Assembly: GCA_021799275.1 (NCBI GenBank)
Contig: JAJZAT010000004.1
Location: 1-64,000, forward strand
Source: Bacillota bacterium
GTDB taxonomy: Bacteria > Bacillota > Sulfobacillia > JAJZYS01 > JAJYTV01
DNA: 64,000 nucleotides
Reading direction: 5' to 3'
In this document: piece by piece, positions 1 through 64,000 of the stretch
How the letters are laid out: every line of letters starts with the position of its first letter
How positions within the stretch are numbered: the stretch's first letter is position 1
Notes under the pieces: model-generated
Databases searched by the model: none
Seen by the model: only the letters and a program-made list of their open reading frames with translations
What the model was told of the DNA's origin: nothing
Made by a program: the position numbers and the translations under genes

Positions 1-280
1 GGGGCCGGTTGCACAGCAGCGGGATGCCTGCTGCCAGAGCCTTCCCCTCCACAGGCAGACGCCGTGGAACTCACGGCGTATTGGGCCAGGTTGATGGCTG
101 CGTTCAGGTCACGATCGTGCATGGTTTGGCAGGCCGGACAGGTACCCCGGTTTCACAGCGCTCTCCTAACCACTCGCCCAGCGGAAGCACGTCCCCGCTG
201 TTGCACGCAGCGACCTTCCCCATCACTCCCACCTCGCGATTGCGGGCGGTAGTGACGCGGACGAGACTTCCACCCATGCG
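1..280 (-). pseudogene. tnpB (IS200/IS605-type OrfB) C-terminal remnant, frameshifted
   Basis: Reading the minus strand from about 146 down to the window edge gives a typical TnpB tail: a CPAC half zinc finger followed by HDRDLNAAINLAQ, the conserved DRDxNAAxN block of these RNA-guided nucleases. Upstream residues of the same protein (about 250 down to 145, with VTTARNREVG and GDVLPLGEWL) lie in another frame, and a stop sits just before the CPAC segment in its own frame, so the gene is frameshifted. The RuvC portion is absent before the yhbH stop at 315. The 3' end runs off the window, so I cannot see the transposon end or the overlapping guide RNA. It is a dead fragment, not a functional nuclease. 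Confidence 0.7.
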
Positions 281-314
281 CCAAGCCGTCTCCCGGGATA
301 TGACCGTTCCACCG

Positions 315-1358
315 TCAGCCGGCACCTTCGGTGCCGAAGAGCTGGTCGAGAGCGCCCAGCACGCTCTGGCGGTCGGTGACGCGCAGGCTGCGAAAGCGTG
401 GGTCGGTGATCTCCGAAAGCGTGCTGCCCAGACCCGACGGCCGTCCGTGCGGACGCACCTCGACGTAGGCGAACAGCCCGACCATCGGCAGCATGCCCTG
501 GACGAGGTCTCGCGCGAGGCGATTGTCCGCGTCGCCCCAGTTGTCGCCGTCCGTGAAGTGCAGCACAATCGACTGCTGCCCCCGGCCGAGGGACTCCCGG
601 CTGTATTCGGCGGCCAGCCGGTAGGCCGCCGACACCTTGGTGCCCCCGGACTCGGCGCGCCGGAAAAACTCCTCTTCGCTGACGCGCTGGGCTTCCGTAT
701 GGTGGATCAGATAGACGATCTCCAGCGGGCCGTAGCGCCGGCGGATGAAGTTCGTCAGCCAGTAGAAGAAGCTGCGGCAGAGCTGCTTCTTCTCGTCGCC
801 CATGCTGCCGGAGACATCGCGCAAGGCGATGATGCGGACGTCGGGCGCCGGAGCGCGCTGCGATGCCACGCTGCGAAACCTGAGGTCCTCTTCGGTCAGA
901 CTGAGTGGCCGGCCGGTCGCCCTGGACCGGATTAGCGCCAGCCGCATGCTCTCGCGCCGGGCGAGAGACGCCCAGCGACCGACCCGCGCCAGACTCTCGG
1001 CATCGTTTCGCTGTACACCGCTGCCGCCGGGAGGGGCGATGTCCGGCAGCTTCCATCGCCTATCCAGAACCTGCGCGATCTCTTCGCGGAGCCAGTCAAG
1101 CACATTCTCACCTGGCGCGTCGCCCGCTCCGTTGCCGCTCCCCGGGCCTTCGATCAGGATGCCGCGCCCGGCATCCGCAAAGCGCAGACGGCGCTCCCGC
1201 AGGACGGGATACGTGACGCGCAGGTTCTGCTCGTCTCCACCCACGATGGCTTCCTCGGCCACCAGGTCGCGGAGATAGCCGCTGAGCGCCTGGCGCAGCC
1301 GTTCCTCGTGTCGGGCGGCGTCGCGTTCGGCGCTGCGCTCGAGAAAGTAGTCGTCCAA
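315..1358 (-). CDS. yhbH: YhbH-like sporulation protein (DUF444, von Willebrand A fold)
   Basis: A 347-residue protein of the DUF444/UPF0229 family. The C-terminal half is a von Willebrand factor A domain with the metal-ion-dependent adhesion site DVSGSM at about residues 181-186, followed by the family block EKKQLCRSFFYWLTNFIRR. B. subtilis YhbH (about 390 aa) has this architecture and is needed for normal sporulation, usually near the PrkA kinase and SpoVR; neither partner is in the window. The start is TTG at 1358, supported by GGAGGG with 8 nt spacing. The N-terminal region is charged and predicted cytosolic. It is last in a minus-strand run after gerW, the SNF2 helicase and the PanC-like gene. 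Confidence 0.85.
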   Translation of the reverse strand: MDDYFLERSAERDAARHEERLRQALSGYLRDLVAEEAIVGGDEQNLRVTYPVLRERRLRFADAGRGILIEGPGSGNGAGDAPGENVLDWLREEIAQVLDRRWKLPDIAPPGGSGVQRNDAESLARVGRWASLARRESMRLALIRSRATGRPLSLTEEDLRFRSVASQRAPAPDVRIIALRDVSGSMGDEKKQLCRSFFYWLTNFIRRRYGPLEIVYLIHHTEAQRVSEEEFFRRAESGGTKVSAAYRLAAEYSRESLGRGQQSIVLHFTDGDNWGDADNRLARDLVQGMLPMVGLFAYVEVRPHGRPSGLGSTLSEITDPRFRSLRVTDRQSVLGALDQLFGTEGAG

Positions 1359-1422
1359 GGGTCATCCCTCCGCAGCGGGGCCCGTGGCCAGCCTATGCGG
1401 AGGGAATGATGGCGGTGCGCGG

Positions 1423-2277
1423 CTACGGTAGTCTGACGGCGTCGGTGATGCGCGTCCGGCCGAAAAAGCCACCGATCATCAGGAGGTCCCCTGTTCGCGC
1501 GCGCTGGCGTTCGGCGAGCGACTGCGGGTCGAGCAGATGGACGTACTGCAGCCGGAACCCCGAAATGCGTGTCAGCGCCGCGGAAGTCCGGCCGAGAAGG
1601 CGGGTCACCTCGTCCTCGCCGTGGTCCCGGAACAGGCTTTGCGCCTCGCTGAGGCAGGTATGGATGCGCGAGGCGTTACACATTTCTTCCGGTGTCAGCT
1701 TGGCGTTCAGCGCCGAGTATGCGAGCCCGCGCTCGTCGCGAGCGGTTTCGACAATCCGGACGCTACACGGTTGCGCGAGGTCCTCGAGCGATCGCTCGAC
1801 GCATCGAGCCTTGTACCAGTCGAGTTCACCGAAGTAGATCACGCTCGCCCTCGCAAGGGCCAGGACCCGGAAGGTCAAGGTGATCTGGGCACGCAGGACT
1901 TCGGGATGGACGACGCCTGAGAGGGTCCGTTCCATGGAGGGGAGGCGGATCTCGGTCGCAAAGCCGGGCGGATAGACCTCGCACTCGCCCACTTGCCAGT
2001 AGATGTCGGTCCCATACTCGTTGGCCCGTTCGAGGTCCCCAGCCGTGTCGCGGGGGTAGAGCGAGGGGCTGTCACCCGGCGCGAACTGGCGGGGATGCAG
2101 GAACACCCCGATGATGGACGCGTAACCGGCCTCTGCGGCCGCGGTCACGAGATGGCGGTGCCCCGGATGCAGGAACCCGCGCGTCAGGATAATCGCCAGA
2201 TCCTTCTCCGTCGCCGCGGCGGCCCGCCGCAGTTCTTCGACCGAATGCACCTGCTCCGTGACAGCCACCTCCGCCAA
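1423..2277 (-). CDS. PanC-like nucleotidyltransferase with altered active site
   Basis: 284 residues with the layout of pantothenate synthetase: GFLHPGH (residues 34-40, the HxGH adenylate-binding motif), FLHPRQF, YPRD, and a C-terminal FFGRTRITD. Several catalytic or pantoate/ATP-binding positions differ from PanC: the YFGxKD motif reads YFGELD (148-153, Lys to Leu), SSRN reads SALN (188-191, Arg lost), and the RPGHFRG region is unrecognisable. There is no panB or panD nearby. It may be a paralogue with another acid or amine substrate, or an inactive relative. The start is uncertain: TTG at 2277, or an internal GTG about ten codons later. It lies 21 nt after the helicase stop, so the genes are probably co-transcribed. 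Confidence 0.7.
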   Translation of the reverse strand: MAEVAVTEQVHSVEELRRAAAATEKDLAIILTRGFLHPGHRHLVTAAAEAGYASIIGVFLHPRQFAPGDSPSLYPRDTAGDLERANEYGTDIYWQVGECEVYPPGFATEIRLPSMERTLSGVVHPEVLRAQITLTFRVLALARASVIYFGELDWYKARCVERSLEDLAQPCSVRIVETARDERGLAYSALNAKLTPEEMCNASRIHTCLSEAQSLFRDHGEDEVTRLLGRTSAALTRISGFRLQYVHLLDPQSLAERQRARTGDLLMIGGFFGRTRITDAVRLP

Positions 2278-2298
2278 GGCTGTTCCGTCGACGGGAAA

Positions 2299-3879
2299 TT
2301 ACACGCCCCGACCCGCAACTTCCTGCACGGAGCCCCTGCGCACCTTGCGCGCCAGGTCGTCCATACGGCTTTCGATGCTCTGTCCGCTCTCCGTCAGGAA
2401 GATTTCCAGCAGCTGGCTCTCGAGCGGCTTCTCATGCTCGAGGTGCCGCAGGATCACGTCCAGATCGCCGATCACCCGCCGGAACATGTCGATCTTCTCG
2501 TGCAGCAGGCTCAGCACGTGCTCTTCCACCGTGTCGCGGGCACAGAGGTTCAGGATCCGCACTTCCCGCGTCTGGCCGAGGCGGTGCACCCGGCCGATGC
2601 GCTGCTCGACGCGCATGGGGTTCCAGGGCAGGTCGTAGTTCACCACCACCGACGCCGTCTGCAGGTTGAGCCCCTGGCCGCCTGCCTCGGTGGCCACGAG
2701 CACGCCGCCACGCCTGCGAAAGGCGTCGATCTCCATCCCGCGCTGCCTCTGGACCTGCCCGCCGTGCAGGTAGTGGACCTCGAGGCCGGCTTCCTCGAGT
2801 TGACGGCCGAGATACATCTGCGTGGCCCTGTACTCCGTGAATACGAGCGCGGGCTCGCGCATTCCGCAGAGAAGCGCCCTTGCCGCCTCGGCCTTCTGGT
2901 TCTGCCTGATCTCCTGCGCGCAGTGCAAGAGATCCCTGGCCTCAGGGCCGAACCATGAGGGGCCCATCCGCTCCAGGGTTTCGGCAAGGGCGAAGCTCGA
3001 GGAGCAGAGTTCCCGCTGGATCAGCACGAGCGGCAGGATGGTCTCCTGCTGGGCTCTCCTCTCGCGATAGGCCTGGACCAGGAGACGCGTAGCCCGTTCG
3101 TAGAGTTCACGCTCGGGCGGGGTCAGGTCGACCTTGAGCAACTCGACCTTGCGCTCCGGCAAGGCGATGTTGGCCTCCTGCCTGGTCCTTCGGACCATCA
3201 CGCCTGACAGCTCCTGCCTCAGTTCGTCGACGTTGCGCGGACGTCTCGGCGCTAGCAGGAACCGCCGGTAGAACTGCATGTAGGAGCCGAAGACGGCCGG
3301 CTTGACCAACGCGACAAGATGGTAGAGTTCGGCAAGCTCGTTCTGGATGGGAGTCGCCGTGATCAGCAGCATCCGGCGGCGCGGCAGCCCCGCGACGAAC
3401 CTGTGGTTCTGGCTCCGCTGGGACTTGAGGTGGTGCGCCTCGTCGACGATCACGAGATCCCACTGCCTGGCCTGATAGGCCCCGGCCTGCGGCGGGCGCT
3501 TGGCCCAGTCGAGGGAGGCCAGCACGATGCCGCTCGCAGGCGGGACACGCGGCTGCAAGGCCACCTGCCGGGCAAACTTGGTCCGCAGTTCGTCCCGCCA
3601 CTGGCTCAGCAGGCCCGCCGGACAGAGGATCAGGGCCAGCCGCACCTCGCCGCGGGCCCTGAGTTCCTCAAGGACCAGGCCGGCTTCGATGGTCTTGCCG
3701 AGTCCCACCTCGTCGGCCAGCAGTGCCGAGCCCTCGAGCCGGTTTACGATCTCGCCTGCGGCTTTCAGCTGATGAGGGTAGCGAACGACGCGCGCCCGGC
3801 GCCAGATGGGTTCCAACCGTGGCCAGGCGCGCAACGTCGCGGCAGCGGAGTCCACGTTGCCGTCAATAAGCGGATCCAC
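2299..3879 (-). CDS. SNF2-family DNA/RNA helicase (HepA/RapA-like)
   Basis: 526 residues with a complete SNF2 ATPase core: Walker A DEVGLGKT (about 56-63), CPAGLLSQW (motif Ia region), DEAH (about 146-149), TATPIQN (motif III), and the helicase C half ending in QGLNLQTASVVVNYD and RIGRVHRLGQ (motifs V and VI). It lacks the long N- and C-terminal extensions of RapA and resembles the short YqhH-type proteins of Bacilli. These ATPases translocate on duplex DNA and remodel protein-DNA or RNA polymerase complexes; the particular target is unknown. The GTG start at 3879 overlaps the end of the upstream gerW gene by 17 nt with only a weak ribosome binding site, suggesting translational coupling. Confidence 0.88.
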   Translation of the reverse strand: MDPLIDGNVDSAAATLRAWPRLEPIWRRARVVRYPHQLKAAGEIVNRLEGSALLADEVGLGKTIEAGLVLEELRARGEVRLALILCPAGLLSQWRDELRTKFARQVALQPRVPPASGIVLASLDWAKRPPQAGAYQARQWDLVIVDEAHHLKSQRSQNHRFVAGLPRRRMLLITATPIQNELAELYHLVALVKPAVFGSYMQFYRRFLLAPRRPRNVDELRQELSGVMVRRTRQEANIALPERKVELLKVDLTPPERELYERATRLLVQAYRERRAQQETILPLVLIQRELCSSSFALAETLERMGPSWFGPEARDLLHCAQEIRQNQKAEAARALLCGMREPALVFTEYRATQMYLGRQLEEAGLEVHYLHGGQVQRQRGMEIDAFRRRGGVLVATEAGGQGLNLQTASVVVNYDLPWNPMRVEQRIGRVHRLGQTREVRILNLCARDTVEEHVLSLLHEKIDMFRRVIGDLDVILRHLEHEKPLESQLLEIFLTESGQSIESRMDDLARKVRRGSVQEVAGRGV

Positions 3880-4315
3880 CGTTCATGTCCCGCTCGCTGT
3901 CGCCGAGGGTGTGGTCGTGCTGGCTGCCTGGCCTGATCCAGCTGCCGATCTCCTGCAGGAGTTCCGGGGCCTCGTCCAGCACCCTGTCCAGCACGGCATT
4001 CTGGTCGACCGGCACGAGGTGGACCTCGTCCTTGTGCAGCACGAGGAAGCCTACCGGCTGAACCGACACACCCGCGCCCGACCCGCCGCCGAATGGCAGA
4101 CGCTCCTCGTCGCCACCGGCCGTATGCTTCTCGGGGCCGGGCCCGCCGTACTGACCGCCGCCGGCGGCAAAGCCGAAGCTGACGCGCGACACGGGGATGA
4201 TCACGCCGCCGCTCTGCGTCTCGACCGCGTCCCCGATCACGGTGTTGACGTCGATCATGTCCTTGATGCTCTGCATCGCGGTCGTCATGAGTCCCTGGAT
4301 CGGATGCTCGGACAT
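3863..4315 (-). CDS. ytfJ: GerW-family sporulation protein (YtfJ)
   Basis: About 150 residues, starting MSEHPIQGLMTTAMQSIKDM, then DVNTVIGDAVE, PVSRVSFGFAAGG, a glycine-rich loop with FGGGSGAGV, and PVGFLVLH, the conserved core of the GerW/YtfJ family. Members accumulate in spores and are linked to germination; the molecular function is not established. The ATG at 4315 was chosen because GAGGAGG lies about 10 nt upstream and all family similarity starts there. In Bacilli ytfJ sits beside a DUF2953 gene; here a DUF2953 gene is instead behind scpB at 22 kb. It is the first gene of the run gerW - helicase - PanC-like - yhbH. Confidence 0.88.
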   Translation of the reverse strand: MSEHPIQGLMTTAMQSIKDMIDVNTVIGDAVETQSGGVIIPVSRVSFGFAAGGGQYGGPGPEKHTAGGDEERLPFGGGSGAGVSVQPVGFLVLHKDEVHLVPVDQNAVLDRVLDEAPELLQEIGSWIRPGSQHDHTLGDSERDMNGGSAY

Positions 4316-4547
4316 GCGCAAACCGCCTCCTCGCCTTAGGGATGCGCACGCCCCCGCGCTTCTACACCTGCGGACAACTGGCACAGGCGCCAGATCGTAT
4401 TTCCGCGATCCGCCCGCAGCCAAAACCGCTTCCCAATCGCGTAAAATGGGCGCATCTGGCAGCAGCTGCGCGCGATCTTCCCGCGGTCCTTGGAGTCCTC
4501 GCCCAGCTCCTTGCCCTCAGCCGAGACATATTGGCTATGCTTGTGGT

Positions 4548-5744
4548 ATGTCCAAGGCCGCCGATGCCGAGCTGGGACCCGGAGATCCCGGATACCGAGC
4601 CGCGAGCCTGGCCCTCTTTCTGACGGCGCTCGTCACGTTCGCGCTCCTCTACAGCACGCAGCCACTCCTGCCGTCGCTCGCCGGGACTTTCCGGCTCGGT
4701 CCGACGGCGGCGAGCCTCAGTGTCTCCCTGGCGACCGCCGGCCTTACCCTCGGCCTGCCGCTCTGGAGCCTGATCTCGGACCGCTATGGCCGGCGCCCCG
4801 CGATTCTGGCCGCACTCTGGGCGTCAAGCGCCCTGGCGCCCGCGATCGCCTTTGCGCCGAACTTCGCCCTGCTTGCCGTGTGGCGCTTCCTTCAAGGCCT
4901 GACGCTCGCCGGGGTTCCGGCCACGGCCATGACCTATCTGGGCGAGGAAGTGCGGCCGCAGGCGCTCGGCGGTGCCATGGGCCTCTACATCGCCGGAAAC
5001 TCGCTCGGAGGGATGAGCGGCCGCCTAGCAGTGGGCTTCACCGCGCAGGCCCTGAACTGGCGCTGGGCCCTCGCCGGACTCGGCATCCTCGTCCTTGTTC
5101 TGAGCGCCCTCACGCACCGCCTCTTGCCGCCGTCGCGCAACGCGTCGGAACGCCGCCCACTGCCGCTGGGCGCCCTGAGGGACCTTTGGTCGCTCGCGGG
5201 CGACCCGGCCATTCTGCCCCTCGCCCTCATCGGCGGCCTGCTCATGGCATCCTTTGTCGGCGTCTACAACTATCTCGGCTTCCTGCTGGTCGGGCCGTCC
5301 TATCATCTCGGCCTCGGCGCGTCGAGCCTTGTGTATCTCTTCTACCTGCTCGGTTCCGCAAGCTCGCTGGTGCTCGGCGGTCTCGCGGATCGGCGGGGCC
5401 GCAGCCCCGTGCTGTTCTGGTCGATCTCGCTGACGCTGCTCGCCGTGTTGGCGTCGCTGGCCCAGCCGCTCGTCCTCCGCCTCGGTGCGGTCGCCATCTT
5501 CACCTTCGGCTTCTTCGGCAGCCATGCGGCCGCCTCGACCCTCGTCTCGGAGCGCGCCGGCACCCGTCGCGGCCACGCCTCGACGCTGTACCTGCTCTGC
5601 TACTACCTCGGCTCGAGCCTCGGCGGCACCCTGCTCGGCCTGATGTGGGAAGGCCATGGCTGGTCAGGCGTCGCGCTCGGCGCGGCCGGCGTGCTGTCCG
5701 TCGCCTGGCTGCTCAGTCTCCTGAGCGGACGCCGCAGGGACTAG
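4548..5744 (+). CDS. MFS transporter, YnfM/AraJ-like
   Basis: 398 residues of almost continuous hydrophobic segments (about 12 predicted membrane spans), with the loop 2-3 signature LISDRYGRRP after span 2 (the MFS GxxxDRxGRR motif) and a related loop DRRGRSP in the second half. The opening LYSTQPLLP is typical of the YnfM-type drug/metabolite exporters. The substrate is unknown. ATG 4548 is the first Met before the first span, but no Shine-Dalgarno sequence is visible, so the message may be leaderless or start elsewhere. It is divergent from gerW and convergent with the membrane protein gene that ends at 5750. Confidence 0.85.
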   Translation: MSKAADAELGPGDPGYRAASLALFLTALVTFALLYSTQPLLPSLAGTFRLGPTAASLSVSLATAGLTLGLPLWSLISDRYGRRPAILAALWASSALAPAIAFAPNFALLAVWRFLQGLTLAGVPATAMTYLGEEVRPQALGGAMGLYIAGNSLGGMSGRLAVGFTAQALNWRWALAGLGILVLVLSALTHRLLPPSRNASERRPLPLGALRDLWSLAGDPAILPLALIGGLLMASFVGVYNYLGFLLVGPSYHLGLGASSLVYLFYLLGSASSLVLGGLADRRGRSPVLFWSISLTLLAVLASLAQPLVLRLGAVAIFTFGFFGSHAAASTLVSERAGTRRGHASTLYLLCYYLGSSLGGTLLGLMWEGHGWSGVALGAAGVLSVAWLLSLLSGRRRD

Positions 5745-5749
5745 GTGAC

Positions 5750-6268
5750 CTAGCCCGCCGCCACGAGTCCCGCTGCCGCCAGCAGCACGACGATAGCCAG
5801 CAGCATGTTGGCCATGCCGAGCCGCATCGCCAGCCTGCGATACCTCTCCGCTTCCCGCAGGAGCGCCTCGGGCGGCACCGGACCTGCCGCCTGGATCTCC
5901 TGGCGCACGCGGTTCGCGCGCCGGCCGACATGGAAGTCGTGCACGACGCTGATGAGCAGCATCAGGACGACCGCCGAAAGCTTGATGCCTAGCCACAGGC
6001 CGAAGCTGGTTTCGTAGAAGGACGGCAGGAGCAGGGCGTGCAGCGGGATGCCCATGAGGACGAGGTTCAGCACCCCCGTGACCACCAGCACGCCGATCGC
6101 TGTCCACGCGAGCGGCAGGGACGCCCTGCCCACGAGCCGGAACAGGGTCGAGCGCTCGAGCGCCGGCAGGCCACGGCTGGCGGGCCCCAGCACGAATCCC
6201 ACCATCAGCATCTCGCCGATCCAGAACACCGCCGCGAAGAGATGGATGAAGAGCACGAACTGGCGCAC
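5750..6268 (-). CDS. CopD-like four-span membrane protein
   Basis: 172 residues with four predicted membrane helices: FVLFIHLFAAVFWIGEMLMV, a span around WTAIGVLVVTGVLNLV, KLSAVVLMLLISVVHDFH, and a C-terminal MANMLLAIVVLLAAAGLVAA. The layout and the His in the first span resemble the CopD/DUF2269-type integral membrane families; no copper-binding partner is nearby, so the function is open. GTG 6268 is preferred over an upstream in-frame codon because GGGAGG lies 9 nt before it and the first helix then begins directly. The gene stands alone between the MFS transporter and polX. Confidence 0.7.
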   Translation of the reverse strand: MRQFVLFIHLFAAVFWIGEMLMVGFVLGPASRGLPALERSTLFRLVGRASLPLAWTAIGVLVVTGVLNLVLMGIPLHALLLPSFYETSFGLWLGIKLSAVVLMLLISVVHDFHVGRRANRVRQEIQAAGPVPPEALLREAERYRRLAMRLGMANMLLAIVVLLAAAGLVAAG

Positions 6269-6340
6269 GCCGGCTTCCCTCCCGAAGGCATCGTCGCGCA
6301 GGCCGCGCCCTTCCGCTGTGACCTGGACCACCGCGTGCCG

Positions 6341-7945
6341 CTAGCGCGCGACCAGCGGCCGCGTCACTTCCTCAACCGGCCCCGTGTTCAGCACCTGGCT
6401 GCTCTGGACGCCCGCCTTCTGTGCCTGCGCGATGCCGAGCGGCATGTAACCCAGTTCGTGGGCCGAGTGTGCGTCGGTGTCGATGACGAAGAGGAGTCCC
6501 TGGGGCCCCTGCCGGTCCAGCCAGCGGTAGTCGAGATCGAGCCGACGGGGCGAGGCGCTGAGTTCGAGCGCGGTGCCGGCGTCGCGGGCCGCGGCGAAGA
6601 CCTTCTCCCAGTCTGCCGCGATCGGCGGGCGCTCCCCCAGCTTGCGGGCGCCGGGATGACCGATCGCCGTGACGAGCGGGTGGCGGATCGCCTTGATGAG
6701 CCGCTCCGTCGCCGACATGATGTCCTGGTCGAAGTGGTTGTGCACCGACGCGATGACGACGTCGAGTTCCTCGAGGAGTTCGTCCGGCAGGTCGAGCGAG
6801 CCGTCGGCGTGGATGTCCACCTCGCAGCCCTGCAGCAGCGTGAAGCCTTCGGGCAGCGTCCGCCGCAACGCCTCGATCTCGCGACGCTGCTCCCTGAAGC
6901 GTTCCGGCGTCAGTCCCCTCGCCACCTTGAGGCCCTGGGAGTGGTCGCTTACGGCGAGATAGCGATAGCCGCGCTCGATCGCCGCCGCGGCCATGCGTTC
7001 GATGTCCTCGAGCCCGTCCGACCAGGTCGAGTGGGTGTGAAGATCCCCCAACACCCTGGTTGGAGCCTCCTTCCGGGCGGCCGGATCGAGTCCGCGCAAG
7101 GGGGGCGCCACCTGTTCGAGACCGGCCGCCTCGAACAGTTCCGCCTCCGTCCGGCACGCGATGCGTCGCGCGTCGCGGTAGAGCCCGTCGGCCGCGAGAT
7201 GGAGGCCATGTCGCGCCAGGGCGCCCTCGACCTCCCGCACGAAGCTTGGAGGGCCCGTATGCCGCAGGAGAGCAGGACCGAACGCGTCCTCTTCGGCCAC
7301 GAGGACGGCGTCTGGCCCGATGGTCCAGATGCCTTCGAGCAGGATCGGCAGGTGGCGCCGCGCAGCCTCAGCCTCCGCTCGCGTGACGAGCCAGCGCGGG
7401 TGGAGCACGGTCGGATCGAGGCGCCTCAGGTCCCCCGTCGGGGCGATGCCGGGAGCGTCCCCTCGCAATTCCTCGGTGACGCGTATGAGATCTGGGAGCG
7501 GGACGCCGAGCCGACGCTCGGCAAACGCGCGCAGGAGCTGACGGCGCTGGCCCGGCGACACGCCGCCTACCTGCTCGCCGGCCTGCAGCCGATCCTGCAG
7601 ACCCCCGACGGTGCCGATGCCTTCGGCCCAGAGCCGGCGCGCAGTGCTTGGCCCGACGCCAGGCAGGCGCAGCAGGGCGGAAAGCTCCGGCGGCTGGTCC
7701 ACCCGCCTGCGCACGAGGCCCGGCGGCAGTTCGCCCTTCGCCATCAGCACAATCTTCTGCGCGATCTTCTTGCCGATCCCCGGCGCCGCCTCGAGCGCGG
7801 CAAGGCTGCCCGGATCCAGCGCGTCCATCTCCAGGCGGCGCGCCGCCTCGCGGTACGCCCGGACCTTGAACGGACTCTCGCCGGCGAACGCCACGCGGTC
7901 AGCGAGTTCGTAGAGCAGGGCGGCGATCTCCCGCGGATCCCGCAA
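6341..7945 (-). CDS. PolX-like protein: helix-hairpin-helix, degenerate polymerase palm, intact PHP domain
   Basis: 534 residues with the order of bacterial family X DNA polymerases. The N-terminal 8-kDa/HhH part (about 1-150) has LEAAPGIGKKIAQKI and LRLPGVGPSTARRLW. The palm region has LRRLDPTVLHPRWLV where active PolX has LRRxxETVxDLDxLV, so both catalytic aspartates are missing. The C-terminal PHP phosphoesterase (about 305-534) is complete: DLHTHSTWSDG, VSDHS, GCEVDIHADG, SVHNHF, IGHPGARK, DTDAHS. It is probably a metal-dependent nuclease or phosphatase with HhH DNA binding rather than a polymerase. The start is TTG 7945 behind GGGGAGGG with 8 nt spacing. Confidence 0.82.
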   Translation of the reverse strand: MRDPREIAALLYELADRVAFAGESPFKVRAYREAARRLEMDALDPGSLAALEAAPGIGKKIAQKIVLMAKGELPPGLVRRRVDQPPELSALLRLPGVGPSTARRLWAEGIGTVGGLQDRLQAGEQVGGVSPGQRRQLLRAFAERRLGVPLPDLIRVTEELRGDAPGIAPTGDLRRLDPTVLHPRWLVTRAEAEAARRHLPILLEGIWTIGPDAVLVAEEDAFGPALLRHTGPPSFVREVEGALARHGLHLAADGLYRDARRIACRTEAELFEAAGLEQVAPPLRGLDPAARKEAPTRVLGDLHTHSTWSDGLEDIERMAAAAIERGYRYLAVSDHSQGLKVARGLTPERFREQRREIEALRRTLPEGFTLLQGCEVDIHADGSLDLPDELLEELDVVIASVHNHFDQDIMSATERLIKAIRHPLVTAIGHPGARKLGERPPIAADWEKVFAAARDAGTALELSASPRRLDLDYRWLDRQGPQGLLFVIDTDAHSAHELGYMPLGIAQAQKAGVQSSQVLNTGPVEEVTRPLVAR

Positions 7946-8014
7946 ACGCTTTCCCTCCCCATGCCATGCTGCCCGCGCGGCGTGCAGACATGCGGACCCC
8001 GGTCCCATGCCGCG

Positions 8015-8023
8015 TGCTATAAT
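8015..8023 (+). promoter_or_regulatory. Extended -10 promoter of the T-box/aspS transcript
   Basis: TGCTATAAT is a perfect extended -10 (TGn plus TATAAT). No convincing -35 is visible, which is usual for extended -10 promoters. It would start transcription near 8030, exactly at the 5' edge of the T-box leader. Confidence 0.65.
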
Positions 8024-8027
8024 GGCC

Positions 8028-8276
8028 CAAACGATGATGGAGACCAGTAGCGGCCAAAGCCGGGACGAAGAGAGCCGCCGACGCTGCGATGGCGGTTCCC
8101 GGCCACTGCGAAGACACTCCGGAGCGCCCGGCCGAAGGACATCTCGAGGCCGAGCCGTAACGGCCCACGTCACGGGCAGCAAAGAGGCCGGCCAGAAGCC
8201 GGCAAAGTGCGGTGGCACCACGACGCCCCCTCGTCCGCACAGGACGTGGGGGCTATGTCTTCGCGGAGGTGGTGCC
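8028..8276 (+). promoter_or_regulatory. T-box riboswitch leader, probable Asp specifier (GAC)
   Basis: The 250-nt untranslated leader ends with the T-box sequence itself, GGTGGCACCACG at 8211-8222, whose bulge pairs with the uncharged tRNA acceptor end. It is followed by a terminator-type hairpin at about 8224-8253 (CGCCCCCTCGTCC / GGACGTGGGGGC) that would compete with the antiterminator. In the stem I region (about 8115-8135) GCGAA-GAC-ACTCCGGAG resembles the specifier loop, placing GAC, an Asp codon, in the specifier position; this matches the downstream synthetase. Uncharged tRNA-Asp should therefore raise aspS expression. The T-box call is firm; the specifier assignment is inference from spacing. 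Confidence 0.8.
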
Positions 8277-9575
8277 ATGCGCAGAGTTCTCGCAGCCGCA
8301 CTCGACGAGCATGTGGGCGAGGAGGTCACGCTGCAAGGGTGGCTCAGTCAGGTGCGCCGCCTCAGGGGCGTCGCGTTCCTGATCTTGCGCGACCGCAGCG
8401 GCACGGCTCAGGTGGTGGTCCGGGACCCCGGGGAAATCGAGCGCGTTTCGGATCTGCGCCACGAGTCGGTGCTCTCGCTGACAGGCCGTGTGGCGCCGCG
8501 CGGCGACGGGCGTCCCGGCGCGGAGCTCGTGGACCCTGCCCTCGAGGTCCTCGCCGCGGCCTCGGAGCCGCCGCCCTTCGACCTCTTCCGGCCGACGCTC
8601 GAGCTGCCGCTCCCGACCCTGCTCGACTACGCGCCGCTGTCGCTGCGCCATCCGAGGCGCAGGGCGGTGTTCGAAATCGCGGCTGCCCTCGCCCACGGTT
8701 TCCGCGAGAGCCTGCGTCACCTGGAGTTCGTCGAGATCCACACGCCCAAACTGGTCGCAGCCGCCACCGAGGGCGGTGCGAACGTCTTCCCGGTCGGCTA
8801 CTTCGACCGTACCGCCTATCTGGCGCAGAGTCCGCAGTTCTACAAGCAGATGATGGTCGGCGTCTTCGAGCGGGTATTCGAGGTCGGCCCGGTGTTCCGC
8901 GCGGAGCCGCACGACACGCCACGCCACCTGAACGAGTATGTGTCGCTCGACGCGGAGTTCGGGTTCATCGACGACCACCGCACGGTGATGGTGGTGCTCC
9001 GAACGGTCATGGCGGGCATGCTCGACGCCGTGCGCGACGAAGCGGCCAGGGCTCTCGCGCTGCTGGAAGTCCCGATGCCCGCGCTCCCCGATTCCGTCCC
9101 CACGCTTCATTTCACCGAAGCGCAGCGACTGCTCCAGGAGATGCGGGGCGAACCTGGCCCCAGCGAGGACCTTGCGCCAGCAGACGAACTCGCCCTTGGC
9201 GCCTGGGCAAAGAAGGAGTTCGGCTCCGACTTCCTCTTCGTCGAAGGCTATCCCGCATCTGCGCGCCCCTTCTACACCCACCCGGATCCATCGAGGCCCG
9301 GCTACACCCTTGGCTTCGACCTCCTCTTCCGCGGCCTCGAGCTCGTCACCGGCGGCCAGCGTCTGCACCGCTACGAGGACTACCTCGCGGCGCTGCGGCA
9401 GCGCGGTCTCGACCCGGGCCCGTTCTCGGGCTACCTCCAGGCCTTCCGCTATGGCATGCCGCCGCACGGTGGCTTCGCGATCGGCCTCGAGCGCTTCGTT
9501 GGGCGCCTGATCGGCCTAAAGAACCTGCGCGAAGCCACGCTCTTCCCGCGCGATCTCAGTCGCCTCGACCCCTGA
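8277..9575 (+). CDS. aspS: Aspartyl-tRNA synthetase, archaeal type (probably non-discriminating)
   Basis: 432 residues: an N-terminal OB-fold anticodon-binding domain (about 1-110) then a class II catalytic core with motif 2 FEVGPVFRAEPHDTPRHLNEY and motif 3 GGFAIGLERFVGRL. The length and absence of the bacterial insertion (GAD) domain make it the short archaeal/eukaryal-type enzyme (AspS2) that in many species charges both tRNA-Asp and tRNA-Asn, the latter then amidated by GatCAB. Whether it is non-discriminating cannot be settled from sequence alone. ATG 8277 has GGAGG about 8 nt upstream and directly follows the T-box terminator. Confidence 0.9.
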   Translation: MRRVLAAALDEHVGEEVTLQGWLSQVRRLRGVAFLILRDRSGTAQVVVRDPGEIERVSDLRHESVLSLTGRVAPRGDGRPGAELVDPALEVLAAASEPPPFDLFRPTLELPLPTLLDYAPLSLRHPRRRAVFEIAAALAHGFRESLRHLEFVEIHTPKLVAAATEGGANVFPVGYFDRTAYLAQSPQFYKQMMVGVFERVFEVGPVFRAEPHDTPRHLNEYVSLDAEFGFIDDHRTVMVVLRTVMAGMLDAVRDEAARALALLEVPMPALPDSVPTLHFTEAQRLLQEMRGEPGPSEDLAPADELALGAWAKKEFGSDFLFVEGYPASARPFYTHPDPSRPGYTLGFDLLFRGLELVTGGQRLHRYEDYLAALRQRGLDPGPFSGYLQAFRYGMPPHGGFAIGLERFVGRLIGLKNLREATLFPRDLSRLDP

Positions 9576-9589
9576 CCCGCGCTTGCGAC

Positions 9590-9621
9590 CTGTACCTCGG
9601 TACAGGGTCTGGCCTGTACCG
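9590..9621 (+). repeat. Inverted repeat CTGTACC-TC-GGTACAG plus a third half-site
   Basis: A perfect 7+2+7 palindrome, CTGTACCTCGGTACAG, lies at 9590-9605, and another CCTGTACC half-site follows at 9612-9619. It sits in the gap before the MFS gene at 9683. It may be an operator for an unlinked regulator or the stem of a weak terminator after aspS; there is no T-run. Confidence 0.4.
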
Positions 9622-9682
9622 TCGGGCGAGGCCGCAGCCTTCGGTACCCAGTAGACTGGACCTCAGGCGAAGGAGGCGGACC

Positions 9683-10924
9683 ATGGGCACCATCCGGCGG
9701 TACAAAGGCTTCCGGTCTCTCTGGATCGGCCAGCTCTTCTCGCAGTTCGGCAACGCCGTGTTTTCGATCATGGCCTTATGGGAGATCCAGCTCCACCAGC
9801 CGCAACTGCTGGCCGTCGCGGGACTCGCCATGGTCCTGCCGTCTCTTCTGGCCGCCTTCGGCGGGGTCGTCGTCGACCGTCACCACCCGGGTCGGCTGAT
9901 GCTTTGGACCGACCTTCTGCGGGGTGTGGCGGTGGCTCTCGGTCTTGGCGCGCTGCTGATCCCGGGCAGCCTGGATACGGTCACCATCGCACTGATCGCC
10001 GTCAACAGCCTCGGCGCCGCCTTCTTCGGGCCGGCCGAGATGGTGGTGGTGCCACGACTCGTCTCGGCCCAGGACCTCGCGGGGGCCAACGGCGTCTACA
10101 ACCTGACCTACCAGCTCTCGAACGCCATCGGTGCGGCGATCGGCGGCGCCGCCATCGCCGCCATCGGCGTCATCTGGGTGTTCGGCTTCGACATGGCGTC
10201 CTTCTGGATCTCGGCCGCAGCCATTCTGCTCATGCTGCGCACGTTCACCTGGGAGCCGCCTGTGGCTCCGGCCGAACATGAGCGTGGGGAACGTTCAGGC
10301 TTCCTGACGAGCTTCGGCACGGGCTGGGCAACCTTGCGCGACCTTCCCGGCATCACCCGCATGATGCCCGTCGTCGTGCTGACGAACTTCGCCTACATGG
10401 CGGCCTTTACCATGCTGCCCTACTGGATCCACCATGAGCTGCACGCGGGGGCTGCCGCCTACGGGCTGATCGACGCCGGCTGGGCGACCGGACTCATCGT
10501 TGGCGGCGTCCTCACGTCCCGGTTCCAGCGCTGGCCCTTGCGCACCTCGAGCAGCCTGATGTTCGGTGCCCAATCCCTGCTGCTGCTCGCGTTCCCGTTC
10601 GCGACGCAAAGCTGGCTCGCTGGCGGCCTGCTGCTGGTCGCCGGCATCGGCAACGGCATCGGCAACGCCCTCATGTTCACGATGCTCCAGCAGCTGACGC
10701 CCGAGGACGTGCGCGGGCGGGCCTTCGGCCTCCTCTTCACCCTGTTCGGCATCGCCAACCCTCTCGGGTCGCTCGCGGCAGGTGTCGCGCTCGGCCACAT
10801 CCCGCTGATCGTCTCCTGGCTGGTGGCGGGCTTAACGGGGATCTGGCTCGCAGCATCGATCTGGCGCTCGGTGCCTGCGGATCTGGGCATCGCCCAGCCG
10901 GCCGGCCAACCCGAGGCCGTCTGA
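9683..10924 (+). CDS. MFS transporter, MFS_3/EntS-like efflux family
   Basis: 413 residues with about 12 predicted spans. The start FRSLWIGQLFSQFGNAVFSI is typical of the MFS_3 (enterobactin exporter EntS / macrolide efflux Mef-like) branch, and VVVDRHHPGRLMLWTD is the loop 2-3 MFS signature. PAEMVVVPRLV and ANGVYNLTYQLSNAIG match the conserved span 4-5 region. The substrate is unknown. ATG 9683 has AAGGAGG about 7 nt upstream. It follows aspS by about 107 nt that contain an inverted repeat and stands as its own unit before marR. Confidence 0.87.
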   Translation: MGTIRRYKGFRSLWIGQLFSQFGNAVFSIMALWEIQLHQPQLLAVAGLAMVLPSLLAAFGGVVVDRHHPGRLMLWTDLLRGVAVALGLGALLIPGSLDTVTIALIAVNSLGAAFFGPAEMVVVPRLVSAQDLAGANGVYNLTYQLSNAIGAAIGGAAIAAIGVIWVFGFDMASFWISAAAILLMLRTFTWEPPVAPAEHERGERSGFLTSFGTGWATLRDLPGITRMMPVVVLTNFAYMAAFTMLPYWIHHELHAGAAAYGLIDAGWATGLIVGGVLTSRFQRWPLRTSSSLMFGAQSLLLLAFPFATQSWLAGGLLLVAGIGNGIGNALMFTMLQQLTPEDVRGRAFGLLFTLFGIANPLGSLAAGVALGHIPLIVSWLVAGLTGIWLAASIWRSVPADLGIAQPAGQPEAV

Positions 10925-10961
10925 GCCCACGCTCACCGTCCTAGCCCTTCAGGTCCTGCCG

Positions 10962-10990
10962 TGCTACACTTTGTTCGCTAGCCTAGCGAA
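10962..10990 (+). promoter_or_regulatory. marR promoter with palindromic operator
   Basis: TGCTACACT at 10962-10970 is an extended -10. Immediately after it, at 10974-10990, is a perfect palindrome TTCGCTAG-C-CTAGCGAA that would cover the transcription start. A 17-bp palindrome at this place just before a marR-family gene is the usual arrangement for autorepression. Confidence 0.6.
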
Positions 10991-11018
10991 TAAAGACGAG
11001 GATCGGCGGTGAGGGCCG

Positions 11019-11471
11019 GTGCGGGAACCCGGCGGCGATCTCGCGGAACTTGACCGTACCTTCGAGGAACTGCGCCGGCGTTGGCGGGTCCGGCTGCGCC
11101 GCGCGACGCGCGAGGCGCTCGGCGACGCCGTGGGCCTGCGCGCCTTCCCTCTGCTCGAGGAGCTCGTGGAACGCGGTCCGCTTTCCCCCACGGAACTCGC
11201 GCAGCGGCTTGAACTCAGGACGAGCACCATCGCAGCCCACATCGACCGCCTGGAGGAGCTCGGCTGGGCCGAGAGGGCGGGCCAGGGCCGCAAGGGGGTG
11301 CAGGTCAGCGCCACCGCCCAGGGTGCGGCGGCGCACGGCCGCTATCTCGAACTGCGCAGGCGGATGCTCACGCAACTAGTCGCGCCCATGGGCGGCGACG
11401 ACGTCCGGGAGCTGGGCCGTCTACTGCAGGAGCTGCTGCAGGGGCTGCTGTCCGAGACGGGTGAGCGATGA
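11019..11471 (+). CDS. MarR-family transcriptional regulator
   Basis: 150 residues with the MarR winged helix: LRAFPLLEELVERGPLSPTE, then the recognition helix LAQRLELRTSTIAAHIDRLEELG and wing AERAGQGRKGVQVSATAQG. Helical ends form the dimer interface. The start is GTG 11019 with GAGGG about 5 nt upstream. Its stop overlaps the ABC exporter start (ATGA at 11468), so the two are co-transcribed and coupled; the likely role is a ligand-relieved repressor of that exporter acting through the palindrome at 10974-10990. Confidence 0.87.
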   Translation: MREPGGDLAELDRTFEELRRRWRVRLRRATREALGDAVGLRAFPLLEELVERGPLSPTELAQRLELRTSTIAAHIDRLEELGWAERAGQGRKGVQVSATAQGAAAHGRYLELRRRMLTQLVAPMGGDDVRELGRLLQELLQGLLSETGER

Positions 11472-13324
11472 GCTTCCAAGGCATGGGCGGCATGCGCGGC
11501 GTCTGGGAACAGCGGCGATCGATCGGCTACCTCGAACAGGGCGGCCGACCGACGCGCGAGACCGTAAAGAGACTCCTGGAGGTCCTGAGGCCGCACGCGC
11601 GGCGGCTGGCCGCCGCGCTCGCCCTGACCCTGCTCGGCATCGTGCTCGGCCTGGTGCCGCCTCTCCTGATGCGGCAGGTGATCGATGTGGCGATCGCGCG
11701 CAGGGACATCGGCATGCTCGTCTACCTGGCGGCGGGCCTCGTGCTGTTCCCCGCGGCCGGGGCCGTCGTTTCGGTCGGCCAGAACTACCTGAACGCGGTC
11801 GTGGCGCAGGGCGTCATCCACGATCTGCGCACGGCGATGTACGAACACGGGCAGAAGCTCGGCATGGACTTCTTCACGCACACGCCGGGCGGCGAGATCC
11901 ACTCGCGCCTCGTCAACGACCTGAACGCCGTGCAGCAGGTGCTGGGGACGATCCTCACCGGCTTCTTCGTCAACGTCATGACCATCGTGTTGACGCTGGC
12001 CCTGATGTTCACCCTCAACTGGCAGCTGTCCCTTTTGAGCATCCTCGTCCTGCCTGCGTTCGCGCTGCCGGTCCTGAGCTTCGGCCGGCGCACCTACGAC
12101 GCGATCACGCGCACGCAGGAGAGCCTGTCGCGCCTCACGGCGCACCTCGAGGAGACCTTGACGCTCTCGGGCATCGTGGTGGTGAAGAGCTTCGGCACGC
12201 GCAGACGCGAGGCAGAGCGGTTCCGGTCCCTGAGTCACGAGGTGCGGCGCAACCAGGTCGCCCAGAGCATGATCGGTCGCTGGCTCGGCTTCGTCTTCTC
12301 CACCATGTCGGCGATCGGCCCGGCCCTGCTCTACGGCTACGGCGGCTATCTCGTCATCCGCGGCGCGGTGCAGATCGGAACCATCGTCGCCTTCGCCACC
12401 TACCTCGTGCAGCTCTACAACCCCGCGTCGTCGCTCGCCGGCTCCAACACGACCCTGCTCGGCGGCCTCGCTCTCTTCGACCGCATCTTCCAGTTCCTCG
12501 ACCAGCCGATCGCGGTGCCCGACCCCGCCCGGCCTCGGGCGGTGCAGGCCGAAGCCGGTGTCACGCCGGTCGCGCTCCGCTTCGATCAGGTGCGCTTCAG
12601 CTACCGACAGGGCGAGGAAGTGCTGCACGGGCTCAGCTTCGACGCCTCAGCGGGTCAGCTCACCGCGGTCGTCGGACCGAGCGGCGCGGGCAAGAGCACC
12701 ATTCTATCGCTTGCCGCCCGCTTCTACGATCCCGACGCCGGCCAGGTGCTCCTCGCCGGCACGCCGCTCACGGAGATCGCCGAGGACGACCTCAGGCGGC
12801 TGATGTCCGTCGTGACGCAGGAGCTCTTCCTCTTCCACCAGACGCTCGAAGAGAACATCCGCTACGGGCGGCCGGACGCCAGGGCCGCGGACGTCGCGGC
12901 CGCCGTGGAGGCCGCGCAGCTCAGCGAACTCGTCGCGCAGCTGCCGGAGGGGCTCGACACCGTCGTGGGCGAACGCGGCTACCGCCTGTCGGGCGGCGAG
13001 AAGCAGCGGGTCGCGATCGCCCGCGCCATTCTGCGCAACCCGTCCCTGCTGCTCCTCGATGAAGCCACGAGTTCACTCGACAGCCACGCGGAACGCCTGA
13101 TCCAGCAGGCTCTCGCCGGCCTCTTCCAGGGGCGCACCGTGATGGCGATCGCCCACCGGCTCTCCACCATCCTGGCGGCGGACCAGATTCTCGTCGTCGA
13201 TCAGGGCCGGATCGTCGAACGGGGCCGCCACCAGGACCTCTTGGCGCGGGGCGGGCTCTACGCCCGTCTCTACCACGAGCAGTTCGATCCGGGTTTCGAC
13301 ACGGCGGGCGAACACCGGGGCTGA
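11468..13324 (+). CDS. ABC multidrug/lipid exporter, permease fused to ATPase
   Basis: 618 residues with a type IV (MsbA/BmrA-like) arrangement: six membrane spans in about residues 40-330, then a nucleotide-binding domain. Visible motifs are Walker A GPSGAGKS (about 403-410), signature LSGGEKQR (about 506-513), Walker B LLLLDEATSSLD and the switch His in MAIAHRL. It would work as a homodimer in the membrane, exporting lipids or hydrophobic drugs. It overlaps marR by the ATGA tetranucleotide, so expression should follow the MarR ligand. The family is broad, and the substrate cannot be inferred. Confidence 0.9.
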   Translation: MSFQGMGGMRGVWEQRRSIGYLEQGGRPTRETVKRLLEVLRPHARRLAAALALTLLGIVLGLVPPLLMRQVIDVAIARRDIGMLVYLAAGLVLFPAAGAVVSVGQNYLNAVVAQGVIHDLRTAMYEHGQKLGMDFFTHTPGGEIHSRLVNDLNAVQQVLGTILTGFFVNVMTIVLTLALMFTLNWQLSLLSILVLPAFALPVLSFGRRTYDAITRTQESLSRLTAHLEETLTLSGIVVVKSFGTRRREAERFRSLSHEVRRNQVAQSMIGRWLGFVFSTMSAIGPALLYGYGGYLVIRGAVQIGTIVAFATYLVQLYNPASSLAGSNTTLLGGLALFDRIFQFLDQPIAVPDPARPRAVQAEAGVTPVALRFDQVRFSYRQGEEVLHGLSFDASAGQLTAVVGPSGAGKSTILSLAARFYDPDAGQVLLAGTPLTEIAEDDLRRLMSVVTQELFLFHQTLEENIRYGRPDARAADVAAAVEAAQLSELVAQLPEGLDTVVGERGYRLSGGEKQRVAIARAILRNPSLLLLDEATSSLDSHAERLIQQALAGLFQGRTVMAIAHRLSTILAADQILVVDQGRIVERGRHQDLLARGGLYARLYHEQFDPGFDTAGEHRG

Positions 13325-13325
13325 G

Positions 13326-14258
13326 TCAGACCTCCCGCCGGAAGACGACGTGACTTGTACCCGGCCCTTCGCGGCCTGTGTGCACAGGCAGCCCCATCTC
13401 GATGCGGTCGCCGGGCACGAGGTGGAAGCCCATGGCCTGATGGAAGGCGACGGAAGCGGTGTTGACGGGCGCCGTGATGGCCGTCACGGACGTTCTCCCC
13501 GCAGCGCGCGCGGCCGCAAAGAACCTCTCGTAGAGCAGCCGGCCGATGCCGCGCCCACGTTCTGCGGGATCCACGCCCACAAAATGGATGTACGCCCGTT
13601 CGCTGTCGCCCGTCGCGAAGAAGCCGCAGAGGAAGCCGAGCAGCCTGCCCGATTCGCCGTCCTCGGCGGCGAAGCTCGCGTCGGAGAAGTATTCGAAGAA
13701 GAGCCGCGGCAGCCTGGGCGTCATGGATCGCCCACCCCACCACGCGTCCAGGACGGCGAGCACCGTATCCGCGTCCTCCCCTTGCAGCGGCCGCAGGCGC
13801 ACGCCACCGCCCTTGCGCTCCGGCTCCGCCGTTGGCTCCCCGACGACGAAGACGTAGCCGCTGGGGTCGCTGACGTGGCACTCGCGCCAACCGTGGGCGA
13901 ACTCAGTCGGAGGCAAGAGCACCTCTCCGCCGCATTGGGCGGCGCAGAGCGCGGCGTGATCAGGGCTCGGGCCGAGCAGCCGGATCTCGACGCCCGCGCC
14001 GCGAAGTCCCTCGGCGACATGGCGACCCGTGGGCATCCGGCCGTAGGTGTGGTCGGCGTGCAGCATGAGCCTGAGGCCATGGCCCGCGAAGGCGGCGAAG
14101 TCCTCGTCGCTGTACAGGCGGCGCAGCGTCAGGGTCTGCTCGTAGAAGGCCACGCTCTCGGTTACGGACCGGACCACGAGATTGAGACTAAGGCCCCGCA
14201 GGCTGCGGCCGTAAACGTCCGCGGGCTGCCAAGGCTCACCCGTGCGCAGTTTTGTCAT
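13326..14258 (-). CDS. VOC (glyoxalase-like) domain fused to GNAT acetyltransferase
   Basis: 310 residues in two parts. Residues about 25-140 resemble the vicinal-oxygen-chelate fold (LSLNLVVRSVTESVAFYEQTL, then WRECHVSDPSGYVFVVGEP). Residues about 150-310 are a GNAT N-acetyltransferase with VGVDPAERGRGIGRLLYERF, the acetyl-CoA pyrophosphate-binding RGxGIG/R motif, and ASVAFHQAMGFHLV. The VOC half may bind a small ligand or antibiotic and the GNAT half may modify it; this is inference. ATG 14258 has GGGGGAG about 9 nt upstream. It converges with the ABC exporter, the stops being 1 nt apart. Confidence 0.75.
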   Translation of the reverse strand: MTKLRTGEPWQPADVYGRSLRGLSLNLVVRSVTESVAFYEQTLTLRRLYSDEDFAAFAGHGLRLMLHADHTYGRMPTGRHVAEGLRGAGVEIRLLGPSPDHAALCAAQCGGEVLLPPTEFAHGWRECHVSDPSGYVFVVGEPTAEPERKGGGVRLRPLQGEDADTVLAVLDAWWGGRSMTPRLPRLFFEYFSDASFAAEDGESGRLLGFLCGFFATGDSERAYIHFVGVDPAERGRGIGRLLYERFFAAARAAGRTSVTAITAPVNTASVAFHQAMGFHLVPGDRIEMGLPVHTGREGPGTSHVVFRREV

Positions 14259-14369
14259 GGGACACCACTCCCCCGGGACACCCTGACGCGGGGCGCCCAG
14301 TCTTTGCGCCCAACGTAACCGAGCACCGCCCAAGGCACAAGATAGATCGGCAGGAAGTGCCGGGGAGGG

Positions 14370-14398
14370 TTGCAAGGGCAGCGGTCGCCGCATACAAT
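14370..14398 (+). promoter_or_regulatory. Sigma-A promoter of the DtxR-type regulator
   Basis: TTGCAA (14370-14375), a 17-nt spacer and TACAAT (14393-14398) form a good housekeeping promoter. The start would be near 14405, just before the palindrome at 14409. Confidence 0.6.
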
Positions 14399-14408
14399 AC
14401 AAACAAGC

Positions 14409-14428
14409 GTTTTAGACACGCTTAAAAC
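14409..14428 (+). promoter_or_regulatory. Candidate DtxR/MntR operator
   Basis: The AT-rich interrupted palindrome GTTTTA-N8-TAAAAC, overlapped by AAGCGT-N7-ACGCTT (14405-14423), lies immediately downstream of the promoter and 22 nt before the regulator start. Position, size and A/T composition suit a DtxR-family autoregulatory site; the exact consensus of this branch is unknown. Confidence 0.5.
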
Positions 14429-14449
14429 TCTTTTTAGGGGGCTGTCCAG

Positions 14450-15121
14450 ATGAGCGGGCTGGCGCGGGAGGACTACCTCGCCGACATCTACCGCCTGCAG
14501 TGCGAAAACCCGCACGACCCGGTCAGCACCGGATCCGTCGCCGATCGGCGCGGCGTCACGGCAGCCTCGGCCACCGCCATGTTCAAGCGCCTCGCCCGTG
14601 ACCACCTGATCGTCTACCGCAACTACGGCGGCGTCTCCCTGACGCCGGAAGGCCAGGATCTCGCCTTGGGGGTCCTGCGGCGGCACCGACTCGTCGAACG
14701 CTTCCTCGCGGATGTGCTCCACATCCCCTGGCAGCAGGTGGATACGTACGCCGACCAGATGGAGCACGCGCTGCCGGACGAGGTCGTGGACCGCATGGAA
14801 GTCCTGCTCGAGAATCCTTACACCTGTCCGCACGGCTATCCCATTCCAGACAAGCACGGGCACTTCGCGCAGCCCGATCTCATCCTGCTGCGCGACCTGT
14901 CCGTAGGCGAGCAGGTGCGCGTCGCCCGCGTCAACGAGCGCGTACCGGGCCTCCTGCGCTACGTCGAGGATCTGGGCCTGATGCCTGGCAGCCTGCTCCG
15001 TGTCTCCGCGCGCAACCCCGTGGACCTCAACGTGACCATCGAGACGGAAGGAAGGGCGCACATCCTGGGGCTCAGGGTCTCCGAAGCGATCTGGGTGGAG
15101 CGTTTGGAATCGAGGGGCTAG
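14450..15121 (+). CDS. DtxR/MntR-family metal-dependent repressor with FeoA-like C-terminus
   Basis: 223 residues in three parts. An N-terminal winged helix (about 1-65) has EDYLADIYRLQ and SVADRRGVTAASATAMFKRLA. A metal-binding and dimerisation domain (about 66-140) has HRLVERFLADVLHIPW and DQMEHALPDEVVDRME, with the His/Glu/Met ligands seen in DtxR/IdeR proteins. An FeoA/SH3-like domain is at the end (about 150-223). B. subtilis MntR lacks this last domain, so the gene is closer to IdeR/DtxR in layout. The neighbour is an Nramp-like transporter, so the expected role is Mn(II) or Fe(II) homeostasis. The ATG has AGGGGG about 8 nt upstream. Confidence 0.87.
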   Translation: MSGLAREDYLADIYRLQCENPHDPVSTGSVADRRGVTAASATAMFKRLARDHLIVYRNYGGVSLTPEGQDLALGVLRRHRLVERFLADVLHIPWQQVDTYADQMEHALPDEVVDRMEVLLENPYTCPHGYPIPDKHGHFAQPDLILLRDLSVGEQVRVARVNERVPGLLRYVEDLGLMPGSLLRVSARNPVDLNVTIETEGRAHILGLRVSEAIWVERLESRG

Positions 15122-15154
15122 CCGCCCTCCATCGGCCGGGGAAGGAGGCGAACC

Positions 15155-16525
15155 ATGGACGACGCCAACTGGCAGAAGGCGCCGGGCACCGGCCCGGACC
15201 ATCCCGCCATCACCCATGAGGACCTCGACCGCGCACGGGACCGGCTGGCCGTCGCCCAGGCCCGCCGGGCAGGAAGGCTCCGGGGCCTGCGGGTCTTCTG
15301 GCTTCTGCTCGGCCCGGGAATCCTCGTCTTTTTGGGCGAGAACGACGCGCCCAGCATGCTATCCTACGCCGCCACCGGCGCGCAGTTCGGCATCGGCTTC
15401 TTCCTGCCGTTCGTCCTCGTCACGTTCCTGATGGGCTTCGTCGTCCAGGAGATGACACTGCGCCTCGGCGCGGTGACGCACCGCGGCCACGCGGAACTCA
15501 TCTTCGACCGCTTCGGTCCCTTCTGGGGCTGGTTCGCCATGGGGGACCTGATGCTAGGCAACTTCCTCACGCTCGTGACCGAGTTCATCGGCATCCGGGC
15601 TGGACTCGGCTTCTTCGGGGTGCCGCCGCTCGTATCCGTGGCGGGCGCCGTCGTGATCGTGCTGCTCGTGGTCACGACCGGACGCTACTGGACCTGGGAG
15701 CGCGCGACGCTGACGCTCGCCGCCTTCAACGCCCTGTTCATCCCGGCCGCGCTGCTGAGCCACCCGCACTGGTCCGGGATCGGGCAGGCGTTCCTGCACT
15801 TCGGGCCACTCCCCGGCGGCATCTCAGGCAGCATGCTGCTCCTCCTCATGGCCGACATCGGCGCCACCGTGACGCCCTGGATGCTCTTCTTCCAGCAGAG
15901 CTCCGTCGTCGACAAGGGACTGACGCCGAAGGACATCGGCAGCGGCAGGCTCGACGCCCTTCTCGGCACCTTGCTCGCGGCGGCGTTCGGCATCGCCACG
16001 ATCATCGCCGCGTCGCCGCTCTACCTGCACGGCGTGAGCGCGAAGAGCTTCCAGGCCGCGCAGTTCGCGCAGGCCCTTGTCCCGTGGGTGGGCCACATCG
16101 GAGCGACGCTCTTCGCCCTCGGCATCTTCGAGGCAGGCATGGTGGCCGTCATCACGATCTCGACCTCCTCCGCCTATGCCTTCGGCGAGGTGCTGCACAC
16201 CGGACACAGCCTCAACCGCCCGCTGCGCGAGGCGTGGCCCTTCTATGCGATCCTGCTGGCCTCGTCCATCCTCGCGGCGCTGCTCGTGCTGCTGCCCGGA
16301 GCGCCGCTCGAGTACATCATCCTGATGGTCAACGTGATCGCGGTTCTCGCGATGCCGCCGGCGCTCGTGTTTCTGCTGCTGCTCGTGAACGACCCTGTCG
16401 TGATGGGCGAGCACCGCAACGGCATCTGGGCGAACGTCTTCGGCGGCGGCATCACCGTCTTTCTTATCGCGGTCGGACTCTTTTACGGCCTCACCACCGT
16501 CTTCCCGCACCTGATCGGCGGCTAG
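15155..16525 (+). CDS. Nramp-family divalent metal transporter, divergent subgroup
   Basis: 456 residues with about 11 predicted spans. Span 1 has GPGILVFLGENDAPS where classical MntH/Nramp has GPGxxxxxxxxDPGN, and span 6 has DIGATVTPWMLFFQQSS where MntH has the metal-selective MPH segment, so the Met thought to favour Mn(II)/Fe(II) over Ca(II)/Mg(II) is not present. It belongs to the Nramp superfamily, but substrate preference may differ. It lies 33 nt after the DtxR-type gene with GGGGAAGGAGG before the ATG, and would be regulated with it. A charged N-terminal tail of about 45 residues precedes span 1. Confidence 0.8.
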   Translation: MDDANWQKAPGTGPDHPAITHEDLDRARDRLAVAQARRAGRLRGLRVFWLLLGPGILVFLGENDAPSMLSYAATGAQFGIGFFLPFVLVTFLMGFVVQEMTLRLGAVTHRGHAELIFDRFGPFWGWFAMGDLMLGNFLTLVTEFIGIRAGLGFFGVPPLVSVAGAVVIVLLVVTTGRYWTWERATLTLAAFNALFIPAALLSHPHWSGIGQAFLHFGPLPGGISGSMLLLLMADIGATVTPWMLFFQQSSVVDKGLTPKDIGSGRLDALLGTLLAAAFGIATIIAASPLYLHGVSAKSFQAAQFAQALVPWVGHIGATLFALGIFEAGMVAVITISTSSAYAFGEVLHTGHSLNRPLREAWPFYAILLASSILAALLVLLPGAPLEYIILMVNVIAVLAMPPALVFLLLLVNDPVVMGEHRNGIWANVFGGGITVFLIAVGLFYGLTTVFPHLIGG

Positions 16526-16536
16526 GAGGGATCACC

Positions 16537-16755
16537 TTGTCACCGCGCCACCACGACCCGGACCTTGACCAGGAAGAGGTCCTGCAGCTTCTCGAGGACG
16601 ACCAGCTTGTCTGGGCAAAGGAGAAGGTCCATCTCGGCCGGCGCCACTTTTCGCGAGGCCTGTCGGTCGTGCTCTGGGGCCTGCGCGTCTACGTCGTCCT
16701 GATGCTCGTACTGATCGTGGTACGCGTCGTGCAGACCGTCAGCGCAGGGCACTGA
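16537..16755 (+). CDS. Small single-span membrane protein
   Basis: 72 residues from TTG 16537, with GGAGGG about 6 nt upstream, placed 11 nt after the Nramp gene. An acidic N-terminal helix (DPDLDQEEVLQLLEDDQLVWAK) is followed by a basic patch and one membrane helix (WGLRVYVVLMLVLIVVRVV). I do not recognise the family. The position makes it the third gene of the DtxR-Nramp operon and a possible accessory subunit; that is inference from context only. Confidence 0.6.
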   Translation: MSPRHHDPDLDQEEVLQLLEDDQLVWAKEKVHLGRRHFSRGLSVVLWGLRVYVVLMLVLIVVRVVQTVSAGH

Positions 16756-17493
16756 GAAACGCCACGGGCCCTCAGGCCAGCCCGGAAGAGTTCCTTCAGC
16801 CGCCGCTTGCGGCTTCCCTTCATGCGCAGAAGATAGGTGCCACTTAGAACGGCACGATCTCGGCCACCTCTTGCACCTGCACGAGATAGCCGCGGTGGCA
16901 GTGGAAGAAGCAGTCCGCCGGCAAGAGCCTCTCCATGCCCGTCAGCGTGGCGTCGCGCAGGTCGAGCTGGCTTCCCTCCGTCGTCACCAGGTGGACCGCA
17001 TCGCCCTGCGCCGTCAGGTAGGAGATCTCGTCGAGCGGCACCGGAAAGGTCTTCTCGCCATCGCGCCCGGCAAGAGAGCGCGGCGGCTGCTGCAGGGGCT
17101 CCACCGTCCTGCCGCGGCCGTACCTTGGCGTCGCAGGAGCAGGCGGTCTGTGGTTGCGGCCACGCGTCTCGGATCGAGGGGCTTCGGGATGTAGTCCACG
17201 GCCTCGACGTCGAAGGCCGGCACCGCGTGCCTGTCGTGGGCCGTGACGAAGACCACGAGCGGGGAGCCGTAGTCGCCCGCCGCGATCCGCTCCGCGAGCG
17301 AGACCCCGTCGAGGCCGGGCATCTCGATGTCCAGAAAGACCACGCCGTACGCCAGCGCCGCTAGAAGCTGCAGGGCCTCCCGGCCGCTCTGCGCCTCGCC
17401 GACCACCTCGACGCCCTACAGCCGCTCCAGCTGCTAGTGAAGCTCCGCGCGCGCCGGTGGCTCATCGTCGACGATCAGGGCCCTGAGCGTCAT
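16756..17493 (-). pseudogene. lytT-type response regulator, inactivated
   Basis: The start ATG 17493 gives MTLRALIVDDEPPARAELH, the beginning of a LytTR-class receiver, then TAG at 17436-17434 and a second in-frame TAG at 17418-17416. The same frame continues with the rest of the receiver (GEAQSGREALQLL, FLDIEMPGLDG with the phospho-acceptor Asp, FVTAHD, DYIPKPLD). A frameshift near 17100 moves to the LytTR DNA-binding domain (FPVPLDEISYLTAQGD, FFHCHRGYLVQVQEVAEIVP), and a TAA plus another shift at about 16844 cut its last part, which is still readable as GTYLLRMKGSRKRRLKELF. Two stops and two frameshifts mean the gene is dead. Confidence 0.85.
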
Positions 17494-17945
17494 GGGGTCC
17501 CCTCCCTGCTCCGCGGCGGAAGTTGCAGGAAGACCGCCGTCCCCCTGCCTTCCCCGCGGCGCAGCCTTGAGCGGCGCGATCACGGCGGACTCGATCGCGC
17601 AGGGACAGCCCTCGACCGGGCACTGGAGGTCCGCCTTGCGCTCGATCGCCGCCACCTCGCCGGTGCGCAGCACATGGCGCGTGGCGCAGGTGTGGACCGG
17701 CGGTCCGGGATGCATGTGGGGACAGCTCTGCTCTCGTAGGCCAGGATGCGCACGCTGTCGGTGATGGCGACCGCCGGCACCTTGGCGAGGCGCAGCACGA
17801 TCTGGGCGATGCGCCTCGCCTGATCATCCGTCAGGCCGCGGCCGGACCGTGCCGCGGCGGCGCGCAGAGCCAAGGGCACGTCGAGCGGCCTGACCCTCTC
17901 CCCCACGCCTGCCCTTCCCTCCTTGCCGCAATGGTAGGGCGACAC
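17490..17945 (-). pseudogene. lytS-type sensor kinase remnant with internal deletion
   Basis: The piece ahead of lytT is what is left of a LytS kinase. The GAF part is seen as GLTDDQARRIAQIVLRLAKV and PAVAITDSVRILAYESRA, then a frameshift near 17715, then HVLRTGEVAAIERKADLQCP and ESAVIAPLK. After that the sequence jumps straight to GRGTAVFLQLPPRSREGTP and a TGA overlapping the lytT ATG, which is the normal C-terminal end of a histidine-kinase ATPase domain. The phospho-acceptor His helix and most of the ATPase domain (roughly 200 residues) have been deleted, as has the N-terminal five-span sensor domain. Confidence 0.78.
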
Positions 17946-18018
17946 GCCGATCCGAGGAAGATCCTCGCGCGGCCGGTGGGTCCGCCATGGCCCTCAGCCC
18001 ACACGCTCATTCCCCGGC

Positions 18019-19656
18019 TCAGTGCCAGTTGCGCCCATTCTCCTGTTCCTCCAGGCGCGCCCAATGGTTGACGGGTGCCGCAAGGGCGTCGGAGGAGTGG
18101 ATATCCAAAGCGGCGAGCTCCGAGGAGAGGCGGAGTAGGGGGTCCTGCGCCGCGAACGCCTGCTTCACGTGGTGCAGGAAGTCCTGAGAGGTCGCGACGC
18201 GATACTCGTAGCGCTGCACGTACGCGCGCATCATCTGGTCGAACACCGAAGCGCCCGTCTCATAACCCATGATCGTGCGGAGCTGCTCGAGCGCATAGGA
18301 CCCGTTCACGTACACCGCCTCGTCGTAGTCGTCCGACGGGGCGACGGTGAAGTCCGGGTCCGGGAAGGCGCTGACGGGGTCCGTAACGTCATCGGTCTCC
18401 TGATTGTCGTAGGGCCAGGGCTGAGGAATCTTCGCGAGGCGATAGGACGAGAAGGCGGCGAAGGCCTCATCCATCCAGGGCGTCAGGTACTCGTCGTCGC
18501 CGACCAGGCTGAAGAACCACTGGTGGGCCAGTTCGTGACTCACCGTGACGCGGTCCGCGAGAGCCTGCCCGGCGTCCAGGAAGGTAGGTTCCGGCACCAC
18601 CATGACGAGCCTGGGATATTCCATGCCGTCGAACCAGCCTTGCATCAGGCAGATCGAGACGCTTGGAAAGGGATACTGCCCGTACAGCTGGTCGTAGTAG
18701 TGCATCGCCTGAAGGCCGATCCGCTCCATCTGCCGGGCGGTCGCGAGGTTCTGCGGTGTCGTGTAGGTCAGCACCCGGATGCCGTCCACCGTGCCGGAGA
18801 GGACCTTATAGTTCGTGTCGCCCATCAGGGCGACGTCGCGCACGCCGATCGCGCTGTAGTCCGTCGTCACAGTGCCGTCTGGATGCTCGACCGATCCCTG
18901 CCGGTCACCGGTCACGGCGTAGACGTATCCCTTGGGCGCGGTGACATGGAGATGAAAGGCGGCGGTCAGGGAGTAGAAGGAGTCGCCGCCCGAATAATAG
19001 GGCGGCGTCACCCACCCGTACTGGTCGTGCACCGCCGGCATGGGAAACCAGTTGCCGAGTGCCACCTGCTGGCCCGTCCAGCCGTAGCGGTCCGGGATCT
19101 CGGGCAGCTTGGCCCGAAGGTCCATCGCCACGAGCACGGACTGCCCGGGCGCGACGGGCGTCTGCGGGTAGACCCGCAGCAGGGTGCCGTGCAGGCTGAA
19201 GCGCACGGGGCTCCCGTCCACCGTGACGCGCGACACCTGCTCGTACCCGCCCACGATGCGGAAGTGGTGGGCATCGGGCCAGGCGTTGAAGTATAGGACC
19301 GGGATCGGCTGGCCGATGTTGTCCTGCATGTGCACTTCGAGGTGTGCCGCGAAGGCATGCTCCTTGGGCTTGAGGACGAGATCGATGTTGAAGACGAGCT
19401 GACCCGGACCGCGCACGATGCCGTCGCCCGGATGCGCCGAGCGCAACGCGGCCAGGGCGGCAACATCCGACGCGATGGTCCGCGGGCTGAGCTCTGTCTC
19501 CTGCACCGCCACCGCGGGGATCTTCGGCACCGGCGGCTCGACGATGCGCAAGGGCGCCTTGGGCGCCGGGGCCTTCGCAGCGGGACTCGCCGCACCGCAG
19601 CCCGCCAGGAGAAGCCCCGTCACCGCCATAACCAGCCCGATCCCGTTGGCGCGCAT
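18019..19656 (-). CDS. M1-type zinc metallopeptidase, lipoprotein
   Basis: 545 residues with a lipoprotein signal peptide (basic MRANG, hydrophobic GLVMAVTGLLLAGC, lipobox LAGC with Cys at about residue 20), so it is predicted to be anchored outside the cytoplasmic membrane. A proline-rich linker follows, then a beta-rich N-domain and a gluzincin catalytic domain with HELAHQWF (HExxH) and the third zinc ligand Glu in WMDEAFAAF. The GxMEN substrate motif is degenerate (GMEYP), as in other Firmicute M1-like proteins. It lacks the large C-terminal helical domain of PepN. ATG 19656 has GGAGGTGG upstream. It stands alone between the lyt remnants and ptrB. Confidence 0.85.
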   Translation of the reverse strand: MRANGIGLVMAVTGLLLAGCGAASPAAKAPAPKAPLRIVEPPVPKIPAVAVQETELSPRTIASDVAALAALRSAHPGDGIVRGPGQLVFNIDLVLKPKEHAFAAHLEVHMQDNIGQPIPVLYFNAWPDAHHFRIVGGYEQVSRVTVDGSPVRFSLHGTLLRVYPQTPVAPGQSVLVAMDLRAKLPEIPDRYGWTGQQVALGNWFPMPAVHDQYGWVTPPYYSGGDSFYSLTAAFHLHVTAPKGYVYAVTGDRQGSVEHPDGTVTTDYSAIGVRDVALMGDTNYKVLSGTVDGIRVLTYTTPQNLATARQMERIGLQAMHYYDQLYGQYPFPSVSICLMQGWFDGMEYPRLVMVVPEPTFLDAGQALADRVTVSHELAHQWFFSLVGDDEYLTPWMDEAFAAFSSYRLAKIPQPWPYDNQETDDVTDPVSAFPDPDFTVAPSDDYDEAVYVNGSYALEQLRTIMGYETGASVFDQMMRAYVQRYEYRVATSQDFLHHVKQAFAAQDPLLRLSSELAALDIHSSDALAAPVNHWARLEEQENGRNWH

Positions 19657-19826
19657 GCGAAACCACCTCCGCCGACTGGCGCCGCGGGCCCACAGATGGC
19701 ATATGTTTCCTCGACGTGCCTCGGCATTCCTGCCGGCCTGCTCCGCCGCCCATGGACGAGAGAGGCTCCGGTCGCCGCTCAGCGCGCCGACCGGAGCCAG
19801 AGAGCATCCGCAGGCTGGCAGGTTCG

Positions 19827-21869
19827 CTACGCGTCGACGCCGATGTGGTGCAGCACGAAGGCGTACTCCTCGGCAAACTCCCTGAGGCGGGCGTAGCGGC
19901 CGGACGATCCGCCGTGCCCTGCGCCCATCAGCGTCTTGAGCACCAGGTCGTGGCTGTCCGTCCTGGTGGCGCGCAGGCGCGCGACCCACTTCACAGGCTC
20001 CCAGAAGGCCACCCTGGGATCGTTGAGGCCGGTGTAGACGTAGAGGTGCGGGTACGCCTGCGGCACGACGTTGTCGTAGGGGCTGTAGGACTTCATGTAG
20101 CGGTAGTAGTCGCCTTTCGCCGGGTTCCCCCACTCGTCCCACTCGAGACTCGTCAGCGGGATGCTTGCGTCGAGCATGGTCGTCACCACGTCCACGAACG
20201 GCACGCCGGCGGAGACGGCCTGGAAGAGGCCGGGTGCGAGGTTGACGATCGCGCCCATCAGAAGCCCGCCGGCGCTGCGACCCATCGCAGCCAAGCGGTC
20301 GCTGGTCGTCCAGCCCCTGGCGATCAGCGCGCGCGCGCAGCTGATGAAGTCGAGGAAGGTGTTGCGCTTCCGCAGGAGCTTTCCGTCCTGGTACCACGGC
20401 CGCCCCATCTCGCCGCCGCCTCGCACGTGCGCCGTCACGAACACCACGCCGCGGTCGAGAAGCGGCAGGAGCTTAGGATCGAAGGCGGGCTCGCTCGGCA
20501 TGCCGTAGGAGCCGTAGCCGTAGAGGATGAGGGGACGTGCCTTGAGATCGCCGCGGTCTGTGCGGTAGACGGCGGACATCGGCACCTTGACGCCGTCCTG
20601 CGCCGTGGCCCAGAGCCGCTCCTGCCGATAGGGCCCTGGGCTGTAGCCCGGAACCTCCTCCTGCTGCAGGAGGCTCATGTCGCGCGTACGCAGATCGAGT
20701 TCGTAGATCGACTCCGGTGTGAGGCGAGACTCGTAGGAGACGAGGCAGGATTCCGTGTCGTACTCCCTGTTCTCCCAGACATGCGCCACGTAGAGCGGCT
20801 CCGGCCACTCGAGCCGGTGGAGCCGTCCCTCGCGCAGCACCCAGACCTGCCGGAGCCCATCCTGACGACCGGCCAGCACCAGTGCGGCCCTGAACGGGTG
20901 TACTTCCTGCAGATAGACCTGGGGGTCGTACGGCACCAGCGGCTCTACCCGGGCGGGATCGTCCTGCGGGCAGCGCAGCAGGCGGAAGTTCGGCGCGTCC
21001 CGGTTGGTCAGGACGAGGAAGTCCTCGTCCCAGTCCTCGAGCCTGTACTCGACACCCTCTTGGCGCGGCGCGAAGAGCACCGGCAGGTCGAGTGGCCGAT
21101 CCGTTGCCAGGTGGCGCACCTCAGAGGTCTCCTTGGTCGACGCCTGCAGAAAGAGGTGGCGTCCGCTGCGCGCGCGGTAGAGCTTCAGACTGAAGGCAAT
21201 GTCCAGCTCTTCGTAGAGGAGGACGTCACCCGTGTGGTCTCCCACCTTGTGCCGCCAGAGCCTGAAGGGCCGCTGTGTCTCGTCGACCGTGACGTAAAAG
21301 AGGTACTGTCCCGCCGCGTCCCACTCGAGGCTGTCCGCGAGGAACACGCCTTGGATCTCCTCCCGGAGGAGCTTACCCGATAGGAGGTCCTTGACGCGCA
21401 CGGTGTAGCGGTCCGTGCCGTCCTGGTTTTCGAGGAAGGCCAGCCGGCCATGGTCGGGGCTCAGCCGCAGCATCATCACGGAGTAGAAGTCCTTGCCTGC
21501 GGCGAGAGCGTTCACATCCAGCAGGACTTCCTCGGCCACCGCCGCGAGCTCGCTGCGGTCTTGCGCCCTCTTCCTCGCGTAGATCGGGTACGCGAGTCCT
21601 TTGCGGGTGCGCCGGTAGTAAAAATAAGGCCCGTCCTGCACCGCGGGGTCCACCCTGTCCTCCGCGATGTGGGCGAGCATTTCCTCATAGAGGCGATCGG
21701 CGAAGGGCTCGAGCGGTGCCATGACCTCGGCGCGATAACGGTTCTCCGCCTCGATGTAGGCGATGACCTCCGGGTCTTCCTTCCGACGCAGCCACTGGTA
21801 AGGGTCGAAGCGGGCATCTCCGTGGAGTTCATGCGTGTGGGGCCTCTCCGGTGCGACTGGCGGCAGCAT
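19827..21869 (-). CDS. ptrB: Oligopeptidase B, S9A serine peptidase
   Basis: 680 residues, the usual length for the prolyl oligopeptidase family. The N-terminal half is the beta-propeller region (FDPYQWLRRKEDPEVIAYIEAEN at its start). The C-terminal alpha/beta hydrolase carries the nucleophile in GRSAGGLLMG, the Asp in TGLNDPRV and the His in AGHGGSSGR; GYGSYG contributes to the oxyanion hole. Oligopeptidase B cleaves short peptides after Arg or Lys in the cytosol. The start ATG 21869 has AGGAGG very close upstream. No signal peptide. It is the last gene of the long minus-strand block before the mixed-strand region. Confidence 0.9.
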   Translation of the reverse strand: MLPPVAPERPHTHELHGDARFDPYQWLRRKEDPEVIAYIEAENRYRAEVMAPLEPFADRLYEEMLAHIAEDRVDPAVQDGPYFYYRRTRKGLAYPIYARKRAQDRSELAAVAEEVLLDVNALAAGKDFYSVMMLRLSPDHGRLAFLENQDGTDRYTVRVKDLLSGKLLREEIQGVFLADSLEWDAAGQYLFYVTVDETQRPFRLWRHKVGDHTGDVLLYEELDIAFSLKLYRARSGRHLFLQASTKETSEVRHLATDRPLDLPVLFAPRQEGVEYRLEDWDEDFLVLTNRDAPNFRLLRCPQDDPARVEPLVPYDPQVYLQEVHPFRAALVLAGRQDGLRQVWVLREGRLHRLEWPEPLYVAHVWENREYDTESCLVSYESRLTPESIYELDLRTRDMSLLQQEEVPGYSPGPYRQERLWATAQDGVKVPMSAVYRTDRGDLKARPLILYGYGSYGMPSEPAFDPKLLPLLDRGVVFVTAHVRGGGEMGRPWYQDGKLLRKRNTFLDFISCARALIARGWTTSDRLAAMGRSAGGLLMGAIVNLAPGLFQAVSAGVPFVDVVTTMLDASIPLTSLEWDEWGNPAKGDYYRYMKSYSPYDNVVPQAYPHLYVYTGLNDPRVAFWEPVKWVARLRATRTDSHDLVLKTLMGAGHGGSSGRYARLREFAEEYAFVLHHIGVDA

Positions 21870-21960
21870 AATACCTCCTGCGCGCGGACAGCGCGGTCGC
21901 CCTATCTGTTCTGGGGCGGGCGGCCGCTCACCTGCCCAAGGCACGTCCCGCGGCCAGCCT

Positions 21961-22494
21961 TCAGTCGCCGCGACGCGCGGCCCGCATGGCCCTGAGCCAC
22001 GCCACCAGCAGACGGCCCACGCTGAGCGACACCTGGGCACGCGCGTGCAGTCTGCCACCTGCGGGTCCCTCTAGTCTCGGCGTGAGGCGCAGCCGAACCC
22101 CCTGCCCTTCGGCGGTGGCGATCCCACCGAGGACCGACCAGGCAAGGCCGTAGAGCACGGCGGTGACCGCCGGATCGCCAACCCCGCCTTCGCCATCGAG
22201 CGCGACGTCCGAGACCGGCGTGCGGCGCAAGGTCCGGAAGAAGGTCTGCGCGGCGGCGATCATGGCGTCTGACGCGGGCCCTCCCACCTGCCCGCCACCC
22301 TGACCCGCACTGCCTGCGGCACGCAGAGGGCTACGCGGCCCAGGCGCGTGCCAACGGGAGATGCGCCACGGCCCGACCGAAACCTCCGCCTCGCTGAAGC
22401 CCGGCCAGTGCACGATACTTCTCAGCGTGAGCGGCACGGCGAGCAGGGCGATGAGCGCAAGCAGGGCCCCGCCGAGTCCCCAGAGGAAGAGCAC
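21961..22494 (-). CDS. DUF2953 membrane-anchored protein (YtfI-like)
   Basis: 177 residues: one N-terminal membrane helix (LFLWGLGGALLALIALLAVPLTL), then a soluble domain ending with the block GGRLHARAQVSLSVGRLLVAW typical of DUF2953. In Bacilli the homologue YtfI precedes the GerW protein YtfJ, and in many clostridia it follows scpB, as here (16 nt gap). The start is GTG 22494 with GGAG about 8 nt upstream. The function is unknown; the genomic link to sporulation genes suggests a spore-related role. Confidence 0.72.
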   Translation of the reverse strand: MLFLWGLGGALLALIALLAVPLTLRSIVHWPGFSEAEVSVGPWRISRWHAPGPRSPLRAAGSAGQGGGQVGGPASDAMIAAAQTFFRTLRRTPVSDVALDGEGGVGDPAVTAVLYGLAWSVLGGIATAEGQGVRLRLTPRLEGPAGGRLHARAQVSLSVGRLLVAWLRAMRAARRGD

Positions 22495-22510
22495 AGCATC
22501 AACTCCGGGC

Positions 22511-23026
22511 TTAGGTTGCCTCGGCGGGCTCTTCCTCTTGCGGCAGTTCCGGCAGATCGTCGAGAGAGGTGAGGTTGAAGCGACGGAGGAACTCCACGGT
22601 GGTGCCGTAGAGCGGTGCGCGCACCGCCCCCGCGGATCGGCCGACGACCTCGACAAGGCCGAGCTCCTGCAGCGTCTGCAGGGTACGCTCCGAACGTACA
22701 CCGCGCATGGCGTCGATCTCGGCGCGTGTGATCGGCTGACGATAGGCGATCAAGGTCAGGGCTTCAAGCGCCGCGGGCGAAAGAGTGCCAGGGGCGTTCG
22801 GCAGAGCGCGCTGCAGAAGTTCGCCGTGCTCCGGGGCGGTCAGGAGCGCGACGCGCCCTTCCTGCCAGCTGAGCCGGATGCCATGGTCCGCGAGGTGGCC
22901 CGCGAGCTCTTCGAGCAGCACCCGCACCTCAAGGGCTGTCGTGCCGAGCAGGCGGGCAAGTTCGTCCTCCGCGTGCCCCTTGCCGCTGGCAAAGAGCAGG
23001 GCCTCAATCTCCTGCCAGTTCGCCAT
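22511..23026 (-). CDS. scpB: Segregation and condensation protein B
   Basis: 171 residues with two winged helices: EIEALLFASGKGHAEDELARLL in the first and LSPAALEALTLIAYRQPITRAEIDAMRGVRSERTLQTL in the second, the ScpB signature. ScpB is the kite subunit of the SMC-ScpAB condensin, acting in chromosome organisation and segregation. The ATG at 23026 lies inside the end of scpA (23-nt overlap), indicating translational coupling and stoichiometric synthesis of the two subunits. Confidence 0.94.
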   Translation of the reverse strand: MANWQEIEALLFASGKGHAEDELARLLGTTALEVRVLLEELAGHLADHGIRLSWQEGRVALLTAPEHGELLQRALPNAPGTLSPAALEALTLIAYRQPITRAEIDAMRGVRSERTLQTLQELGLVEVVGRSAGAVRAPLYGTTVEFLRRFNLTSLDDLPELPQEEEPAEAT

Positions 23027-23690
23027 CGTCCGCCTCCTCGCGCCTGATCAGATAGAGCGGATCGGTCAGTTGCTGCTGCTCGAGGCCCGCCTCGCCCAGG
23101 CGCGTCAGCTCGAGTGCTCCCAGCAGTTCGAGCACCGCCTCGCGCCGCGGGCGGCTGGGCGCCGCGATGCGCAGCCGGCCCTGCTGGCGCAGTTCCCGCC
23201 TGAGGGCGACCAGTACCCTGCGAAACGGGATCTGCGCCTTGGGCCTGAGCCGGGCACGCCGACCGAGCCGCGCAGCCCGCCGGCTCAGACGGTCCCATGC
23301 GAGCAGCAGTTCCTCGGGATCGTGGCTGGCAAGGGGACGCAGCACCTGACGCGCGAAGAGCGGCTGCCGCATGCGGGACTGCAGGAACAGGAGGGCGGTC
23401 GCAAGTTCCGGCATCGCGCCGCCCCGCGGGGCAAGCTCCTCGGCCTCCTCGAGCTCCTCGGCGACATGGCGCCGCCACCCGGCCTTGAGCAGCAGGAGCC
23501 TTGCGGACAGCACCGCGAAGTCGCCGACGTCGCCGAGCGGCACCTCGGGCGCGGATCTCAGGATCTGGCGGTACTCTCGCGCGATCGCCGAGAGCGAAAT
23601 GTCGGGCAGCGGCAGGTCGCGCTCGAGCGACAGGCGCAGCAGGAGGTCCAGCGGTCCCTGGTATGCGTCCTGGACGACGCGGAACTGCAC
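23004..23690 (-). CDS. scpA: Segregation and condensation protein A (kleisin)
   Basis: 228 residues. The N-terminal kleisin helix region begins FRVVQDAYQGPLDLLLRLSLE, the diagnostic ScpA start that binds the SMC neck; the C-terminal winged helix (AVLELLGALELTRLGEAGLEQQQ) binds the SMC head. GTG 23690 is the start, with GGGGGT upstream. It is followed by scpB in an overlapping arrangement. It lies 68 nt after spoVAE and may have its own promoter; none is clear. Confidence 0.93.
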   Translation of the reverse strand: MQFRVVQDAYQGPLDLLLRLSLERDLPLPDISLSAIAREYRQILRSAPEVPLGDVGDFAVLSARLLLLKAGWRRHVAEELEEAEELAPRGGAMPELATALLFLQSRMRQPLFARQVLRPLASHDPEELLLAWDRLSRRAARLGRRARLRPKAQIPFRRVLVALRRELRQQGRLRIAAPSRPRREAVLELLGALELTRLGEAGLEQQQLTDPLYLIRREEADDGELAGD

Positions 23691-23758
23691 GGTCCGGCAC
23701 CCCCTTGCGCATCGGCTCAAAGTATAGCGCAGGGCGGTGCGCCACCATAGCCCGCCCG

Positions 23759-24109
23759 TTATGCGCGGGCGCGCGTCACGTACGAGGCGATGATCCCGAA
23801 GATGAGCGCGGCCTTGATGCCCGCGCCCGTAGCCTTGAAGGCGCCGGAGAACAGAGCGACCCAGCCCTCCTTGGGCATTTCCTTGATCAGTCCGCTCACG
23901 AGGCTGAAGCCAAAGCCCGGCAGGGGGACGGTGGCGCCGGCCCCGGCGAACTTGGCGAACGGCTCGTAGAGGCCGAAGCCCGCCGCGATGGCACCGAGCA
24001 TCACGGAGCCGACCAGGATCTCCGCGGCAGTGGCCTTGGTCAAGTCCATCACAAGCTGCGCGAGCAGGCAGAGTGCCCCTCCGACCAGGAAGGCGAGCAG
24101 GTAGCTCAT
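23759..24109 (-). CDS. spoVAE: Stage V sporulation protein AE (SpoVAEb)
   Basis: 116 residues, nearly all membrane helix, with the pattern shared by SpoVAC and SpoVAEb: GGALCLLAQLVMDLTK, GFGLYEPFAKFAGAGATVPLPGF and KEGWVALFSGAFKATGAGI. SpoVA proteins form the channel that moves Ca-dipicolinic acid into the forespore and out at germination. Its ATG overlaps the spoVAD stop. It corresponds to the AEb subunit; AA, AB, AEa and AF are absent here, as in most clostridia. Confidence 0.92.
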   Translation of the reverse strand: MSYLLAFLVGGALCLLAQLVMDLTKATAAEILVGSVMLGAIAAGFGLYEPFAKFAGAGATVPLPGFGFSLVSGLIKEMPKEGWVALFSGAFKATGAGIKAALIFGIIASYVTRARA

Positions 24110-25128
24110 ACGATCGCCTCCATCTCCACGGCATGCGCCACCGCCGGAATCGTCTCGCCCTGCTGGTAGCTGCGCGGGCTGTGCAGGCTACCGGTGGCGA
24201 CGAGCAGGACCCGGCGCAGTTCACCGCGCCGCAGCCGCGGCAGGATGAGACTCGCCAGCACGAGCGCGGAGCAGGCCGCCCCGGATCCGCCGGCATGGAC
24301 GTCCTGGGACGGGTCGTAGAGCAGCACGCCAGCGTCCTGGAGCCGGTGGGCGGGGTGTTCTCCCTCCTCGCCGAGCAGTTCCTCCAGCAACGGCAGGCCG
24401 GCACGCGCAAGGTCGCCCGTGAGAATGAGATCGTAGTCGCGGCTCGCCTGCCCGCGGGCCCTCAGGTGCCGCAAAACCGTGTCGGCCGCCGCCGGGGCCA
24501 TCGCGGCCCCCATGTTGTTGGGGTCCTTGAGACCGTAGTCCTGGACGGTCCCCACCGTCGCGGCCACGATGCGCGCGAGTCCTTCGTCAGCCCGTCCCAG
24601 CAGGAAGGCGGCGCCGCCGGTCGCGGTCCACTGGGCCGTAGGAGCGCGCTGCACGGCGAGTTCGAGCGGAAAGCGGTACTGTCGCTCGGCGGAAAGGTGG
24701 TGGCTCGCGGTGGCGCAGACCACCGTGGAAGCCGCCTTGGACGTCACGGCCAGCGCCCCTAGCAGCAGTGACTCGCTCGTGGTGGCACAGGCGCTGTAGA
24801 CGCCGAGCAGCGGCACGCCGAGGTCGCGCCCTGCGAAGTTCGTGGTGGTGATCTGGTCGAGGAGGTCTCCGCCGATCAGCATATCCACGTCGGTCGCACG
24901 GACTTCGGCACGATCGAGCAGGAGCTCGACGGCGCCGCGCAGGAGACACTGCTCGGCCCGCTCGTAACTCTTCTGCCCGCAGAGATCGTCCTGCACGACC
25001 CGGTCGAATAGGTGACCCAGGGGGCCTTTCGCCTCGAATGGGCCGACGATGCTGGCGCTCGCGGCGATCGTCGCGTCGAGACGCAGATGGCCTCGTTGCC
25101 GGATCGGACTTGCGGTCTGCACCTTCAT
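24106..25128 (-). CDS. spoVAD: Stage V sporulation protein AD
   Basis: 340 residues with a thiolase-like fold (VYSACATTSESLLLGAL around the equivalent of the nucleophilic elbow, ending PRSYQQGETIPAVAHAVEMEA). SpoVAD sits on the outer face of the inner spore membrane and binds dipicolinic acid. It overlaps both neighbours by 4 nt, so spoVAC-AD-AE is one coupled operon, expected to be under forespore sigma-G control; I did not find a convincing sigma-G promoter upstream of spoVAC. Confidence 0.94.
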   Translation of the reverse strand: MKVQTASPIRQRGHLRLDATIAASASIVGPFEAKGPLGHLFDRVVQDDLCGQKSYERAEQCLLRGAVELLLDRAEVRATDVDMLIGGDLLDQITTTNFAGRDLGVPLLGVYSACATTSESLLLGALAVTSKAASTVVCATASHHLSAERQYRFPLELAVQRAPTAQWTATGGAAFLLGRADEGLARIVAATVGTVQDYGLKDPNNMGAAMAPAAADTVLRHLRARGQASRDYDLILTGDLARAGLPLLEELLGEEGEHPAHRLQDAGVLLYDPSQDVHAGGSGAACSALVLASLILPRLRRGELRRVLLVATGSLHSPRSYQQGETIPAVAHAVEMEAIV

Positions 25129-25568
25129 GGTTTGCCCCCCATGATGGCGAAGCGCAGCAGTCCGACCACGAACGCGGTCAGGACGCCGTAGGCGATCACG
25201 GGTCCGGCGATCTGGAAGATGCGCGCGCCGGTGCCCATGATCGGCCCCTCCTGCTTGAACTCCATCGCGGGGGCCACGACAGCGTTGGAGAAGCCGGTGA
25301 TGGGCAGGTTCGCGCCCATCCCCCCGAACTTCGCGATCCGGTCGTAGATGCCAAACGCGGTGGCGAGCGCACCGAGCAGGACCATGATGATCGAGGTCGG
25401 GGCCTTGACGGTCTCCTGGTTGTAACCTGCGGCCATGAGAACAGACTGCACCACCTGCCCGATGAGGCAGATGATGCCGCCGACGACGAAGGCCCAGAGC
25501 GCGTTCCGCGCGATGGGCCGCGGCGGCTCCAGCCGCTTGACGCGCTGCCTGTATTCCTTTGGCTCCAT
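25125..25568 (-). CDS. spoVAC: Stage V sporulation protein AC
   Basis: 147 residues with a short basic N-terminus and four to five membrane helices (GGIICLIGQVVQSVLM, SIIMVLLGALATAFGIYDRIAKFGGMGANLPITGF, and a C-terminal AYGVLTAFVVGLLRF). The central IYDRIAKFGGMGANLPITGF block is the family signature. SpoVAC acts as a mechanosensitive channel subunit for Ca-DPA movement in spores. ATG 25568 or the GTG one codon before could be the start; the ribosome binding site is poor. It is the first gene of the spoVA operon. Confidence 0.93.
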   Translation of the reverse strand: MEPKEYRQRVKRLEPPRPIARNALWAFVVGGIICLIGQVVQSVLMAAGYNQETVKAPTSIIMVLLGALATAFGIYDRIAKFGGMGANLPITGFSNAVVAPAMEFKQEGPIMGTGARIFQIAGPVIAYGVLTAFVVGLLRFAIMGGKP

Positions 25569-25609
25569 CACCTGCCGCGCCTGGCGGCTGCACCTCCCTG
25601 AAGCGGCAT

Positions 25610-25636
25610 GCGGGCAGCCCGGAGGGGGCTGCCCGC
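25610..25636 (-). terminator. Hairpin after dodecin
   Basis: A perfect 11-bp stem, GCGGGCAGCCC / GGGCTGCCCGC, with a 5-nt loop lies between the dodecin stop and spoVAC. There is no T-run, so it may be a terminator of the high-GC type or an RNA-stability element. Confidence 0.5.
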
Positions 25637-25643
25637 ACCAGCG

Positions 25644-25841
25644 CTATTCGGTGAACGCGACCTTGACGTTGGCCTTGTATTCGACGATCTGACCAGACTG
25701 CACCTGGGCCGTCCAGTTGGCGACCTCCACCCCGGAGATGTTCTTGACCGTGCGCGAAGCCTCGCGCACCGCCGACTGCACCGCGTCCTGCCAGTCCTCC
25801 CTGGACTCGCCGACCAGTTCAAGCACCTTGACTACCGGCAT
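25644..25841 (-). CDS. Dodecin family flavin-binding protein
   Basis: 65 residues with the full dodecin fold: VVKVLELVGESREDWQDAVQ, AVREASRTVKNISGVEVANWTAQVQSG, then EYKANVKVAF. The Trp at about residue 43 and the nearby Gln match the flavin-stacking positions of bacterial dodecins. Dodecins form hollow dodecamers that store riboflavin, FMN or related compounds. GAGGAGGG lies about 10 nt before the ATG. It is placed between sigF and spoVAC, an unusual spot for a dodecin gene. Confidence 0.88.
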   Translation of the reverse strand: MPVVKVLELVGESREDWQDAVQSAVREASRTVKNISGVEVANWTAQVQSGQIVEYKANVKVAFTE

Positions 25842-25905
25842 GTCTTCTCATCCCTCCTCGTTCAGAGGCTAGGATGCGAAGCCCCCGGCTGCCTCATGTA
25901 CGGTT

Positions 25906-26649
25906 TCAACGGCCCAGCAGGTCGCGCACGTGCTGCAAGGCGCGCCGCTCGATGCGCGAGATGCGCACCTGATGGGTCTGGAGGCGGTCGGCCACCTCCT
26001 GCTGCGTCATGTCGCGGAAGAAGCGCATGAACAGCACGGCGCGCTCCTCCTCGGGCAGCCTGCGCATGGCCTCGCGCAGGTCGACGCGGTCGATGGCGCC
26101 GTCCGCGGCGATGGCGGTGTCCTCGAGGCGATCGATGCGCAGGAGATCCTCGCGCTCGCCGTGCCCGATGACCTCGTCGAGGGAGTGGACCATCTGCGTG
26201 GCCTCGAGAGCCTCCACCACCTCGTCGACGCTCAGATCGCAGGCGTGCGCGACCTCGAGCGGCGTCGGCTCGCGGCCAAGGGCCGCCCTGAGCTCCTCTG
26301 CGGCATGACGCGCCATGGCGGCGCGCTCGCGCAGCCGGCGGCTGACCTTGATCTGGCCGTAGTCCCTGAGGTAGCGGCGAATCTCACCGATGATCAGCGG
26401 CACGGCGTACGTGGAGAACCGCACCCCGTAGTTCGGGTCGAAGCGCTCGCACGCCCGCCAGAGTCCGATGGAGCCGATCTGGAAGAGATCCTCGAGTTCG
26501 ACGCCTCGACCCGTGAAACGCGTCGCGATCGACCAAACGAGGCGCGCGTTCTCGGAGATCAGCTGCTCGCGGGCCTGCGTCTCGCCTTCCCGCGCACGTC
26601 GCAAGAGGTCGAGCTGTTCCTCGTGGCGGCGATCGGCGGTGGACGCCAT
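25906..26649 (-). CDS. sigF: RNA polymerase forespore sigma factor SigF
   Basis: 247 residues with regions 2 (ENARLVWSIATRF, LEDLFQIGSIGLWRACERFDPNYGVRFSTYAVPLIIGEIRRYLRD), 3 (KVSRRLRERA) and 4 (RLPEEERAVLFMRFFRDMTQQEVADRL, HQVRISRIERRAL). The order after spoIIAA and spoIIAB fixes it as sigma-F (SpoIIAC). It directs the first forespore gene set and is held by SpoIIAB until SpoIIAA is dephosphorylated. ATG 26649 has GGAGGG about 8 nt upstream, and the spoIIAB stop is 1 nt away. Confidence 0.95.
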   Translation of the reverse strand: MASTADRRHEEQLDLLRRAREGETQAREQLISENARLVWSIATRFTGRGVELEDLFQIGSIGLWRACERFDPNYGVRFSTYAVPLIIGEIRRYLRDYGQIKVSRRLRERAAMARHAAEELRAALGREPTPLEVAHACDLSVDEVVEALEATQMVHSLDEVIGHGEREDLLRIDRLEDTAIAADGAIDRVDLREAMRRLPEEERAVLFMRFFRDMTQQEVADRLQTHQVRISRIERRALQHVRDLLGR

Positions 26650-26650
26650 C

Positions 26651-27079
26651 TCAGGCGCCCTCCGCTGGGGCCTCCCGGCGTTTGCGCATCTCGATTCGCG
26701 TGCCCTTGCCCGGCTGGGACTCCACCGTGAACTCATCCGAGAACGATTCCATGAAAACGAAGCCGAGGCCCATCCGCTCCGGATCCGTACTGTAGGACGC
26801 CTGCCTCGCGAGGGCCACGTCCTCGATGCCGATCCCGTCGTCGCGCACCGAGATGACGATGCCGCCCTCGCTCTCCTCGCAGCGCAGGGCGATCAGTCCC
26901 TCGGTCCCCGGATAGGCGTGCACCACCACGTTCGAAACGGCCTCCGACACCGCCACCTTGATCTCCTCGATCTCCGGCAGCGTGAAGCCCAGATTCGCGG
27001 CGAACGTGGCCACGGCCACCCGGCAGAGCCCAACGTTCTCCGGCCGGTTCGGACAGGCGAGCTCGAAATACTGCGTCAT
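26651..27079 (-). CDS. spoIIAB: Anti-sigma F factor, serine kinase SpoIIAB
   Basis: 142 residues of the GHKL ATPase fold: N-box EAVSNVVVHAY, G1 box VRDDGIGI, and G2 GLGFVFMESF. It binds sigma-F and phosphorylates SpoIIAA. The start overlaps the spoIIAA stop by 4 nt, giving the coupled spoIIAA-spoIIAB-sigF order conserved in spore formers. Confidence 0.95.
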   Translation of the reverse strand: MTQYFELACPNRPENVGLCRVAVATFAANLGFTLPEIEEIKVAVSEAVSNVVVHAYPGTEGLIALRCEESEGGIVISVRDDGIGIEDVALARQASYSTDPERMGLGFVFMESFSDEFTVESQPGKGTRIEMRKRREAPAEGA

Positions 27080-27432
27080 GCGCGGGGCACCTCGCTCTCC
27101 GACGCGAGCAAGGGCATGACCTGCCGCACGCCGCTCATCTCCAGTACCGTACGGACGCTGCCTTCGGCCGCCGTCAGCAGGTAGATCGAACCCCCCCGCT
27201 CGCTGATGCGCCGGTAGCGGCCGAGAAGGACGCCGAGGCCAGATGAATCCAGAAAGCGAACTTGGCGCAGGTCGATGACGATGCGCTGCGAACCCGAGTC
27301 GATGAGGCCATCCAGCTGCTCGCGCACCTGCGGTGCCGCCTTGAGATCGAACTCGCCCGCAAGCCGTACATTGGCGGTGCGTCCCAGTCTCCTGATCGCG
27401 ATCTGCACAGGCTTCCCTGCCCCTTCCAGCAT
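27076..27432 (-). CDS. spoIIAA: Anti-sigma F factor antagonist SpoIIAA
   Basis: 118 residues with a STAS domain: VRLAGEFDLKAAPQVREQL, then IDLRQVRFLDSSGLGVLLGRYR, containing the phosphorylatable Ser in DSSGLG. Its dephosphorylated form frees sigma-F from SpoIIAB. The start is either ATG 27432 or GTG 27408; the family usually begins close to the first beta strand, which favours the GTG. A hairpin at 27489-27523 separates it from dacF. Confidence 0.93.
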   Translation of the reverse strand: MLEGAGKPVQIAIRRLGRTANVRLAGEFDLKAAPQVREQLDGLIDSGSQRIVIDLRQVRFLDSSGLGVLLGRYRRISERGGSIYLLTAAEGSVRTVLEMSGVRQVMPLLASESEVPRA

Positions 27433-27488
27433 GGTGGGCGGCTTCGCCCCGCCTGGGTGGCATTCCTCCTGACACGAGCCGACACGAA

Positions 27489-27523
27489 GGCCGCGCCCCG
27501 TCGAAGCTTGACGGTGCGCGGCC
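27489..27523 (-). terminator. Long hairpin between dacF and spoIIAA
   Basis: GGCCGCGCACCGTC and GACGGGGCGCGGCC form a 14-bp stem with one mismatch and a 7-nt loop. It ends dacF transcripts at least in part, so spoIIAA-AB-sigF probably also has a promoter of its own downstream of it. No T-run. Confidence 0.5.
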
Positions 27524-27541
27524 CTCATTCGCCGAGACGCG

Positions 27542-28690
27542 TCAGAGGCGGAGGACGCCCTGCAGCAGATGCCGCAACAGCAGGGCGAAGGTCTGCTGGC
27601 CGACGTCATCGCTGGCGACGAGCGGAACCTCGCCTACCTTCCGTCCGCCGAGCAGGATCGCAGCGCGACCGACCACCTGCCCCCTCCTGACCGGCGCCGC
27701 GACGCTCTGCCGCAGCATGGGCCTCAGTTGCACCGAGGGCCGGCTGAGCCGCTCCTGCACGGCCGACACGTCCTGCTGGACGGTCGCCGCGACCGACCCT
27801 GCGGTCCCGCGCAGCACCTTGACGCGGCCAACCTGTTGCCCGCCGCGCGCCAGAAGCACCGCCTGGTAGTTCGCGTACCCGTACGACAGCAGGGACTGCA
27901 CGTCCGCGAACCGCGCCTTCGACGACGTGCCGCCCATCACCACGGCGATCAGGCGCAGGCCCTCGCGCTTCGCGGTCGCCGTCAGGCAGAAGCCGGCCTT
28001 CCCGGTGTAACCGGTCTTGAGACCGTCCAACCCTGGCACTCGGCCGAGCAGACGATTCGTGTTCACGAGCCAGAGGTGCCCGCCCTTGCCGTCGCGGATG
28101 GTGCGATCCTCGCGCTGCGAGGTGAGCGCCAGAAGCCCTGGATCCTCGACCGCCGCCCGGGCGAGCATGGCCATGTCGAGCGGGCTCGTGACGTGGCCTT
28201 CGACATCCAGGCCGTGGCTGTTCACGTAGTGCGTATGGGTCATGCCGAGGCGCTTCGCCTCGCGGTTCATCTGCGCGACGAACGCCTCTTCGGATCCCGC
28301 CAGGTGCTCCGCGATGGCCACGCAGGCGTCGTTCGCCGATCCGATCGCCACAGCGCGCAGGAGCTGCCCGAACGGGATGGCCTCTCCCGGTTCGAGCCAG
28401 ATCTGCGATCCGCTGGTCTTCCAGGCGCGCTGCGACACCGAGACGGGATCGCCGAGACGCACCTTGTGCTGGCGCACCGCCTGCAGAGCAAGGTGGAGCG
28501 TCATCAATTTGGTCATCGATGCCGGCGCCCTCACCGCGCCCGCGTCCTTCTGGTACAGCACCTGGCCGGTGGACGCCTCGACAAGGACGGCCGCCGGCGA
28601 GTTCACCGTCGGTGGCACAGGCGCCGCCCAGGCCGGGGCAGGCAGCCCGACGGCGAGGGCGGCGGCAAAGATCAGGGCCAACTTGCGCAC
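27542..28690 (-). CDS. dacF: D-alanyl-D-alanine carboxypeptidase DacF
   Basis: 382 residues: a signal peptide (RKLALIFAAALAVGLPAPAWA), the penicillin-binding fold with SMTK (active-site Ser), SAN and KTG motifs, and a C-terminal beta domain followed by a possible amphipathic membrane anchor (TFALLLRHLLQGVLRL). It trims peptidoglycan stem peptides. dacF directly before spoIIAA is the classic arrangement, and it is the sporulation-specific PBP expressed in the forespore. The start is GTG 28690, with AGGGGGA about 8 nt upstream. Confidence 0.93.
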   Translation of the reverse strand: MRKLALIFAAALAVGLPAPAWAAPVPPTVNSPAAVLVEASTGQVLYQKDAGAVRAPASMTKLMTLHLALQAVRQHKVRLGDPVSVSQRAWKTSGSQIWLEPGEAIPFGQLLRAVAIGSANDACVAIAEHLAGSEEAFVAQMNREAKRLGMTHTHYVNSHGLDVEGHVTSPLDMAMLARAAVEDPGLLALTSQREDRTIRDGKGGHLWLVNTNRLLGRVPGLDGLKTGYTGKAGFCLTATAKREGLRLIAVVMGGTSSKARFADVQSLLSYGYANYQAVLLARGGQQVGRVKVLRGTAGSVAATVQQDVSAVQERLSRPSVQLRPMLRQSVAAPVRRGQVVGRAAILLGGRKVGEVPLVASDDVGQQTFALLLRHLLQGVLRL

Positions 28691-28741
28691 GAGCCATTCC
28701 CCCTCGGCCGTAGCATGTCCGGCCGGGAGTCAGGCCAAAAG

Positions 28742-29629
28742 CTAGGCCCTGGGATGGGCCCGCGCGTAGACCTCCTTGAGTCTGGCCTTCGTGAGGTGCG
28801 TGTAGATCTGTGTCGTCGAAATGTCGGCGTGTCCCAGGAGCTCCTGCACCGAGCGCAGGTCCGCGCCGTTCTCCAGGAGGTGCGTCGCGAACGAGTGGCG
28901 CAAGGTGTGCGGGGTGATCGAGCGTTCGATCTGCGCTTCCTGGGCGTAGCGCTTGACGATCTTCCAGAAGCCCTGGCGCGTCAGGCGGTGGCCGTGGTGG
29001 TTGACGAAGAGGCACTGCTCGCGCGGATCGCGCAAGAGCCTCGGGCGCGCCTGCGCAAGATAGGTCTCGAGGCTCCTGAGGGCAAACGAGCCGACCGGCA
29101 CGAGGCGCTCCTTGGAGCCCTTGCCGAGGCAGCGCAGGTAGCCCTGATCAAGATTCACGTCGCCCAAATTGAGCGAGACGAGCTCGGAGACGCGAATGCC
29201 GGTGGCGTAGAGGAGCTCGAGCATGGCGCGGTCGCGCAGCCCCGCCGGCTGGGACGGATCCGGCTGGCGCAGGATCTCCTCCACTTCCGTGACCGAGAGC
29301 ACGCGCGGCAGGCGCCGCTCCAGCTTGGGCGACTCGAGGTTGCGCGTCGGATCGTCCTCCAGCAGGCGCTCGCGCACGAGGTACTGGTAAAACGCCTTGA
29401 GGGCGGCCAGCCGCCTCGCGATGGTGGCGGTCGCCTTGCCCTGCTCCTGAAGGAAGAGAAGGTAGCCGACGATGGTGTCGCGGGACACCGCTTGCAACTG
29501 CGGTGTCTTGCGAGCCGCGAGATACTCCTGGTATTGCCTAAGGTCACGGCCATACGACTCGAGCGTATTGCGCGCGAGTCCCCGCTCGACGCTCAGGTAG
29601 GCGATGAAGTCGGATACGAAATCCTGCAC
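28742..29629 (-). CDS. xerD: Tyrosine recombinase XerD
   Basis: 295 residues, the usual XerD length. The N-terminal SAM-like domain has DFIAYLSVERGLARNTLESYGRDL; the catalytic domain has the Arg in ATGIRVSEL, the Lys in GKGSKERLVPV, HxLRH in HTLRHSFATHL, the second His in GHADIST, and the Tyr in TTQIYTH. It resolves chromosome dimers at dif. GTG 29629 has GGGGAGG with 8 nt spacing. It precedes dacF in the same direction, as in Bacilli. Confidence 0.93.
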   Translation of the reverse strand: MQDFVSDFIAYLSVERGLARNTLESYGRDLRQYQEYLAARKTPQLQAVSRDTIVGYLLFLQEQGKATATIARRLAALKAFYQYLVRERLLEDDPTRNLESPKLERRLPRVLSVTEVEEILRQPDPSQPAGLRDRAMLELLYATGIRVSELVSLNLGDVNLDQGYLRCLGKGSKERLVPVGSFALRSLETYLAQARPRLLRDPREQCLFVNHHGHRLTRQGFWKIVKRYAQEAQIERSITPHTLRHSFATHLLENGADLRSVQELLGHADISTTQIYTHLTKARLKEVYARAHPRA

Positions 29630-29760
29630 AGCAGCTGCCTCCCCGTCCGCCGGTACCCCAGCAGGCCTAGCATGTACCGCGACTGGGCCCCCTATACAGT
29701 GCACAAGGCGATGCAAGGGTGCAAGACCATTCGCGTCCAGGGGCCGCCAGGGTATGGCAA

Positions 29761-29790
29761 GGCCCCCGCACAGATGCCTATGCGGGGGCC
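29761..29790 (-). terminator. Terminator hairpin after ald
   Basis: A perfect 10-bp stem, GGCCCCCGCA / TGCGGGGGCC, with a 10-nt loop lies 7 nt beyond the ald stop and is followed by TTGCC. It separates ald from xerD. Confidence 0.65.
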
Positions 29791-29797
29791 GGACGTT

Positions 29798-30919
29798 TCA
29801 GAAGCCGACGATGTCGTGCAGGTTCGTGTACGGCAGGCCGGTCGACGCCGCGACCGCCTCGTAGGTCAGCTTGCCCTCGTAGGTGTTGACGCCGCGCTGC
29901 AGGGCCGGATCCTCGCGAAGGGCGGCCTCGAGGCCGTGGTTCGCGATGCGCAGGAGGTACGGCAGGGTCACGTTCGTCAAGGCGAACGTCGACGTGCGGG
30001 GCACCGCACCCGGCATGTTGGCGACGGCGTAGTGGATCACGCCGTGCTTGTCGTAGGTCGGGTTCGAGTGGGTGGTGATGCGGTCGATCGTCTCGATCGA
30101 GCCACCCTGGTCAATGGCGACGTCGACGATGACCGAGCCGGGCTTCATCGTCTTGACCATCGTCTCCGTCACGAGCTTGGGTGCCCGCGCACCCGGAATC
30201 AGCACGGCGCCGATCAGGAGGTCCGCGTCGGCGACCTGCTCGGCCAGGTTGTGCTCGTTGGACATCAGGGTCTCGAGGCGGCCCTGGTAGATGTCGTCGA
30301 GGTAGCGCAGGCGCGAGGCCGACACGTCGAGGATCGTGACGTGCGCCCCCATGCCGACGGCGATCTGAGCGGCGTTCTGACCCACGGTGCCACCACCGAC
30401 CACGACGACGTGCGCCGGCAGCACGCCCGGCACGCCGCCGAGCAGGACGCCGCGCCCGCCGTGGGCCTTCTCGAGGCAGTGCGCCCCGATCTGGGTCGCC
30501 ATGCGGCCGGCCACCTCGCTCATCGGAACAAGGAGCGGCAGCGAGTTGTCCGCGAGCTGGACCGTCTCGTACGCGATGCCGATGACGCCTTGGCGCAGGA
30601 GGGCCTCGGTCAGTTCCTTGGCCGGAGCCAGGTGCAGGTAGGTGTACAGGATCTGGCCGGGGCGGAACAGGTCATATTCCTCGGGCAGCGGCTCCTTGAC
30701 CTTCACGATCAGGTCGGCCTGCTCGGCAATACGCCGCTTGTCTGCCTCAATGACGGCCCCGAAGGCCGTGTATTCACTGTCAGGGAAGCCTGAGCCGACA
30801 CCAGCGCCCGCTTCCACAAGAACCTTGTGCCCCATGCCTGTCAGTGCGCGGGCGCCTCCCGGGGTCAGTCCGACCCGGTTCTCGTCCGCCTTGATTTCCT
30901 TGAGCAGACCGATAATCAA
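29798..30919 (-). CDS. ald: Alanine dehydrogenase
   Basis: 373 residues. It begins MIIGLLKEIKADENRVGLTP (the AlaDH/PNT signature with Arg15) and carries Lys75 in KVKEPLPEEY, His96 in TYLHLA, the NAD-binding VVVGGGTVGQNAAQIA and the Asp270 region VDVAIDQGG. It oxidises L-Ala to pyruvate and ammonia and is often induced in sporulation. The start is TTG 30919 with AAGGAAG about 10 nt upstream. Its own terminator follows. Confidence 0.94.
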   Translation of the reverse strand: MIIGLLKEIKADENRVGLTPGGARALTGMGHKVLVEAGAGVGSGFPDSEYTAFGAVIEADKRRIAEQADLIVKVKEPLPEEYDLFRPGQILYTYLHLAPAKELTEALLRQGVIGIAYETVQLADNSLPLLVPMSEVAGRMATQIGAHCLEKAHGGRGVLLGGVPGVLPAHVVVVGGGTVGQNAAQIAVGMGAHVTILDVSASRLRYLDDIYQGRLETLMSNEHNLAEQVADADLLIGAVLIPGARAPKLVTETMVKTMKPGSVIVDVAIDQGGSIETIDRITTHSNPTYDKHGVIHYAVANMPGAVPRTSTFALTNVTLPYLLRIANHGLEAALREDPALQRGVNTYEGKLTYEAVAASTGLPYTNLHDIVGF

Positions 30920-30948
30920 CTAGGGTGCACTTCCTTCCTAGACTTCGT

Positions 30949-31584
30949 TCATCCCCCAACATACGGCCATAGGAGATGAAGGGCAAGGGGACTTAGGTAG
31001 GCTTCCGCCGTGGCCGCCAGGACAATTCCAGCCGCGGCGATCGCCCCGGCACCGGCGAACCGGACTAGGGCGGACAGCATCTCGGGCGCCTTGAAGCGCG
31101 CGCGGTAGAACTCCGAGGCATAGAGCGCCGCCGCCTCGCTCAGAAGCCAGATGCTGGGCAGCACCAGCAGTGCCGAGGGCAGGACGCCGAGCAGGACGAG
31201 CAGCAGACCCCTGCCACCCAGTTCGCCAAGCAGGAACGCGCTCGCGAAGCCGATGGCGAAACCCTTGACGGCGAGCCACAGCCAGCTGGTCACTGCGCCC
31301 ACGACCAGCAGGGCCAGCAGCCAACTCACCACCAGCAGCCTTCCGTCGGCGTAGAGCGCGGCCCGCATCAGCTCCGGGCCTTGGGGCAACCCGTGCTGAA
31401 GGCTGCCGAGGAAGCCCCCTACGTAGGCCAGGAGGTCCGAACGCTGCAACGCGCTGAGCTGCCCGGCCGCGTATGCGCCGAAGGCGATGGCCAGCACCGA
31501 CATGGCCGCCGCCGTCAGATACCAGCCGAGGCGCCGCTGCACCCTGCGCATCGCGATGTCCAGGTAGAGATCGATCGTGTGCAC
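30949..31584 (-). CDS. spoIIM: Stage II sporulation protein M
   Basis: 211 residues with about five membrane helices and the DUF95/SpoIIM pattern: a charged N-terminus (HTIDLYLDIAMRRVQRRLGWY), WLALLVVGAVTSWLWLAVKGFAIGF, and LLVLLGVLPSALLVLPSIWLLSEAAALYA. It acts with SpoIID and SpoIIP in septal peptidoglycan degradation and engulfment. The start is GTG 31584 with GGAGG about 7 nt upstream. In Bacilli it lies near nudF, yqxK and xerD, as here. Confidence 0.87.
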   Translation of the reverse strand: MHTIDLYLDIAMRRVQRRLGWYLTAAAMSVLAIAFGAYAAGQLSALQRSDLLAYVGGFLGSLQHGLPQGPELMRAALYADGRLLVVSWLLALLVVGAVTSWLWLAVKGFAIGFASAFLLGELGGRGLLLVLLGVLPSALLVLPSIWLLSEAAALYASEFYRARFKAPEMLSALVRFAGAGAIAAAGIVLAATAEAYLSPLALHLLWPYVGG

Positions 31585-31816
31585 CGTCTTCCCTCCGAGT
31601 CCAGGCTATGGCCTGCCCTGCCCCCGATATGCCAATGCCAGCCGCCGACGGAAGGAGTGGTAACACCTGCCGTCGAAACCCGTCGACGGATTCCGACCGC
31701 GCGCCGATCGCCGCGGCCGCTCCGCGGCGAACCAGGCACGCCCCACAATGAGGTGAGCCGCAATTCCCGAGACGCTGGGCCCGGGTTCGAACGCCAACGG
31801 CGCTTCGCTAGCCACC

Positions 31817-34498
31817 TTGGCGATCCTGTCCGAGCATCTGAATCGGTCACTAGACCTACCCGCTCTGCTCGACGGAGCGCTCCACATCCTTCAAGAGCAG
31901 CTCGGTGCCCCATCCGCCTGGATCACCATCGGCAAAGACAAAGAGCAGGAACTCGCCGCACACGTCGGCCTGCCGCCGGCACTGGCCGCCAACGGCGAGT
32001 CCGCTTTGCGTTGGACGCCCTGCCGCTGCCAGGTCGCCTTGCAAAAGGGGGACCTGCGCTCGACCCCGGGCGTCTTCGCCTGCGACCGCCTCGAGCTGGC
32101 GAGCGGGGATACGGCGGGGCTGCGGTTCCACGCGACCGTCGCCTTGCGCACCAGCGACCGCGTCGTCGGACTGCTGCACGTCGTGCGCCCGTCGGGGCAG
32201 GGTCTCAGCGACGAAGAGACCGCCCTGCTGGCCGCCGCGGGTCATATCCTCGGCATGGCCGTCGAGCGCGCCACCGCGGCCACTCTCGGTCAGGCCACCC
32301 TGCAGCAGCAGGAGCAGCGCGCGATGCTCGGCTTCACCTCCCGCCTGCTTGGGCTTCTGGATGCGGGCGAGATCATGGCCCAAACGGTCGAGATCATTGC
32401 CGAGACCTTCGTGTCGCCGCTCGTCGGCGTCTACCTCTACGATGCCGCCACCCGCACGCTCGCCTTGCGCGCGGGCGTCGGCTGGACAGGCGACGCTCCG
32501 GAAAGGGAACGTATTTCGGTCGATGAGCCGCGAGACCTCGTTGCGCTCGTCGCCCGCAGCAGGAAAGCCCAACTGGCGTCGGTCGACGACGCCGCGGGGG
32601 TCAGGCTGTCGGCCGCTGCGCTGCACATGGGCATGACGTCCGGCCTCGCCGCCGCCATGCAGGTGGGAGACAAGCTGATCGGCGTGCTGGTGATCCACGG
32701 GCGCGAACCCGGCCGGTTCACCGCCGAAGACCGCCGCTTCCTCGCAAGCCTCAGCGACCAGGCCGCCTTGGCCCTGGATCGGGCGGAACTGCTCACGGCG
32801 ACGCGACGCCAGCTGAGAGACCTCGCGACGCTGCACGAGCGGGCCGCGCAGCAGACGCGCCAGCTGAGCGAAACCTACGGCGCCACGCTGGCTGTGCTCG
32901 GCGACGCGCTGGAGTTGCGCGACCAGGAGACGATGGGCCACACGCAGCGGGTGGTGGCGCTGGCGGTATCGCTCGGCGAAGCCCTGGGGCTTGGACCGGA
33001 CGACCTCGTCCACCTGCAGTGGGGCGCCTACGTCCACGACCTCGGCAAGATCGGCGTGCCCGACGCCGTCCTGCGCAAGCCGGGGCCGCTGTCGCCCGAC
33101 GAGTGGCGGCTGATGCAGCGCCACCCCGAGCAGGGCTTCAACCTGCTGCAGCGCCTGTTCTTCCTGTCCCGCTCGCTGGACGTCGTCCGCTACCACCACG
33201 AGCGTTACGACGGCGGCGGCTACCCCCTGGGCCTCAAGGGCGAAGAGATCCCCCTGCTGGCGCGCATCTTCGCGGTGGCCGACGCGTTCGACGCCATGAC
33301 CAACGACCGTCCGTACCGCAATGCCCTGCCCACCGAGGAGGCGATGTCCGAACTGCGCCGCCATCGCGGCAAGCAGTTCGACCCGCAGGTCGTGGACGCG
33401 CTCGAGCGCCTCCCGGACCACCTGCGTCAAGTGCGCCCGGAGGCTTTCGACGATGGCTTCCCCCGGCCGATCGCCGCGTCGGCGCCCCCACCCCTGCTCG
33501 ACGGCGGCGAGCGGCTGCTGCAGTTTGCACGCCTCTGCGGCCAGGTCCTGCAGGCGCGCGACCTTGGCAGTGCCCTCGACATCATCGCGGAGAGCATCCA
33601 CCAGGCGAACAGCGAAACGTCGTGCGCGATTCTGCTGCAGGACACGGCGGGACACGGGCTCAGCGTCGTGGCCCATCGCGGCCTGACCGGTTCGATCGCC
33701 GCGCAGGGCGGGCACGACACCGCCGCGCTGCGGGCCCTGCAGAGCAGAGAGCCCTACTTCGCCGCCGACCTCGACCAGGAGCGCCTGCAAGCCACGCTCG
33801 GCAAGCATCTGCGCTCGGAGTTCGCGCTTCCCCTCAGGGTGGACGACCACACCTACGGCGTGCTCGAAGTGGCCGCCAGGGATCAGGACGCCTTCACCAT
33901 GGATCACCGCCACGCGCTCGAGGCGTTCGCCCTATTGGCGGCCTTCACGGTCCAACGCGTGCAGCGCGACGGCGAAGTGGAACGCCTCGCCCTGACCGAC
34001 TACGTGACGGGCCTTCTGAACCGCAGGGCTCTCGAGGAGGCGGCGGAACGCGAGTTCTCCCGCGCCAGCCGCCATTCCCGGCCGATCGCCATGATGGCGC
34101 TGCATGTGGACCCCTACCCGGACCTCTGCCTCGAGGAGCGGCAACTCGCCGACGAAGCCCTGCGCATGGCGGCTCGCCTCATGCACCAGAGCTGCCGCAA
34201 GGAAGACGTCCTGGGACGCCGCGAAGGCGGCGAGTTCCTGTTCATCCTGCCCGAGACGACCAAGGTGGGAGCCCTGCTCGTCGCCGAGCGCCTGCGTGCC
34301 GACATCGCGCGTCTGGCGCTCCCGGCCGGGCGAAATCTCAGCGTCAGCGTCGGCGTCGCCACGTTGCCGGAGGATGGCGGCTCGCTCGCCGTCCTGCAGG
34401 GCGCGGCGGACGCAGCCATGGTCCGAGCGATCCGCAGGGGTGGCAACGAGGTTGTGGCCTCGAGTGGTCCACGGATGGTCGACGCGCCGACGCAGTGA
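31817..34498 (+). CDS. GAF-GAF-HD-GYP-GAF-GGDEF signalling protein
   Basis: 893 residues, soluble. Domain order: GAF (about 20-150), GAF (about 170-330), HD-GYP (about 350-530, with HDLGKIGVPD and HHERYDGGGYP intact), GAF (about 575-715) and GGDEF (about 725-880). The last has LTDYVTGLLNRRA but reads EGGEF where active cyclases have GG(D/E)EF, so cyclase activity is doubtful while the c-di-GMP phosphodiesterase is probably active. The start is TTG 31817; a TAG lies two codons before it and no ribosome binding site is visible, so the true start may differ. It is the only plus-strand gene in the 19.8-64 kb block. Confidence 0.85.
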   Translation: MAILSEHLNRSLDLPALLDGALHILQEQLGAPSAWITIGKDKEQELAAHVGLPPALAANGESALRWTPCRCQVALQKGDLRSTPGVFACDRLELASGDTAGLRFHATVALRTSDRVVGLLHVVRPSGQGLSDEETALLAAAGHILGMAVERATAATLGQATLQQQEQRAMLGFTSRLLGLLDAGEIMAQTVEIIAETFVSPLVGVYLYDAATRTLALRAGVGWTGDAPERERISVDEPRDLVALVARSRKAQLASVDDAAGVRLSAAALHMGMTSGLAAAMQVGDKLIGVLVIHGREPGRFTAEDRRFLASLSDQAALALDRAELLTATRRQLRDLATLHERAAQQTRQLSETYGATLAVLGDALELRDQETMGHTQRVVALAVSLGEALGLGPDDLVHLQWGAYVHDLGKIGVPDAVLRKPGPLSPDEWRLMQRHPEQGFNLLQRLFFLSRSLDVVRYHHERYDGGGYPLGLKGEEIPLLARIFAVADAFDAMTNDRPYRNALPTEEAMSELRRHRGKQFDPQVVDALERLPDHLRQVRPEAFDDGFPRPIAASAPPPLLDGGERLLQFARLCGQVLQARDLGSALDIIAESIHQANSETSCAILLQDTAGHGLSVVAHRGLTGSIAAQGGHDTAALRALQSREPYFAADLDQERLQATLGKHLRSEFALPLRVDDHTYGVLEVAARDQDAFTMDHRHALEAFALLAAFTVQRVQRDGEVERLALTDYVTGLLNRRALEEAAEREFSRASRHSRPIAMMALHVDPYPDLCLEERQLADEALRMAARLMHQSCRKEDVLGRREGGEFLFILPETTKVGALLVAERLRADIARLALPAGRNLSVSVGVATLPEDGGSLAVLQGAADAAMVRAIRRGGNEVVASSGPRMVDAPTQ

Positions 34499-34520
34499 GC
34501 CCTGGAGCCGAAAAATCAGA

Positions 34521-34554
34521 GCGGTGCCGTCGCCCCGCAGGGCGGCGGCACCGC
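34521..34554. terminator. Bidirectional terminator between convergent genes
   Basis: GCGGTGCCGTCGCCC and GGGCGGCGGCACCGC form a 15-bp stem (one G-T pair) with a 4-nt loop. On the minus strand it is followed by TCTGATTTTT, a proper T-run, so it terminates the ferritin-like gene and probably also the plus-strand GGDEF gene. Confidence 0.75.
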
Positions 34555-34575
34555 AAGTCTTGGCCTCGTCCGCCG

Positions 34576-35022
34576 CTAGGCCGTCACGGCATTCTGCAAC
34601 AGGGCCAGCCAGATCCGGATGTGGGCGTACTCGTCACCCAGGATCGACGTGAGAAGGTAGCGGATCTCGAGCGTCGGAGCCATGGAGGCCAGCGATGCGT
34701 AGCGGGAAACGGCGCTCGTCTCGCCCGCCACGGCGGTCATCACGTCCTGCGTGTAGCCCATGTTGGTGGGCGGCGTGACCGGCGTGCTGCCGGCCGAGTT
34801 CGGGTCGAGGCCGTGCAGGAGCGCGGCCTGAATGCGGGCGTGGCCATACTCGTCCCCTGTGATGCTGGTGATCAGAAGGCGCGACAAGGGATCCGGCGCC
34901 TCGTTCGCGATGTTCGCGTAGAACTCCACATCCGAGAGCTCATCCTGAATCGACTCTTCGAGCAGCTGAGCAAACGACGGGTCCATGCGCGCCTGCGGCG
35001 CATCGTTAGGCGGCGACCACAT
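34576..35022 (-). CDS. Ferritin-like protein with two ExxH half-repeats
   Basis: 148 residues built from two similar halves. Half 1 has a helix with LLEESIQDELSDVEFYANIA and then ITGDEYGHARI; half 2 has AVAGETSAVSRYASLA and then ILGDEYAHIRI. Each half gives one Glu plus an ExxH, the ligand set of a di-iron four-helix bundle, so a rubrerythrin/ferritin-like or spore-coat ferritin-like role is likely. ATG 35022 was chosen because GGGAGG lies 8 nt upstream. It is preceded by the endonuclease Q-like gene with a 90-nt gap. Confidence 0.72.
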   Translation of the reverse strand: MWSPPNDAPQARMDPSFAQLLEESIQDELSDVEFYANIANEAPDPLSRLLITSITGDEYGHARIQAALLHGLDPNSAGSTPVTPPTNMGYTQDVMTAVAGETSAVSRYASLASMAPTLEIRYLLTSILGDEYAHIRIWLALLQNAVTA

Positions 35023-35112
35023 CCACGAGTCCTCCCAGGGGGCTGAATTTTGGGGCACCCCTGGTAGACTACGCTGTTGACGTAATCAGGTGACACTTTT
35101 ACCCGGCAGGCG

Positions 35113-36252
35113 TCAGCCGCCGACCTTCCCCCAGCGTCCGCCACCGCCGACTGCCGCGGGCGGTTCGCCGCGCCGCATGGCGAGGATCGCGGCCGCCCTA
35201 TCGGCGCCCACCGCCAAGGCGAGTTCCGCCGCTCCGGGCTCGTGCAGTCCCTGGTGGATCCCGCCGAACGCCTCGACCAGCTTCCTGGTCGCGGCCGGTC
35301 CGAACCCGGGCAGGAGACCGAGCGGCAGCTGGTAGACATACCTCGGATACCGGCGCGGCTTTCCGGGCGGGGTCATCGCCATGGCGCGATCGAGCACGCC
35401 GGTCACCACGCGGTGGGCCGGGTCGCGCGGACAGCGCAGCTGCGGCGGGGCCCCCTCGACCACCCGGTCGCAGGCAAGACAGTAGGTGCGGTGGTACTTG
35501 CCGAAGGCCGGGTTCATGCCATAGATCACCTCGGCCTCGCCGGCCACCAGCCGACGCATGACGGCAAAGCCCCTGTCGTCGCCCTGCAGCCGGTTCAGCT
35601 CCCGCCCGATGGTCTCGGGGCCGTGCGCGTCCGACCCTCCCATGAGGCCGAGATCGTCGATCGCCCCAACATGCCGGACGATCTCGACGTCCGCCGAGAG
35701 GCCGAGCTCGAGACCGACGCCACGAACGTCGCGAAAAATGTCGTCGAGACCGAGACCCACGCCGAATAAGCCCCGGTGCGGCGTGAAGGCATGGGCCACC
35801 ACGACGAGCCCACCCAGCCTCTCGACCGCCTGCCGGAACGCGTCCGGCTCTAGGTGCACGCGCTGCGTCGAGAGGGAGGCGTTCTTCACGGCCTCCCGGT
35901 AGAGACGCGCGAGCTCCCGCACACCGCCGAGACCTGCAACGTAGGCGAGCAGGTGGAAGGGTCCCTTGCCCGGCAGTCTGAATTCGGCCTCCAGCGCTCC
36001 GAGCACCTCGGTGCCATCGGCGGCGGCGAACGCGCCGTCCTCCGCCTCGCGCAACTCGCCCGCCGCGAGGGCCGCCTCGAGATCGCCGAGGCCACGGCTG
36101 GTGGCAAGGTCGACGACGGCCCCGACGTCGGCGCCGTAGCGGTGCAAGAGCCCAGGGATGGCGGTCAGGGTCAGGTTGCGCGACGCGCTCACCTTCACGG
36201 GCTCGCCCAGTCGGCTGGCCCCGAGGTGGATGTGCGTATCGGCCAGGATCAC
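35113..36252 (-). CDS. yqxK: PHP-domain protein, endonuclease Q-like (YqxK, TIGR00375)
   Basis: 379 residues: an N-terminal PHP metal site (ADTHIHLG, VVDLATSRG, VVVAHAFTPHRGLFG, GGSDAHGPE), a small zinc-ribbon-like segment (YCLACDRVVE...LRCPRD), and a C-terminal helix-hairpin-helix region (LGLLPGFGPAATRKLVEAFG). This is the layout of endonuclease Q, which nicks 5' of deaminated bases and has been shown to be active in archaea and some Bacillus homologues. The GTG start at 36252 overlaps the nudF stop (GTGA), so the two are coupled. Confidence 0.82.
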   Translation of the reverse strand: MILADTHIHLGASRLGEPVKVSASRNLTLTAIPGLLHRYGADVGAVVDLATSRGLGDLEAALAAGELREAEDGAFAAADGTEVLGALEAEFRLPGKGPFHLLAYVAGLGGVRELARLYREAVKNASLSTQRVHLEPDAFRQAVERLGGLVVVAHAFTPHRGLFGVGLGLDDIFRDVRGVGLELGLSADVEIVRHVGAIDDLGLMGGSDAHGPETIGRELNRLQGDDRGFAVMRRLVAGEAEVIYGMNPAFGKYHRTYCLACDRVVEGAPPQLRCPRDPAHRVVTGVLDRAMAMTPPGKPRRYPRYVYQLPLGLLPGFGPAATRKLVEAFGGIHQGLHEPGAAELALAVGADRAAAILAMRRGEPPAAVGGGGRWGKVGG

Positions 36253-36758
36253 AGGAGTAGAAGGCCGAGCGCCGTCTTGACATCCCCCATCTGTCCCGCC
36301 CTGGCCATGGCTACGGCGTCCCGCAGGGGCATGCGGACGAGCTCGATGTCCTCGTCCACGTCGCCGGGCAGCCGCGACGGCTCGAGGTCCTCGCAGCGGA
36401 AGAAGTGGTAGATCTCCGACGAGTAGCCCGGCGCGGCAAAACCCTGCAGGATCTCGGTGATGCGCCTTGGCCTGTAACCGCATTCCTCCTGCAGCTCCCG
36501 GACGGCCGTCTCCCGGGGATCTTCGCCCGGCTCGAGCGTACCGGCCGGGAGTTCCAGGATCTCCTGGCCCGTCGGGTGGCGGAACTGCCGCACGAGCAGC
36601 ACGTCATCGCCCAGCAGAGGAAGCAGGACGACGGCCCCGGGATGCTGGACCCAGGCCCGCCGATAGCGGTGCTCCCCGTCGTCGATCTCGTCGACCAGCA
36701 TGCGGAACGGGCCATCGTACAACGTCTCGCGGGTCACGATGCGGGCTCTCTCGCTCAT
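36249..36758 (-). CDS. nudF: ADP-ribose pyrophosphatase (Nudix)
   Basis: 169 residues with a full Nudix box, GTLEPGEDPRETAVRELQEECG, after the family start RETLYDGPFRMLVDEI and HPGAVVLLPLLG. It hydrolyses ADP-ribose and related nucleotide sugars. ATG 36758 is supported by GGGAGG with about 7 nt spacing. It is the first gene of a two-gene operon with the endonuclease Q-like gene, as in Bacilli where nudF and yqxK are adjacent. Confidence 0.9.
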   Translation of the reverse strand: MSERARIVTRETLYDGPFRMLVDEIDDGEHRYRRAWVQHPGAVVLLPLLGDDVLLVRQFRHPTGQEILELPAGTLEPGEDPRETAVRELQEECGYRPRRITEILQGFAAPGYSSEIYHFFRCEDLEPSRLPGDVDEDIELVRMPLRDAVAMARAGQMGDVKTALGLLLL

Positions 36759-36824
36759 CTGCCAACCTCCCGGGCGCATGTCGGCCCCTCTCCCCAGCTT
36801 CCCCCGCCGAGGGCGCATAGACCA

Positions 36825-36851
36825 GGGCCCGCCCCTGGCAGGAGCGGGCCC
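36825..36851 (-). terminator. Terminator hairpin after lipA
   Basis: GGGCCCGC / GCGGGCCC stem with an 11-nt loop, 18 nt beyond the lipA stop and before nudF. It ends the branched-chain keto-acid operon. Confidence 0.6.
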
Positions 36852-36868
36852 GCGATGTCAGCGGCTGT

Positions 36869-37774
36869 TCAAGGCGTGGTCTCGACGGGCATCGCAGGCG
36901 TGCGGCCCGCAGGGATCTGGGTATGAGCATGGTAGGACGAGCGGACGAGCGGCCCCGACTCGCAGTGCGCGAAGCCCATGTCGAGGGCCTCCTGCTTGAT
37001 CTCCGCGAACTCGTCCGGCGTGTAGTAGCGTTCGAGCGGCAAGTGATGCATGGTCGGGCGCAGGTACTGGCCCACCGTGACGATGTCGACCCCGACGTAC
37101 CTGAGGTCCTCGAGCGTCTGGTGGAGTTCCTCGCGGCTCTCGCCAAGACCCAGCATGATGCTGGACTTCGTGTAGGAGCCCGGCTCCTGGAGCTTCGCCT
37201 GGCGCAGAAGCTCGAGCGAGCGGCGGTACTTCGCCTTGGAGCGAACGTGGTCCGAGAGGCGCTCCACGGTCTCGACGTTGTGGTTCAGGATTTCCGGGCG
37301 CGCCTCCATGACGAGGCGCAGGGCGTCCCAGTCACCCTGGAAGTCCGGGATCAGCACCTCCACCGAGCACTCCGGCGTGCGACGGCGGATCGCGCGGATC
37401 GTCTCCGCGAAGATCGAGGCACCGCCGTCCAGAAGGTCGTCGCGCGCTACCGAGGTGACGACGACATGGCGCAGGCCCATGTTCTCGACGACGCCGGCGA
37501 CACGCTCGGGCTCCTGCAGGTCGAGTTCGTTCGGGCGGCCGCTTTGCACGGCGCAGAAGCCGCAGTGCCTGGTGCAGACCCGCCCGAGGATCATGAACGT
37601 CGCCGTGCGGTTGTTCCAGCACTCGCCCAGGTTCGGGCAGCGCGCCTCCTCGCACACGGTGTGCAGCGCATTGCCGCGCATCATCCCCTGGATGGCGGCG
37701 TAGTTGCCTCCGGACGGCAGCTTGACCCGCAGCCATTCCGGACGCCGGCCGAGGTCTTTCTGCACGAGAGGCAT
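36869..37774 (-). CDS. lipA: Lipoyl synthase (radical SAM)
   Basis: 301 residues with both iron-sulfur sites of LipA: the auxiliary cluster [13 protein letters not shown] and the radical [13 protein letters not shown], plus the C-terminal Arg-Ser-Ser (VRSSYHA) that ligates the auxiliary cluster. It inserts sulfur into octanoyl groups on lipoyl domains. Its start is 1 nt after the bkdB stop, so it is made with the lipoylated E2 that needs it. The start is ATG 37774. Confidence 0.95.
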
Positions 37775-37775
37775 C

Positions 37776-39089
37776 TCAGTACACCTGCGTTTCAGGACCC
37801 ATGGCCTCGAGCCGCCGCTTGACGGACGCGAGGTACTGGTTTGCGGTGGCGCCGTCGAGAATCCGGTGGTCGAAGGAGAACGAAAGGAACATCATCGAGC
37901 GAACCGCGATGGCGTCACCCTCGACGACCACCGGACGCTTGACGATCGATTCCATGGAGAGGATGGCCGCTTGCGGCTGGTTGATAACCGGGGCGGAGAA
38001 AACGGACCCGTAAGAGCCCGGGTTGTTCACGGTGAAGGTCCCCCCCTCGAGGTCCGCGAGCGTCAGGCGCCCGGCCCGTGCCCGCGTGATGAGGTCATTC
38101 GCCGCGCGTGCCAGCCCGGCGATCGAGTACCCATCCGCGTTGCGCAGCACCGGCACGACCAGTCCGTCCGGGACGGCCACCGCAAGCCCGACGTGGATCG
38201 CGCCATGGATGATGATCTTGTCGCCGCCCCAGCTCGCGTTGATCTGCGGGTACTCCCGCAGAGCCTCGACGGCCGCCTTCGTGACGAAGGGCAGGTAGGT
38301 CAGGGGTACGCCCTCGCGCTGTTCGAACTCCGGGCGCAGGGCCTTGCGCAGGGCGACGACGCGACTCATGTCCACCTCGAACCAGGCGGTGGCATGCGGC
38401 GACTCGTGCTTCGATCGTACCATGTGCTCCGCGATCGTGCGACGCATCGGCGTGAGCGCCATGAAGCTGTCGCCGGCGATCGGCGCCGGCGCAGCCGCGG
38501 GAGCCGGCGCCCTATAGGGCTGCGTGGCGGCCGCTGCAGGCGCGGCGGCGGACGCAGGCGCGCTCGGCACCGGGGCCGAAGCCGCGGGTGCCATGGGCGC
38601 CGCCGAGGCGGATGCCTGGAACCGCTGAAGATCCTCGCGGGTGACGCGTCCTTCGGCGCCGCTGCCCGGAACCAGACTCAGATCGACGCCCGCCTCATGC
38701 GCGAGCCGCCGGACGTAAGGCGATGTGCGCACACGCCCGCGTGCCGGGGCGGCCGACGCGACCGTTGCCGGCGGCGTGGCGCTGGCTGCCGTCACAGCCG
38801 GCGCGGGGGCTGCGGCAGGGGCTGAAGCGACCGGGGTCGGCTCCGCCGGCGCGGCCTCGGCAGGCGCTCCGCTCTCCGCGATGTCGCAGATCGGCTCGCC
38901 AACCTTGAGCGTCTGGCCCTCCTCGGCCAGCAGGGCCGTCAAGGTGCCGCCGAATGGCGCAGGCACCTCGGCGTTCACCTTGTCTGTCGCGACCTCGCAG
39001 ATCGGCTCGTACTTCTCGACGTGGTCACCGACCTTCTTGAGCCAGTGACCGATGGTTCCTTCCGTGACGCTTTCCCCGAGCTGGGGCAT
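37776..39089 (-). CDS. bkdB: Branched-chain alpha-keto acid dehydrogenase E2 (dihydrolipoamide acyltransferase)
   Basis: 437 residues: an N-terminal lipoyl domain ([11 protein letters not shown], with the modified Lys in [10 protein letters not shown]), an Ala/Pro-rich linker, a peripheral subunit-binding domain ([32 protein letters not shown]), a second linker, and the acyltransferase core ending [20 protein letters not shown], with the catalytic His-Asp. The start is a puzzle: ATG 39089 has no ribosome binding site in reach, whereas AAGGAGG is 9 nt before an ATC codon at 39101, with a TAG further upstream closing the frame. The gene follows bkdAB. Confidence 0.93.
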
Positions 39090-39122
39090 CTGGACTTTGA
39101 TGGCTTCCGACCTCCTTGAAGG

Positions 39123-40106
39123 CTAGAGCGCCAAGAGCTCGCGCGCCGCCTGCGCGATCTTCTCGGGGTTCGGCATGAAGTGCTCTTCCTGCGGAGTGTT
39201 GAACGGCATGGCCGGGATATCCGGCCCCGTCAGGCGGCGGATCGGCGCGTCGAGTTCATAGAGCGCGCCTTCGGCGATGGTGGCCGCCACTTCGGCGCCG
39301 GCCCCCATGGTGTGGTTGGCTTCGTGCACGATCAGGGCCCGATGGGTGCGGGCGACGGACTGGAGAATAGCCTCGCGGTCCAGCGGCAGGAGCGTGCGCA
39401 GGTCGATGACCTCCGCCGAGATGCCCTCCTTCGCGAGGGCGTCCGCCGCCTGCTCGGCGTAGAACGCCATGAGGCCATAGGCGAAGATGCTGAGATCCTT
39501 GCCTTCGCGCACGAGACGCGCCTTGCCGATCGGGACGGTGACATCGCCTTCGGGGATCTCGCCCCGGACCAGGCGGTAGCTCCGCTTGTGCTCGAAGAAG
39601 ACTACGGGGTCCTCGTCGCGGATGGCCGACTTGAGCAGGCCCTTCGCGTCGGCCGGGGTCGACGGAATGACGACCTTCAGCCCTGGCACGTGCATGAAGA
39701 AGGCCTCGACGCTCTGGGAATGGTAGAGGCCGCCGTGGACGCCGCCGCCAAAGGGTGCGCGTATGACCATCGGCACGTGGAAGTCGTTGTCCGAGCGGTA
39801 GCGGATCTTGGCCGCCTCGCTCACGATCTGGTTGAACGCCGGGTGGATGAAGTCCGCGAACTGGATCTCGGCGATCGGAACGAGGCCGTTCAGGGCCATG
39901 CCGATCGCCACGCCGACGATGCCGGACTCGCCGAGCGGCGCGTCGATGACGCGCTGCTCCCCGAAGTCGTCAATGAGGCCTTCCGTCGCGCGGAAGACGC
40001 CACCGCGCTTGCCTACGTCCTCGCCCAGGAGAACGACGCGCTCATCCCGCGCCATCTCCTCGTGCATCGCTTCCCGGATGCCGTCGATGAGATTCCTTAC
40101 GGCCAT
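39123..40106 (-). CDS. bkdAB: Branched-chain alpha-keto acid dehydrogenase E1 beta subunit
   Basis: 327 residues: ALGEDV-type start (VVLLGEDVGKRGGVFRATEGL), IDAPLGESGIVGVAIGMA, EIQFADFIHPAFNQIVSEAAKIRY, and a transketolase C-terminal domain (IDLRTLLPLDREAI, HEANHTMGAGAEVAATI). It contributes to the thiamine-diphosphate active site with E1 alpha. It is placed between bkdAA and bkdB in the canonical order. Confidence 0.92.
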   Translation of the reverse strand: MAVRNLIDGIREAMHEEMARDERVVLLGEDVGKRGGVFRATEGLIDDFGEQRVIDAPLGESGIVGVAIGMALNGLVPIAEIQFADFIHPAFNQIVSEAAKIRYRSDNDFHVPMVIRAPFGGGVHGGLYHSQSVEAFFMHVPGLKVVIPSTPADAKGLLKSAIRDEDPVVFFEHKRSYRLVRGEIPEGDVTVPIGKARLVREGKDLSIFAYGLMAFYAEQAADALAKEGISAEVIDLRTLLPLDREAILQSVARTHRALIVHEANHTMGAGAEVAATIAEGALYELDAPIRRLTGPDIPAMPFNTPQEEHFMPNPEKIAQAARELLAL

Positions 40107-40119
40107 GACGCCCTGCCTC

Positions 40120-41118
40120 CTAGTCCGCGTAGACGTGCGTGAACATGTCCTCGACCGGCGGGTACGGCGCGGTCTCGGCGTAGGCGATGGCCTCGTCGAC
40201 TTCCGCCTGCACCTCGGAACGCAGGGCGCCTTCCTCCTCCGCCGTCATGACACCCGCCTCGAGCACGTGATTCTTCATGCGCAGGATAGGGTCACGGTCC
40301 TTCCAGGCCTCCACCTCTTCGCGGCTGCGGTAGGTGCGGTCGTCGTCGTCGGATGAGTGCGGCAGCAGGCGATACATCTTGAATTCCAGCAAGGTCGGCC
40401 CGTCGCCGCGACGCGCGCGCTCGGCGGCCTGCAGGGTCGCCTCGTAGCAGGCGAAGAAGTCCGTGCCGTCGACGGTGACGCCCGCCATGCCATAGCCCAA
40501 GGCCCGTTCGGCGGCGTCCTGCACTGCCATCTCCTTGGACTGCGGCGAAGAGATGGCGTAGCCGTTGTTCTCCACGACGAAGAGCACGGGCAGCTTGTAA
40601 ATGGAGGCCCAGTTCATCGCCTCGTGGAAGTCGCCCTGGCTGGTGGAGCCCTCGCCGAGCGAGGCAGCCGCCACGGTGTCCTCGCCGCGCAGGTGGCTCG
40701 CGTAGGCGATGCCCACGGCGTGCAGCACCTGCGTCGTGACGGGGCTTGAGCCCGTGATGACGTGGCGCTCCTCCCAACCGTAGTGACCCGGCATCTGGCG
40801 TCCGCCGGACGTCACGTCCTCGGACTTGCCGAGCAGGCTCAAAAACGCCTGGCGGGCGGTGTAGCCCAGGGTCACCATGACGCCGAGGTCTCTGTAGTAA
40901 GGCAGGAAGTAGTCGGTCGGGCGCAGGCCTGCGGCCCAGCCCACCTGGGCGGCCTCCTGGCCGCGGCAGGGGATGACGAATGGCGCCTTGCCGGCGCGGT
41001 TCAGCGTCCACATGCGCTCGTCGATCGTACGTGCGAGCAGCATGTTGCGGTACATCTTGCGCACCTCTGCGGGGCCGAGCGCCGACGTCGCCTTGGGCGA
41101 CTCCTTCGTCCTAGCCAT
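40120..41118 (-). CDS. bkdAA: Branched-chain alpha-keto acid dehydrogenase E1 alpha subunit
   Basis: 332 residues with the thiamine-diphosphate motif from LGEGSTSQGDFHEAMNWASIYKLPVLFVVENN (GDG-like start to NN end) and the phosphorylation-loop-type region YRLLPHSSDDDDRTYR. GRQMPGHYG and CRGQEAAQVG are typical of the branched-chain type rather than pyruvate dehydrogenase. The start is ATG 41118. A hairpin-bearing gap of 121 nt separates it from buk. Confidence 0.92.
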   Translation of the reverse strand: MARTKESPKATSALGPAEVRKMYRNMLLARTIDERMWTLNRAGKAPFVIPCRGQEAAQVGWAAGLRPTDYFLPYYRDLGVMVTLGYTARQAFLSLLGKSEDVTSGGRQMPGHYGWEERHVITGSSPVTTQVLHAVGIAYASHLRGEDTVAAASLGEGSTSQGDFHEAMNWASIYKLPVLFVVENNGYAISSPQSKEMAVQDAAERALGYGMAGVTVDGTDFFACYEATLQAAERARRGDGPTLLEFKMYRLLPHSSDDDDRTYRSREEVEAWKDRDPILRMKNHVLEAGVMTAEEEGALRSEVQAEVDEAIAYAETAPYPPVEDMFTHVYAD

Positions 41119-41150
41119 CTATCGGGAACCTCCCTCCGCCTTCGCGGCCG

Positions 41151-41174
41151 CCTGGCGGGCGGATGCCCGCCAGG
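41151..41174 (-). terminator. Perfect hairpin between buk and bkdAA
   Basis: CCTGGCGGGC-GGAT-GCCCGCCAGG, a perfect 10-bp stem with a 4-nt loop, lies in the 121-nt gap. There is no T-run. It may partly terminate, or mark a processing point between the acyl-CoA genes and the dehydrogenase genes. Confidence 0.5.
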
Positions 41175-41239
41175 CCGAACCGCAGAGGCCTAGACCTGGT
41201 TCGAGAGTTCCTGACGGTCCAGCGATCTCCATAGTCACC

Positions 41240-42328
41240 TTAGGCATGGGTCCTGGCATAGTCAAGCGCGGGCTCCTTGCCCTGCAACACGCGCAGGGCG
41301 CCCTGTGCCAGGGCCAGCATCTCGGCTTCGCCGGGGAAGATGAAGTGCCGCCGGGCGACCCAGGAGGCGTGCCTGAGCACGGAGCGCATCAGCCGCTCGT
41401 CGTGCGCGAGGCCCCCCGTAAGGACCAGGGCGTCGACCGGCCAGCCCACGATGGCGGCGCTGCGGCCGATCTCGCGCGCGATGCCGAGGGCCAGCGCACG
41501 CCGCACCAGGCCGCCACGTCCCTTGTAGGGTATCCGGCGCAGGTCGTTGGTCCCCATCAGATCGACGAGGCCGCCGTGCCCGCTGATGCGCCCTCGCAGC
41601 ACCTCCCCGAGATCGATGCGGTGGCGCCGGGCCGCGGTCCAGAGCGCGGCCAGAGGCACAGCCCCGGAGCGCTCCGCGGCGAAAGGCCCGTCCCCGTCCA
41701 GGGCGTTGTTGACCTCCACGACGCGGCCGTGATCGTGGAGCCCGACCGTGATGCCGCCTCCCATGTGCGCAACCACGAGCCGCAGGTCCTGGTAGCGCAA
41801 GCCCATCAGACCTGCGGCGCGAAGGGCCATCGCCCTCTGGTTCAGGGCGTGAAAGAGCGACCGCCGCGGCCTCTCGGGAAGACCGCTGTCGCGGGCGACG
41901 TCGGCGAGTTCGTCGGTCACCACCGGGTCGACGAAGAAGGCGGGGCAGCCCGCTCTTTGGGCCACCGCCGCGGCGAGCGGCGCGCCGAGATTCGAGGCAT
42001 GCTGCCCGTAGGGCGCCTCGAGGAGTTCCTCCACGACGCCCGTATCGATGCGGTAGGTGCCGCCAGGCAGAGGATGCAGGAGGCCTCCCCGGCCCACGAC
42101 GGCGGCAAGGCTCGGGTAGTCCAGACGATGCTGCTCGAGCACCAGCTCGAGCGCGGCCTGGCGCAGCGGGAGCTGCGCCGCCATGGTGGGAAAGGCGGCG
42201 AGCTCCTGCGCGTCATGGTCGATCTCCTCGAACCAGGCCTGCGTCTCGTCCTCGAAACAGGCCACCTTGGTGGAGGTAGAACCGGGGTTGATGGTCAGGA
42301 TGCGGCGAGGACCGTCTGCAGGTGCCAC
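41240..42328 (-). CDS. buk: Butyrate/branched-chain fatty acid kinase
   Basis: 362 residues of the acetokinase (ASKHA) fold: ILTINPGSTSTKVACFED near the N-terminus, then VVGRGGLLHPLPGGTY, VVAHMGGGITVGLHDHGR, and DALVLTGGLAHDERL. The enzyme interconverts acyl phosphates and acids with ATP. The start is GTG 42328, 5 nt after the leucine dehydrogenase stop, with no clear ribosome binding site, so translation is probably coupled. Confidence 0.92.
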   Translation of the reverse strand: MAPADGPRRILTINPGSTSTKVACFEDETQAWFEEIDHDAQELAAFPTMAAQLPLRQAALELVLEQHRLDYPSLAAVVGRGGLLHPLPGGTYRIDTGVVEELLEAPYGQHASNLGAPLAAAVAQRAGCPAFFVDPVVTDELADVARDSGLPERPRRSLFHALNQRAMALRAAGLMGLRYQDLRLVVAHMGGGITVGLHDHGRVVEVNNALDGDGPFAAERSGAVPLAALWTAARRHRIDLGEVLRGRISGHGGLVDLMGTNDLRRIPYKGRGGLVRRALALGIAREIGRSAAIVGWPVDALVLTGGLAHDERLMRSVLRHASWVARRHFIFPGEAEMLALAQGALRVLQGKEPALDYARTHA

Positions 42329-42333
42329 AGTCT

Positions 42334-43404
42334 TCAGCGCCGGGGCACGAACATGCGGTTCACGGCAGCCATCTGCGCGATGCGCTCCTCCGCCATGTGG
42401 TCCGCCGCCTCGTGCGGCAGAATGCCCTGCTCCCGCGAAATGCGGAAGATGTCGCGCATGCGGTCGCCGATCTGGTTGACGCGCTTCTTGGCGCGCTCGG
42501 CGTGGTAGCCGTCCGGGTGCAGCTCCTCTGCCACGTTGATCACGCCGCCGCCGTTGGCCACAAAGTCAGGGGCGTAGACGATGCCGCGGTCGTGGAGCAT
42601 CTTGCCGTGACGCGGCTCCTTGAGCTGGTTGTTGGCCGAGCCTACGACCGCCTTGACCTTGAGCCTGGGAATGGTGTCGTCGTTCAGCGTGGCGCCCAGG
42701 GCGCACGGCATGTACACGTCGCAGTCCAGGTCGTAGATCGCGTCCGGCTCGACAGCGGTCGCGGCCCAGCGCTCGACGGCCTCGGCCACCTTGGCCTGGT
42801 CGATGTCGCTGACGAAGAGCTTGGCGCCGTCCTTGTGCAGCTGGTCGCAGAGGATCATGCCCACGTGACCCATTCCCTGCACCGCGATGCGCCTGCCCTT
42901 GATCTCCTCGGAGCCGAAAGCCTCCTGCAGGGCCGCCTTGAGGGAAACGTAGACGCCCATCGCGGTCGCGCCCGACGGGTCGCCCGAAGCCTCGGGCAGG
43001 CCGGCGACGAAGCTGGACTCCTCGGCTGCGATGGCCATGTCCGGCACCGACGTGCCGACGTCCTCCGCCGTGATGTAGCGACCGCCCAAGGTGTCGACGA
43101 AGCGGCCGATCGCCCGCATGATCATCTCGTTCTTCTCGCCGTGCTTGTGCTCGAGCACGACCGTCTTGCCGCCACCGAGCCTGAGGCCCATGGCCGAATT
43201 CTTGTAGGTCATGCCGCGCGAGAGGCGCATCACGTCCTCAATCGCGGCCTCCTCGGACTCGTACGGCCACATGCGGCAGCCACCGAGCGCGGGGCCCAAG
43301 GTCGTGTCGTGCACGCCGATGATCATCCGAAGACCCGTCGCCTTGTCGTAGCAGAAAACCAGCTGCTCGTGCCCCATCCCGGCCATCTTGTCGAAAATGC
43401 CCAT
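42334..43404 (-). CDS. bcd: Leucine/branched-chain amino acid dehydrogenase
   Basis: 356 residues with the Glu/Leu/Phe/Val dehydrogenase pattern: TLGPALGGCRMWPY, RLGGGKTVV (catalytic Lys), and the NAD-binding VQGMGHVGMILCDQL. It deaminates Leu, Ile and Val to the keto acids used by the Bkd complex. ATG 43404, just after ptb with a 21-nt gap and a GGAGGCGGCGGAAG leader. Confidence 0.93.
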   Translation of the reverse strand: MGIFDKMAGMGHEQLVFCYDKATGLRMIIGVHDTTLGPALGGCRMWPYESEEAAIEDVMRLSRGMTYKNSAMGLRLGGGKTVVLEHKHGEKNEMIMRAIGRFVDTLGGRYITAEDVGTSVPDMAIAAEESSFVAGLPEASGDPSGATAMGVYVSLKAALQEAFGSEEIKGRRIAVQGMGHVGMILCDQLHKDGAKLFVSDIDQAKVAEAVERWAATAVEPDAIYDLDCDVYMPCALGATLNDDTIPRLKVKAVVGSANNQLKEPRHGKMLHDRGIVYAPDFVANGGGVINVAEELHPDGYHAERAKKRVNQIGDRMRDIFRISREQGILPHEAADHMAEERIAQMAAVNRMFVPRR

Positions 43405-43425
43405 GATTCTTCCGCCGCCTCCTCT

Positions 43426-44355
43426 TTAGTGCGCTACGTGAACGTTCTGGCCCGCCGCGACACGCATGCCGATGCCGATGGAAAGCAGTTTCGCCTCCGG
43501 CGGGTCTGCCCGCGACGTGAGGACGATCGGGCACTGAGCGCCAAGCAGGATGCCGGCCGTGCGGGCGCCCTGGAAGTAGGTGAACGCCTTGTAGAGCACG
43601 TTGCCGGCCTCGATGTTCGGCACCACGAGGAGGTCGGGCTCGCCGGCCACCGCGCTGCGGATGCCCTTGTGCAGGGCCGCCTCGCGCGAGATGGCGTTGT
43701 CGAGCGCGAGCGGGCCGTCGACGATGCAGCGCGGCAGCTGGCCGCGCTCGCTCATCTTGGCGAGGTTGGCGGCGTCCACGGTGGCCGGCATGGCCGGATC
43801 GACCAGCTCGACCGCGGCCAGCGCCGCGACCAGCGGCTCCTCGATGTCCAGCGCATGCAGGGCTTCGACCGCGTTGCGGACGATCTCGGTCTTCATCAGC
43901 AGGTCCGGGTTGACATTGACCGCCGCGTCGCTCAGGAAGTACAGGCGATGGTGCAGCGGGTCCTCGAGCACCGCGAGGTGGGACATCTTGCGTCCGCCCT
44001 TGCGCAGGCCATGCTCACGGTCCAGGATCGCCCGCAGGAAGTCGGACGTCTCGATGAGTCCCTTCATCAGCATCTCGGCGCGGCCGCTGCGCACCACGTC
44101 CACCGCGAGCCTCGCGGCCTGACGCTCATCGCTGGCCGCGATGATGCGGTCTTCTCCTGGCAGCTTATACCCCACCGTCTTGGCCGCCAGCTCCAGGCGC
44201 TCGATGTCGCCGACCAGGATCGGCTCCACCCAGCCCTTGTCCTCGGCTTCCTTGATGGCGCTCAAGACCTCGGCGTCGCCGGCGGCAGCCACCGCGACCG
44301 GCACACGACGGGTCGGCACCTCTCCGAGAAGTTCGTGGAAGCTGCGAAAGTGCAT
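43426..44355 (-). CDS. ptb: Phosphate butyryltransferase
   Basis: 309 residues of the phosphotransacetylase family: PVAVAAAGDAEVLSAIKEAEDKG at the N-terminus, VPNIEAGNVLYKAF and AGILLGAQCPIVLTSRAD at the C-terminus. It exchanges CoA for phosphate on branched-chain acyl groups. The start MHFRSFHELL at ATG 44355 is preceded by AGGAG. It heads the catabolic group ptb-bcd-buk-bkd, known in Bacilli as the route from branched-chain amino acids to branched fatty-acid primers. Confidence 0.92.
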   Translation of the reverse strand: MHFRSFHELLGEVPTRRVPVAVAAAGDAEVLSAIKEAEDKGWVEPILVGDIERLELAAKTVGYKLPGEDRIIAASDERQAARLAVDVVRSGRAEMLMKGLIETSDFLRAILDREHGLRKGGRKMSHLAVLEDPLHHRLYFLSDAAVNVNPDLLMKTEIVRNAVEALHALDIEEPLVAALAAVELVDPAMPATVDAANLAKMSERGQLPRCIVDGPLALDNAISREAALHKGIRSAVAGEPDLLVVPNIEAGNVLYKAFTYFQGARTAGILLGAQCPIVLTSRADPPEAKLLSIGIGMRVAAGQNVHVAH

Positions 44356-44362
44356 GGATCTC

Positions 44363-45094
44363 CTACTCCTCTCTCTGCTCTGCCCAAGGGGCCAAGCCCC
44401 AGACCACATCGGTGGCGAGCGCAGGAGCCAGGTCTCCTAGTTCCTGCCTGGCTTCCGCGACCAATGGCCGCTCGCCACCCAGGCAGATGATGTCCGGCGG
44501 TCCATCGATCGCCGCCGCCAATCTCCCGACCGCCATACGCAGGCGGTGCCGCCATGCCGGGAGACCGTCCGGCGTCGCTCTGAGACCCGCCTCGCCGAAC
44601 AGGTGACGCGCGAAGGATTCGCCCTGCGCCGCCAGCTGTCCGCCTGTCCATCGCGTCTCGACGGCCCCTGTGGTGCGTTCGCCGATCGCTTCCTCATCCA
44701 GGCTGCGGAAACTGTCGCGCAGTCGCCCGTCCCGGAGCGCCCAGCCGACCGTCTCGGGTCCCAGCAGGAGCAGCACCGCGCGCTCGGCTCCTGCCGCCTC
44801 GCGGGCCAGAAGTTCTCCCTCGCAGAATGGGGGTGCCGTACGGTAGATGCCCGCGACACCCGTGAGGCGAGCAGACTCGGGCAGTCGGTACATCCGCAAC
44901 GCAACCGGTTTCGCTGCAAGGCCTGCGATGCGCCCCGGCACCGGGTTGCCCGCCGTCGTCGGCACGAGCACCATGGAAGAGCCCGTGGCCGCCAACTGCT
45001 CCGGCAAGGCCGTGGGCTCACCGCGCCAACGGATCGTTTGCGTCCACACCTCCGCCTCGTAAGGCAGCAGGCGCGCATACACCGTAGCACTCAT
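44363..45094 (-). CDS. Unknown protein at the head of the bkd operon, possibly ASKHA-like
   Basis: 243 residues, soluble. I do not recognise the family with confidence. Features: VVLVPTTAGNP-like segment (SMVLVPTTAGNPVPGRIAGL), a central GPETVGWALRDGRLRDSFRSLDEE, and a C-terminal PDIICLGGERPLVAEARQ followed by DVVWGLAPWAEQ. The last part looks like the sugar-binding/adenosine end of acetokinase-like (ASKHA) proteins, and archaeal DUF1464 proteins have been called predicted butyrate kinases, so a kinase-like relative is one guess. ATG 45094 has GGGGAG about 8 nt upstream. It is 7 nt before ptb, so it is probably part of the operon. Confidence 0.55.
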   Translation of the reverse strand: MSATVYARLLPYEAEVWTQTIRWRGEPTALPEQLAATGSSMVLVPTTAGNPVPGRIAGLAAKPVALRMYRLPESARLTGVAGIYRTAPPFCEGELLAREAAGAERAVLLLLGPETVGWALRDGRLRDSFRSLDEEAIGERTTGAVETRWTGGQLAAQGESFARHLFGEAGLRATPDGLPAWRHRLRMAVGRLAAAIDGPPDIICLGGERPLVAEARQELGDLAPALATDVVWGLAPWAEQREE

Positions 45095-45434
45095 CTCCTG
45101 ATCTCCCCAAGCGAACAAGATAACGCAGGCCGAAGTGCGCGTCCACCGCCTGGGAGACGCGCCACCGAGCCGGACGGTGCCCCAGGCTCGCCCACATCGC
45201 AGGATCGGCGGTTGCCGGAAGCAATCGACGAAATTCTCAGACACCTGCAATAGACTGCGCCGCCCGCGGCGATTTCGCAATGGCCGCCTGTTCGTTGTAA
45301 GGATCGGGCAGCATCAGCACGGACGCCGCTGGCGCCAAGGCGCAACTCCTTGAGCCACGGATCGACGATGCGCCGCTCCACGGCCGTTCGCGCTTCCCGG
45401 CCCCCCTAACGCCCGCGGCTGCCGCACCAGGAGC
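45095..45434 (-). promoter_or_regulatory. Leader region of the branched-chain operon
   Basis: A 340-nt stretch without a convincing gene. On the minus strand a weak promoter reads TGGACG, a 16-nt spacer and TTATCT ending near 45118. An AT-rich patch at 45232-45246 (AATTCTCAGACACCT) matches the CodY box of low-GC Firmicutes at 11 of 15 positions; chance is not excluded. No bkdR-type activator gene is present and no properly spaced sigma-54 site was found. Confidence 0.3.
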
Positions 45435-45470
45435 AAAAAGGACGGCCGCCCGGCAGAGGGGCGACCGTCC
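45435..45470 (-). terminator. Rho-independent terminator of spo0A
   Basis: GGACGGTCGCCCC and GGGCGGCCGTCC form a strong stem, followed on the minus strand by TTTTT (45439-45435). It starts 15 nt after the spo0A stop and is the clearest intrinsic terminator in the window. Confidence 0.88.
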
Positions 45471-45484
45471 AGATGTTCCTGCTT

Positions 45485-46267
45485 TCAGCTCGCGCGGGAC
45501 TCCATGCGCAGTTTGTCGGCGACCATGGCGATGAACTCCGAATTGGTCGGCTTGCCGCGCTCCCTGCTGACGGTGTGCGAGAAGATGCGGTGGATTGCCG
45601 TCAGGTTGCCACGGTTCCAGGCCACTTCGATCGCGTGGCGGATGGCCCGTTCGACCCGGCTCGGCGTGGTCTTGTACTTGCGGGCGACGCTCGGATACAG
45701 CTCCTTCGTGACCAGACTCAGCAGTTCCACGTCGTCGATCACCATGAGGATGGCCTCGCGCAGGTACAGGTAGCCCTTGATGTGCGCGGGGATGCCGACC
45801 TCGTGGATGATCCGCGTGACTTCGACGTCCATCTGCCGCGCAGGCGCCGCAGTCGCGGCCGATGTCGCCACAGGCGGTGCCTGCACCTCGCGAGCCGACA
45901 CGAGCTGCCGGACACGCTGGGCGAGGACGTCAAGGCTGAACGGCTTAAGAATGTAATAGTCCGCGCCGAGGGAGCTGATCTGGTGCGTCAGCGCCTCGTG
46001 GCCGAAGGCGGTGAGCGCGATAACCTTGGGACGCACGTCCCGGTTCTCCTGGGAGAGTCGCTCGAGAACGCCGATCCCGTCGAGGTGCGGCATGATGACG
46101 TCGAGAATCAGTACATCCGGCTTCTGCTGGCTTAGGAGTTCGAGCACTTCCACCCCGTTCTGGGCCACGGCGACCAGCTCGAGGTCGCTTTGCCGGGAGA
46201 TGAATTCTCGGACTGTCTCACAGAACTCTCTGTTGTCGTCCGCCAGAACGATGCGGATCTTGGCCAC
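45485..46267 (-). CDS. spo0A: Master sporulation response regulator Spo0A
   Basis: 260 residues. The receiver domain (1-125) has the acidic pair DD at 10-11, the phospho-acceptor Asp56 in LILDVIMP, and LKPF. After a variable linker the DNA-binding domain (about 145-260) has [21 protein letters not shown], the recognition-helix part [18 protein letters not shown] and [16 protein letters not shown], all close to B. subtilis Spo0A. The start is GTG 46267 after GAGGAGG. It follows spoIVB as in all spore formers. Confidence 0.96.
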
Positions 46268-46365
46268 GGAACTAACCTCCTCATTCCCTAGCGCGTACCA
46301 GAGGTTCGACTCCCTGGACAGGCCTCCCTCCTATCTGCCAGCAAAGCGTTCGCCGTGATTCGGGA

Positions 46366-46391
46366 GGGCCCGCGACGGCTGTCGAGGGCCC
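46366..46391 (-). terminator. Hairpin between spoIVB and spo0A
   Basis: GGGCCCTCGAC / GTCGCGGGCCC stem with a 4-nt loop lies directly after the spoIVB stop. It has no T-run; spo0A probably also has its own promoter in the 127-nt gap, but none is clear. Confidence 0.5.
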
Positions 46392-46394
46392 GAT

Positions 46395-47693
46395 TTACGC
46401 GCCCTGCGCCGATCCGGCCCGTTCCATGGCGTACTCCGATGCCGCGGCGGGGCTCGCAGCCTGTCGAACGTTTCGCTCCGATTGGCAGAGACTTTCGTCC
46501 ATCCACGCCGCGAACGTGCCATAGCCGCGCCACGGATCGTGGACGAACACGTGGGTCACCGCGCCGATGAGTCGCCCGCCCTGTACGAGTGGCGAGCCCG
46601 ACATGCCCTGCACGATGCCACCGCTCCGCCGCAGGAGGCGACGGTCCACGATGCGCAGCACCATCCCTTTCGACCCGGCCCGGCGGTCAGTGATGACACG
46701 CTCGATGCGGACGCGGAACGCCTCCACCTTGTGGTCCCGCAGCACGGTGTAGAGCGTGGCCGGTCCGGGGCGCACCTCGGACGCGGTGGCGAGGGGCAGG
46801 ACGCGTCCCTTGGGCAGCCGCGCGAGCTGTCCGCCGATGCCGACGTCGGTGTTGCGGGTGATGGTACCGAGCGGAAGCTGCGTGAGATCGAGCGCCCCCA
46901 TCTTCTGACCTGGCCGCCCGCGGCGGGCGCGCATCACCCCGAAGACGACGGCAGGGACGATCTCGCCCCTTGACGAGAGTCGTGAACCGGGCGCGAGACG
47001 CACCGAGTGGCCGAGCGCGGCGAACGTGCCGCGCTCGGGATCGGCGAACGTGAGGGTGCCGACGCCGCTCAACTCGTCGCGCACGTAGATGCCGAGCCGA
47101 TACCGCGCAAGCTGGCGATCGAAGACCGGTTGCGCCTTGAGGGTGTGCACGCCGTCGCGGCGCACGACCGTGAGGCGCACCGGCCGGCCGGCCCTGCCCG
47201 CCTGTTGCACGAATTCGTGCAGCCCCGCGTCGGATCGCACAGCGCGTCCGTCGACGGCCGTCAGGGCGTCGCCGACGCGCAGGCCAGCCGCCCCCGCCGG
47301 AAAGCGGAGCGGTCCCTCCGCCGATGGCACGCGGTCGATGGCGACCACGGTCGAAGCGCCGCGCACCGTCACCCCGATCGCCTGTCCGCCCAGGAGCACC
47401 CTGCGCGGCGCCGTGGCCTGCACGTCGACGCGCTTGACCGGCACGCCACCCAGCGTAAGCGCCATCCCGCCTTGCCCGCGGGCCAGCAGTTCGAGTCCGT
47501 GCCGCAGGCGCATCGCCTTCACGCCGCCCACGTCATGATGGCCGAACACGTCCAGATCCGGGATTTCGATAGCGTCGCCTCTCGGCAGGGTGATGCGATC
47601 CGGCAACGCCGCCAGCGCGCGGTACTGCGGTGAGCAGAATCCTACGGTTAGTAGCGAAAGCGCAAGCAAACTCGCGATTTTCCGCGCATTCAC
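46395..47693 (-). CDS. spoIVB: SpoIVB peptidase (S55)
   Basis: 432 residues: an N-terminal membrane anchor/signal (KIASLLALSLLTVGFCS), a PDZ domain (about 115-200, with LRVGDALTAVDGRAV), and the S55 serine peptidase with FAALGHSV (catalytic His) and GIVQGMSGSPLVQ (catalytic Ser). SpoIVB is secreted from the forespore and triggers processing of pro-sigma-K in the mother cell. GTG 47693 has AGGGGG about 9 nt upstream. It follows recN, with a terminator between. Confidence 0.93.
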   Translation of the reverse strand: MNARKIASLLALSLLTVGFCSPQYRALAALPDRITLPRGDAIEIPDLDVFGHHDVGGVKAMRLRHGLELLARGQGGMALTLGGVPVKRVDVQATAPRRVLLGGQAIGVTVRGASTVVAIDRVPSAEGPLRFPAGAAGLRVGDALTAVDGRAVRSDAGLHEFVQQAGRAGRPVRLTVVRRDGVHTLKAQPVFDRQLARYRLGIYVRDELSGVGTLTFADPERGTFAALGHSVRLAPGSRLSSRGEIVPAVVFGVMRARRGRPGQKMGALDLTQLPLGTITRNTDVGIGGQLARLPKGRVLPLATASEVRPGPATLYTVLRDHKVEAFRVRIERVITDRRAGSKGMVLRIVDRRLLRRSGGIVQGMSGSPLVQGGRLIGAVTHVFVHDPWRGYGTFAAWMDESLCQSERNVRQAASPAAASEYAMERAGSAQGA

Positions 47694-47778
47694 GCCGTTT
47701 TGCCCCCTAATCGTCTGCGATGGTCCAGATCTATCGTCTCTCGACATCAGGGGGCGCATGCTGGCAAGAAGACAGAAC

Positions 47779-47798
47779 GCGCGCCCGGATCGGCGCGC
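47779..47798 (-). terminator. Terminator of recN
   Basis: GCGCGCC-GATCC-GGGCGCGC hairpin on the minus strand, followed by the T-rich GTTCTGTCTTCTT. It separates recN from spoIVB. Confidence 0.7.
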
Positions 47799-47856
47799 GA
47801 AGGTCGACCTTATGCTGACAATAACGTGCAGAAAAGCCTGCGCGGGCGCGTTCGAC

Positions 47857-49452
47857 TCAGTCGCCGGCCAGAAGCTCCTGGGCGTGCCGGAGCGCAGTTT
47901 CGCCCGCCTCACCCGAGAGCATGCGCGCGATTTCCGCGACGCGCAGGTCGCCTGACAGAATTTGTGCGTGAACGATCGTGCGGCCGTCCACAACTTCCTT
48001 GCTCAGCCCGATGTGGCGATCCGCCCGCGCCGCGACCACCGCCTGGTGGCTGACCGCGATGACCTGCCGGCGGCGGGAGAGATCCTTGAGATGCAGGGCC
48101 AGGCTGCGTGCCGCCCTGCCACCAAGTCCCTGATCCACCTCGTCCAGCACCAGTGTCGCGTCCTCGTCGCTCGCGAGGATCGACCCGATCGCCAACAGCA
48201 CCCGGCTGGTCTCGCCTCCGGACGCGATCTGCGCCAGCGGGCGTGGCGTCTCGCCAGGGTTGGGCGCAAAATCGAAGCGCACGGCGTCGTCGTCCAGGCT
48301 GTCCAGAACGCAAACGTTCAACGCCGCTTGCGCGAGCGCGAGCCGCTCGAGTTCCGGCTGCACCGCCGCCTCGAAACGCTCCGCGCCTGCCCTGCGCATG
48401 TCGAGAAGCTCCGCCCGCTGCGCCAGGAGGTCGCGCTCGAGCGCGGCGATCTCGTCGCCGAGCCGGGCCGCCTCCTCCTCCCAGGTGGTGAGCCGCTCCA
48501 GTTCCTGCGCGGCCGACTGGCGGTAGGCCAGGATCTCCTCTTCGCTGTCGCCGTACTTACGGCGGAGGCCGTCGAGCAGGGCGCGCCGTTCCTCTGCCCG
48601 GCGCAACGCCTGCGGATCGTACTCCAGGCGTTCGCTCGCGGCGGTGGCGGCGGCAGCCGCCTCGTCGAGCATCGACGCGACATCCTGGAGCAGACGGGCA
48701 AGGTCGGCGAGATCGGCGTCGAAGCGCTGCAGCGGCCGAAGGCGCGCCATGGCCTGACCCACCAGTTCCTCGGCGGACAGCCCGTCCTCCGCGCGCACCG
48801 CGGCGTGTACGTCGGCCAACGCCGCAAGGATGTCCTCACGACGCGAGAGGAGCTCGATCTGCTGGTCGAGGCTCTCCAGTTCGCCGGGCGCGACGCGGGC
48901 CGCGTCGATCTCCTCCACCTCGTGGCGCAGGAGGTCCATCTGCCTGGCGCGCTGCCGGGCGTCGCCACCTGCCTCCTGGCGCCGCCGCTCGAGCTCCTGG
49001 ATGCGTTGGCGCGTGGCCTGCGCCGCGGTATAGGCGCCCTGGCTGCCGGCGTACCGGTCCAGAAGCTCCTGCTGGCGCCTTGGCCGCAGAAGCGTCGCCG
49101 CCTCGCCCTGAGTGAGCAGTTCGACCAGGCTGTCGCCGAGGGCACGAACGTCCTGCGCCGGCGCAACGCGCCCGTCGATGCGCGAGAGCGAACGTCCTTC
49201 GGCGCTCACCTCGCGCTCGAGCAAGACCTCACCACCGCCCGGCGGCCAGAACAGGGCCGCCACGCGCGCGGCCGCGGCGCCCTGGCGGACCACATGGCGG
49301 CTCGAGCGCGCGCCGAGCGCCAGGTCGAGACCATCCAGCAGAATGGACTTGCCCGCGCCGGTCTCGCCCGTGATCACGGTGAGCCCGGACTCGAACTCGA
49401 GTTCGATCTCGTCGACGATCGCGAGCTCCTGGAGTTGCAAGAGCCTCAGCAT
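47857..49452 (-). CDS. recN: DNA repair protein RecN
   Basis: 531 residues of an SMC-like ATPase: Walker A TGETGAGKSILLD at about 29-41, a long coiled-coil middle (about 150-370), signature ASGGETSRVLLAI, and Walker B LVLDEVDQGLGG. It gathers broken DNA ends during double-strand break repair. Its ATG abuts the argR stop. It is the last gene of dxs-tlyA-HD-nadK-argR-recN. Confidence 0.95.
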   Translation of the reverse strand: MLRLLQLQELAIVDEIELEFESGLTVITGETGAGKSILLDGLDLALGARSSRHVVRQGAAAARVAALFWPPGGGEVLLEREVSAEGRSLSRIDGRVAPAQDVRALGDSLVELLTQGEAATLLRPRRQQELLDRYAGSQGAYTAAQATRQRIQELERRRQEAGGDARQRARQMDLLRHEVEEIDAARVAPGELESLDQQIELLSRREDILAALADVHAAVRAEDGLSAEELVGQAMARLRPLQRFDADLADLARLLQDVASMLDEAAAAATAASERLEYDPQALRRAEERRALLDGLRRKYGDSEEEILAYRQSAAQELERLTTWEEEAARLGDEIAALERDLLAQRAELLDMRRAGAERFEAAVQPELERLALAQAALNVCVLDSLDDDAVRFDFAPNPGETPRPLAQIASGGETSRVLLAIGSILASDEDATLVLDEVDQGLGGRAARSLALHLKDLSRRRQVIAVSHQAVVAARADRHIGLSKEVVDGRTIVHAQILSGDLRVAEIARMLSGEAGETALRHAQELLAGD

Positions 49453-49940
49453 CAGAGCGTCAACCTGCGCAGGTCCTCCGCGATGGCCTGCGACGCCGAG
49501 GAGGGCCGCACCACGAGAAAGACCGTCCGTTCGCCGGCCATGCTGCCGATCACGCCCGGTAGGCGCAGGGAGTCGATCGCCTCGCAGACGGCGTCGGCGG
49601 TGGCGGGCAGCGTATGCACCACGATCATGTTCTCGCTGTGATCCACGGACAGCACCGAATCGCGGCAGATGCGCATCAGCTTCTCGTCGGGCGATGGCTG
49701 CCGGATATCGCTCTGGTATTGCTGGCGGCCGTCGGCACCCGTCACCTTGAGCAGGCCGAGTTCCTTGATGTCGCGAGAGACCGTGGCCTGGGTCACGGAG
49801 AGGCCCACCTGGCGCAGTCGCGCGGCCAGTTCCTCCTGCGTGGCGATGTGCTCTTCGCGCACCAATTCGAGAATCCTCAGCTGCCGTCTGGCCTTGTCCC
49901 GAGAAATTGGCCGATCCACCCCCGCCCTACTCGCCGCCAT
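49452..49940 (-). CDS. argR: Arginine repressor ArgR/AhrC
   Basis: 162 residues. The N-terminal winged helix has ARRQLRILELVREEHIATQEELAARL and SVTQATVSRDIKELGLLKV; the C-terminal hexamerisation and Arg-binding domain has NMIVVHTLPATADAVCEAIDSL and the conserved GSMAGERTVFLVVR. It controls arginine biosynthesis and catabolism. The ATG 40 nt before the helix gives a slightly long N-terminus and overlaps the nadK stop. Located between nadK and recN as in Bacilli. Confidence 0.93.
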   Translation of the reverse strand: MAASRAGVDRPISRDKARRQLRILELVREEHIATQEELAARLRQVGLSVTQATVSRDIKELGLLKVTGADGRQQYQSDIRQPSPDEKLMRICRDSVLSVDHSENMIVVHTLPATADAVCEAIDSLRLPGVIGSMAGERTVFLVVRPSSASQAIAEDLRRLTL

Positions 49941-50802
49941 GCGCACCTTCCTCTTCCTGCAGTTTGCGCCGCAGCACGTCGTAAAAGTTCCAGCCCGGGC
50001 GGCGCCAGAGAACAGCCTGTTCGCGGGCGCGCCTCGTGACGACGACATCGTCGGGAAGCAGCTGGATGCCATGCTGACCGTCCACCGTGACGAAGGCGTC
50101 TGCAGGCGGTGCGATGATGCGGACGCGCACTTCCTCGGCGGGATCCACGGCGACGGTGCGGGCGTAGAACGAGTGCGGGCAGATCGGGGTGATCGACAGC
50201 GCGCGCACGTCGGGGGAAAGGACCGGCCCGCCCGCGGAAAGCGCATAAGCCGTCGACCCTGTGGGCGTCGACAGGACCACGCCGTCGGCGGGCCAGACGA
50301 ACGCCGGGCGGCCCCGCAGCCCGACCTCGACGCGAATCAGGCGCGAGAACGGGCCCTTGGCGATCACGACGTCGTTGAGCGCCAGAAAGCGCTCCACCAC
50401 CTCGTCACCGCGCAGCACCTCCGCGCGAAGCATGTTGCGCTGGTCCACGACACGGGCGCCGGTCAGGAGACCCGGCAGCTCGCTCTCGATCTCCTCGGGC
50501 TCGAGCTCCGTCAGGAAGCCGAGATGGCCAAGATTGACGCCGACGAGGGCGATGCCGTAGGGGGCGAGGCGCTTCGCCGCCTGCAGGAGGGTGCCGTCGC
50601 CACCGAAGATGACGGCCACGTCCACTCTGTCGGCCCACGCCTCTAGCGGCTCGGGTTCAACGTCGAGGTCGAGCAGCGCGGCCGCGTCGGGTTCGATGAC
50701 GTAGCTTCGGCCCAGACGACGCAACAGGTGCGCCACTTCCTGGGCGCGCTGCAGCGCTTCCGGCTTGTCAAGATTGGGTATGAGGCCTACTGGCGCAGCC
50801 AC
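49927..50802 (-). CDS. nadK: NAD kinase
   Basis: 291 residues with the GGDGT motif (VAVIFGGDGTLLQAA), GVNLGHLGFLTE, the NAD-site ALNDVVI, and PTGSTAYALSAGGPVL. It makes NADP from NAD. GTG 50802 was chosen because GGGAGG lies 7 nt upstream and the family begins at VGLIPN. It overlaps argR by 14 nt. Confidence 0.93.
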   Translation of the reverse strand: MAAPVGLIPNLDKPEALQRAQEVAHLLRRLGRSYVIEPDAAALLDLDVEPEPLEAWADRVDVAVIFGGDGTLLQAAKRLAPYGIALVGVNLGHLGFLTELEPEEIESELPGLLTGARVVDQRNMLRAEVLRGDEVVERFLALNDVVIAKGPFSRLIRVEVGLRGRPAFVWPADGVVLSTPTGSTAYALSAGGPVLSPDVRALSITPICPHSFYARTVAVDPAEEVRVRIIAPPADAFVTVDGQHGIQLLPDDVVVTRRAREQAVLWRRPGWNFYDVLRRKLQEEEGAHGGE

Positions 50803-50916
50803 ATACAAGCCTCCCGTCCGCGCGACCCCCAACTCTTCGACCGCCCCATGCCCGCCTCCTGCGCGCAGCATGCCCAGTTGCGCCGCGGGCCTGATCCCCG
50901 AAATGCCGCGCGCTGG

Positions 50917-52161
50917 TCAGGCAAGCCCGTGGGCATCGGGCGCGGCAACGCCAAACATTCCGGCCGCCGCCTCGGCGGCCGCGGCCAAGTATGAATCGTC
51001 GGCGAACACGGAGATCGTCCAAAGATCGCGGTAGCGCTCCGCCAGGAGCTCCACCTCCGCGTCGCCGCCCGGGGGGCTGTCGAGCGGGAAGATGCCCTCG
51101 GGCAGGGCGGTCGGCACCCGCATCTCCCGAAACTCGGGGGGCGGCGGGCACGAGATGACCACCTGCCACGGCTGTCCGCCGCATGCTTCCGCGATCTCGG
51201 CTTCCGCGGCGCGCCGGCTGCCGGGCTGCTCGAGCTGCCCGCGCAATTCCTCGAGCCGGTCCTGCCCAACCTGGCGCCGGTCCAGCACCAGTGCACGCTT
51301 CTGCAGCCGCCGGCTGGCCACCGCCGACGCCAGCCTACCCGCATCCTCGCCATGGTCGCCCTTGGCCAGGAGATCCAGGAGCGCGTCGTCGCCCAGGCTG
51401 AGGAGCGACGACGGCCGCAGGCCCGCCTCGCTCGCCAGCTCGATGGCCTTCGCCAGCATGGCGCCTGCCGCGATCTTGGTGTGGTGCAGGTAGACGCGCT
51501 CGGTCAGAAGATAGCGCATGCGGAAGAGCTGCAGGATCTCGGAACGGGCATCGGGGCGCAGGCGCCCGTGCCGCTCCAGTCGGACGCCGAGGCGGCCGTC
51601 CAGCACCTCGAGGGTCCGCAGCACGCGGTCGTCGTACTGCTGGCGGATGCCCGTCATGTAGGCGTCCCGACGCAGGTAGTCGAAGAGGTCCGCGTCCACC
51701 GGTCCGCTGACGACGTCGTGGGCCCAGAGGGGCACGCCAGCATCGCCGAAGAGCACCGCCAGGGCCTTCTCGCCTGCGGGCAGGGCTCTGAGACGCCGGC
51801 CGATCTCGCCACCGAGCGCCTCCCGCATCCTTGCCGGCGTGTCATGGCGGGGAAGGAGCGGGCGCTCATCCTCGAACGTGTGACCGAAGGGGGCGTGCGC
51901 GATGTCGTGCAGCAGGGCCGCGATGCGCACGGGGCCCGCCCAGGGGTCCTTGTCGCGGCCGAGGGACGCCAGGATCAGGCCGGCCGCGTGGGCCGTGCCG
52001 AGGGAATGTTCAAAGCGGCTGTGCTGCGCCCCTGGGTAGACGAGGTACGCAAGGCCGAGCTGGCGCACCCGCCGCAGGCGCTGCATCTCGGGCGTGTCGA
52101 GCAGGCTTTCGAGGTCATCCGGCAGGTCGATGTCGCCCCAGACCGGGTCGCGCACCAGCAT
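50917..52161 (-). CDS. HD-domain phosphohydrolase (YwfO/SAMHD1-like)
   Basis: 414 residues. It starts RDPVWGDIDLPDDLESLLDTPEMQRL, typical of the dNTPase-like HD group, with HSRFEHSLG, LLHDIAHAPFGHTFED (HD pair) and the metal Asp in VDADLFDYLRRDAY. B. subtilis YwfO hydrolyses dNTPs; the substrate here is not known. The C-terminal 150 residues are variable. It overlaps the tlyA stop by 1 nt and precedes nadK. Confidence 0.85.
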   Translation of the reverse strand: MLVRDPVWGDIDLPDDLESLLDTPEMQRLRRVRQLGLAYLVYPGAQHSRFEHSLGTAHAAGLILASLGRDKDPWAGPVRIAALLHDIAHAPFGHTFEDERPLLPRHDTPARMREALGGEIGRRLRALPAGEKALAVLFGDAGVPLWAHDVVSGPVDADLFDYLRRDAYMTGIRQQYDDRVLRTLEVLDGRLGVRLERHGRLRPDARSEILQLFRMRYLLTERVYLHHTKIAAGAMLAKAIELASEAGLRPSSLLSLGDDALLDLLAKGDHGEDAGRLASAVASRRLQKRALVLDRRQVGQDRLEELRGQLEQPGSRRAAEAEIAEACGGQPWQVVISCPPPPEFREMRVPTALPEGIFPLDSPPGGDAEVELLAERYRDLWTISVFADDSYLAAAAEAAAGMFGVAAPDAHGLA

Positions 52162-52937
52162 CAGGCGAAGGCCTCCTCCACGGCGGCAGCTGCGTCGAAA
52201 CCCGGCGTACCGGTGCCGAGGTGCATGAGATACTCCCGGTTGCCGTCACCGCCAAGGATCGGCGACGGGCAGACGCCGAGCGGCGCGAAGCCGTTCTCGC
52301 CGGCCGCCTGGGCCACTTCGCCGAGAACGCGCAGGTGCACCGCGCGATCCCGCACGATGCCGCCCTTGCCCACATCCCTCGGCCCCGCCTCGAACTGCGG
52401 CTTTACGAGCGCCACAACCTCCGCGCCTTCTTTGGCCAGGCTCGCCACCGCAGGCAGGACAAGCCGGAGCGAGATGAAGGAGAGATCGAGCGTAAAGAGT
52501 TCGATCGCCTCGGGCAGATCTCCACGGCGCAGGAGGCGAAGGTTCGTCCCCTCGTGCACCACGACGCGGGGATCGGCGCGCAGACCTGGGTCCAGTTGAT
52601 GGTGCCCGGCGTCCACCGCATAGACGCGCACGGCTCCCCGCTCCAGCAGCACCTGCGTGAAGCCGCCCGTCGAGGCGCCCGCGTCTAGCGCGACGCGCCC
52701 CCGCGGGTCGACGCGGAAACGGTCCAGGGCTCCGAGGAGCTTCGCCGCGCCGCGCGAGACGTAGGTCCCTGCGCTCAGTTCGATCGCCGCATCCATCGGC
52801 ACCAGTTCGGACTTGCGGGACGCCACGCGGCCGTCCACCAGGACCCTGCCTTCGGCGATCAGGGCCTGCGCCCTGCTGCGGCTTGCGCAGAGCCCGCGCA
52901 GGACCAGGATCTCGTCAAGACGCGTCCTGGGAGGCAT
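52161..52937 (-). CDS. tlyA: TlyA-family rRNA 2'-O-methyltransferase
   Basis: 258 residues: an N-terminal S4 RNA-binding domain (RLDEILVLRGLCASRSRAQALIAEGRVLVDG) and an FtsJ-like methyltransferase with the SAM motif LDAGASTGGFTQVLLERG and the catalytic Lys/Asp/Lys set around LDLSFISLR and ALVKPQFEAG. The family methylates 16S or 23S rRNA and some members act as haemolysins. It overlaps the end of dxs by 23 nt. dxs-tlyA is the conserved order. Confidence 0.92.
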   Translation of the reverse strand: MPPRTRLDEILVLRGLCASRSRAQALIAEGRVLVDGRVASRKSELVPMDAAIELSAGTYVSRGAAKLLGALDRFRVDPRGRVALDAGASTGGFTQVLLERGAVRVYAVDAGHHQLDPGLRADPRVVVHEGTNLRLLRRGDLPEAIELFTLDLSFISLRLVLPAVASLAKEGAEVVALVKPQFEAGPRDVGKGGIVRDRAVHLRVLGEVAQAAGENGFAPLGVCPSPILGGDGNREYLMHLGTGTPGFDAAAAVEEAFA

Positions 52938-54783
52938 CGAGCGACAGCTGGAGCGTCTGCGCCACTTGCGGTGCGCTGAGGCCGCACTCCTCGAGCTGCT
53001 CGGACCGCGTCATGTGTTCGATGTAGCGGTCGGGCACAGCGAAGCGCCGGTAGCGGCCGTGGTAGCCATCCGCCACGAGCTGGCCCAGAACGGCATCGCC
53101 GAAGCCGCCCGCTTCGGTCCCCTCCTCGATCGTCGCGACCAGCGGGAACTCGGCCGCCCTGCGCACCATGCCGAGGTCGAGCGGCTTGATAAAGCGCGCG
53201 TCGCCGACGGCCAGGGAAATGCCGCGCGCATCGAGCAGCTTCGCAGCGTCCAGAGCCACCTGCACCATCGTGCCCACCGCGAGAATCGCGCCGTGCGAGC
53301 CCGCGCGCAGCCACTCGCCCTGACCGAGGTGAATCTCCTTGGGCTGGCGGCCGACGCCGGGGCAGTTGCCGCGGGGGTAGCGCACCGCGAAGGGGCCGTC
53401 CACGGTCAGGGCGAGGCGCAGCATCGCCTCGAGTTCCTGCTCGTCGCGGGGTGCCGCGACGGTATATCCGGGAATCGCCCTGAGGTACGCCATGTCGTAG
53501 AGCCCCTGGTGGGTCGCGCCGTCCTCGCCGACGAGTCCCGCGCGGTCCAGGCAGAACACGACGGGCAGGCGCTGGATGCCCACGTCATGGATGAGCTGGT
53601 CGTAGGCGCGCTGCAAGAAGGTCGAATAGATCGCGCAGAGCGGGCGCATGCCCTGGGTCGCCAGGCCGGCCGAGAACGTCACGGCATGGGCCTCCGCGAT
53701 GCCGACGTCGAAGAAGCGGCCCGGGTGTGCTTCTCGGAAGTGTTTGAGGCCCGTCCCGTCGGCCATCGCCGCCGTCACCGCGACCACGCGCTCGTCGTCT
53801 CGGCCGATGTCCGCCGCGATCTCGCCGAACGCGTCGCTCCAGCTGACGCCGCCCTTCTTGGCCGCCTTGCCGAGGCCGGTCTCCACCTCGAACGGGGCGG
53901 TGGAATGCCACTTGTTGGCGTCCTTCGCCGCGGGCTCGTAGCCGTGGCCCTTTTCCGTCACGGCGTGGATCAGGACGGGGCCGCCCATCTCGAGCGCCCG
54001 CTTCAGCACGGAGCGCAGCATCGCCACGTCGTGCCCGTCGATCGGGCCGAGGTAGCGCACCCCGAGTTCCTCGAAGATCTGGCCCGGCACGAAGAGGTGC
54101 TTCACCGAGTCCTTCATGCGCTCGGCCGCCCGCGCCGCGTCCTTCCCGACGACCGGGATCAGCTTGAGGGCGGACTCCACGTCGTGCTTGAAACGGCGCA
54201 CGGCCGGGGTGGTGCGGATCCTCGTGAGGTAGGTCGACACTGCGCCCACATTGGGCGAGATCGACATGGAGTTGTCGTTCAGCACGATGATCAGGTCGGT
54301 GCCGATCTGTCCCGCGTTGTTGAGTCCCTCGTAGGCGAGTCCGCCCGTGAGTGCGCCATCCCCGACCACGGCCGCCACCGCGTAGGTGTCGTGCCGGAGG
54401 TCGCGGGCAGTGGCGATGCCGAGCGCAGCCGAGATGGCCGTGGACGCGTGTCCGGCCCCGAACGGATCGCGAGAGCTCTCCTCGCGGCGAAGGTACCCGC
54501 TGGCGCCGCCCTTCTGCCGGAGATGCTGAAACAGCTCGCGGCGCCCTGTCAGGAGCTTGTGCGCGTACGCCTGGTGCCCCACGTCGAAGACCAGCTTGTC
54601 ACTCTCGCGATGCAAAACGGCGTGCAGCGCGACCGTGATCTCGACGGCGCCCAGACTTGGCGCCAGGTGGCCTCCTACCCGGGACACGACATCGATGATC
54701 TCGCGGCGGACGTCGCTGCAGAGCACCCTGAGCTCGGCATCGCTCATCTGCCCGATGTCCCGGCCTTGGAGCAGATCCTCCAT
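52915..54783 (-). CDS. dxs: 1-deoxy-D-xylulose-5-phosphate synthase
   Basis: 622 residues of the transketolase-like enzyme: GAVEITVALHAVLH, the thiamine-diphosphate motif VVGDGALTGGLAYEGLNNAG to NDNSMSIS, HDVAMLRSVL, and the pyrimidine domain with DVGIAEAHAVTFSAGLA. It makes DXP for the MEP isoprenoid route. It lies directly after oapA; the stop and start abut. ATG 54783. Confidence 0.95.
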   Translation of the reverse strand: MEDLLQGRDIGQMSDAELRVLCSDVRREIIDVVSRVGGHLAPSLGAVEITVALHAVLHRESDKLVFDVGHQAYAHKLLTGRRELFQHLRQKGGASGYLRREESSRDPFGAGHASTAISAALGIATARDLRHDTYAVAAVVGDGALTGGLAYEGLNNAGQIGTDLIIVLNDNSMSISPNVGAVSTYLTRIRTTPAVRRFKHDVESALKLIPVVGKDAARAAERMKDSVKHLFVPGQIFEELGVRYLGPIDGHDVAMLRSVLKRALEMGGPVLIHAVTEKGHGYEPAAKDANKWHSTAPFEVETGLGKAAKKGGVSWSDAFGEIAADIGRDDERVVAVTAAMADGTGLKHFREAHPGRFFDVGIAEAHAVTFSAGLATQGMRPLCAIYSTFLQRAYDQLIHDVGIQRLPVVFCLDRAGLVGEDGATHQGLYDMAYLRAIPGYTVAAPRDEQELEAMLRLALTVDGPFAVRYPRGNCPGVGRQPKEIHLGQGEWLRAGSHGAILAVGTMVQVALDAAKLLDARGISLAVGDARFIKPLDLGMVRRAAEFPLVATIEEGTEAGGFGDAVLGQLVADGYHGRYRRFAVPDRYIEHMTRSEQLEECGLSAPQVAQTLQLSLDASQDAS

Positions 54784-55359
54784 TCAAAGCCCTCCCCGGC
54801 GTCGCTTCGGCCGCGGTTCGAGGATGTGGACCGGCAGCACCGACTCCACGGCCTCAAGTACACGGCCGACCAGCCAGACGATGGCGTCCGCCTTGCGGAC
54901 CGCCAGACCTTTTGCTGCTGATTTTAGACCAATTGTGACAGCTGAGACGAGCGCAACCGCAAGAATCGCGCCTAGTCCGCGCGCCCCGGGCGCGGACCGC
55001 AGCGCGAGACCCGCCGCGAGAGCCCCCGACAGCGTGCCGGCGATGTCCCCCACGACATCGGAGCAGATCGTCGCGACCCGGTCCGCCTCGCGCACCAACT
55101 GGATCGCCTTGCGTGCGCCAGGACGCTTGCTTGCTGAGCGGGCGTGGAACGGCGTCTCGTTCGCGCGCGTAGCGGCGACGCCGACGATGTCGAAGGCCAC
55201 GCCCAGCAGGATGATCGCAAGCAGGACAGGCAGGGCGGCGAGCACCGGCCAGCCGAGCGCGGCGGCCTGCGTCGGCCAGGTCACCACGAGGGCGACGACG
55301 AACGCAAGGATGGCGAAGCGCACCGCGCGCCAGCCAAGGCGCTGCGGTTCGCGCCTCAA
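54784..55359 (-). CDS. oapA: OapA, OLE RNA-associated membrane protein
   Basis: About 191 residues with two N-terminal membrane helices (AILAFVVALVVTWPTQAAAL and PVLAALPVLLAIILLGVAFDIVGVA), a central amphipathic, charged segment (FHARSASKRPGARKAIQLVREADRVATICSDVVGD) and a third helix (GAILAVALVSAVTIGLKSAAKG). The arrangement resembles the DUF21-type half of CorB/CNNM proteins. In Bacillus halodurans and relatives OapA is encoded between OLE RNA and dxs and binds OLE at the membrane; both the place and the layout match. TTG 55359 is preferred because GGAGG is 5 nt upstream; TTG 55371 is an alternative. Confidence 0.8.
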   Translation of the reverse strand: MRREPQRLGWRAVRFAILAFVVALVVTWPTQAAALGWPVLAALPVLLAIILLGVAFDIVGVAATRANETPFHARSASKRPGARKAIQLVREADRVATICSDVVGDIAGTLSGALAAGLALRSAPGARGLGAILAVALVSAVTIGLKSAAKGLAVRKADAIVWLVGRVLEAVESVLPVHILEPRPKRRRGGL

Positions 55360-55379
55360 GCGGTCCTCCAAAGAAATGG

Positions 55380-55992
55380 CTCGGGTGGAAACCTGCGAGG
55401 TAAACGCTGCGGCTTAGGTCCAGCTGGCTTTCCCAACCGGGGCTCCGGCCGTCGCCGGCCGTCGGTTCCCCTTTCGCCCCGGTGCGCCATGTCGCCATAG
55501 GCGCTGCTAGATTGCCACTCAGGCCGCACTGTAATCCCTCGCACGTCTCGCTCTTGGCGAACAGCCTAGGAGTTTTCCTCGCGGCGCGTGTGTTCCCTTA
55601 GCCTCTTTTGCCCGACGGGTTTCGTTCGGCTGCAACATCGCGCCGGGGCCCCGGACGCCAATGTCGGAACCCGACTTCCCCCCGCCAAGCTCAAGGCAGG
55701 CTACGCTGCACCAAGCGCCTGGCCATGCCCAGCACCTGATACAGGTACAACTCCAAGCCGCAGACGCGGTCCGCAGGCGGACTCTCCACGAGCTTGGGCC
55801 TCCGCGGAGGATGGGTGCGTTGCCATATGCCATTATGGGTGCCCCAACCTCCTCCGCTCCCAGCACCAACCCGGACTTGGCGTTCCGAGCCAGCACCAGG
55901 AGGTTCATCGATGTGCCCTTCGGCGGCTTTTTAGGCCCGCCCTAGGGGAGACACGTCCGGCTAGGATACTGCTCCACCCGAAAACATGAACA
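55380..55992 (-). ncRNA. OLE RNA (ornate, large, extremophilic RNA), predicted
   Basis: A 740-nt gap between ispA and oapA has no recognisable protein on either strand but is strongly structured on the minus strand. Helices: GGCGG/CCGCC around 55921-55945, AACCTCCT (55905-55898) pairing with AGGAGGTT (55853-55846), the palindrome CCTCCGCGGAGG at 55799-55810, and GTCCGC-AG-GCGGAC at 55769-55782. The gene order ispA - RNA - oapA - dxs - tlyA - argR - recN is the known OLE locus, and an extended -10 promoter at 55999-56007 would give a transcript of about 610 nt, the known length. The assignment rests on context and structure; the exact ends are estimates. Confidence 0.8.
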
Positions 55993-55998
55993 ACAGCA

Positions 55999-56007
55999 AG
56001 TATACCA
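55999..56007 (-). promoter_or_regulatory. Extended -10 promoter of OLE RNA
   Basis: TGGTATACT on the minus strand is an extended -10 (TGn-TATACT). Start point would be near 55992, between ispA and the structured region. No -35 is obvious. OLE may also be made by read-through from the asp23-ispA operon. Confidence 0.6.
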
Positions 56008-56099
56008 TCCCGCGCCGCGCGCGCCGGGCGAATCGGAAACCAGCGCCGCCGATCGCTGCCATGCCGCCATGTTGGCGCAGTGCTTGCGCCATGCCGATC

Positions 56100-56951
56100 T
56101 CAGTGGGTCCGGAACGCGAGTTCCTCGACCAGCAGTGTCAGTCGTTCACGATCGACGTCAATCTCTTGCAGCGCAGCCAACGCGTTCGCCGAATGCTCGT
56201 GCAACGCCGCCTGCGCCGCCGCTTCGCCAGCGATTCCGACAACGTTGGGGCGATCCTTTGCGATGTCCTTGTGCAGGCGTTTGCCCATGGCCGCTTCCGA
56301 TCCCTGCACATCCAGGAGGTCATCCTTGATCTGGAATGCGATGCCGAGCTCCTGCCCGTAGCGCCTGAGCGCCCCGACCGCTGCCTCACGTCCTGCGAGC
56401 CACGCGCCGGCCGCAGCCGCCGCACCAAGCGGGTGGCCCGTCTTGGCCGCCGCGACCGTGAGCCAACGCTCGACGTCCCTGGCGCCCTCGAGGTCCAGGG
56501 CCTGACCGCCGACCATGCCGGGTCCGAATCCCGCACCCCTGGCCACCTCCGACACGGCGGCAAGCTGCCAGGCAGGCCGGAGGCCGGCGACCGGTTCGGC
56601 GAGAAGCTCGAACGCGAGCGTCAGGAGGCCGTCGCCCGCCAGGATCGCTGTGGCTTCGCCGAACGCCCGGTGGACGGTCGGTTTGCCGTGCCTGAGGTCG
56701 TCGTTGTCCATCGCGGGCAGGTCGTCGTGGATCAGGGAATAGGCATGAATGCATTCGACCGCCGCAGCCGCGCGCCCGAGCCGGCTCCAGTCGCCGCCGC
56801 AGGCGTCCGCCGCAAGAAGGAGGAGTCCGGGCCTCAGGCGCTTGCCGCCATCAAGGGCGTAGGCGGCCGGCGCATCCAGGATCTCGTCCCCGAGGGAGAG
56901 TCCCCGGATCGTCGCCTCGACAAGCGGCAGGTAGCGCTCAATGGCCTTCAA
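56100..56951 (-). CDS. ispA: Farnesyl diphosphate synthase
   Basis: 283 residues of the short-chain trans-prenyltransferase family: YALDGGKRLRPGLLLLA, the first aspartate-rich motif DDLPAMDND, the second DDLLD in FQIKDDLLDVQG, and GKRLHKDIAKDRPN. It makes geranyl and farnesyl diphosphate, downstream of Dxs. The TTG start at 56951 overlaps the xseB stop (TTGA), so the genes are coupled. Confidence 0.93.
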   Translation of the reverse strand: MKAIERYLPLVEATIRGLSLGDEILDAPAAYALDGGKRLRPGLLLLAADACGGDWSRLGRAAAAVECIHAYSLIHDDLPAMDNDDLRHGKPTVHRAFGEATAILAGDGLLTLAFELLAEPVAGLRPAWQLAAVSEVARGAGFGPGMVGGQALDLEGARDVERWLTVAAAKTGHPLGAAAAAGAWLAGREAAVGALRRYGQELGIAFQIKDDLLDVQGSEAAMGKRLHKDIAKDRPNVVGIAGEAAAQAALHEHSANALAALQEIDVDRERLTLLVEELAFRTH

Positions 56952-57172
56952 GGACGCGGATCCTCGTCGTCGAGATCCTCGGGCACCTCGCCCGTCGCGT
57001 CGCCGAGCAGTTCCTCGATGCGCCCCTCGGCCGCGCCGAGGATCTCCTCGCAGGTCCGGCTCAGGGCAACGCCCTCTTCGAACAGCTTCAGCTGGGCCTC
57101 GAGGTCGTCGCCGCCCGCCTCTAGCTGCTGCACGATGGCCTCGAGCCTGCCGATCGCCTCCTCGAACTTCAC
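56948..57172 (-). CDS. xseB: Exodeoxyribonuclease VII small subunit
   Basis: 74 residues: FEEAIGRLEAIVQQLEAGGDDLEAQLKLFEEGVALSRTC is the two-helix XseB signature, followed by an acidic tail. It binds the large subunit XseA. The ATG overlaps the xseA stop by 4 nt. Confidence 0.93.
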   Translation of the reverse strand: MKFEEAIGRLEAIVQQLEAGGDDLEAQLKLFEEGVALSRTCEEILGAAEGRIEELLGDATGEVPEDLDDEDPRP

Positions 57173-58377
57173 CTGGCTTCCTCCCCTGATTCGATCTCCT
57201 CGACCCTTGCAGACGCCTGACCGTCCGCGAGATGCACGTCGATGCGGTCACCGGGCAGGAGGTCCCGAATCCCCGTGACGCCGCGTCCCTCCTTCGTCAC
57301 CATGGCGTAGCCGCGCCGCAAGGGACCACGCGGATCGAGGCCCCCGAGGCGCCCCTGGGCCGCCTGCAGGTGCGCCCTGCGGCGCAGTGCGCCCCCGCGC
57401 CCGACATGGCCCAGCAGTCTCGCCGCCGCCTGCACGCGCTCCCGCCGCCGCAGCAGCAGTTCCTGGGGGCGGCGCATCGGCCAGCGCTGCATCACGGCCG
57501 CGAGCCGGTCGCGGCGGCGCTCCGCCGAGCGTCTGAGCCCCTGTCCGAGCCTCTGGCGAAGCTGCCAGATCCGCAAGGCCAGTTCGCGCTGCACCGGCAC
57601 CGCGAGTTCCGCCGCAGCACTTGGTGTTGGTGCCCGCTGGTCGGCCGCGAAGTCGACCAGGGTGAAGTCCGTCTCGTGCCCGACGGCCGAAACGACCGGC
57701 ACGGGGCACGCGGCGACGGCCCGGACCAGTGCTTCGTCGTTGAAGGCGTCGAGATCCTCCTGGCTGCCGCCGCCGCGCCCGACGATGATCACGTCGACCC
57801 CGGGGTGGACAGAGAGGCGGCGCAGGGCACGCACGACCTCCGCGGCCGCTCCCTGCCCTTGCACGCGGGCGGGGGCGACCACGACATCCTGGCCGGGATG
57901 GCGGCGGCGCGTGATCTGCAGGATGTCGCGCAGCGCAGCACCGGAGGACGATGTGACAATGCCCACCTTGCGCGGCAGGAGCGGCAGCGGGCGCTTGCGC
58001 TCCGGCCCGAACAGGCCCTCCGCCTCGAGCCGCGCCTTGAGCTCCTTGAGGCGCATGAGCTGCGCCCCGAGTCCCAGCTGCTCGAGCTCCTCCGCGTAGA
58101 TCTGCACCTGCCCGCCCGCCTGGTAGAACGCGACCTGACCCGTGACGAGCACCATGTCCCCGTCCTTGGGCGAGAAGGCGACATTGCGGAAGCGTGAGCG
58201 GAACATCACGCCACGGATCTGCGCCGACTCGTCCTTGAGCGTGAAATAGAAGTGCCCGCTGGGATGGGCCTTGACGCTGCCCAGTTCGCCACGCACGCAC
58301 AGGAGACGCAGCCGCGGCTCCGCCTCGAGCACCCCGCCCAGGATCCGGGCTACCTCGCCGACGCTGAGAATCTCCAT
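57169..58377 (-). CDS. xseA: Exodeoxyribonuclease VII large subunit
   Basis: 402 residues: an N-terminal OB-fold (LRLLCVRGELGSVKAHPSGHFYFTLKD), the catalytic domain with VGIVTSSSGAALRDI, VIIVGRGGGSQEDLDAFNDE and VSAVGHETDFTLVDFAAD, and a long coiled C-terminal part. It degrades single-stranded DNA. ATG 58377 has GGAGG with 7 nt spacing and lies inside the end of folD. Confidence 0.94.
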   Translation of the reverse strand: MEILSVGEVARILGGVLEAEPRLRLLCVRGELGSVKAHPSGHFYFTLKDESAQIRGVMFRSRFRNVAFSPKDGDMVLVTGQVAFYQAGGQVQIYAEELEQLGLGAQLMRLKELKARLEAEGLFGPERKRPLPLLPRKVGIVTSSSGAALRDILQITRRRHPGQDVVVAPARVQGQGAAAEVVRALRRLSVHPGVDVIIVGRGGGSQEDLDAFNDEALVRAVAACPVPVVSAVGHETDFTLVDFAADQRAPTPSAAAELAVPVQRELALRIWQLRQRLGQGLRRSAERRRDRLAAVMQRWPMRRPQELLLRRRERVQAAARLLGHVGRGGALRRRAHLQAAQGRLGGLDPRGPLRRGYAMVTKEGRGVTGIRDLLPGDRIDVHLADGQASARVEEIESGEEAR

Positions 58378-59207
58378 CGCATAGCCTCCACGGTGTTGCG
58401 CACCAGCATGGCTGCGGTCAAAGGCAGGACGCCGGTTTCGGATGCCGCTAAGGCCCCGAGGGACGCCCGCGTCTCGGGAGGCACGTGGCCCGAGGGCTTC
58501 TCGTCCCCCTGGCCAGGGCCCGCGTCGACCACCAATGCTCCCGGCTTCAGCTGCTCTCGGCCGACGAGACCTGGCCACCCCGCCATGGCGATCAGGATGT
58601 CGGCGCGGCGCACGGCGTCAGGACATTCCCGAGCATCCGGGCGCACCAGCGTCACTGCGGCTCCCGCCTCGAGCAGGAGCAGGGCCATTTGCCGCTCCGC
58701 CACGCCTCCCGGGCCGACCAGGACGGCTTCGCGGCCACTGGGCCGCAGGTCCGAGAGGCGCACGAGCTCCAGCACGGCGGTGGCGAGACATGGCTGGAAG
58801 CTGGGCCTGCCCAGCACGAGGCGCCCCGCCTGCACCGGCGCGCAGGCCATCACGTCCTTGTCGGGGGCGATGGCCTCTAGGACTTCCAACTCGTCGAGGT
58901 CGTCCGGCAAGGGGGACTGCAGGCAGACCCCGTCGATCTCGGGTTCGGCGCCAAGACGCCCGATCATCTGCTGCACAGCTTGCAGTGTGGAGCGGTGGGG
59001 CATGACGTGCAGTTCCACGTGCATGCCCACCGAGATCGCGGCCTGCTCTTCCGCCCACGCCCATCGCTGCGCACGGGAATCGTCCCCGACCACGACGAGG
59101 GCAAGCCCAGGCGGTCGGCCATGGTCTTGCCGCAGCACCCCGACCTCGGCGGCGGCGGCCGCCGTCAACCGGTCGGCGAGTTCCCGGCCGTCAATGTTCC
59201 GTGCCAT
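58350..59207 (-). CDS. FolD-like protein with altered catalytic residues
   Basis: 285 residues, the usual FolD length and fold order: ALVVVGDDSRAQRW, DGVCLQSPLPDDLD, then a Rossmann part with VLVGPGGVAERQMALLLLEAGAAVTLV, and LPLTAAMLVRNTVEA. Key positions differ: the YVxxK motif reads WAWAE (49-53), replacing the catalytic Lys by Glu and Tyr by Trp; KDVDG reads KDVMA; PCTPxG reads PCLATA. So it is a FolD homologue that may lack cyclohydrolase activity or act on another substrate. Overlaps nusB by 17 nt and xseA by 28 nt, a tight operon. Confidence 0.8.
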   Translation of the reverse strand: MARNIDGRELADRLTAAAAAEVGVLRQDHGRPPGLALVVVGDDSRAQRWAWAEEQAAISVGMHVELHVMPHRSTLQAVQQMIGRLGAEPEIDGVCLQSPLPDDLDELEVLEAIAPDKDVMACAPVQAGRLVLGRPSFQPCLATAVLELVRLSDLRPSGREAVLVGPGGVAERQMALLLLEAGAAVTLVRPDARECPDAVRRADILIAMAGWPGLVGREQLKPGALVVDAGPGQGDEKPSGHVPPETRASLGALAASETGVLPLTAAMLVRNTVEAMRWRFSASAR

Positions 59208-59652
59208 CGTCTCCGTCCGCCTCTTCCGGCGCCTCGGCGCCGCGCTCGCTGAGTGGCCGCCCCAGTTCGGCGGCCATGCGCGCAAGCAGGCCGTTGACGA
59301 AGCGGGGAGCCTCCTCGGTGGAGTAGATGCTGGCAAGTTCCACGGCTTCGCTGACGATCGCGTTCGACGGTATTCCCGGCTGCTCCAGGAGCTCGTAGGC
59401 AGCCATACGCAAGAGACAGCGGTCCACCGCCGCGAGCCGCGGCAGTGACCAGCCCCGACTGAGCTGCGCGATGAGGCCGTCGATGCGCTCCCTCTGCCGC
59501 TCGACGCCAAGGCAGATCTCACGCGCGTAATCGGCGAACGCCTGGGGCTCGTCCGAAAGTTCCTGACGAAGGGTGTCCTCGAGGCTGTGCCGGCCCACCT
59601 CCATGGCGAACAGCACGCGCAGGGCCAGGACACGGGACTGTCGTCTGGCCAT
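59191..59652 (-). CDS. nusB: Transcription antitermination factor NusB
   Basis: 153 residues: RRQSRVLALRVLFAMEVG at the N-terminus and PSNAIVSEAVELASIYSTEEAPRFVNGLLARMA at the C-terminus, the all-helical NusB fold. It joins the boxA RNA in rRNA antitermination. Its ATG overlaps the stop of the small DUF2273 gene by 1 nt. Confidence 0.94.
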   Translation of the reverse strand: MARRQSRVLALRVLFAMEVGRHSLEDTLRQELSDEPQAFADYAREICLGVERQRERIDGLIAQLSRGWSLPRLAAVDRCLLRMAAYELLEQPGIPSNAIVSEAVELASIYSTEEAPRFVNGLLARMAAELGRPLSERGAEAPEEADGDDGTEH

Positions 59653-59876
59653 CAGTCACGCTCCCGTTGGAAGATGTGCTCGATAAGCTCGCCCCAGTCA
59701 CCCGCGTCGCTGTCGTGGCGCATGCCGACGAACCAGCCGACGAACCCGGCGATGAGGACGAAGAGGGCGGCGAAGAAGCCGACGCCGACCGCCAGAAGAG
59801 CCCACAGCACCCCGAGCGTGGTGCCGACCAGAGCCCCGGGGTGCTCCTGCCACAGCCGCAGCCAGAACTCCCTCAT
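59652..59876 (-). CDS. DUF2273 small membrane protein
   Basis: 74 residues: MREFWLRLWQEHPGALVGTTLG, then two closely spaced membrane helices (VLWALLAVGVGFFAALFVLIAGFVGWFVG) and a charged tail. This is the usual DUF2273 companion of amaP and asp23 in clostridial-type genomes. ATG 59876 has GGAG about 7 nt upstream. A role in cell-envelope stress is inferred from the neighbours only. Confidence 0.85.
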   Translation of the reverse strand: MREFWLRLWQEHPGALVGTTLGVLWALLAVGVGFFAALFVLIAGFVGWFVGMRHDSDAGDWGELIEHIFQRERD

Positions 59877-59880
59877 GATC

Positions 59881-60429
59881 TTACTCCACCCTGCTGCGCC
59901 GGGTCTCGGGACTGATGTGGTGGATCTCGATGCGCACCTGCTTGACCGGCACGCCGATGACGCGTTGCACCTGCGTCCTGATGGCGTCCTGGATCGTCGC
60001 CGAGAGTTCCGTCACCGGCTCGCTCGGTCCGACCGTCGCGCGCACCCGGACGGCGAGGCCGTCCTCCCAGCGCTCCATCACCGCGCTCGCGTCCCGGACG
60101 CCCGCGACGTTGCGCACCAGCCTCTGTACCATGTCCTCGACCGCGGAGACCGAGATGCGCACATCGCCAAGCGCCAGCTCGTGCTTGATCGCCCGCCGCC
60201 TCGGCGACCCCGAGATGCCGACCCCCACCAGCCGCGCGCTGACGACCACCAGCACAAGGCCGATGATGCCGATCTCGACTCTGCCGGGGATGGTCAGGGC
60301 GCTTGTCCGAATGTACTCCAGCGGCGTGCGCCAGCCGAAGGCCAGCAGAATGAGCCCGAGCGACGCGATGCCCAGGCTGATGGTGTAGATCGCCAGGATC
60401 ACGCGGTCGAAATAGCCGACGATCTTCAA
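59881..60429 (-). CDS. amaP: Alkaline shock response membrane anchor AmaP
   Basis: 182 residues: two membrane helices near the N-terminus (YFDRVILAIYTISLGIASLGLILLAF and VEIGIIGLVLVVVSARLVGVG) and an Asp23-like C-terminal domain (DVRISVSAVEDMVQRLVRNVAGVRDASAVM). In staphylococci AmaP anchors Asp23 to the membrane. The start is TTG 60429 behind GGGGGT. It lies between asp23 and DUF2273. Confidence 0.88.
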   Translation of the reverse strand: MKIVGYFDRVILAIYTISLGIASLGLILLAFGWRTPLEYIRTSALTIPGRVEIGIIGLVLVVVSARLVGVGISGSPRRRAIKHELALGDVRISVSAVEDMVQRLVRNVAGVRDASAVMERWEDGLAVRVRATVGPSEPVTELSATIQDAIRTQVQRVIGVPVKQVRIEIHHISPETRRSRVE

Positions 60430-60517
60430 AGCTTACCCCCACCTGCCCGGGGAGATCTCTCCGCCATACGCAGTTCACCGGTCCAGTTCGATGGACTGGA
60501 GGAGCCGCCGCCGCGAC

Positions 60518-60898
60518 TCACTTGACCCTCTGCCCGTCGACGTCCACGTCGGGGAAGGCCACGCCCTGGATGTGCACGTTCACCTCGACCACCTTGAGTC
60601 CCGTCATGGACTCGACGGCGGTCTTGACGCGCTCCTGCACGCGCTGGGCCACCTCGGGGATGCGGGCGCCGTAGTCGACCATGACATAGAGGTCGATCGC
60701 GGCCTCCTTCTCCCCCACTTCCACTTTGACGCCGCGCTGGAGGTGCTTGATGCCGAGTCGCTCGGTGAGCCCCGAGGCAATGCCGCCGGACATGCCGGCA
60801 ATGCCCTCCACCTCGCTGGCGGCCATGCCGGCGATGACCGACACGACCTCGTCGGCGATGCGGACGGCACCTGTGTCGTCGGCGACTGCGGACACCAC
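60518..60898 (-). CDS. Asp23/Gls24 family envelope stress protein
   Basis: 126 residues: GAVRIADEVVSVIAGMAASEVEGIAGMSGGIA, then VKVEVGEKEAAIDLYVMVDYGARIPEVAQRVQERVKTAVESMTGLKVVEVNVHIQGVAF, the whole Asp23 domain. It is predicted cytosolic and membrane-associated through AmaP. The start is GTG 60898, with GGAGG about 8 nt upstream; a further TATAAT at 60933-60938 places the promoter about 30 nt before it. Confidence 0.88.
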   Translation of the reverse strand: MVSAVADDTGAVRIADEVVSVIAGMAASEVEGIAGMSGGIASGLTERLGIKHLQRGVKVEVGEKEAAIDLYVMVDYGARIPEVAQRVQERVKTAVESMTGLKVVEVNVHIQGVAFPDVDVDGQRVK

Positions 60899-60932
60899 CT
60901 CATGCTCCTCCAAGCGGACGCACCCCCTCGGC

Positions 60933-60938
60933 ATTATA
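60933..60938 (-). promoter_or_regulatory. Promoter (-10 TATAAT) of the asp23-ispA operon
   Basis: A perfect TATAAT on the minus strand. The -35 is poor (TTCTGG/CATATG region about 17-20 nt upstream). It would start transcription near 60926 and serve the run asp23-amaP-DUF2273-nusB-folD-xseA-xseB-ispA. Confidence 0.55.
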
Positions 60939-61108
60939 CTACCCGCCCGCTGGACCATATGCCAGAAGACGCCTCCGTCAAGGCGTCTGCGGTGGATTTC
61001 CGAATGCCGGGATCCGGATATGGCGTGGAGGGGCGCGGATGCGGCCCGGCTCCTTCCACCATGCCGGCGACCTGGCAAGGTACGGCTGGCTTCGCGCGCA
61101 GCCGGCGG

Positions 61109-61357
61109 CTACGTCGTTCTCCGCTCCAGCATCGATCCCTGAACGCGCTCGAGGCGCACATGCCATCCTCCGGCCACGGGCTCCTGACCCAGAAAGCGGT
61201 TGCCCGTCTTGTGCGCGAAGGCCTCGAGATCGCGTGGCACCGACACCTTGTCGGCCAGGACCAGGAGCTCCTCGCCCGGCGTCATTTCCAGCATGGCATC
61301 AGCGACGCTGATGATCGGTGCAAGTCAGCACTGGCCGCGCAAATCGAGCGTACGCAT
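61109..61357 (-). CDS. TusA/SirA-like sulfurtransferase, candidate selenoprotein (in-frame TGA)
   Basis: From ATG 61357, with AGGAGG 7 nt upstream, translation reads MRTLDLRGQC, then TGA at 61327-61325, then LAPIISVADAMLEMTPGEELLVL and a C-terminus that fits the TusA fold (KVSVPRDLEAFAHKTGNRFL). TusA proteins have DLRGxxCPxP; aligned on this, the TGA stands exactly at the catalytic Cys (TGA-L-A-P). With selenocysteine inserted the protein has 82 residues. A 7-bp hairpin with a G-first loop starts 11 nt after the TGA. Without readthrough only a decapeptide is made. The neighbour is a cysteine/methionine PLP enzyme, a sulfur context. A nonsense mutation is the alternative. Confidence 0.7.
61297..61313 (-). 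promoter_or_regulatory. SECIS-like hairpin after the in-frame TGA
   Basis: On the minus strand, CATCAGC-GTC-GCTGATG forms a perfect 7-bp stem with a loop beginning with G, starting 11 nt downstream of the TGA, so the loop lies about 19 nt away. Bacterial SECIS elements have a small stem-loop with a G early in the loop about 16-37 nt after UGA; this one fits. Confidence 0.5.
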
Positions 61358-61456
61358 GTGGAAGCCTCCTCACGCACGCGGCCGGAGGCGCCTCGACACC
61401 TTCGGTCGGAGCCCGGCCGCGGCCCACCATCCCATCCTAGGACAGTCCCCCGGATA

Positions 61457-62692
61457 TCAGCCCTCCCGCGACAGTTTGCCGAGGGCCTGCGCGAGGTCGG
61501 CGACCAGGTCCTCGGTCGCCTCGATGCCGACCGAGTAGCGGATGAGGCCCTCCGGGATGCCGAGGGCGGCGCGCTCCTCCTCCGTGAGTTCCACGTGGCT
61601 CGTCGTCCGGGGCGGGCCGGCCACCGTCTCCACGGCGCCCAGGTTGGCCGCCAGGTGGGCGAGACGCAGCTGCGGCAGGAAGCGGCGCACCGCATCGAAG
61701 CCGCCACGCAGCGAGAAGGACAGCACGCCGCCGAAACCCTCCATCTGCCGTGCGGCCACCTCATGCAGCGGATGGCCCGGCAGGCCGGGGTAGAAGACCC
61801 GTTCCACCTGGGGCTGCTCCGACAGGAACTGCGCGATGGCGAGAGCGCTCCGGCTCTGCTGACGCACCCTGAGCCCGAGCGTCTTGAGACCGCGCAGGAT
61901 GAGGTAGGCGGCCTCCGGGTGCAGCGTCGCGCCGTTGATCTCGCGGAAGTGGAAGACCTGCTGGACGAGATCCTCCCGACCGCAGAGGATCCCGCCGAGC
62001 GCGTCCGCGTGTCCGCCGAGGAACTTCGTCGCGCTGTGCACCACAAGGTCCGCGCCGAGCCTGAGCGGATGCTGGTTCACAGGTGTCGCGAAGGTGTTGT
62101 CCACGACGACGATCGCGCCCTGCCGGTGACCCGCCGCACTCAGCCGCTCGATGTCGAGCACCTTCAGCGTCGGATTGGTCGGCGTCTCGAGGTAGAGGAG
62201 CGTGCAGCCCTTTGCCACCTCCGCCTCGATCGCGTCGTGGTCGCCGGTGTCGCAGAGCGCCACCGCCACCTGGAACCTCGGCAGGAACTCGAGGAACAGC
62301 TTGCTGGTGCCGCCATAGGTGTCCTTGATTGAGACGACGCGGTCGCCCGGCTTCAGCAGGGCCAGCAGGGTGCCGCTGATGGCGGCCATGCCCGTCGAGA
62401 AGCTCGTGGCAGCCTCAGCCCCTTCGAGCACCCGCACTTTCTCTTCGAGTGCCGCCACGGTCGGGTTGGTGTTCCGGCCGTAGATGTGCCCCTCGCGCCG
62501 GCCCAAGGCCACCTCGTACCACTCGTCCACGTCGGCGTAGCCGAACGAGACGCTGTGCACCACCGGCACCTGCGTCGCGCGCTCGGCCCAGTACGTCTCC
62601 TCACCCGCCCACACCGCCCGGGTGTCCAGCTGACCCGCTCGCAGGTCCCGCTTGCCCAAACCGATCCCCCCAAGCCGCGTTTCGAAGGCCAT
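61457..62692 (-). CDS. Cystathionine gamma-synthase/lyase-family PLP enzyme
   Basis: 411 residues (about 400 if the TTG at 62659, with GGGGGG 6 nt upstream, is the start). Cys/Met metabolism PLP family: YGRNTNPTVAALEEKV, ATSFSTGMAAISGTLLALLKPGD, LLYLETPTNPTLKVLDI, VVVDNTFATPVNQHPLRLGADLVVHSATKFLGGHAD (PLP Lys in SATKFLGGH), and GGVLSFSLRGG. It could be MetB, MetC or a methionine gamma-lyase; sequence alone does not decide. A TusA-like gene follows 99 nt downstream. Confidence 0.88.
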   Translation of the reverse strand: MAFETRLGGIGLGKRDLRAGQLDTRAVWAGEETYWAERATQVPVVHSVSFGYADVDEWYEVALGRREGHIYGRNTNPTVAALEEKVRVLEGAEAATSFSTGMAAISGTLLALLKPGDRVVSIKDTYGGTSKLFLEFLPRFQVAVALCDTGDHDAIEAEVAKGCTLLYLETPTNPTLKVLDIERLSAAGHRQGAIVVVDNTFATPVNQHPLRLGADLVVHSATKFLGGHADALGGILCGREDLVQQVFHFREINGATLHPEAAYLILRGLKTLGLRVRQQSRSALAIAQFLSEQPQVERVFYPGLPGHPLHEVAARQMEGFGGVLSFSLRGGFDAVRRFLPQLRLAHLAANLGAVETVAGPPRTTSHVELTEEERAALGIPEGLIRYSVGIEATEDLVADLAQALGKLSREG

Positions 62693-62707
62693 CCGGGACT
62701 TAAGACC

Positions 62708-62741
62708 GCGGGGACCTGCCGCAAAGCGCGGTGGTCCCCGC
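62708..62741 (-). terminator. Terminator hairpin after accC
   Basis: GCGGGGACC and GGTCCCCGC form a perfect 9-bp stem with an inner CGC/GCG pair and loop, then GGTCTTAAG on the minus strand. It lies 23 nt after the accC stop and before the cystathionine gamma-synthase-like gene. Confidence 0.65.
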
Positions 62742-62764
62742 CTCGGACCGATCTGGCGCCGCCA

Positions 62765-64000
62765 TCAGGCCTTGGCGATCAGGCCCTCCGCGAGGCGACG
62801 CTCAAGGAAGTTAATGTCGATGTTGCCGGCGCAGAAGTCCGGGTCGTCCAGGATCGCCAGGTGCAGCGGGATCGTCGTCTTGATCCCGTCGATCCGCGTC
62901 TCGAGGAGCGCCCGGCGCATGCGCGCGATCGCCTCGGGCCGCGTGCGTCCCCAGGTCATCAGCTTGCCGATCATCGAGTCGTAGTAGGCCGTCACCTGCG
63001 AGCCCGTCCGCACGCCGAAGTCGGCGCGCACGCCGAAGCCGCCCGGCGGTTCGAAGCGCTCGATCGTGCCGGGGGATGGCCGAAAGTCCTGGCTCGGGTC
63101 CTCGGCGTTGATGCGGCATTCGATGGCGTGGCCCACCGGCTGCATGTAGTCGCTCGGCACGTTCAGGTGCTCACCCATCGCCACGAGGAGTTGCTCCTTC
63201 ACGAGGTCGATGCCGGTGACCAGCTCGCTGACGCCGTGCTCGACCTGGATGCGCGTGTTCATCTCCATGAAGTAGAACTCGCCGCTCTGGTCGAGCAGGA
63301 ACTCGATCGTGCCCGCGTTCTCGTACGAGACCGCGAGCGCCGCCTGGCGCGCCGCCTCCTCCATGCGCAGGCGCAGATCCTCGTCGAGCGCCGTGGACGG
63401 CGCCTCTTCCACGAGCTTCTGGCGACGGCGCTGCAAGGAGCTCTCGCGCTCGCCGATCGCGGCGACGCGGCCGTGCCGGTCGGCGATGACCTGGATCTCG
63501 ATGTGGCGCGGGTCGACGAGGTACTTCTCGATGTAGAGCGACCCGTCGCCGAAACTCGACTGGGCCTCGCTCGCGGCGCGCTCAAGCGCGGTCGCGAGTT
63601 CCGAGGGGCCTTGCACGATGCGGATGCCGCGGCCGCCACCGCCCGCCGAAGCCTTCACAAGCAGCGGGTAGCCGATGCGTTCCGCGACGGCCTCCGCCTC
63701 CTCGAGGCTCTGCACCACCCCGTCGCTGCCCGGCACGACCGGCACGGACGCCTCACGCATGGTCTCCTTGGCCTGCGCCTTGACCCCCATCCGTTCGATG
63801 GCTTCGGGCTGAGGTCCCACGAACTGCACGCCCCACAGGCGGCACACCGACGAGAAGGCGGCGTTCTCGCTCAGGAAGCCGTAGCCGGGATGGACCATGT
63901 CCGCACCGGACTGCGTCACGACGTTCATGATGGAGGGGATGTGCAGGTAGCTGCGCCGGGCGGGCGCGGGACCGACAGGATACGCCTCGTCGGCGAGTTC
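62765..64000 (-). CDS. accC: Acetyl-CoA carboxylase biotin carboxylase subunit (5' end beyond window)
   Basis: The frame is open to the window edge, so the first roughly 40 residues are missing. Visible: ELADEAYPVGPAPARRSYLHIPSI, HPGYGFLSENAAFSSVC, the ATP-grasp KASAGGGGRGIRIV, EIQVIADRHGRVAAIGERESSLQRRRQKLVEEAPS, FYFMEMNTRIQVEHGVSELVTGIDLV and IECRINAEDPSQDFRPSPGTI. It carboxylates biotin on AccB, the first step of fatty-acid synthesis. Only the usual biotin carboxylase length is present, with no fused biotinyl domain, so it is AccC rather than pyruvate carboxylase. Confidence 0.93.
   Translation of the reverse strand, partial: ELADEAYPVGPAPARRSYLHIPSIMNVVTQSGADMVHPGYGFLSENAAFSSVCRLWGVQFVGPQPEAIERMGVKAQAKETMREASVPVVPGSDGVVQSLEEAEAVAERIGYPLLVKASAGGGGRGIRIVQGPSELATALERAASEAQSSFGDGSLYIEKYLVDPRHIEIQVIADRHGRVAAIGERESSLQRRRQKLVEEAPSTALDEDLRLRMEEAARQAALAVSYENAGTIEFLLDQSGEFYFMEMNTRIQVEHGVSELVTGIDLVKEQLLVAMGEHLNVPSDYMQPVGHAIECRINAEDPSQDFRPSPGTIERFEPPGGFGVRADFGVRTGSQVTAYYDSMIGKLMTWGRTRPEAIARMRRALLETRIDGIKTTIPLHLAILDDPDFCAGNIDINFLERRLAEGLIAKA

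Follow-up and report, generated by a model that had tools for sequence, protein, structure and literature searches.

How might a leader RNA govern the gene for a second, archaeal-type aspartyl-tRNA synthetase, and which tRNA does it read? The question arises from a locus in the window (the whole 64,000-nucleotide stretch of DNA analysed here, taken from a 3.14-Mb, 97.5% complete Bacillota genome), where a T-box leader precedes aspS2 on the + strand. T-boxes ahead of extra aspartyl-tRNA synthetase (AspRS) genes have precedent in Clostridium acetobutylicum, where a T-box stands before one of the three aspS genes (PMC2494555). A sequence-only reading of the present locus had proposed a T-box with a probable GAC specifier and a terminator, controlling a short archaeal-type aspS rather than the usual bacterial one, and had raised the possibility that the enzyme also charges tRNA-Asn. 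Here we address three points: (i) which tRNA the leader senses, (ii) which tRNA the enzyme is likely to accept, and (iii) whether control is likely to act at termination or at the start of translation.

Results

The leader of aspS2 is a T-box with a GAC specifier

We compared 501 bases with the Rfam T-box model RF00230, which matched positions 8025-8241 (+) end to end (model positions 1-219 of 219) at 66.8 bits and E 2.1e-14. A default Rfam scan misses this leader because its score lies under the 93-bit gathering cut-off of the model; the genome's 12 T-box matches all fall short of 93 bits. The T-box of the sequence-only reading is nonetheless matched over the whole element, and the leader folds better than 197 of 200 shuffled versions (z -2.5). 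An extended -10 promoter-like element, TGC-TATAAT, lies at 8015-8023 (+; TATAAT 8018-8023) and recurs in the leaders of the other four congeners carrying aspS2, and a consensus scan found no full promoter at the leader. We note that the default Rfam scan of the window returned a single element, an OLE RNA (RF01071, 388 bits) at 55369-55993 (-). It is flanked by an ispA-like ORF and by a membrane ORF of 195 aa adjoining dxs (names assigned by eye), and an ispA/dxs neighbourhood is the usual setting of OLE RNA.

The RF00230 alignment delineates the parts of the leader, all on the + strand. Stem I is of the long form (8032-8125) and carries the motifs AGUA (8046-8049), AGAGA (8069-8073) and GAA (8110-8112), followed by the specifier codon GAC (8113-8115). 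Stem III (GCCGGC/GCCGGC) occupies 8187-8203. The antisequestrator/antiterminator (8207-8240) consists of the pairings GUGCGG/CCGCAC and ACGA/UCGU around the bulge UGGCACC (8213-8219), so that the strand GUGCGG-UGGCACC-ACGA (8207-8223) is able to pair with UCGU-CCGCAC (8231-8240). The box named by the sequence-only reading corresponds to 8211-8222, and UGGC at 8213-8216 fits the GCCA end of a tRNA with G73.

The specifier was placed by the model and by the lower helix GGAG (8039-8042)/CUCC (8117-8120), with A as the next base. The specifier loop is one base short relative to the model (GAA-GAC-A-CUCC), and the GAA anchor alone would therefore read ACA (Thr). We prefer GAC because the helix anchor, the Rfam alignment, the downstream gene and the five congeners agree: all five congeners carrying aspS2 have GAC, our helix-anchored caller returned the same codon, and a GAC specifier ahead of an AspRS gene is a match of codon and gene. 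The covariance model, run as a check on the codon first proposed, placed no other in the specifier loop. The genome's own tRNA-Asp has anticodon GUC and G73 and ends in GCCA, to which the bulge UGGC is complementary; the two tRNA-Gly genes seen have U73 and end in UCCA. In one relative (G119), tRNA-Asn has G73 as well, so the choice between Asp and Asn rests on the specifier. T-box, specifier, discriminator match and gene family, together with the start-site complementarity described below, are plain in the sequence itself. From these features we predict that the leader binds and responds to uncharged tRNA-Asp, which is probably the tRNA sensed.

AspRS2 is a second AspRS and is probably specific for tRNA-Asp

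The gene aspS2 (8277-9575, +) encodes a 432-aa archaeal-type AspRS (AspRS2), as first proposed: the protein scores above the NCBIfam cut-offs of both TIGR00458 (381.6 bits vs 368.4) and NF003483 (547 bits vs 353). Its best PDB match by sequence is the non-discriminating AspRS2 of Thermus thermophilus (1n9w/3kfu), and it aligns over nearly its full length with 1n9w and 1b8a, with no large insertion. The genome has four PF00152 matches: the aspS2 product; L013 and L016, which NCBIfam names as a bacterial AspRS and an AsnRS, respectively; and L014, an open frame of 492 aa. aspS2 is a second AspRS gene beside that of the bacterial AspRS. A search for asnS, gatCAB and a second aspS, as suggested with the sequence-only reading, thus found AsnRS, GatB and the bacterial AspRS in the genome. 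Four stretches match Asn_synthase; three of these, scanned as domain pieces, resemble glutamine-hydrolysing asparagine synthase below its cut-off. In two relatives, G088 and G089, no bacterial-type AspRS score occurs among the matches listed, which include at least three PF00152 matches in each genome (best PF00152 E 2.7e-90 and 9.3e-88, respectively, among the matches listed). AspRS2 therefore appears to be the sole AspRS there, among those matches, and the aspS2 leaders of both genomes (L033 and L032) read GAC.

We then considered the tRNA range of the enzyme through positions 26 and 85 (numbering of the Thermococcus kodakarensis enzyme) in the anticodon domain, which we take to decide acceptance of tRNA-Asn, with His plus Pro as the permissive pair. 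This pair occurs in 61 of 122 AspRS2 sequences (129 rows minus five duplicates and two fragments; the 122 include two short sequences). In this genus, four of the five sequences have Ser/Arg and the fifth has Asp/Arg, and Ser or Asp together with Arg is found in no other of the 122. A Pro does occur in the genus sequences one residue beyond the equivalent of position 85, so a shifted loop could still work. Since both residues of the permissive pair are replaced, AspRS2 of this genus is probably specific for tRNA-Asp; we hold with moderate confidence that it is a tRNA-Asp-only enzyme.

These results bear on a different reading of the locus, in which the T-box mainly senses tRNA-Asn and AspRS2 makes Asn-tRNA together with GatCAB, as in Deinococcus and Thermus. 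The closest structural relative, the T. thermophilus enzyme, is non-discriminating, the NCBIfam name of the family is aspartate--tRNA(Asn) ligase, GatB is present, and AAC is the specifier in four of 47 confident aspS2 T-box calls elsewhere (L046, L076, L082 and L085). However, the five congeners all read GAC and none AAC, and positions 26 and 85 are occupied here by S or D and by R, as opposed to H and P in half of the sequences compared. The AsnRS weighs against it as well, as an organism that has this enzyme should be able to do without aspS2 in making Asn-tRNA. We consider sensing of tRNA-Asn improbable, and charging of tRNA-Asn, which the sequence-only reading had left open, is not favoured by the AsnRS or by the replaced residues.

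T-box-led aspS2 genes are spread over several phyla

We identified AspRS2 matches at E <=1e-60 in 53 of 154 genomes of the class; the six weakest of these (36-40% identity) are probably AsnRS. In an order-level search of 15 genomes, aspS2 was confined to this genus, with five of its six genomes positive and none of four in the family's other genus or of five others of the order. The remaining genome of the genus, G052, is 76% complete and gave no AspRS2 match. A simple pattern detected a T-box core upstream in 27 of the 30 loci first examined. A scan of named genomes, limited to the best 80 of 543 relatives, extended the range of T-box-led aspS2 to Chloroflexota, Actinomycetota, Clostridia and Paenibacillaceae, and the pattern found no T-box core at the aspS2 genes of Nonomuraea and Cryosericum in this set. 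The pair of T-box and aspS2 is not peculiar to Firmicutes, and the idea that the enzyme had been newly brought under Firmicute control is not supported, given the occurrence of the pair in Chloroflexota and Actinomycetota.

An AspRS2 tree was built from 95 of 129 rows after 34 had been dropped as duplicates, fragments or near copies. Nearly all rows fall into a 51-row clan with support 100 or a 41-row group with support 95; the other three, of family f32, lie beside the clan. Besides this genus, the clan comprises families f35 and f37, Chloroflexota and Actinomycetota, together with some Cryosericota, Caldisericota and Acidobacteriota. A T-box core is present in 45 rows of the clan, where GUGCGG is the prevailing kind, and in 32 rows of the 41-row group. 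A quick tree, with a Thermomicrobiales neighbour at support 91, had suggested transfer of aspS2 from Chloroflexota into the genus. We dropped this reading: the AU test does not reject a clade that joins the genus to the Bacillota families f35 and f37 (p 0.57), nor one that joins it to f37 only (p 0.73), and trees constrained to a Bacillota grouping score higher. The AU test leaves neighbour relations within the 51-row clan without resolution.

Control of aspS2 is probably translational

Downstream of the bulge, folds show an alternative GC-rich hairpin at 8225-8253 (+), followed by UAUGUCUU, which has five U in eight bases and no U-run. A terminator scan found no terminator-like site on the + strand at this hairpin, its one call being on the other strand, and no run of three T occurs within 12 bases after the hairpin in any of the five congeners. 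By eye, ten of the 11 other T-boxes of the genome have at least three consecutive T right after the hairpin; the exception is a cysE-like locus (L002, gene named by eye) with a poor tail. The box and hairpin of the sequence-only reading are thus in place, whereas its terminator is doubtful, given the missing U-run in all five congeners.

The start region suggests another target. The stretch 8265-8277 (+) holds the Shine-Dalgarno (SD) sequence GGAGGUG and the spacer and ends with the first base of the start codon. The T-box strand UGGCACCAC (8213-8221, +), a proposed anti-start-site, is a perfect 9-bp Watson-Crick complement of 8269-8277, which covers the SD end, the spacer and the A of ATG. 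As controls we took 116 other start regions with an SD before them (mechanical ORFs of at least 150 aa); none forms a helix that long with the T-box strand, and one has a lower duplex energy. The complement is kept in all five congeners carrying aspS2. In whole-leader folds with 25 coding bases, the helix between T-box and start site forms in five of five congeners. With eight coding bases it forms in four of five, the exception being the window's own leader, in which the SD and start find other partners, namely the specifier strand and the 5' side of Stem I. Fragment folds that begin at the T-box also give the helix in four of five. Covariation cannot test this helix, because the T-box and the SD are both constrained.

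We next forced the antisequestrator in these folds. The unpaired probability of spacer and start rose in all five congeners, from 0.02-0.22 to 0.28-0.42. For the SD bases, the corresponding values were 0.38, 0.52, 0.39, 0.29 and 0.26 in free folds and 0.32, 0.56, 0.26, 0.08 and 0.18 in forced folds; release of the SD by the antisequestrator was not seen in forced whole-leader folds and was not consistent in fragment folds.

We also observed that 8102-8116 of the window, the specifier strand with GAC included, is complementary to 8256-8270, just before and in the SD. This pairing appears in the short-leader fold and is absent from folds with more coding sequence, and congeners have shorter versions of the complement. 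Either chance or a role as internal anticodon mimic could account for it.

Leaders across the tree differ in their T-runs. Judging T-run position relative to the SD by eye, we found that 41 of the 45 leaders with a T-box core in the 51-row clan, which includes this genus, have no four-T run before the SD, as against six of 32 in the 41-row group; the other 26 of these 32 have one. Within Chloroflexota, L104, L110, L111 and L136 have the same kind of core yet a run of at least four T.

On the present folds and alignments we regard control of aspS2 as probably translational, which is likelier than a terminator because of the missing U-run in all five congeners and the helix that would mask the start site. 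The leading alternative keeps the same T-box and the same sensing of tRNA-Asp and takes the hairpin with its tail as a weak intrinsic terminator, so that control would be by transcription attenuation and the start-site complement a by-product. The hairpin does compete with the antiterminator, as in classical T-boxes, a tail with five U in eight may permit weak termination, the cysE-like T-box of the same genome is also poor-tailed, and most leaders of the 41-row group carry a run of at least four T. Against this stand the lack of a T-run throughout the congeners, the silence of the terminator scan on the + strand, a start-site complement longer than in any of the control start regions, and the T-box:start helix in the whole-leader folds of all five. 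Attenuation is a possibility to which we assign a clearly smaller share of belief.

In the probable translational mechanism, which we favour with some reserve, a tRNA-Asp-sensing T-box with a long Stem I raises AspRS2 output by unmasking the start site when Asp-tRNA-Asp is low. The leader would read tRNA-Asp through its GAC specifier and the UGGC bulge that fits G73. As long as uncharged tRNA is lacking, the hairpin 8225-8253 would take up the antisequestrator's 3' half; the T-box strand 8213-8221, thus freed, would pair with 8269-8277, and this helix would mask the SD end, spacer and start codon. Uncharged tRNA-Asp on the bulge would hold the antisequestrator (8207-8240) and leave the start site open, so that a shortage of Asp-tRNA-Asp would yield more of the second, archaeal-type AspRS.

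It is very unlikely that the leader is instead a decaying or constitutive remnant without regulatory effect. Its score under the Rfam cut-off, the second AspRS gene in the genome and the short specifier loop would suit a remnant, but the specifier, the bulge, both alternative structures and the start-site complement are kept in five species, whose AspRS2 proteins are 75-91% identical to the window's enzyme.

Several Sulfobacillus-like relatives carry GGC specifiers

We applied an anchored script to 124 non-duplicate aspS2 loci, of which 91 gave a candidate specifier and 47 a confident one (score of at least 20). The 47 calls were GAC 32, GGC 4, AAC 3, ACA 3, ACG 2, GAT 1, GTG 1 and CGA 1. Seven odd calls were re-read by eye, L046 by Rfam alignment, giving GAC for L043, L079, L086 and L115, AAC for L046 and GGC for L037. 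After re-reading, the totals are GAC 36, GAU 1, GGC 5 and AAC 4, with L172 left without assignment. Three of the four genomes with AAC-reading leaders belong to family f39.

GGC is found in seven of the 12 leaders of the Sulfobacillus-like family f37 (L022, L023, L026, L030, L036, L037 and L091), a count that includes L022 and L023 although their scores of 19 and 18 lie under the confident threshold. Rfam alignments back GGC for L022, L026, L030, L036 and L091, and by eye the AGUA motif is broken in L022, L023, L036 and L037. The GGC leaders keep the bulge UGGC, which fits G73 of tRNA-Asp and not U73 of tRNA-Gly. A tRNA-Asp, always with GUC and G73, was found in five of the seven genomes (G096, G113, G114, G116 and G119), and a DNA search found none in G093 and G115; a tRNA-Gly was seen in G119 only, with U73. 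We judged a tRNA-Gly reading unlikely, given the U73 of tRNA-Gly in G119 and the UGGC bulge. By eye, no glycine gene was recognised downstream of aspS2 in the six GGC loci whose sequence continues past it, and no consistent complement of GGC was seen elsewhere in the leader. The GGC leaders may reflect tRNA-Asp bound with a G-U pair at the middle codon position, a specifier loop that has become relaxed, or a genuine Gly signal.

Two further features of these relatives were noted. G116, G113, G119 and G114, whose aspS2 leaders all read GGC, carry an unusual tRNA-Asp (L255, L256, L257 and L258, respectively), in which the acceptor strand is GGTCCCG and the anticodon loop UUGUCAG; G096, also GGC, has the usual tRNA-Asp. 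In addition, 11 Sulfobacillus-like aspS2 leaders (L022-L026, L030, L031, L034 and L036-L038) have the anti-SD sequence CCUCCA in the loop of stem III, and it pairs with the SD in four of the 11 predicted folds (L025, L030, L036 and L038).

Discussion

The observation made by the sequence-only reading is confirmed, and its interpretation was half right, with partial support. A T-box ahead of aspS2 is a kind already known; the interest of this one lies in a probable tRNA-Asp-only AspRS2, probable start-site masking, and the GGC relatives. The transamidation operon of C. acetobutylicum has a two-codon Asn/Glu T-box. As in the aspS genes of that organism, a T-box here stands before one of several AspRS genes, and unlike the T-box-led extra aspS genes of Firmicutes such as C. 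acetobutylicum, the present leader lacks a U-run (PMC2494555).

Translational T-boxes were proposed in 2005 for actinobacterial ileS, the first example to those authors' knowledge (PMC1262725). Like the present leader, those T-boxes have no terminator, and their start site is thought to be hidden by a sequestering hairpin (PMC1262725, PMC7583486). Their Stem I is in most cases short or intermediate, and they sense tRNA-Ile, whereas the leader described here has a long Stem I with AGAGA and probably senses tRNA-Asp; a few translational T-boxes with a long Stem I are mentioned in the review (PMC7583486). As described in PMC4206432, an archaeal-type second AspRS makes Asn-tRNA in T. thermophilus and Deinococcus radiodurans. 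The present genome resembles theirs in having such an enzyme beside another AspRS and AsnRS, with GatCAB there and GatB here. Their AspRS2 charges tRNA-Asn, whereas here the residues taken to be permissive are replaced, and asparagine-synthase-like genes are present.

Our search of open-licence papers found none on a T-box with an aspS2 specifier, nor on a T-box riboswitch in Sulfobacillus. Judged by title and start of abstract, none of the matches listed for T-box, aspartyl-tRNA synthetase and Shine-Dalgarno treats the combination. According to the description of TBDB (PMC7778990), its class I leaders, taken from Rfam and GeConT3, were extended and then cut back to a 3' end of five U; its class II model was applied to Actinobacteria and to those class I hits whose Stem I is truncated. 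Under such rules, leaders of other phyla that have a long Stem I but lack a U-run may be under-collected.

Taken jointly, a T-box strand that serves as anti-start-site, a tRNA-Asp-only AspRS, and GGC leaders of Sulfobacillus-like relatives that read tRNA-Asp form a speculative combination that we think doubtful as a whole. If it were true, nine bases would choose between tRNA and ribosome, the tRNA-Asp-only AspRS and its switch would form a dedicated Asp-tRNA rescue unit, and a GGC specifier would read tRNA-Asp with a middle G-U pair, against the rule of three Watson-Crick pairs. The GGC specifiers offer a test of whether T-boxes truly need three such pairs. For this genus, the locus would tie a spare synthetase to one tRNA pool, that of Asp and not Asn, in a lineage where specifier, tRNA range of the enzyme and mode of control can be compared side by side.

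Follow-up and report, generated by a model that had tools for sequence, protein, structure and literature searches.

A putative full-length OLE RNA locus with its own promoter motif, an oapA gene and homologues of the OLE partner proteins

Main finding

The stretch of DNA analysed here (64,000 nucleotides, hereafter the window) almost certainly contains, as judged from its sequence, a locus that makes a full-length OLE RNA, with a promoter motif of its own, an oapA gene and homologues of the OLE partner proteins in the same genome. OLE is known as a large bacterial stress RNA located at the membrane. It is well supported that the present copy adds a member to this established class and does not represent a novel type of RNA; OLE itself, its partner proteins, the existence of a dedicated promoter and the anticorrelation between OLE and MpfA are all already published. 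The genome (3.14 Mb in 61 contigs, 97.5% complete) is one that we take to come from an uncultured member of the Bacillota, in the class containing Thermaerobacter, and its lineage is GC-rich and probably from acid mine drainage.

Results

Identity and structure of the OLE RNA

An Rfam cmscan of the window matched the OLE family (RF01071) with 388.1 bits (E 1.7e-110) from model position 1 to 616, the gathering score being 50 bits, and gave no match to any other RNA family within the window (Table 1). The initial annotation had proposed an OLE RNA here and had itself named a covariance search as the test of this proposal, which the result upholds. A search of the genome found a single copy, the fold of which is more stable than that of shuffled sequences (z -5.8; 0 of 20). 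The stretch had also been said to hold no recognisable protein, and this remains so: a 129-aa ORF within OLE was rejected as a gene, as it has no family hit (E 0.5 or worse) and its frame is disrupted in the relatives L039 and L046.

The gene order ispA-OLE-oapA-dxs is as originally described, except that the 740 nt taken for the gap between ispA and dxs are in fact the gap between ispA and oapA (56099-55360), ispA and dxs being about 1.3 kb apart. The neighbourhood reads amaP-like, nusB, folD, xseA, xseB, ispA, OLE, oapA, dxs, tlyA, nadK, argR and recN, and so includes the isoprenoid, nusB, recN and argR genes expected near OLE; a comparable neighbourhood has been reported for ole loci (PMC12265935).

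Table 1. Features of the OLE locus (positions in the window)
Feature	Position	Strand	Basis or remark
ispA (farnesyl diphosphate synthase)	56100-56951	-	PF00348 E 2e-49; NF045485 E 4e-76, slightly under the NF045485 cut-off
Extended -10 promoter of OLE, TGGTATACT	55999-56007	-	TGNTAYNNT conserved upstream in relatives
OLE RNA, full length	55369-55993	-	cmscan 388.1 bits and covariation; expected transcript start about 55992
P1 5' arm, UCGGGUGGA	55973-55981	-	pairs with 55381-55389
k-turn/P5/P6 region, with AUCGAUGAA and GGAG elements and GCCA and UGGC kissing-loop sequences	55799-55915	-	sequence
Alternative pairing of AACCUCCU (55905-55898) with AGGAGGUU (55853-55846)	55846-55905	-	genus-specific, non-consensus
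P9 tip palindrome, CCGGGGCCCCGG	55643-55654	-	sequence and class alignment
P13 hairpin, GCGA loop	55484-55504	-	93% paired, covarying
P1 3' arm, UCCACCCGA	55381-55389	-	P1 covariation
Putative oapA Shine-Dalgarno, GGAGG	55365-55369	-	sequence; extreme end of the OLE model
Putative oapA, 191 aa from a TTG start; predicted membrane protein with several helices	54784-55359	-	weak CNNM match; family beside OLE
dxs	52915-54783	-	TIGR00204 742.6 bits

The structure was examined in an alignment of 48 OLE sequences from the class, onto which the Rfam structure was projected from the window and the pairs counted. Paired cells made up 87.6%, against 73.6% in shuffled alignments and 41-47% when the structure was slid by one to three columns; double-sided changes occurred in 131 of 164 pairs, against 91 in shuffles, the projection being biased to the window's own pairing in a way that affects the percentage paired more than the double changes. 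The covariation score was 0.427 compared with 0.184 for the shuffles, none of 500 being as high. The helix P1, which closes the RNA with nine pairs that Rfam leaves unmodelled, shows 96.3% pairing in the 48 relatives, with compensatory change in 8 of its 9 pairs. P13 is the OapB-binding stem in H. halodurans. By sequence, the dimer-contact elements are likewise retained, i.e. the A-rich P4 loop CUAAAAA, the P5/P6 kissing loops GCCA/UGGC and the P9 palindrome GGGGCCCC, and the palindrome at the P9 tip matches the published P9-P9 dimer contact (PMC12265935). Most of the class has a GGGCCC palindrome at this tip; a few genomes (L009, L017) have lost it, and the P9-P9 contact may therefore vary.

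The k-turn/P5/P6 region

In H. halodurans, this region carries the OapC and bS21 sites (PMC9723947, PMC12054373). The sequence here allows the C-G closing pair and the G-A/A-G tandem of a k-turn, with non-canonical adjacent pairs. In this genus, k-turn 1a has a non-canonical stem weaker than that of the consensus, with A-G and C-C oppositions beside P5, so that binding of OapC at this site is not assured.

The long-range helix AACCTCCT/AGGAGGTT of the initial annotation (55905-55898 with 55853-55846) is genuine as complementarity and does not belong to the OLE structure; it was rejected as a consensus helix. This pairing, AACCUCCU with AGGAGGUU, connects the P5 5' arm to the P6 5' arm and so excludes both helices, which are the ones present in the minimum-energy fold. 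It has eight standard pairs in all five members of the genus (with a wobble in L039), seven in the sister genus and two to six elsewhere, and is contiguous only in this genus. The P5 5' arm, ACCUCCU, is identical to the 3' tail of the genome's own 16S rRNA, and in H. halodurans bS21 binds an SD/ASD mimic in P6 (PMC12054373). The pairing might thus act as a switch state specific to the genus, a third state of P5/P6 that copies the 16S anti-SD:SD duplex within the RNA, which the retention of all eight pairs throughout the genus would fit. We consider this quite unlikely, as the pairing is confined to one genus in which four sequences are near-identical, is missing from the minimum-energy fold and has one pair broken in the sister genus.

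Promoter and transcript ends

In 36 of 49 loci the motif TGNTAYNNT occurs no more than 80 nt upstream of OLE or just inside its 5' end, whereas 500 first-order Markov simulations gave an expectation of 2.0 loci and a maximum of 7; this supports the extended -10 promoter proposed earlier. The distance of TGGTATACT from the modelled 5' end is typical and places the start at about 55992. In f1, the -10 is kept while the flanking upstream sequence drifts. No -35 is apparent upstream of OLE, and a consensus sigma-70 scan gave no two-hexamer promoter, the promoter being of the extended -10 type. The ole gene of H. halodurans has its own promoter as well (PMC9723947).

No terminator was found between OLE and oapA; the only site resembling one (56013-55996) was discarded, as it overlaps the promoter and the number of such sites is what chance would give (1 against 1.1). 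Because OLE and oapA are not separated by a terminator, we infer that transcription, once fired from the promoter at about 55992, would continue into oapA and dxs, and that the 3' end of OLE would be freed by processing. The same absence, together with a model 3' end that reaches into the Shine-Dalgarno sequence of oapA, would also suit an RNA serving oapA-dxs as untranslated leader or as riboregulator, in which case the 740 nt would not be an independent stable RNA. However, the OLE of H. halodurans, though in an operon, is processed to a stable and abundant RNA (PMC9723947), and in two genomes of the class (G040 and G058) the best match resembling OapA is at a great distance from OLE or on a different contig, so that OLE is not bound to a role as oapA leader. 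We therefore regard the leader as highly improbable and hold to an OLE RNA in its own right.

The oapA gene

The TTG at 55359, behind the GGAGG, is a likelier start of oapA than 55371 and is probably the true one, and a GGAGG with a TTG or GTG start is kept in the sister genus. The predicted product matches CNNM (PF01595) with E 0.0018, under the Pfam cut-off, and no OapA model in Pfam or NCBIfam matched it. Against the four transmembrane helices expected of OapA, it has about four hydrophobic stretches, the third of them weak, and its AlphaFold model, built with seven close sequences, is all-helical and of low confidence (pLDDT 51), too poor to be used in a fold search. One homologous family adjoins OLE downstream in 46 of 50 related loci. 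The putative assignment as OapA is based on the position of the gene, on the single family conserved beside OLE and on the CNNM match below threshold; published OapA likewise shows weak CNNM similarity (PMC11332333). In three loci, L013 (G040), L024 (G058) and L008 (G021), OLE has no adjoining oapA and the best OapA-like CNNM match is distant or on another contig.

Partner proteins and proposed function

Both homologues that the initial annotation had suggested looking for are present: an OapB homologue, for which the best PDB match is OapB 7k9b (E 2.1e-6), is encoded between map and infA, and OapC/YbxF, of the YbxF/L7Ae kind, between rpoC and rpsL (YbxF E 4e-16). A bS21 homologue is encoded on contig 7, and no full-length CNNM protein or MpfA was detected in the genome. 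On that contig (L058:1400-1700, C7), rpsU (bS21) is directly followed by an apparent yqeY start; unpublished evidence that YqeY binds OLE is mentioned in PMC12054373.

That the OLE might be a decayed, non-functional copy, as its 388 bits, a score that many members of the class exceed (the highest reaching 496 bits), could suggest, has next to no probability, since the RNA is untruncated, covariation is retained within the genus and the family, and the promoter, oapA and the partner genes are all intact.

By analogy with what has been published for OLE in H. halodurans and clostridia, the full-length RNA would dimerise through its P4, P5/P6 and P9 loops and be anchored in the membrane by OapA, while OapC on the k-turn, OapB on P13 and bS21 on P6 would give it its shape; it may aid adaptation to stress, including Mg2+ homeostasis. 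In relatives without OLE, MpfA may assume this role.

Distribution of OLE and MpfA

OLE was found in 100 of 154 genomes of the class, and because it is so well represented there, the description of the source as a new lineage stands at about the genus or family level and not above. When strong CNNM proteins are taken as MpfA, 25 of the 100 OLE genomes have MpfA, compared with 44 of the 54 without OLE (Fisher p 1e-11), and a CNNM protein is present in 13 of 17 genomes with a short or low-scoring OLE, compared with 12 of 83 with a higher-scoring one (p 1e-6); these counts ignore phylogeny, and families f10, f46 and f9 supply much of the signal. OLE and MpfA thus tend toward mutual exclusion in the class, an anticorrelation already published (PMC11332333).

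Families f9 and f41 (e.g. G019, G062; L056) have short, low-scoring OLEs, mostly of about 515-635 nt, together with full CNNM/MpfA proteins, of which f9 has two in tandem. In one further genome (G024:C206:8089-8506), the OLE match is split into two incomplete fragments and lacks the 5' part, through either decay or an assembly problem. MpfA may have replaced OLE stepwise within the class, the stages being full OLE, shortened OLE with MpfA, and MpfA alone. To the joint proposal of such a replacement in the class and of an anti-SD copy in the P5 arm of this genus, giving a third state that mimics rRNA, we would allow a small chance.

Significance and comparison with known systems

This locus adds a GC-rich lineage to the OLE RNA set. 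For the specialist its value is modest and lies more in the patterns of the whole class than in the single record: the promoter motif dedicated to OLE recurs throughout, and the separation of OLE and MpfA between genomes, with short OLE tending to coexist with MpfA, offers natural comparisons for asking whether OLE-OapA does the same job as MpfA.

Compared with the OLE representatives of RF01071 (H. halodurans, clostridial), the RNA shares the full-length architecture, the conserved core, the dimer-contact loops and P13, as well as the downstream oapA, the isoprenoid/DNA-repair/ArgR neighbourhood and a promoter of its own; it differs in being GC-rich, in its genus-specific P5/P6 complementarity and in an Rfam score under that of many class members. 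The putative OapA shares with the OapA/CNNM family (MpfA, CorC) the predicted character of a multi-helix membrane protein and a weak CNNM similarity, as reported for OapA (PMC11332333), whereas at 191 aa it is too short to accommodate the domains CBS and CorC that MpfA has. With OLE variants 1 and 2 (TANB77 and RF39 clades) it belongs to the same RNA class, this copy being full length.
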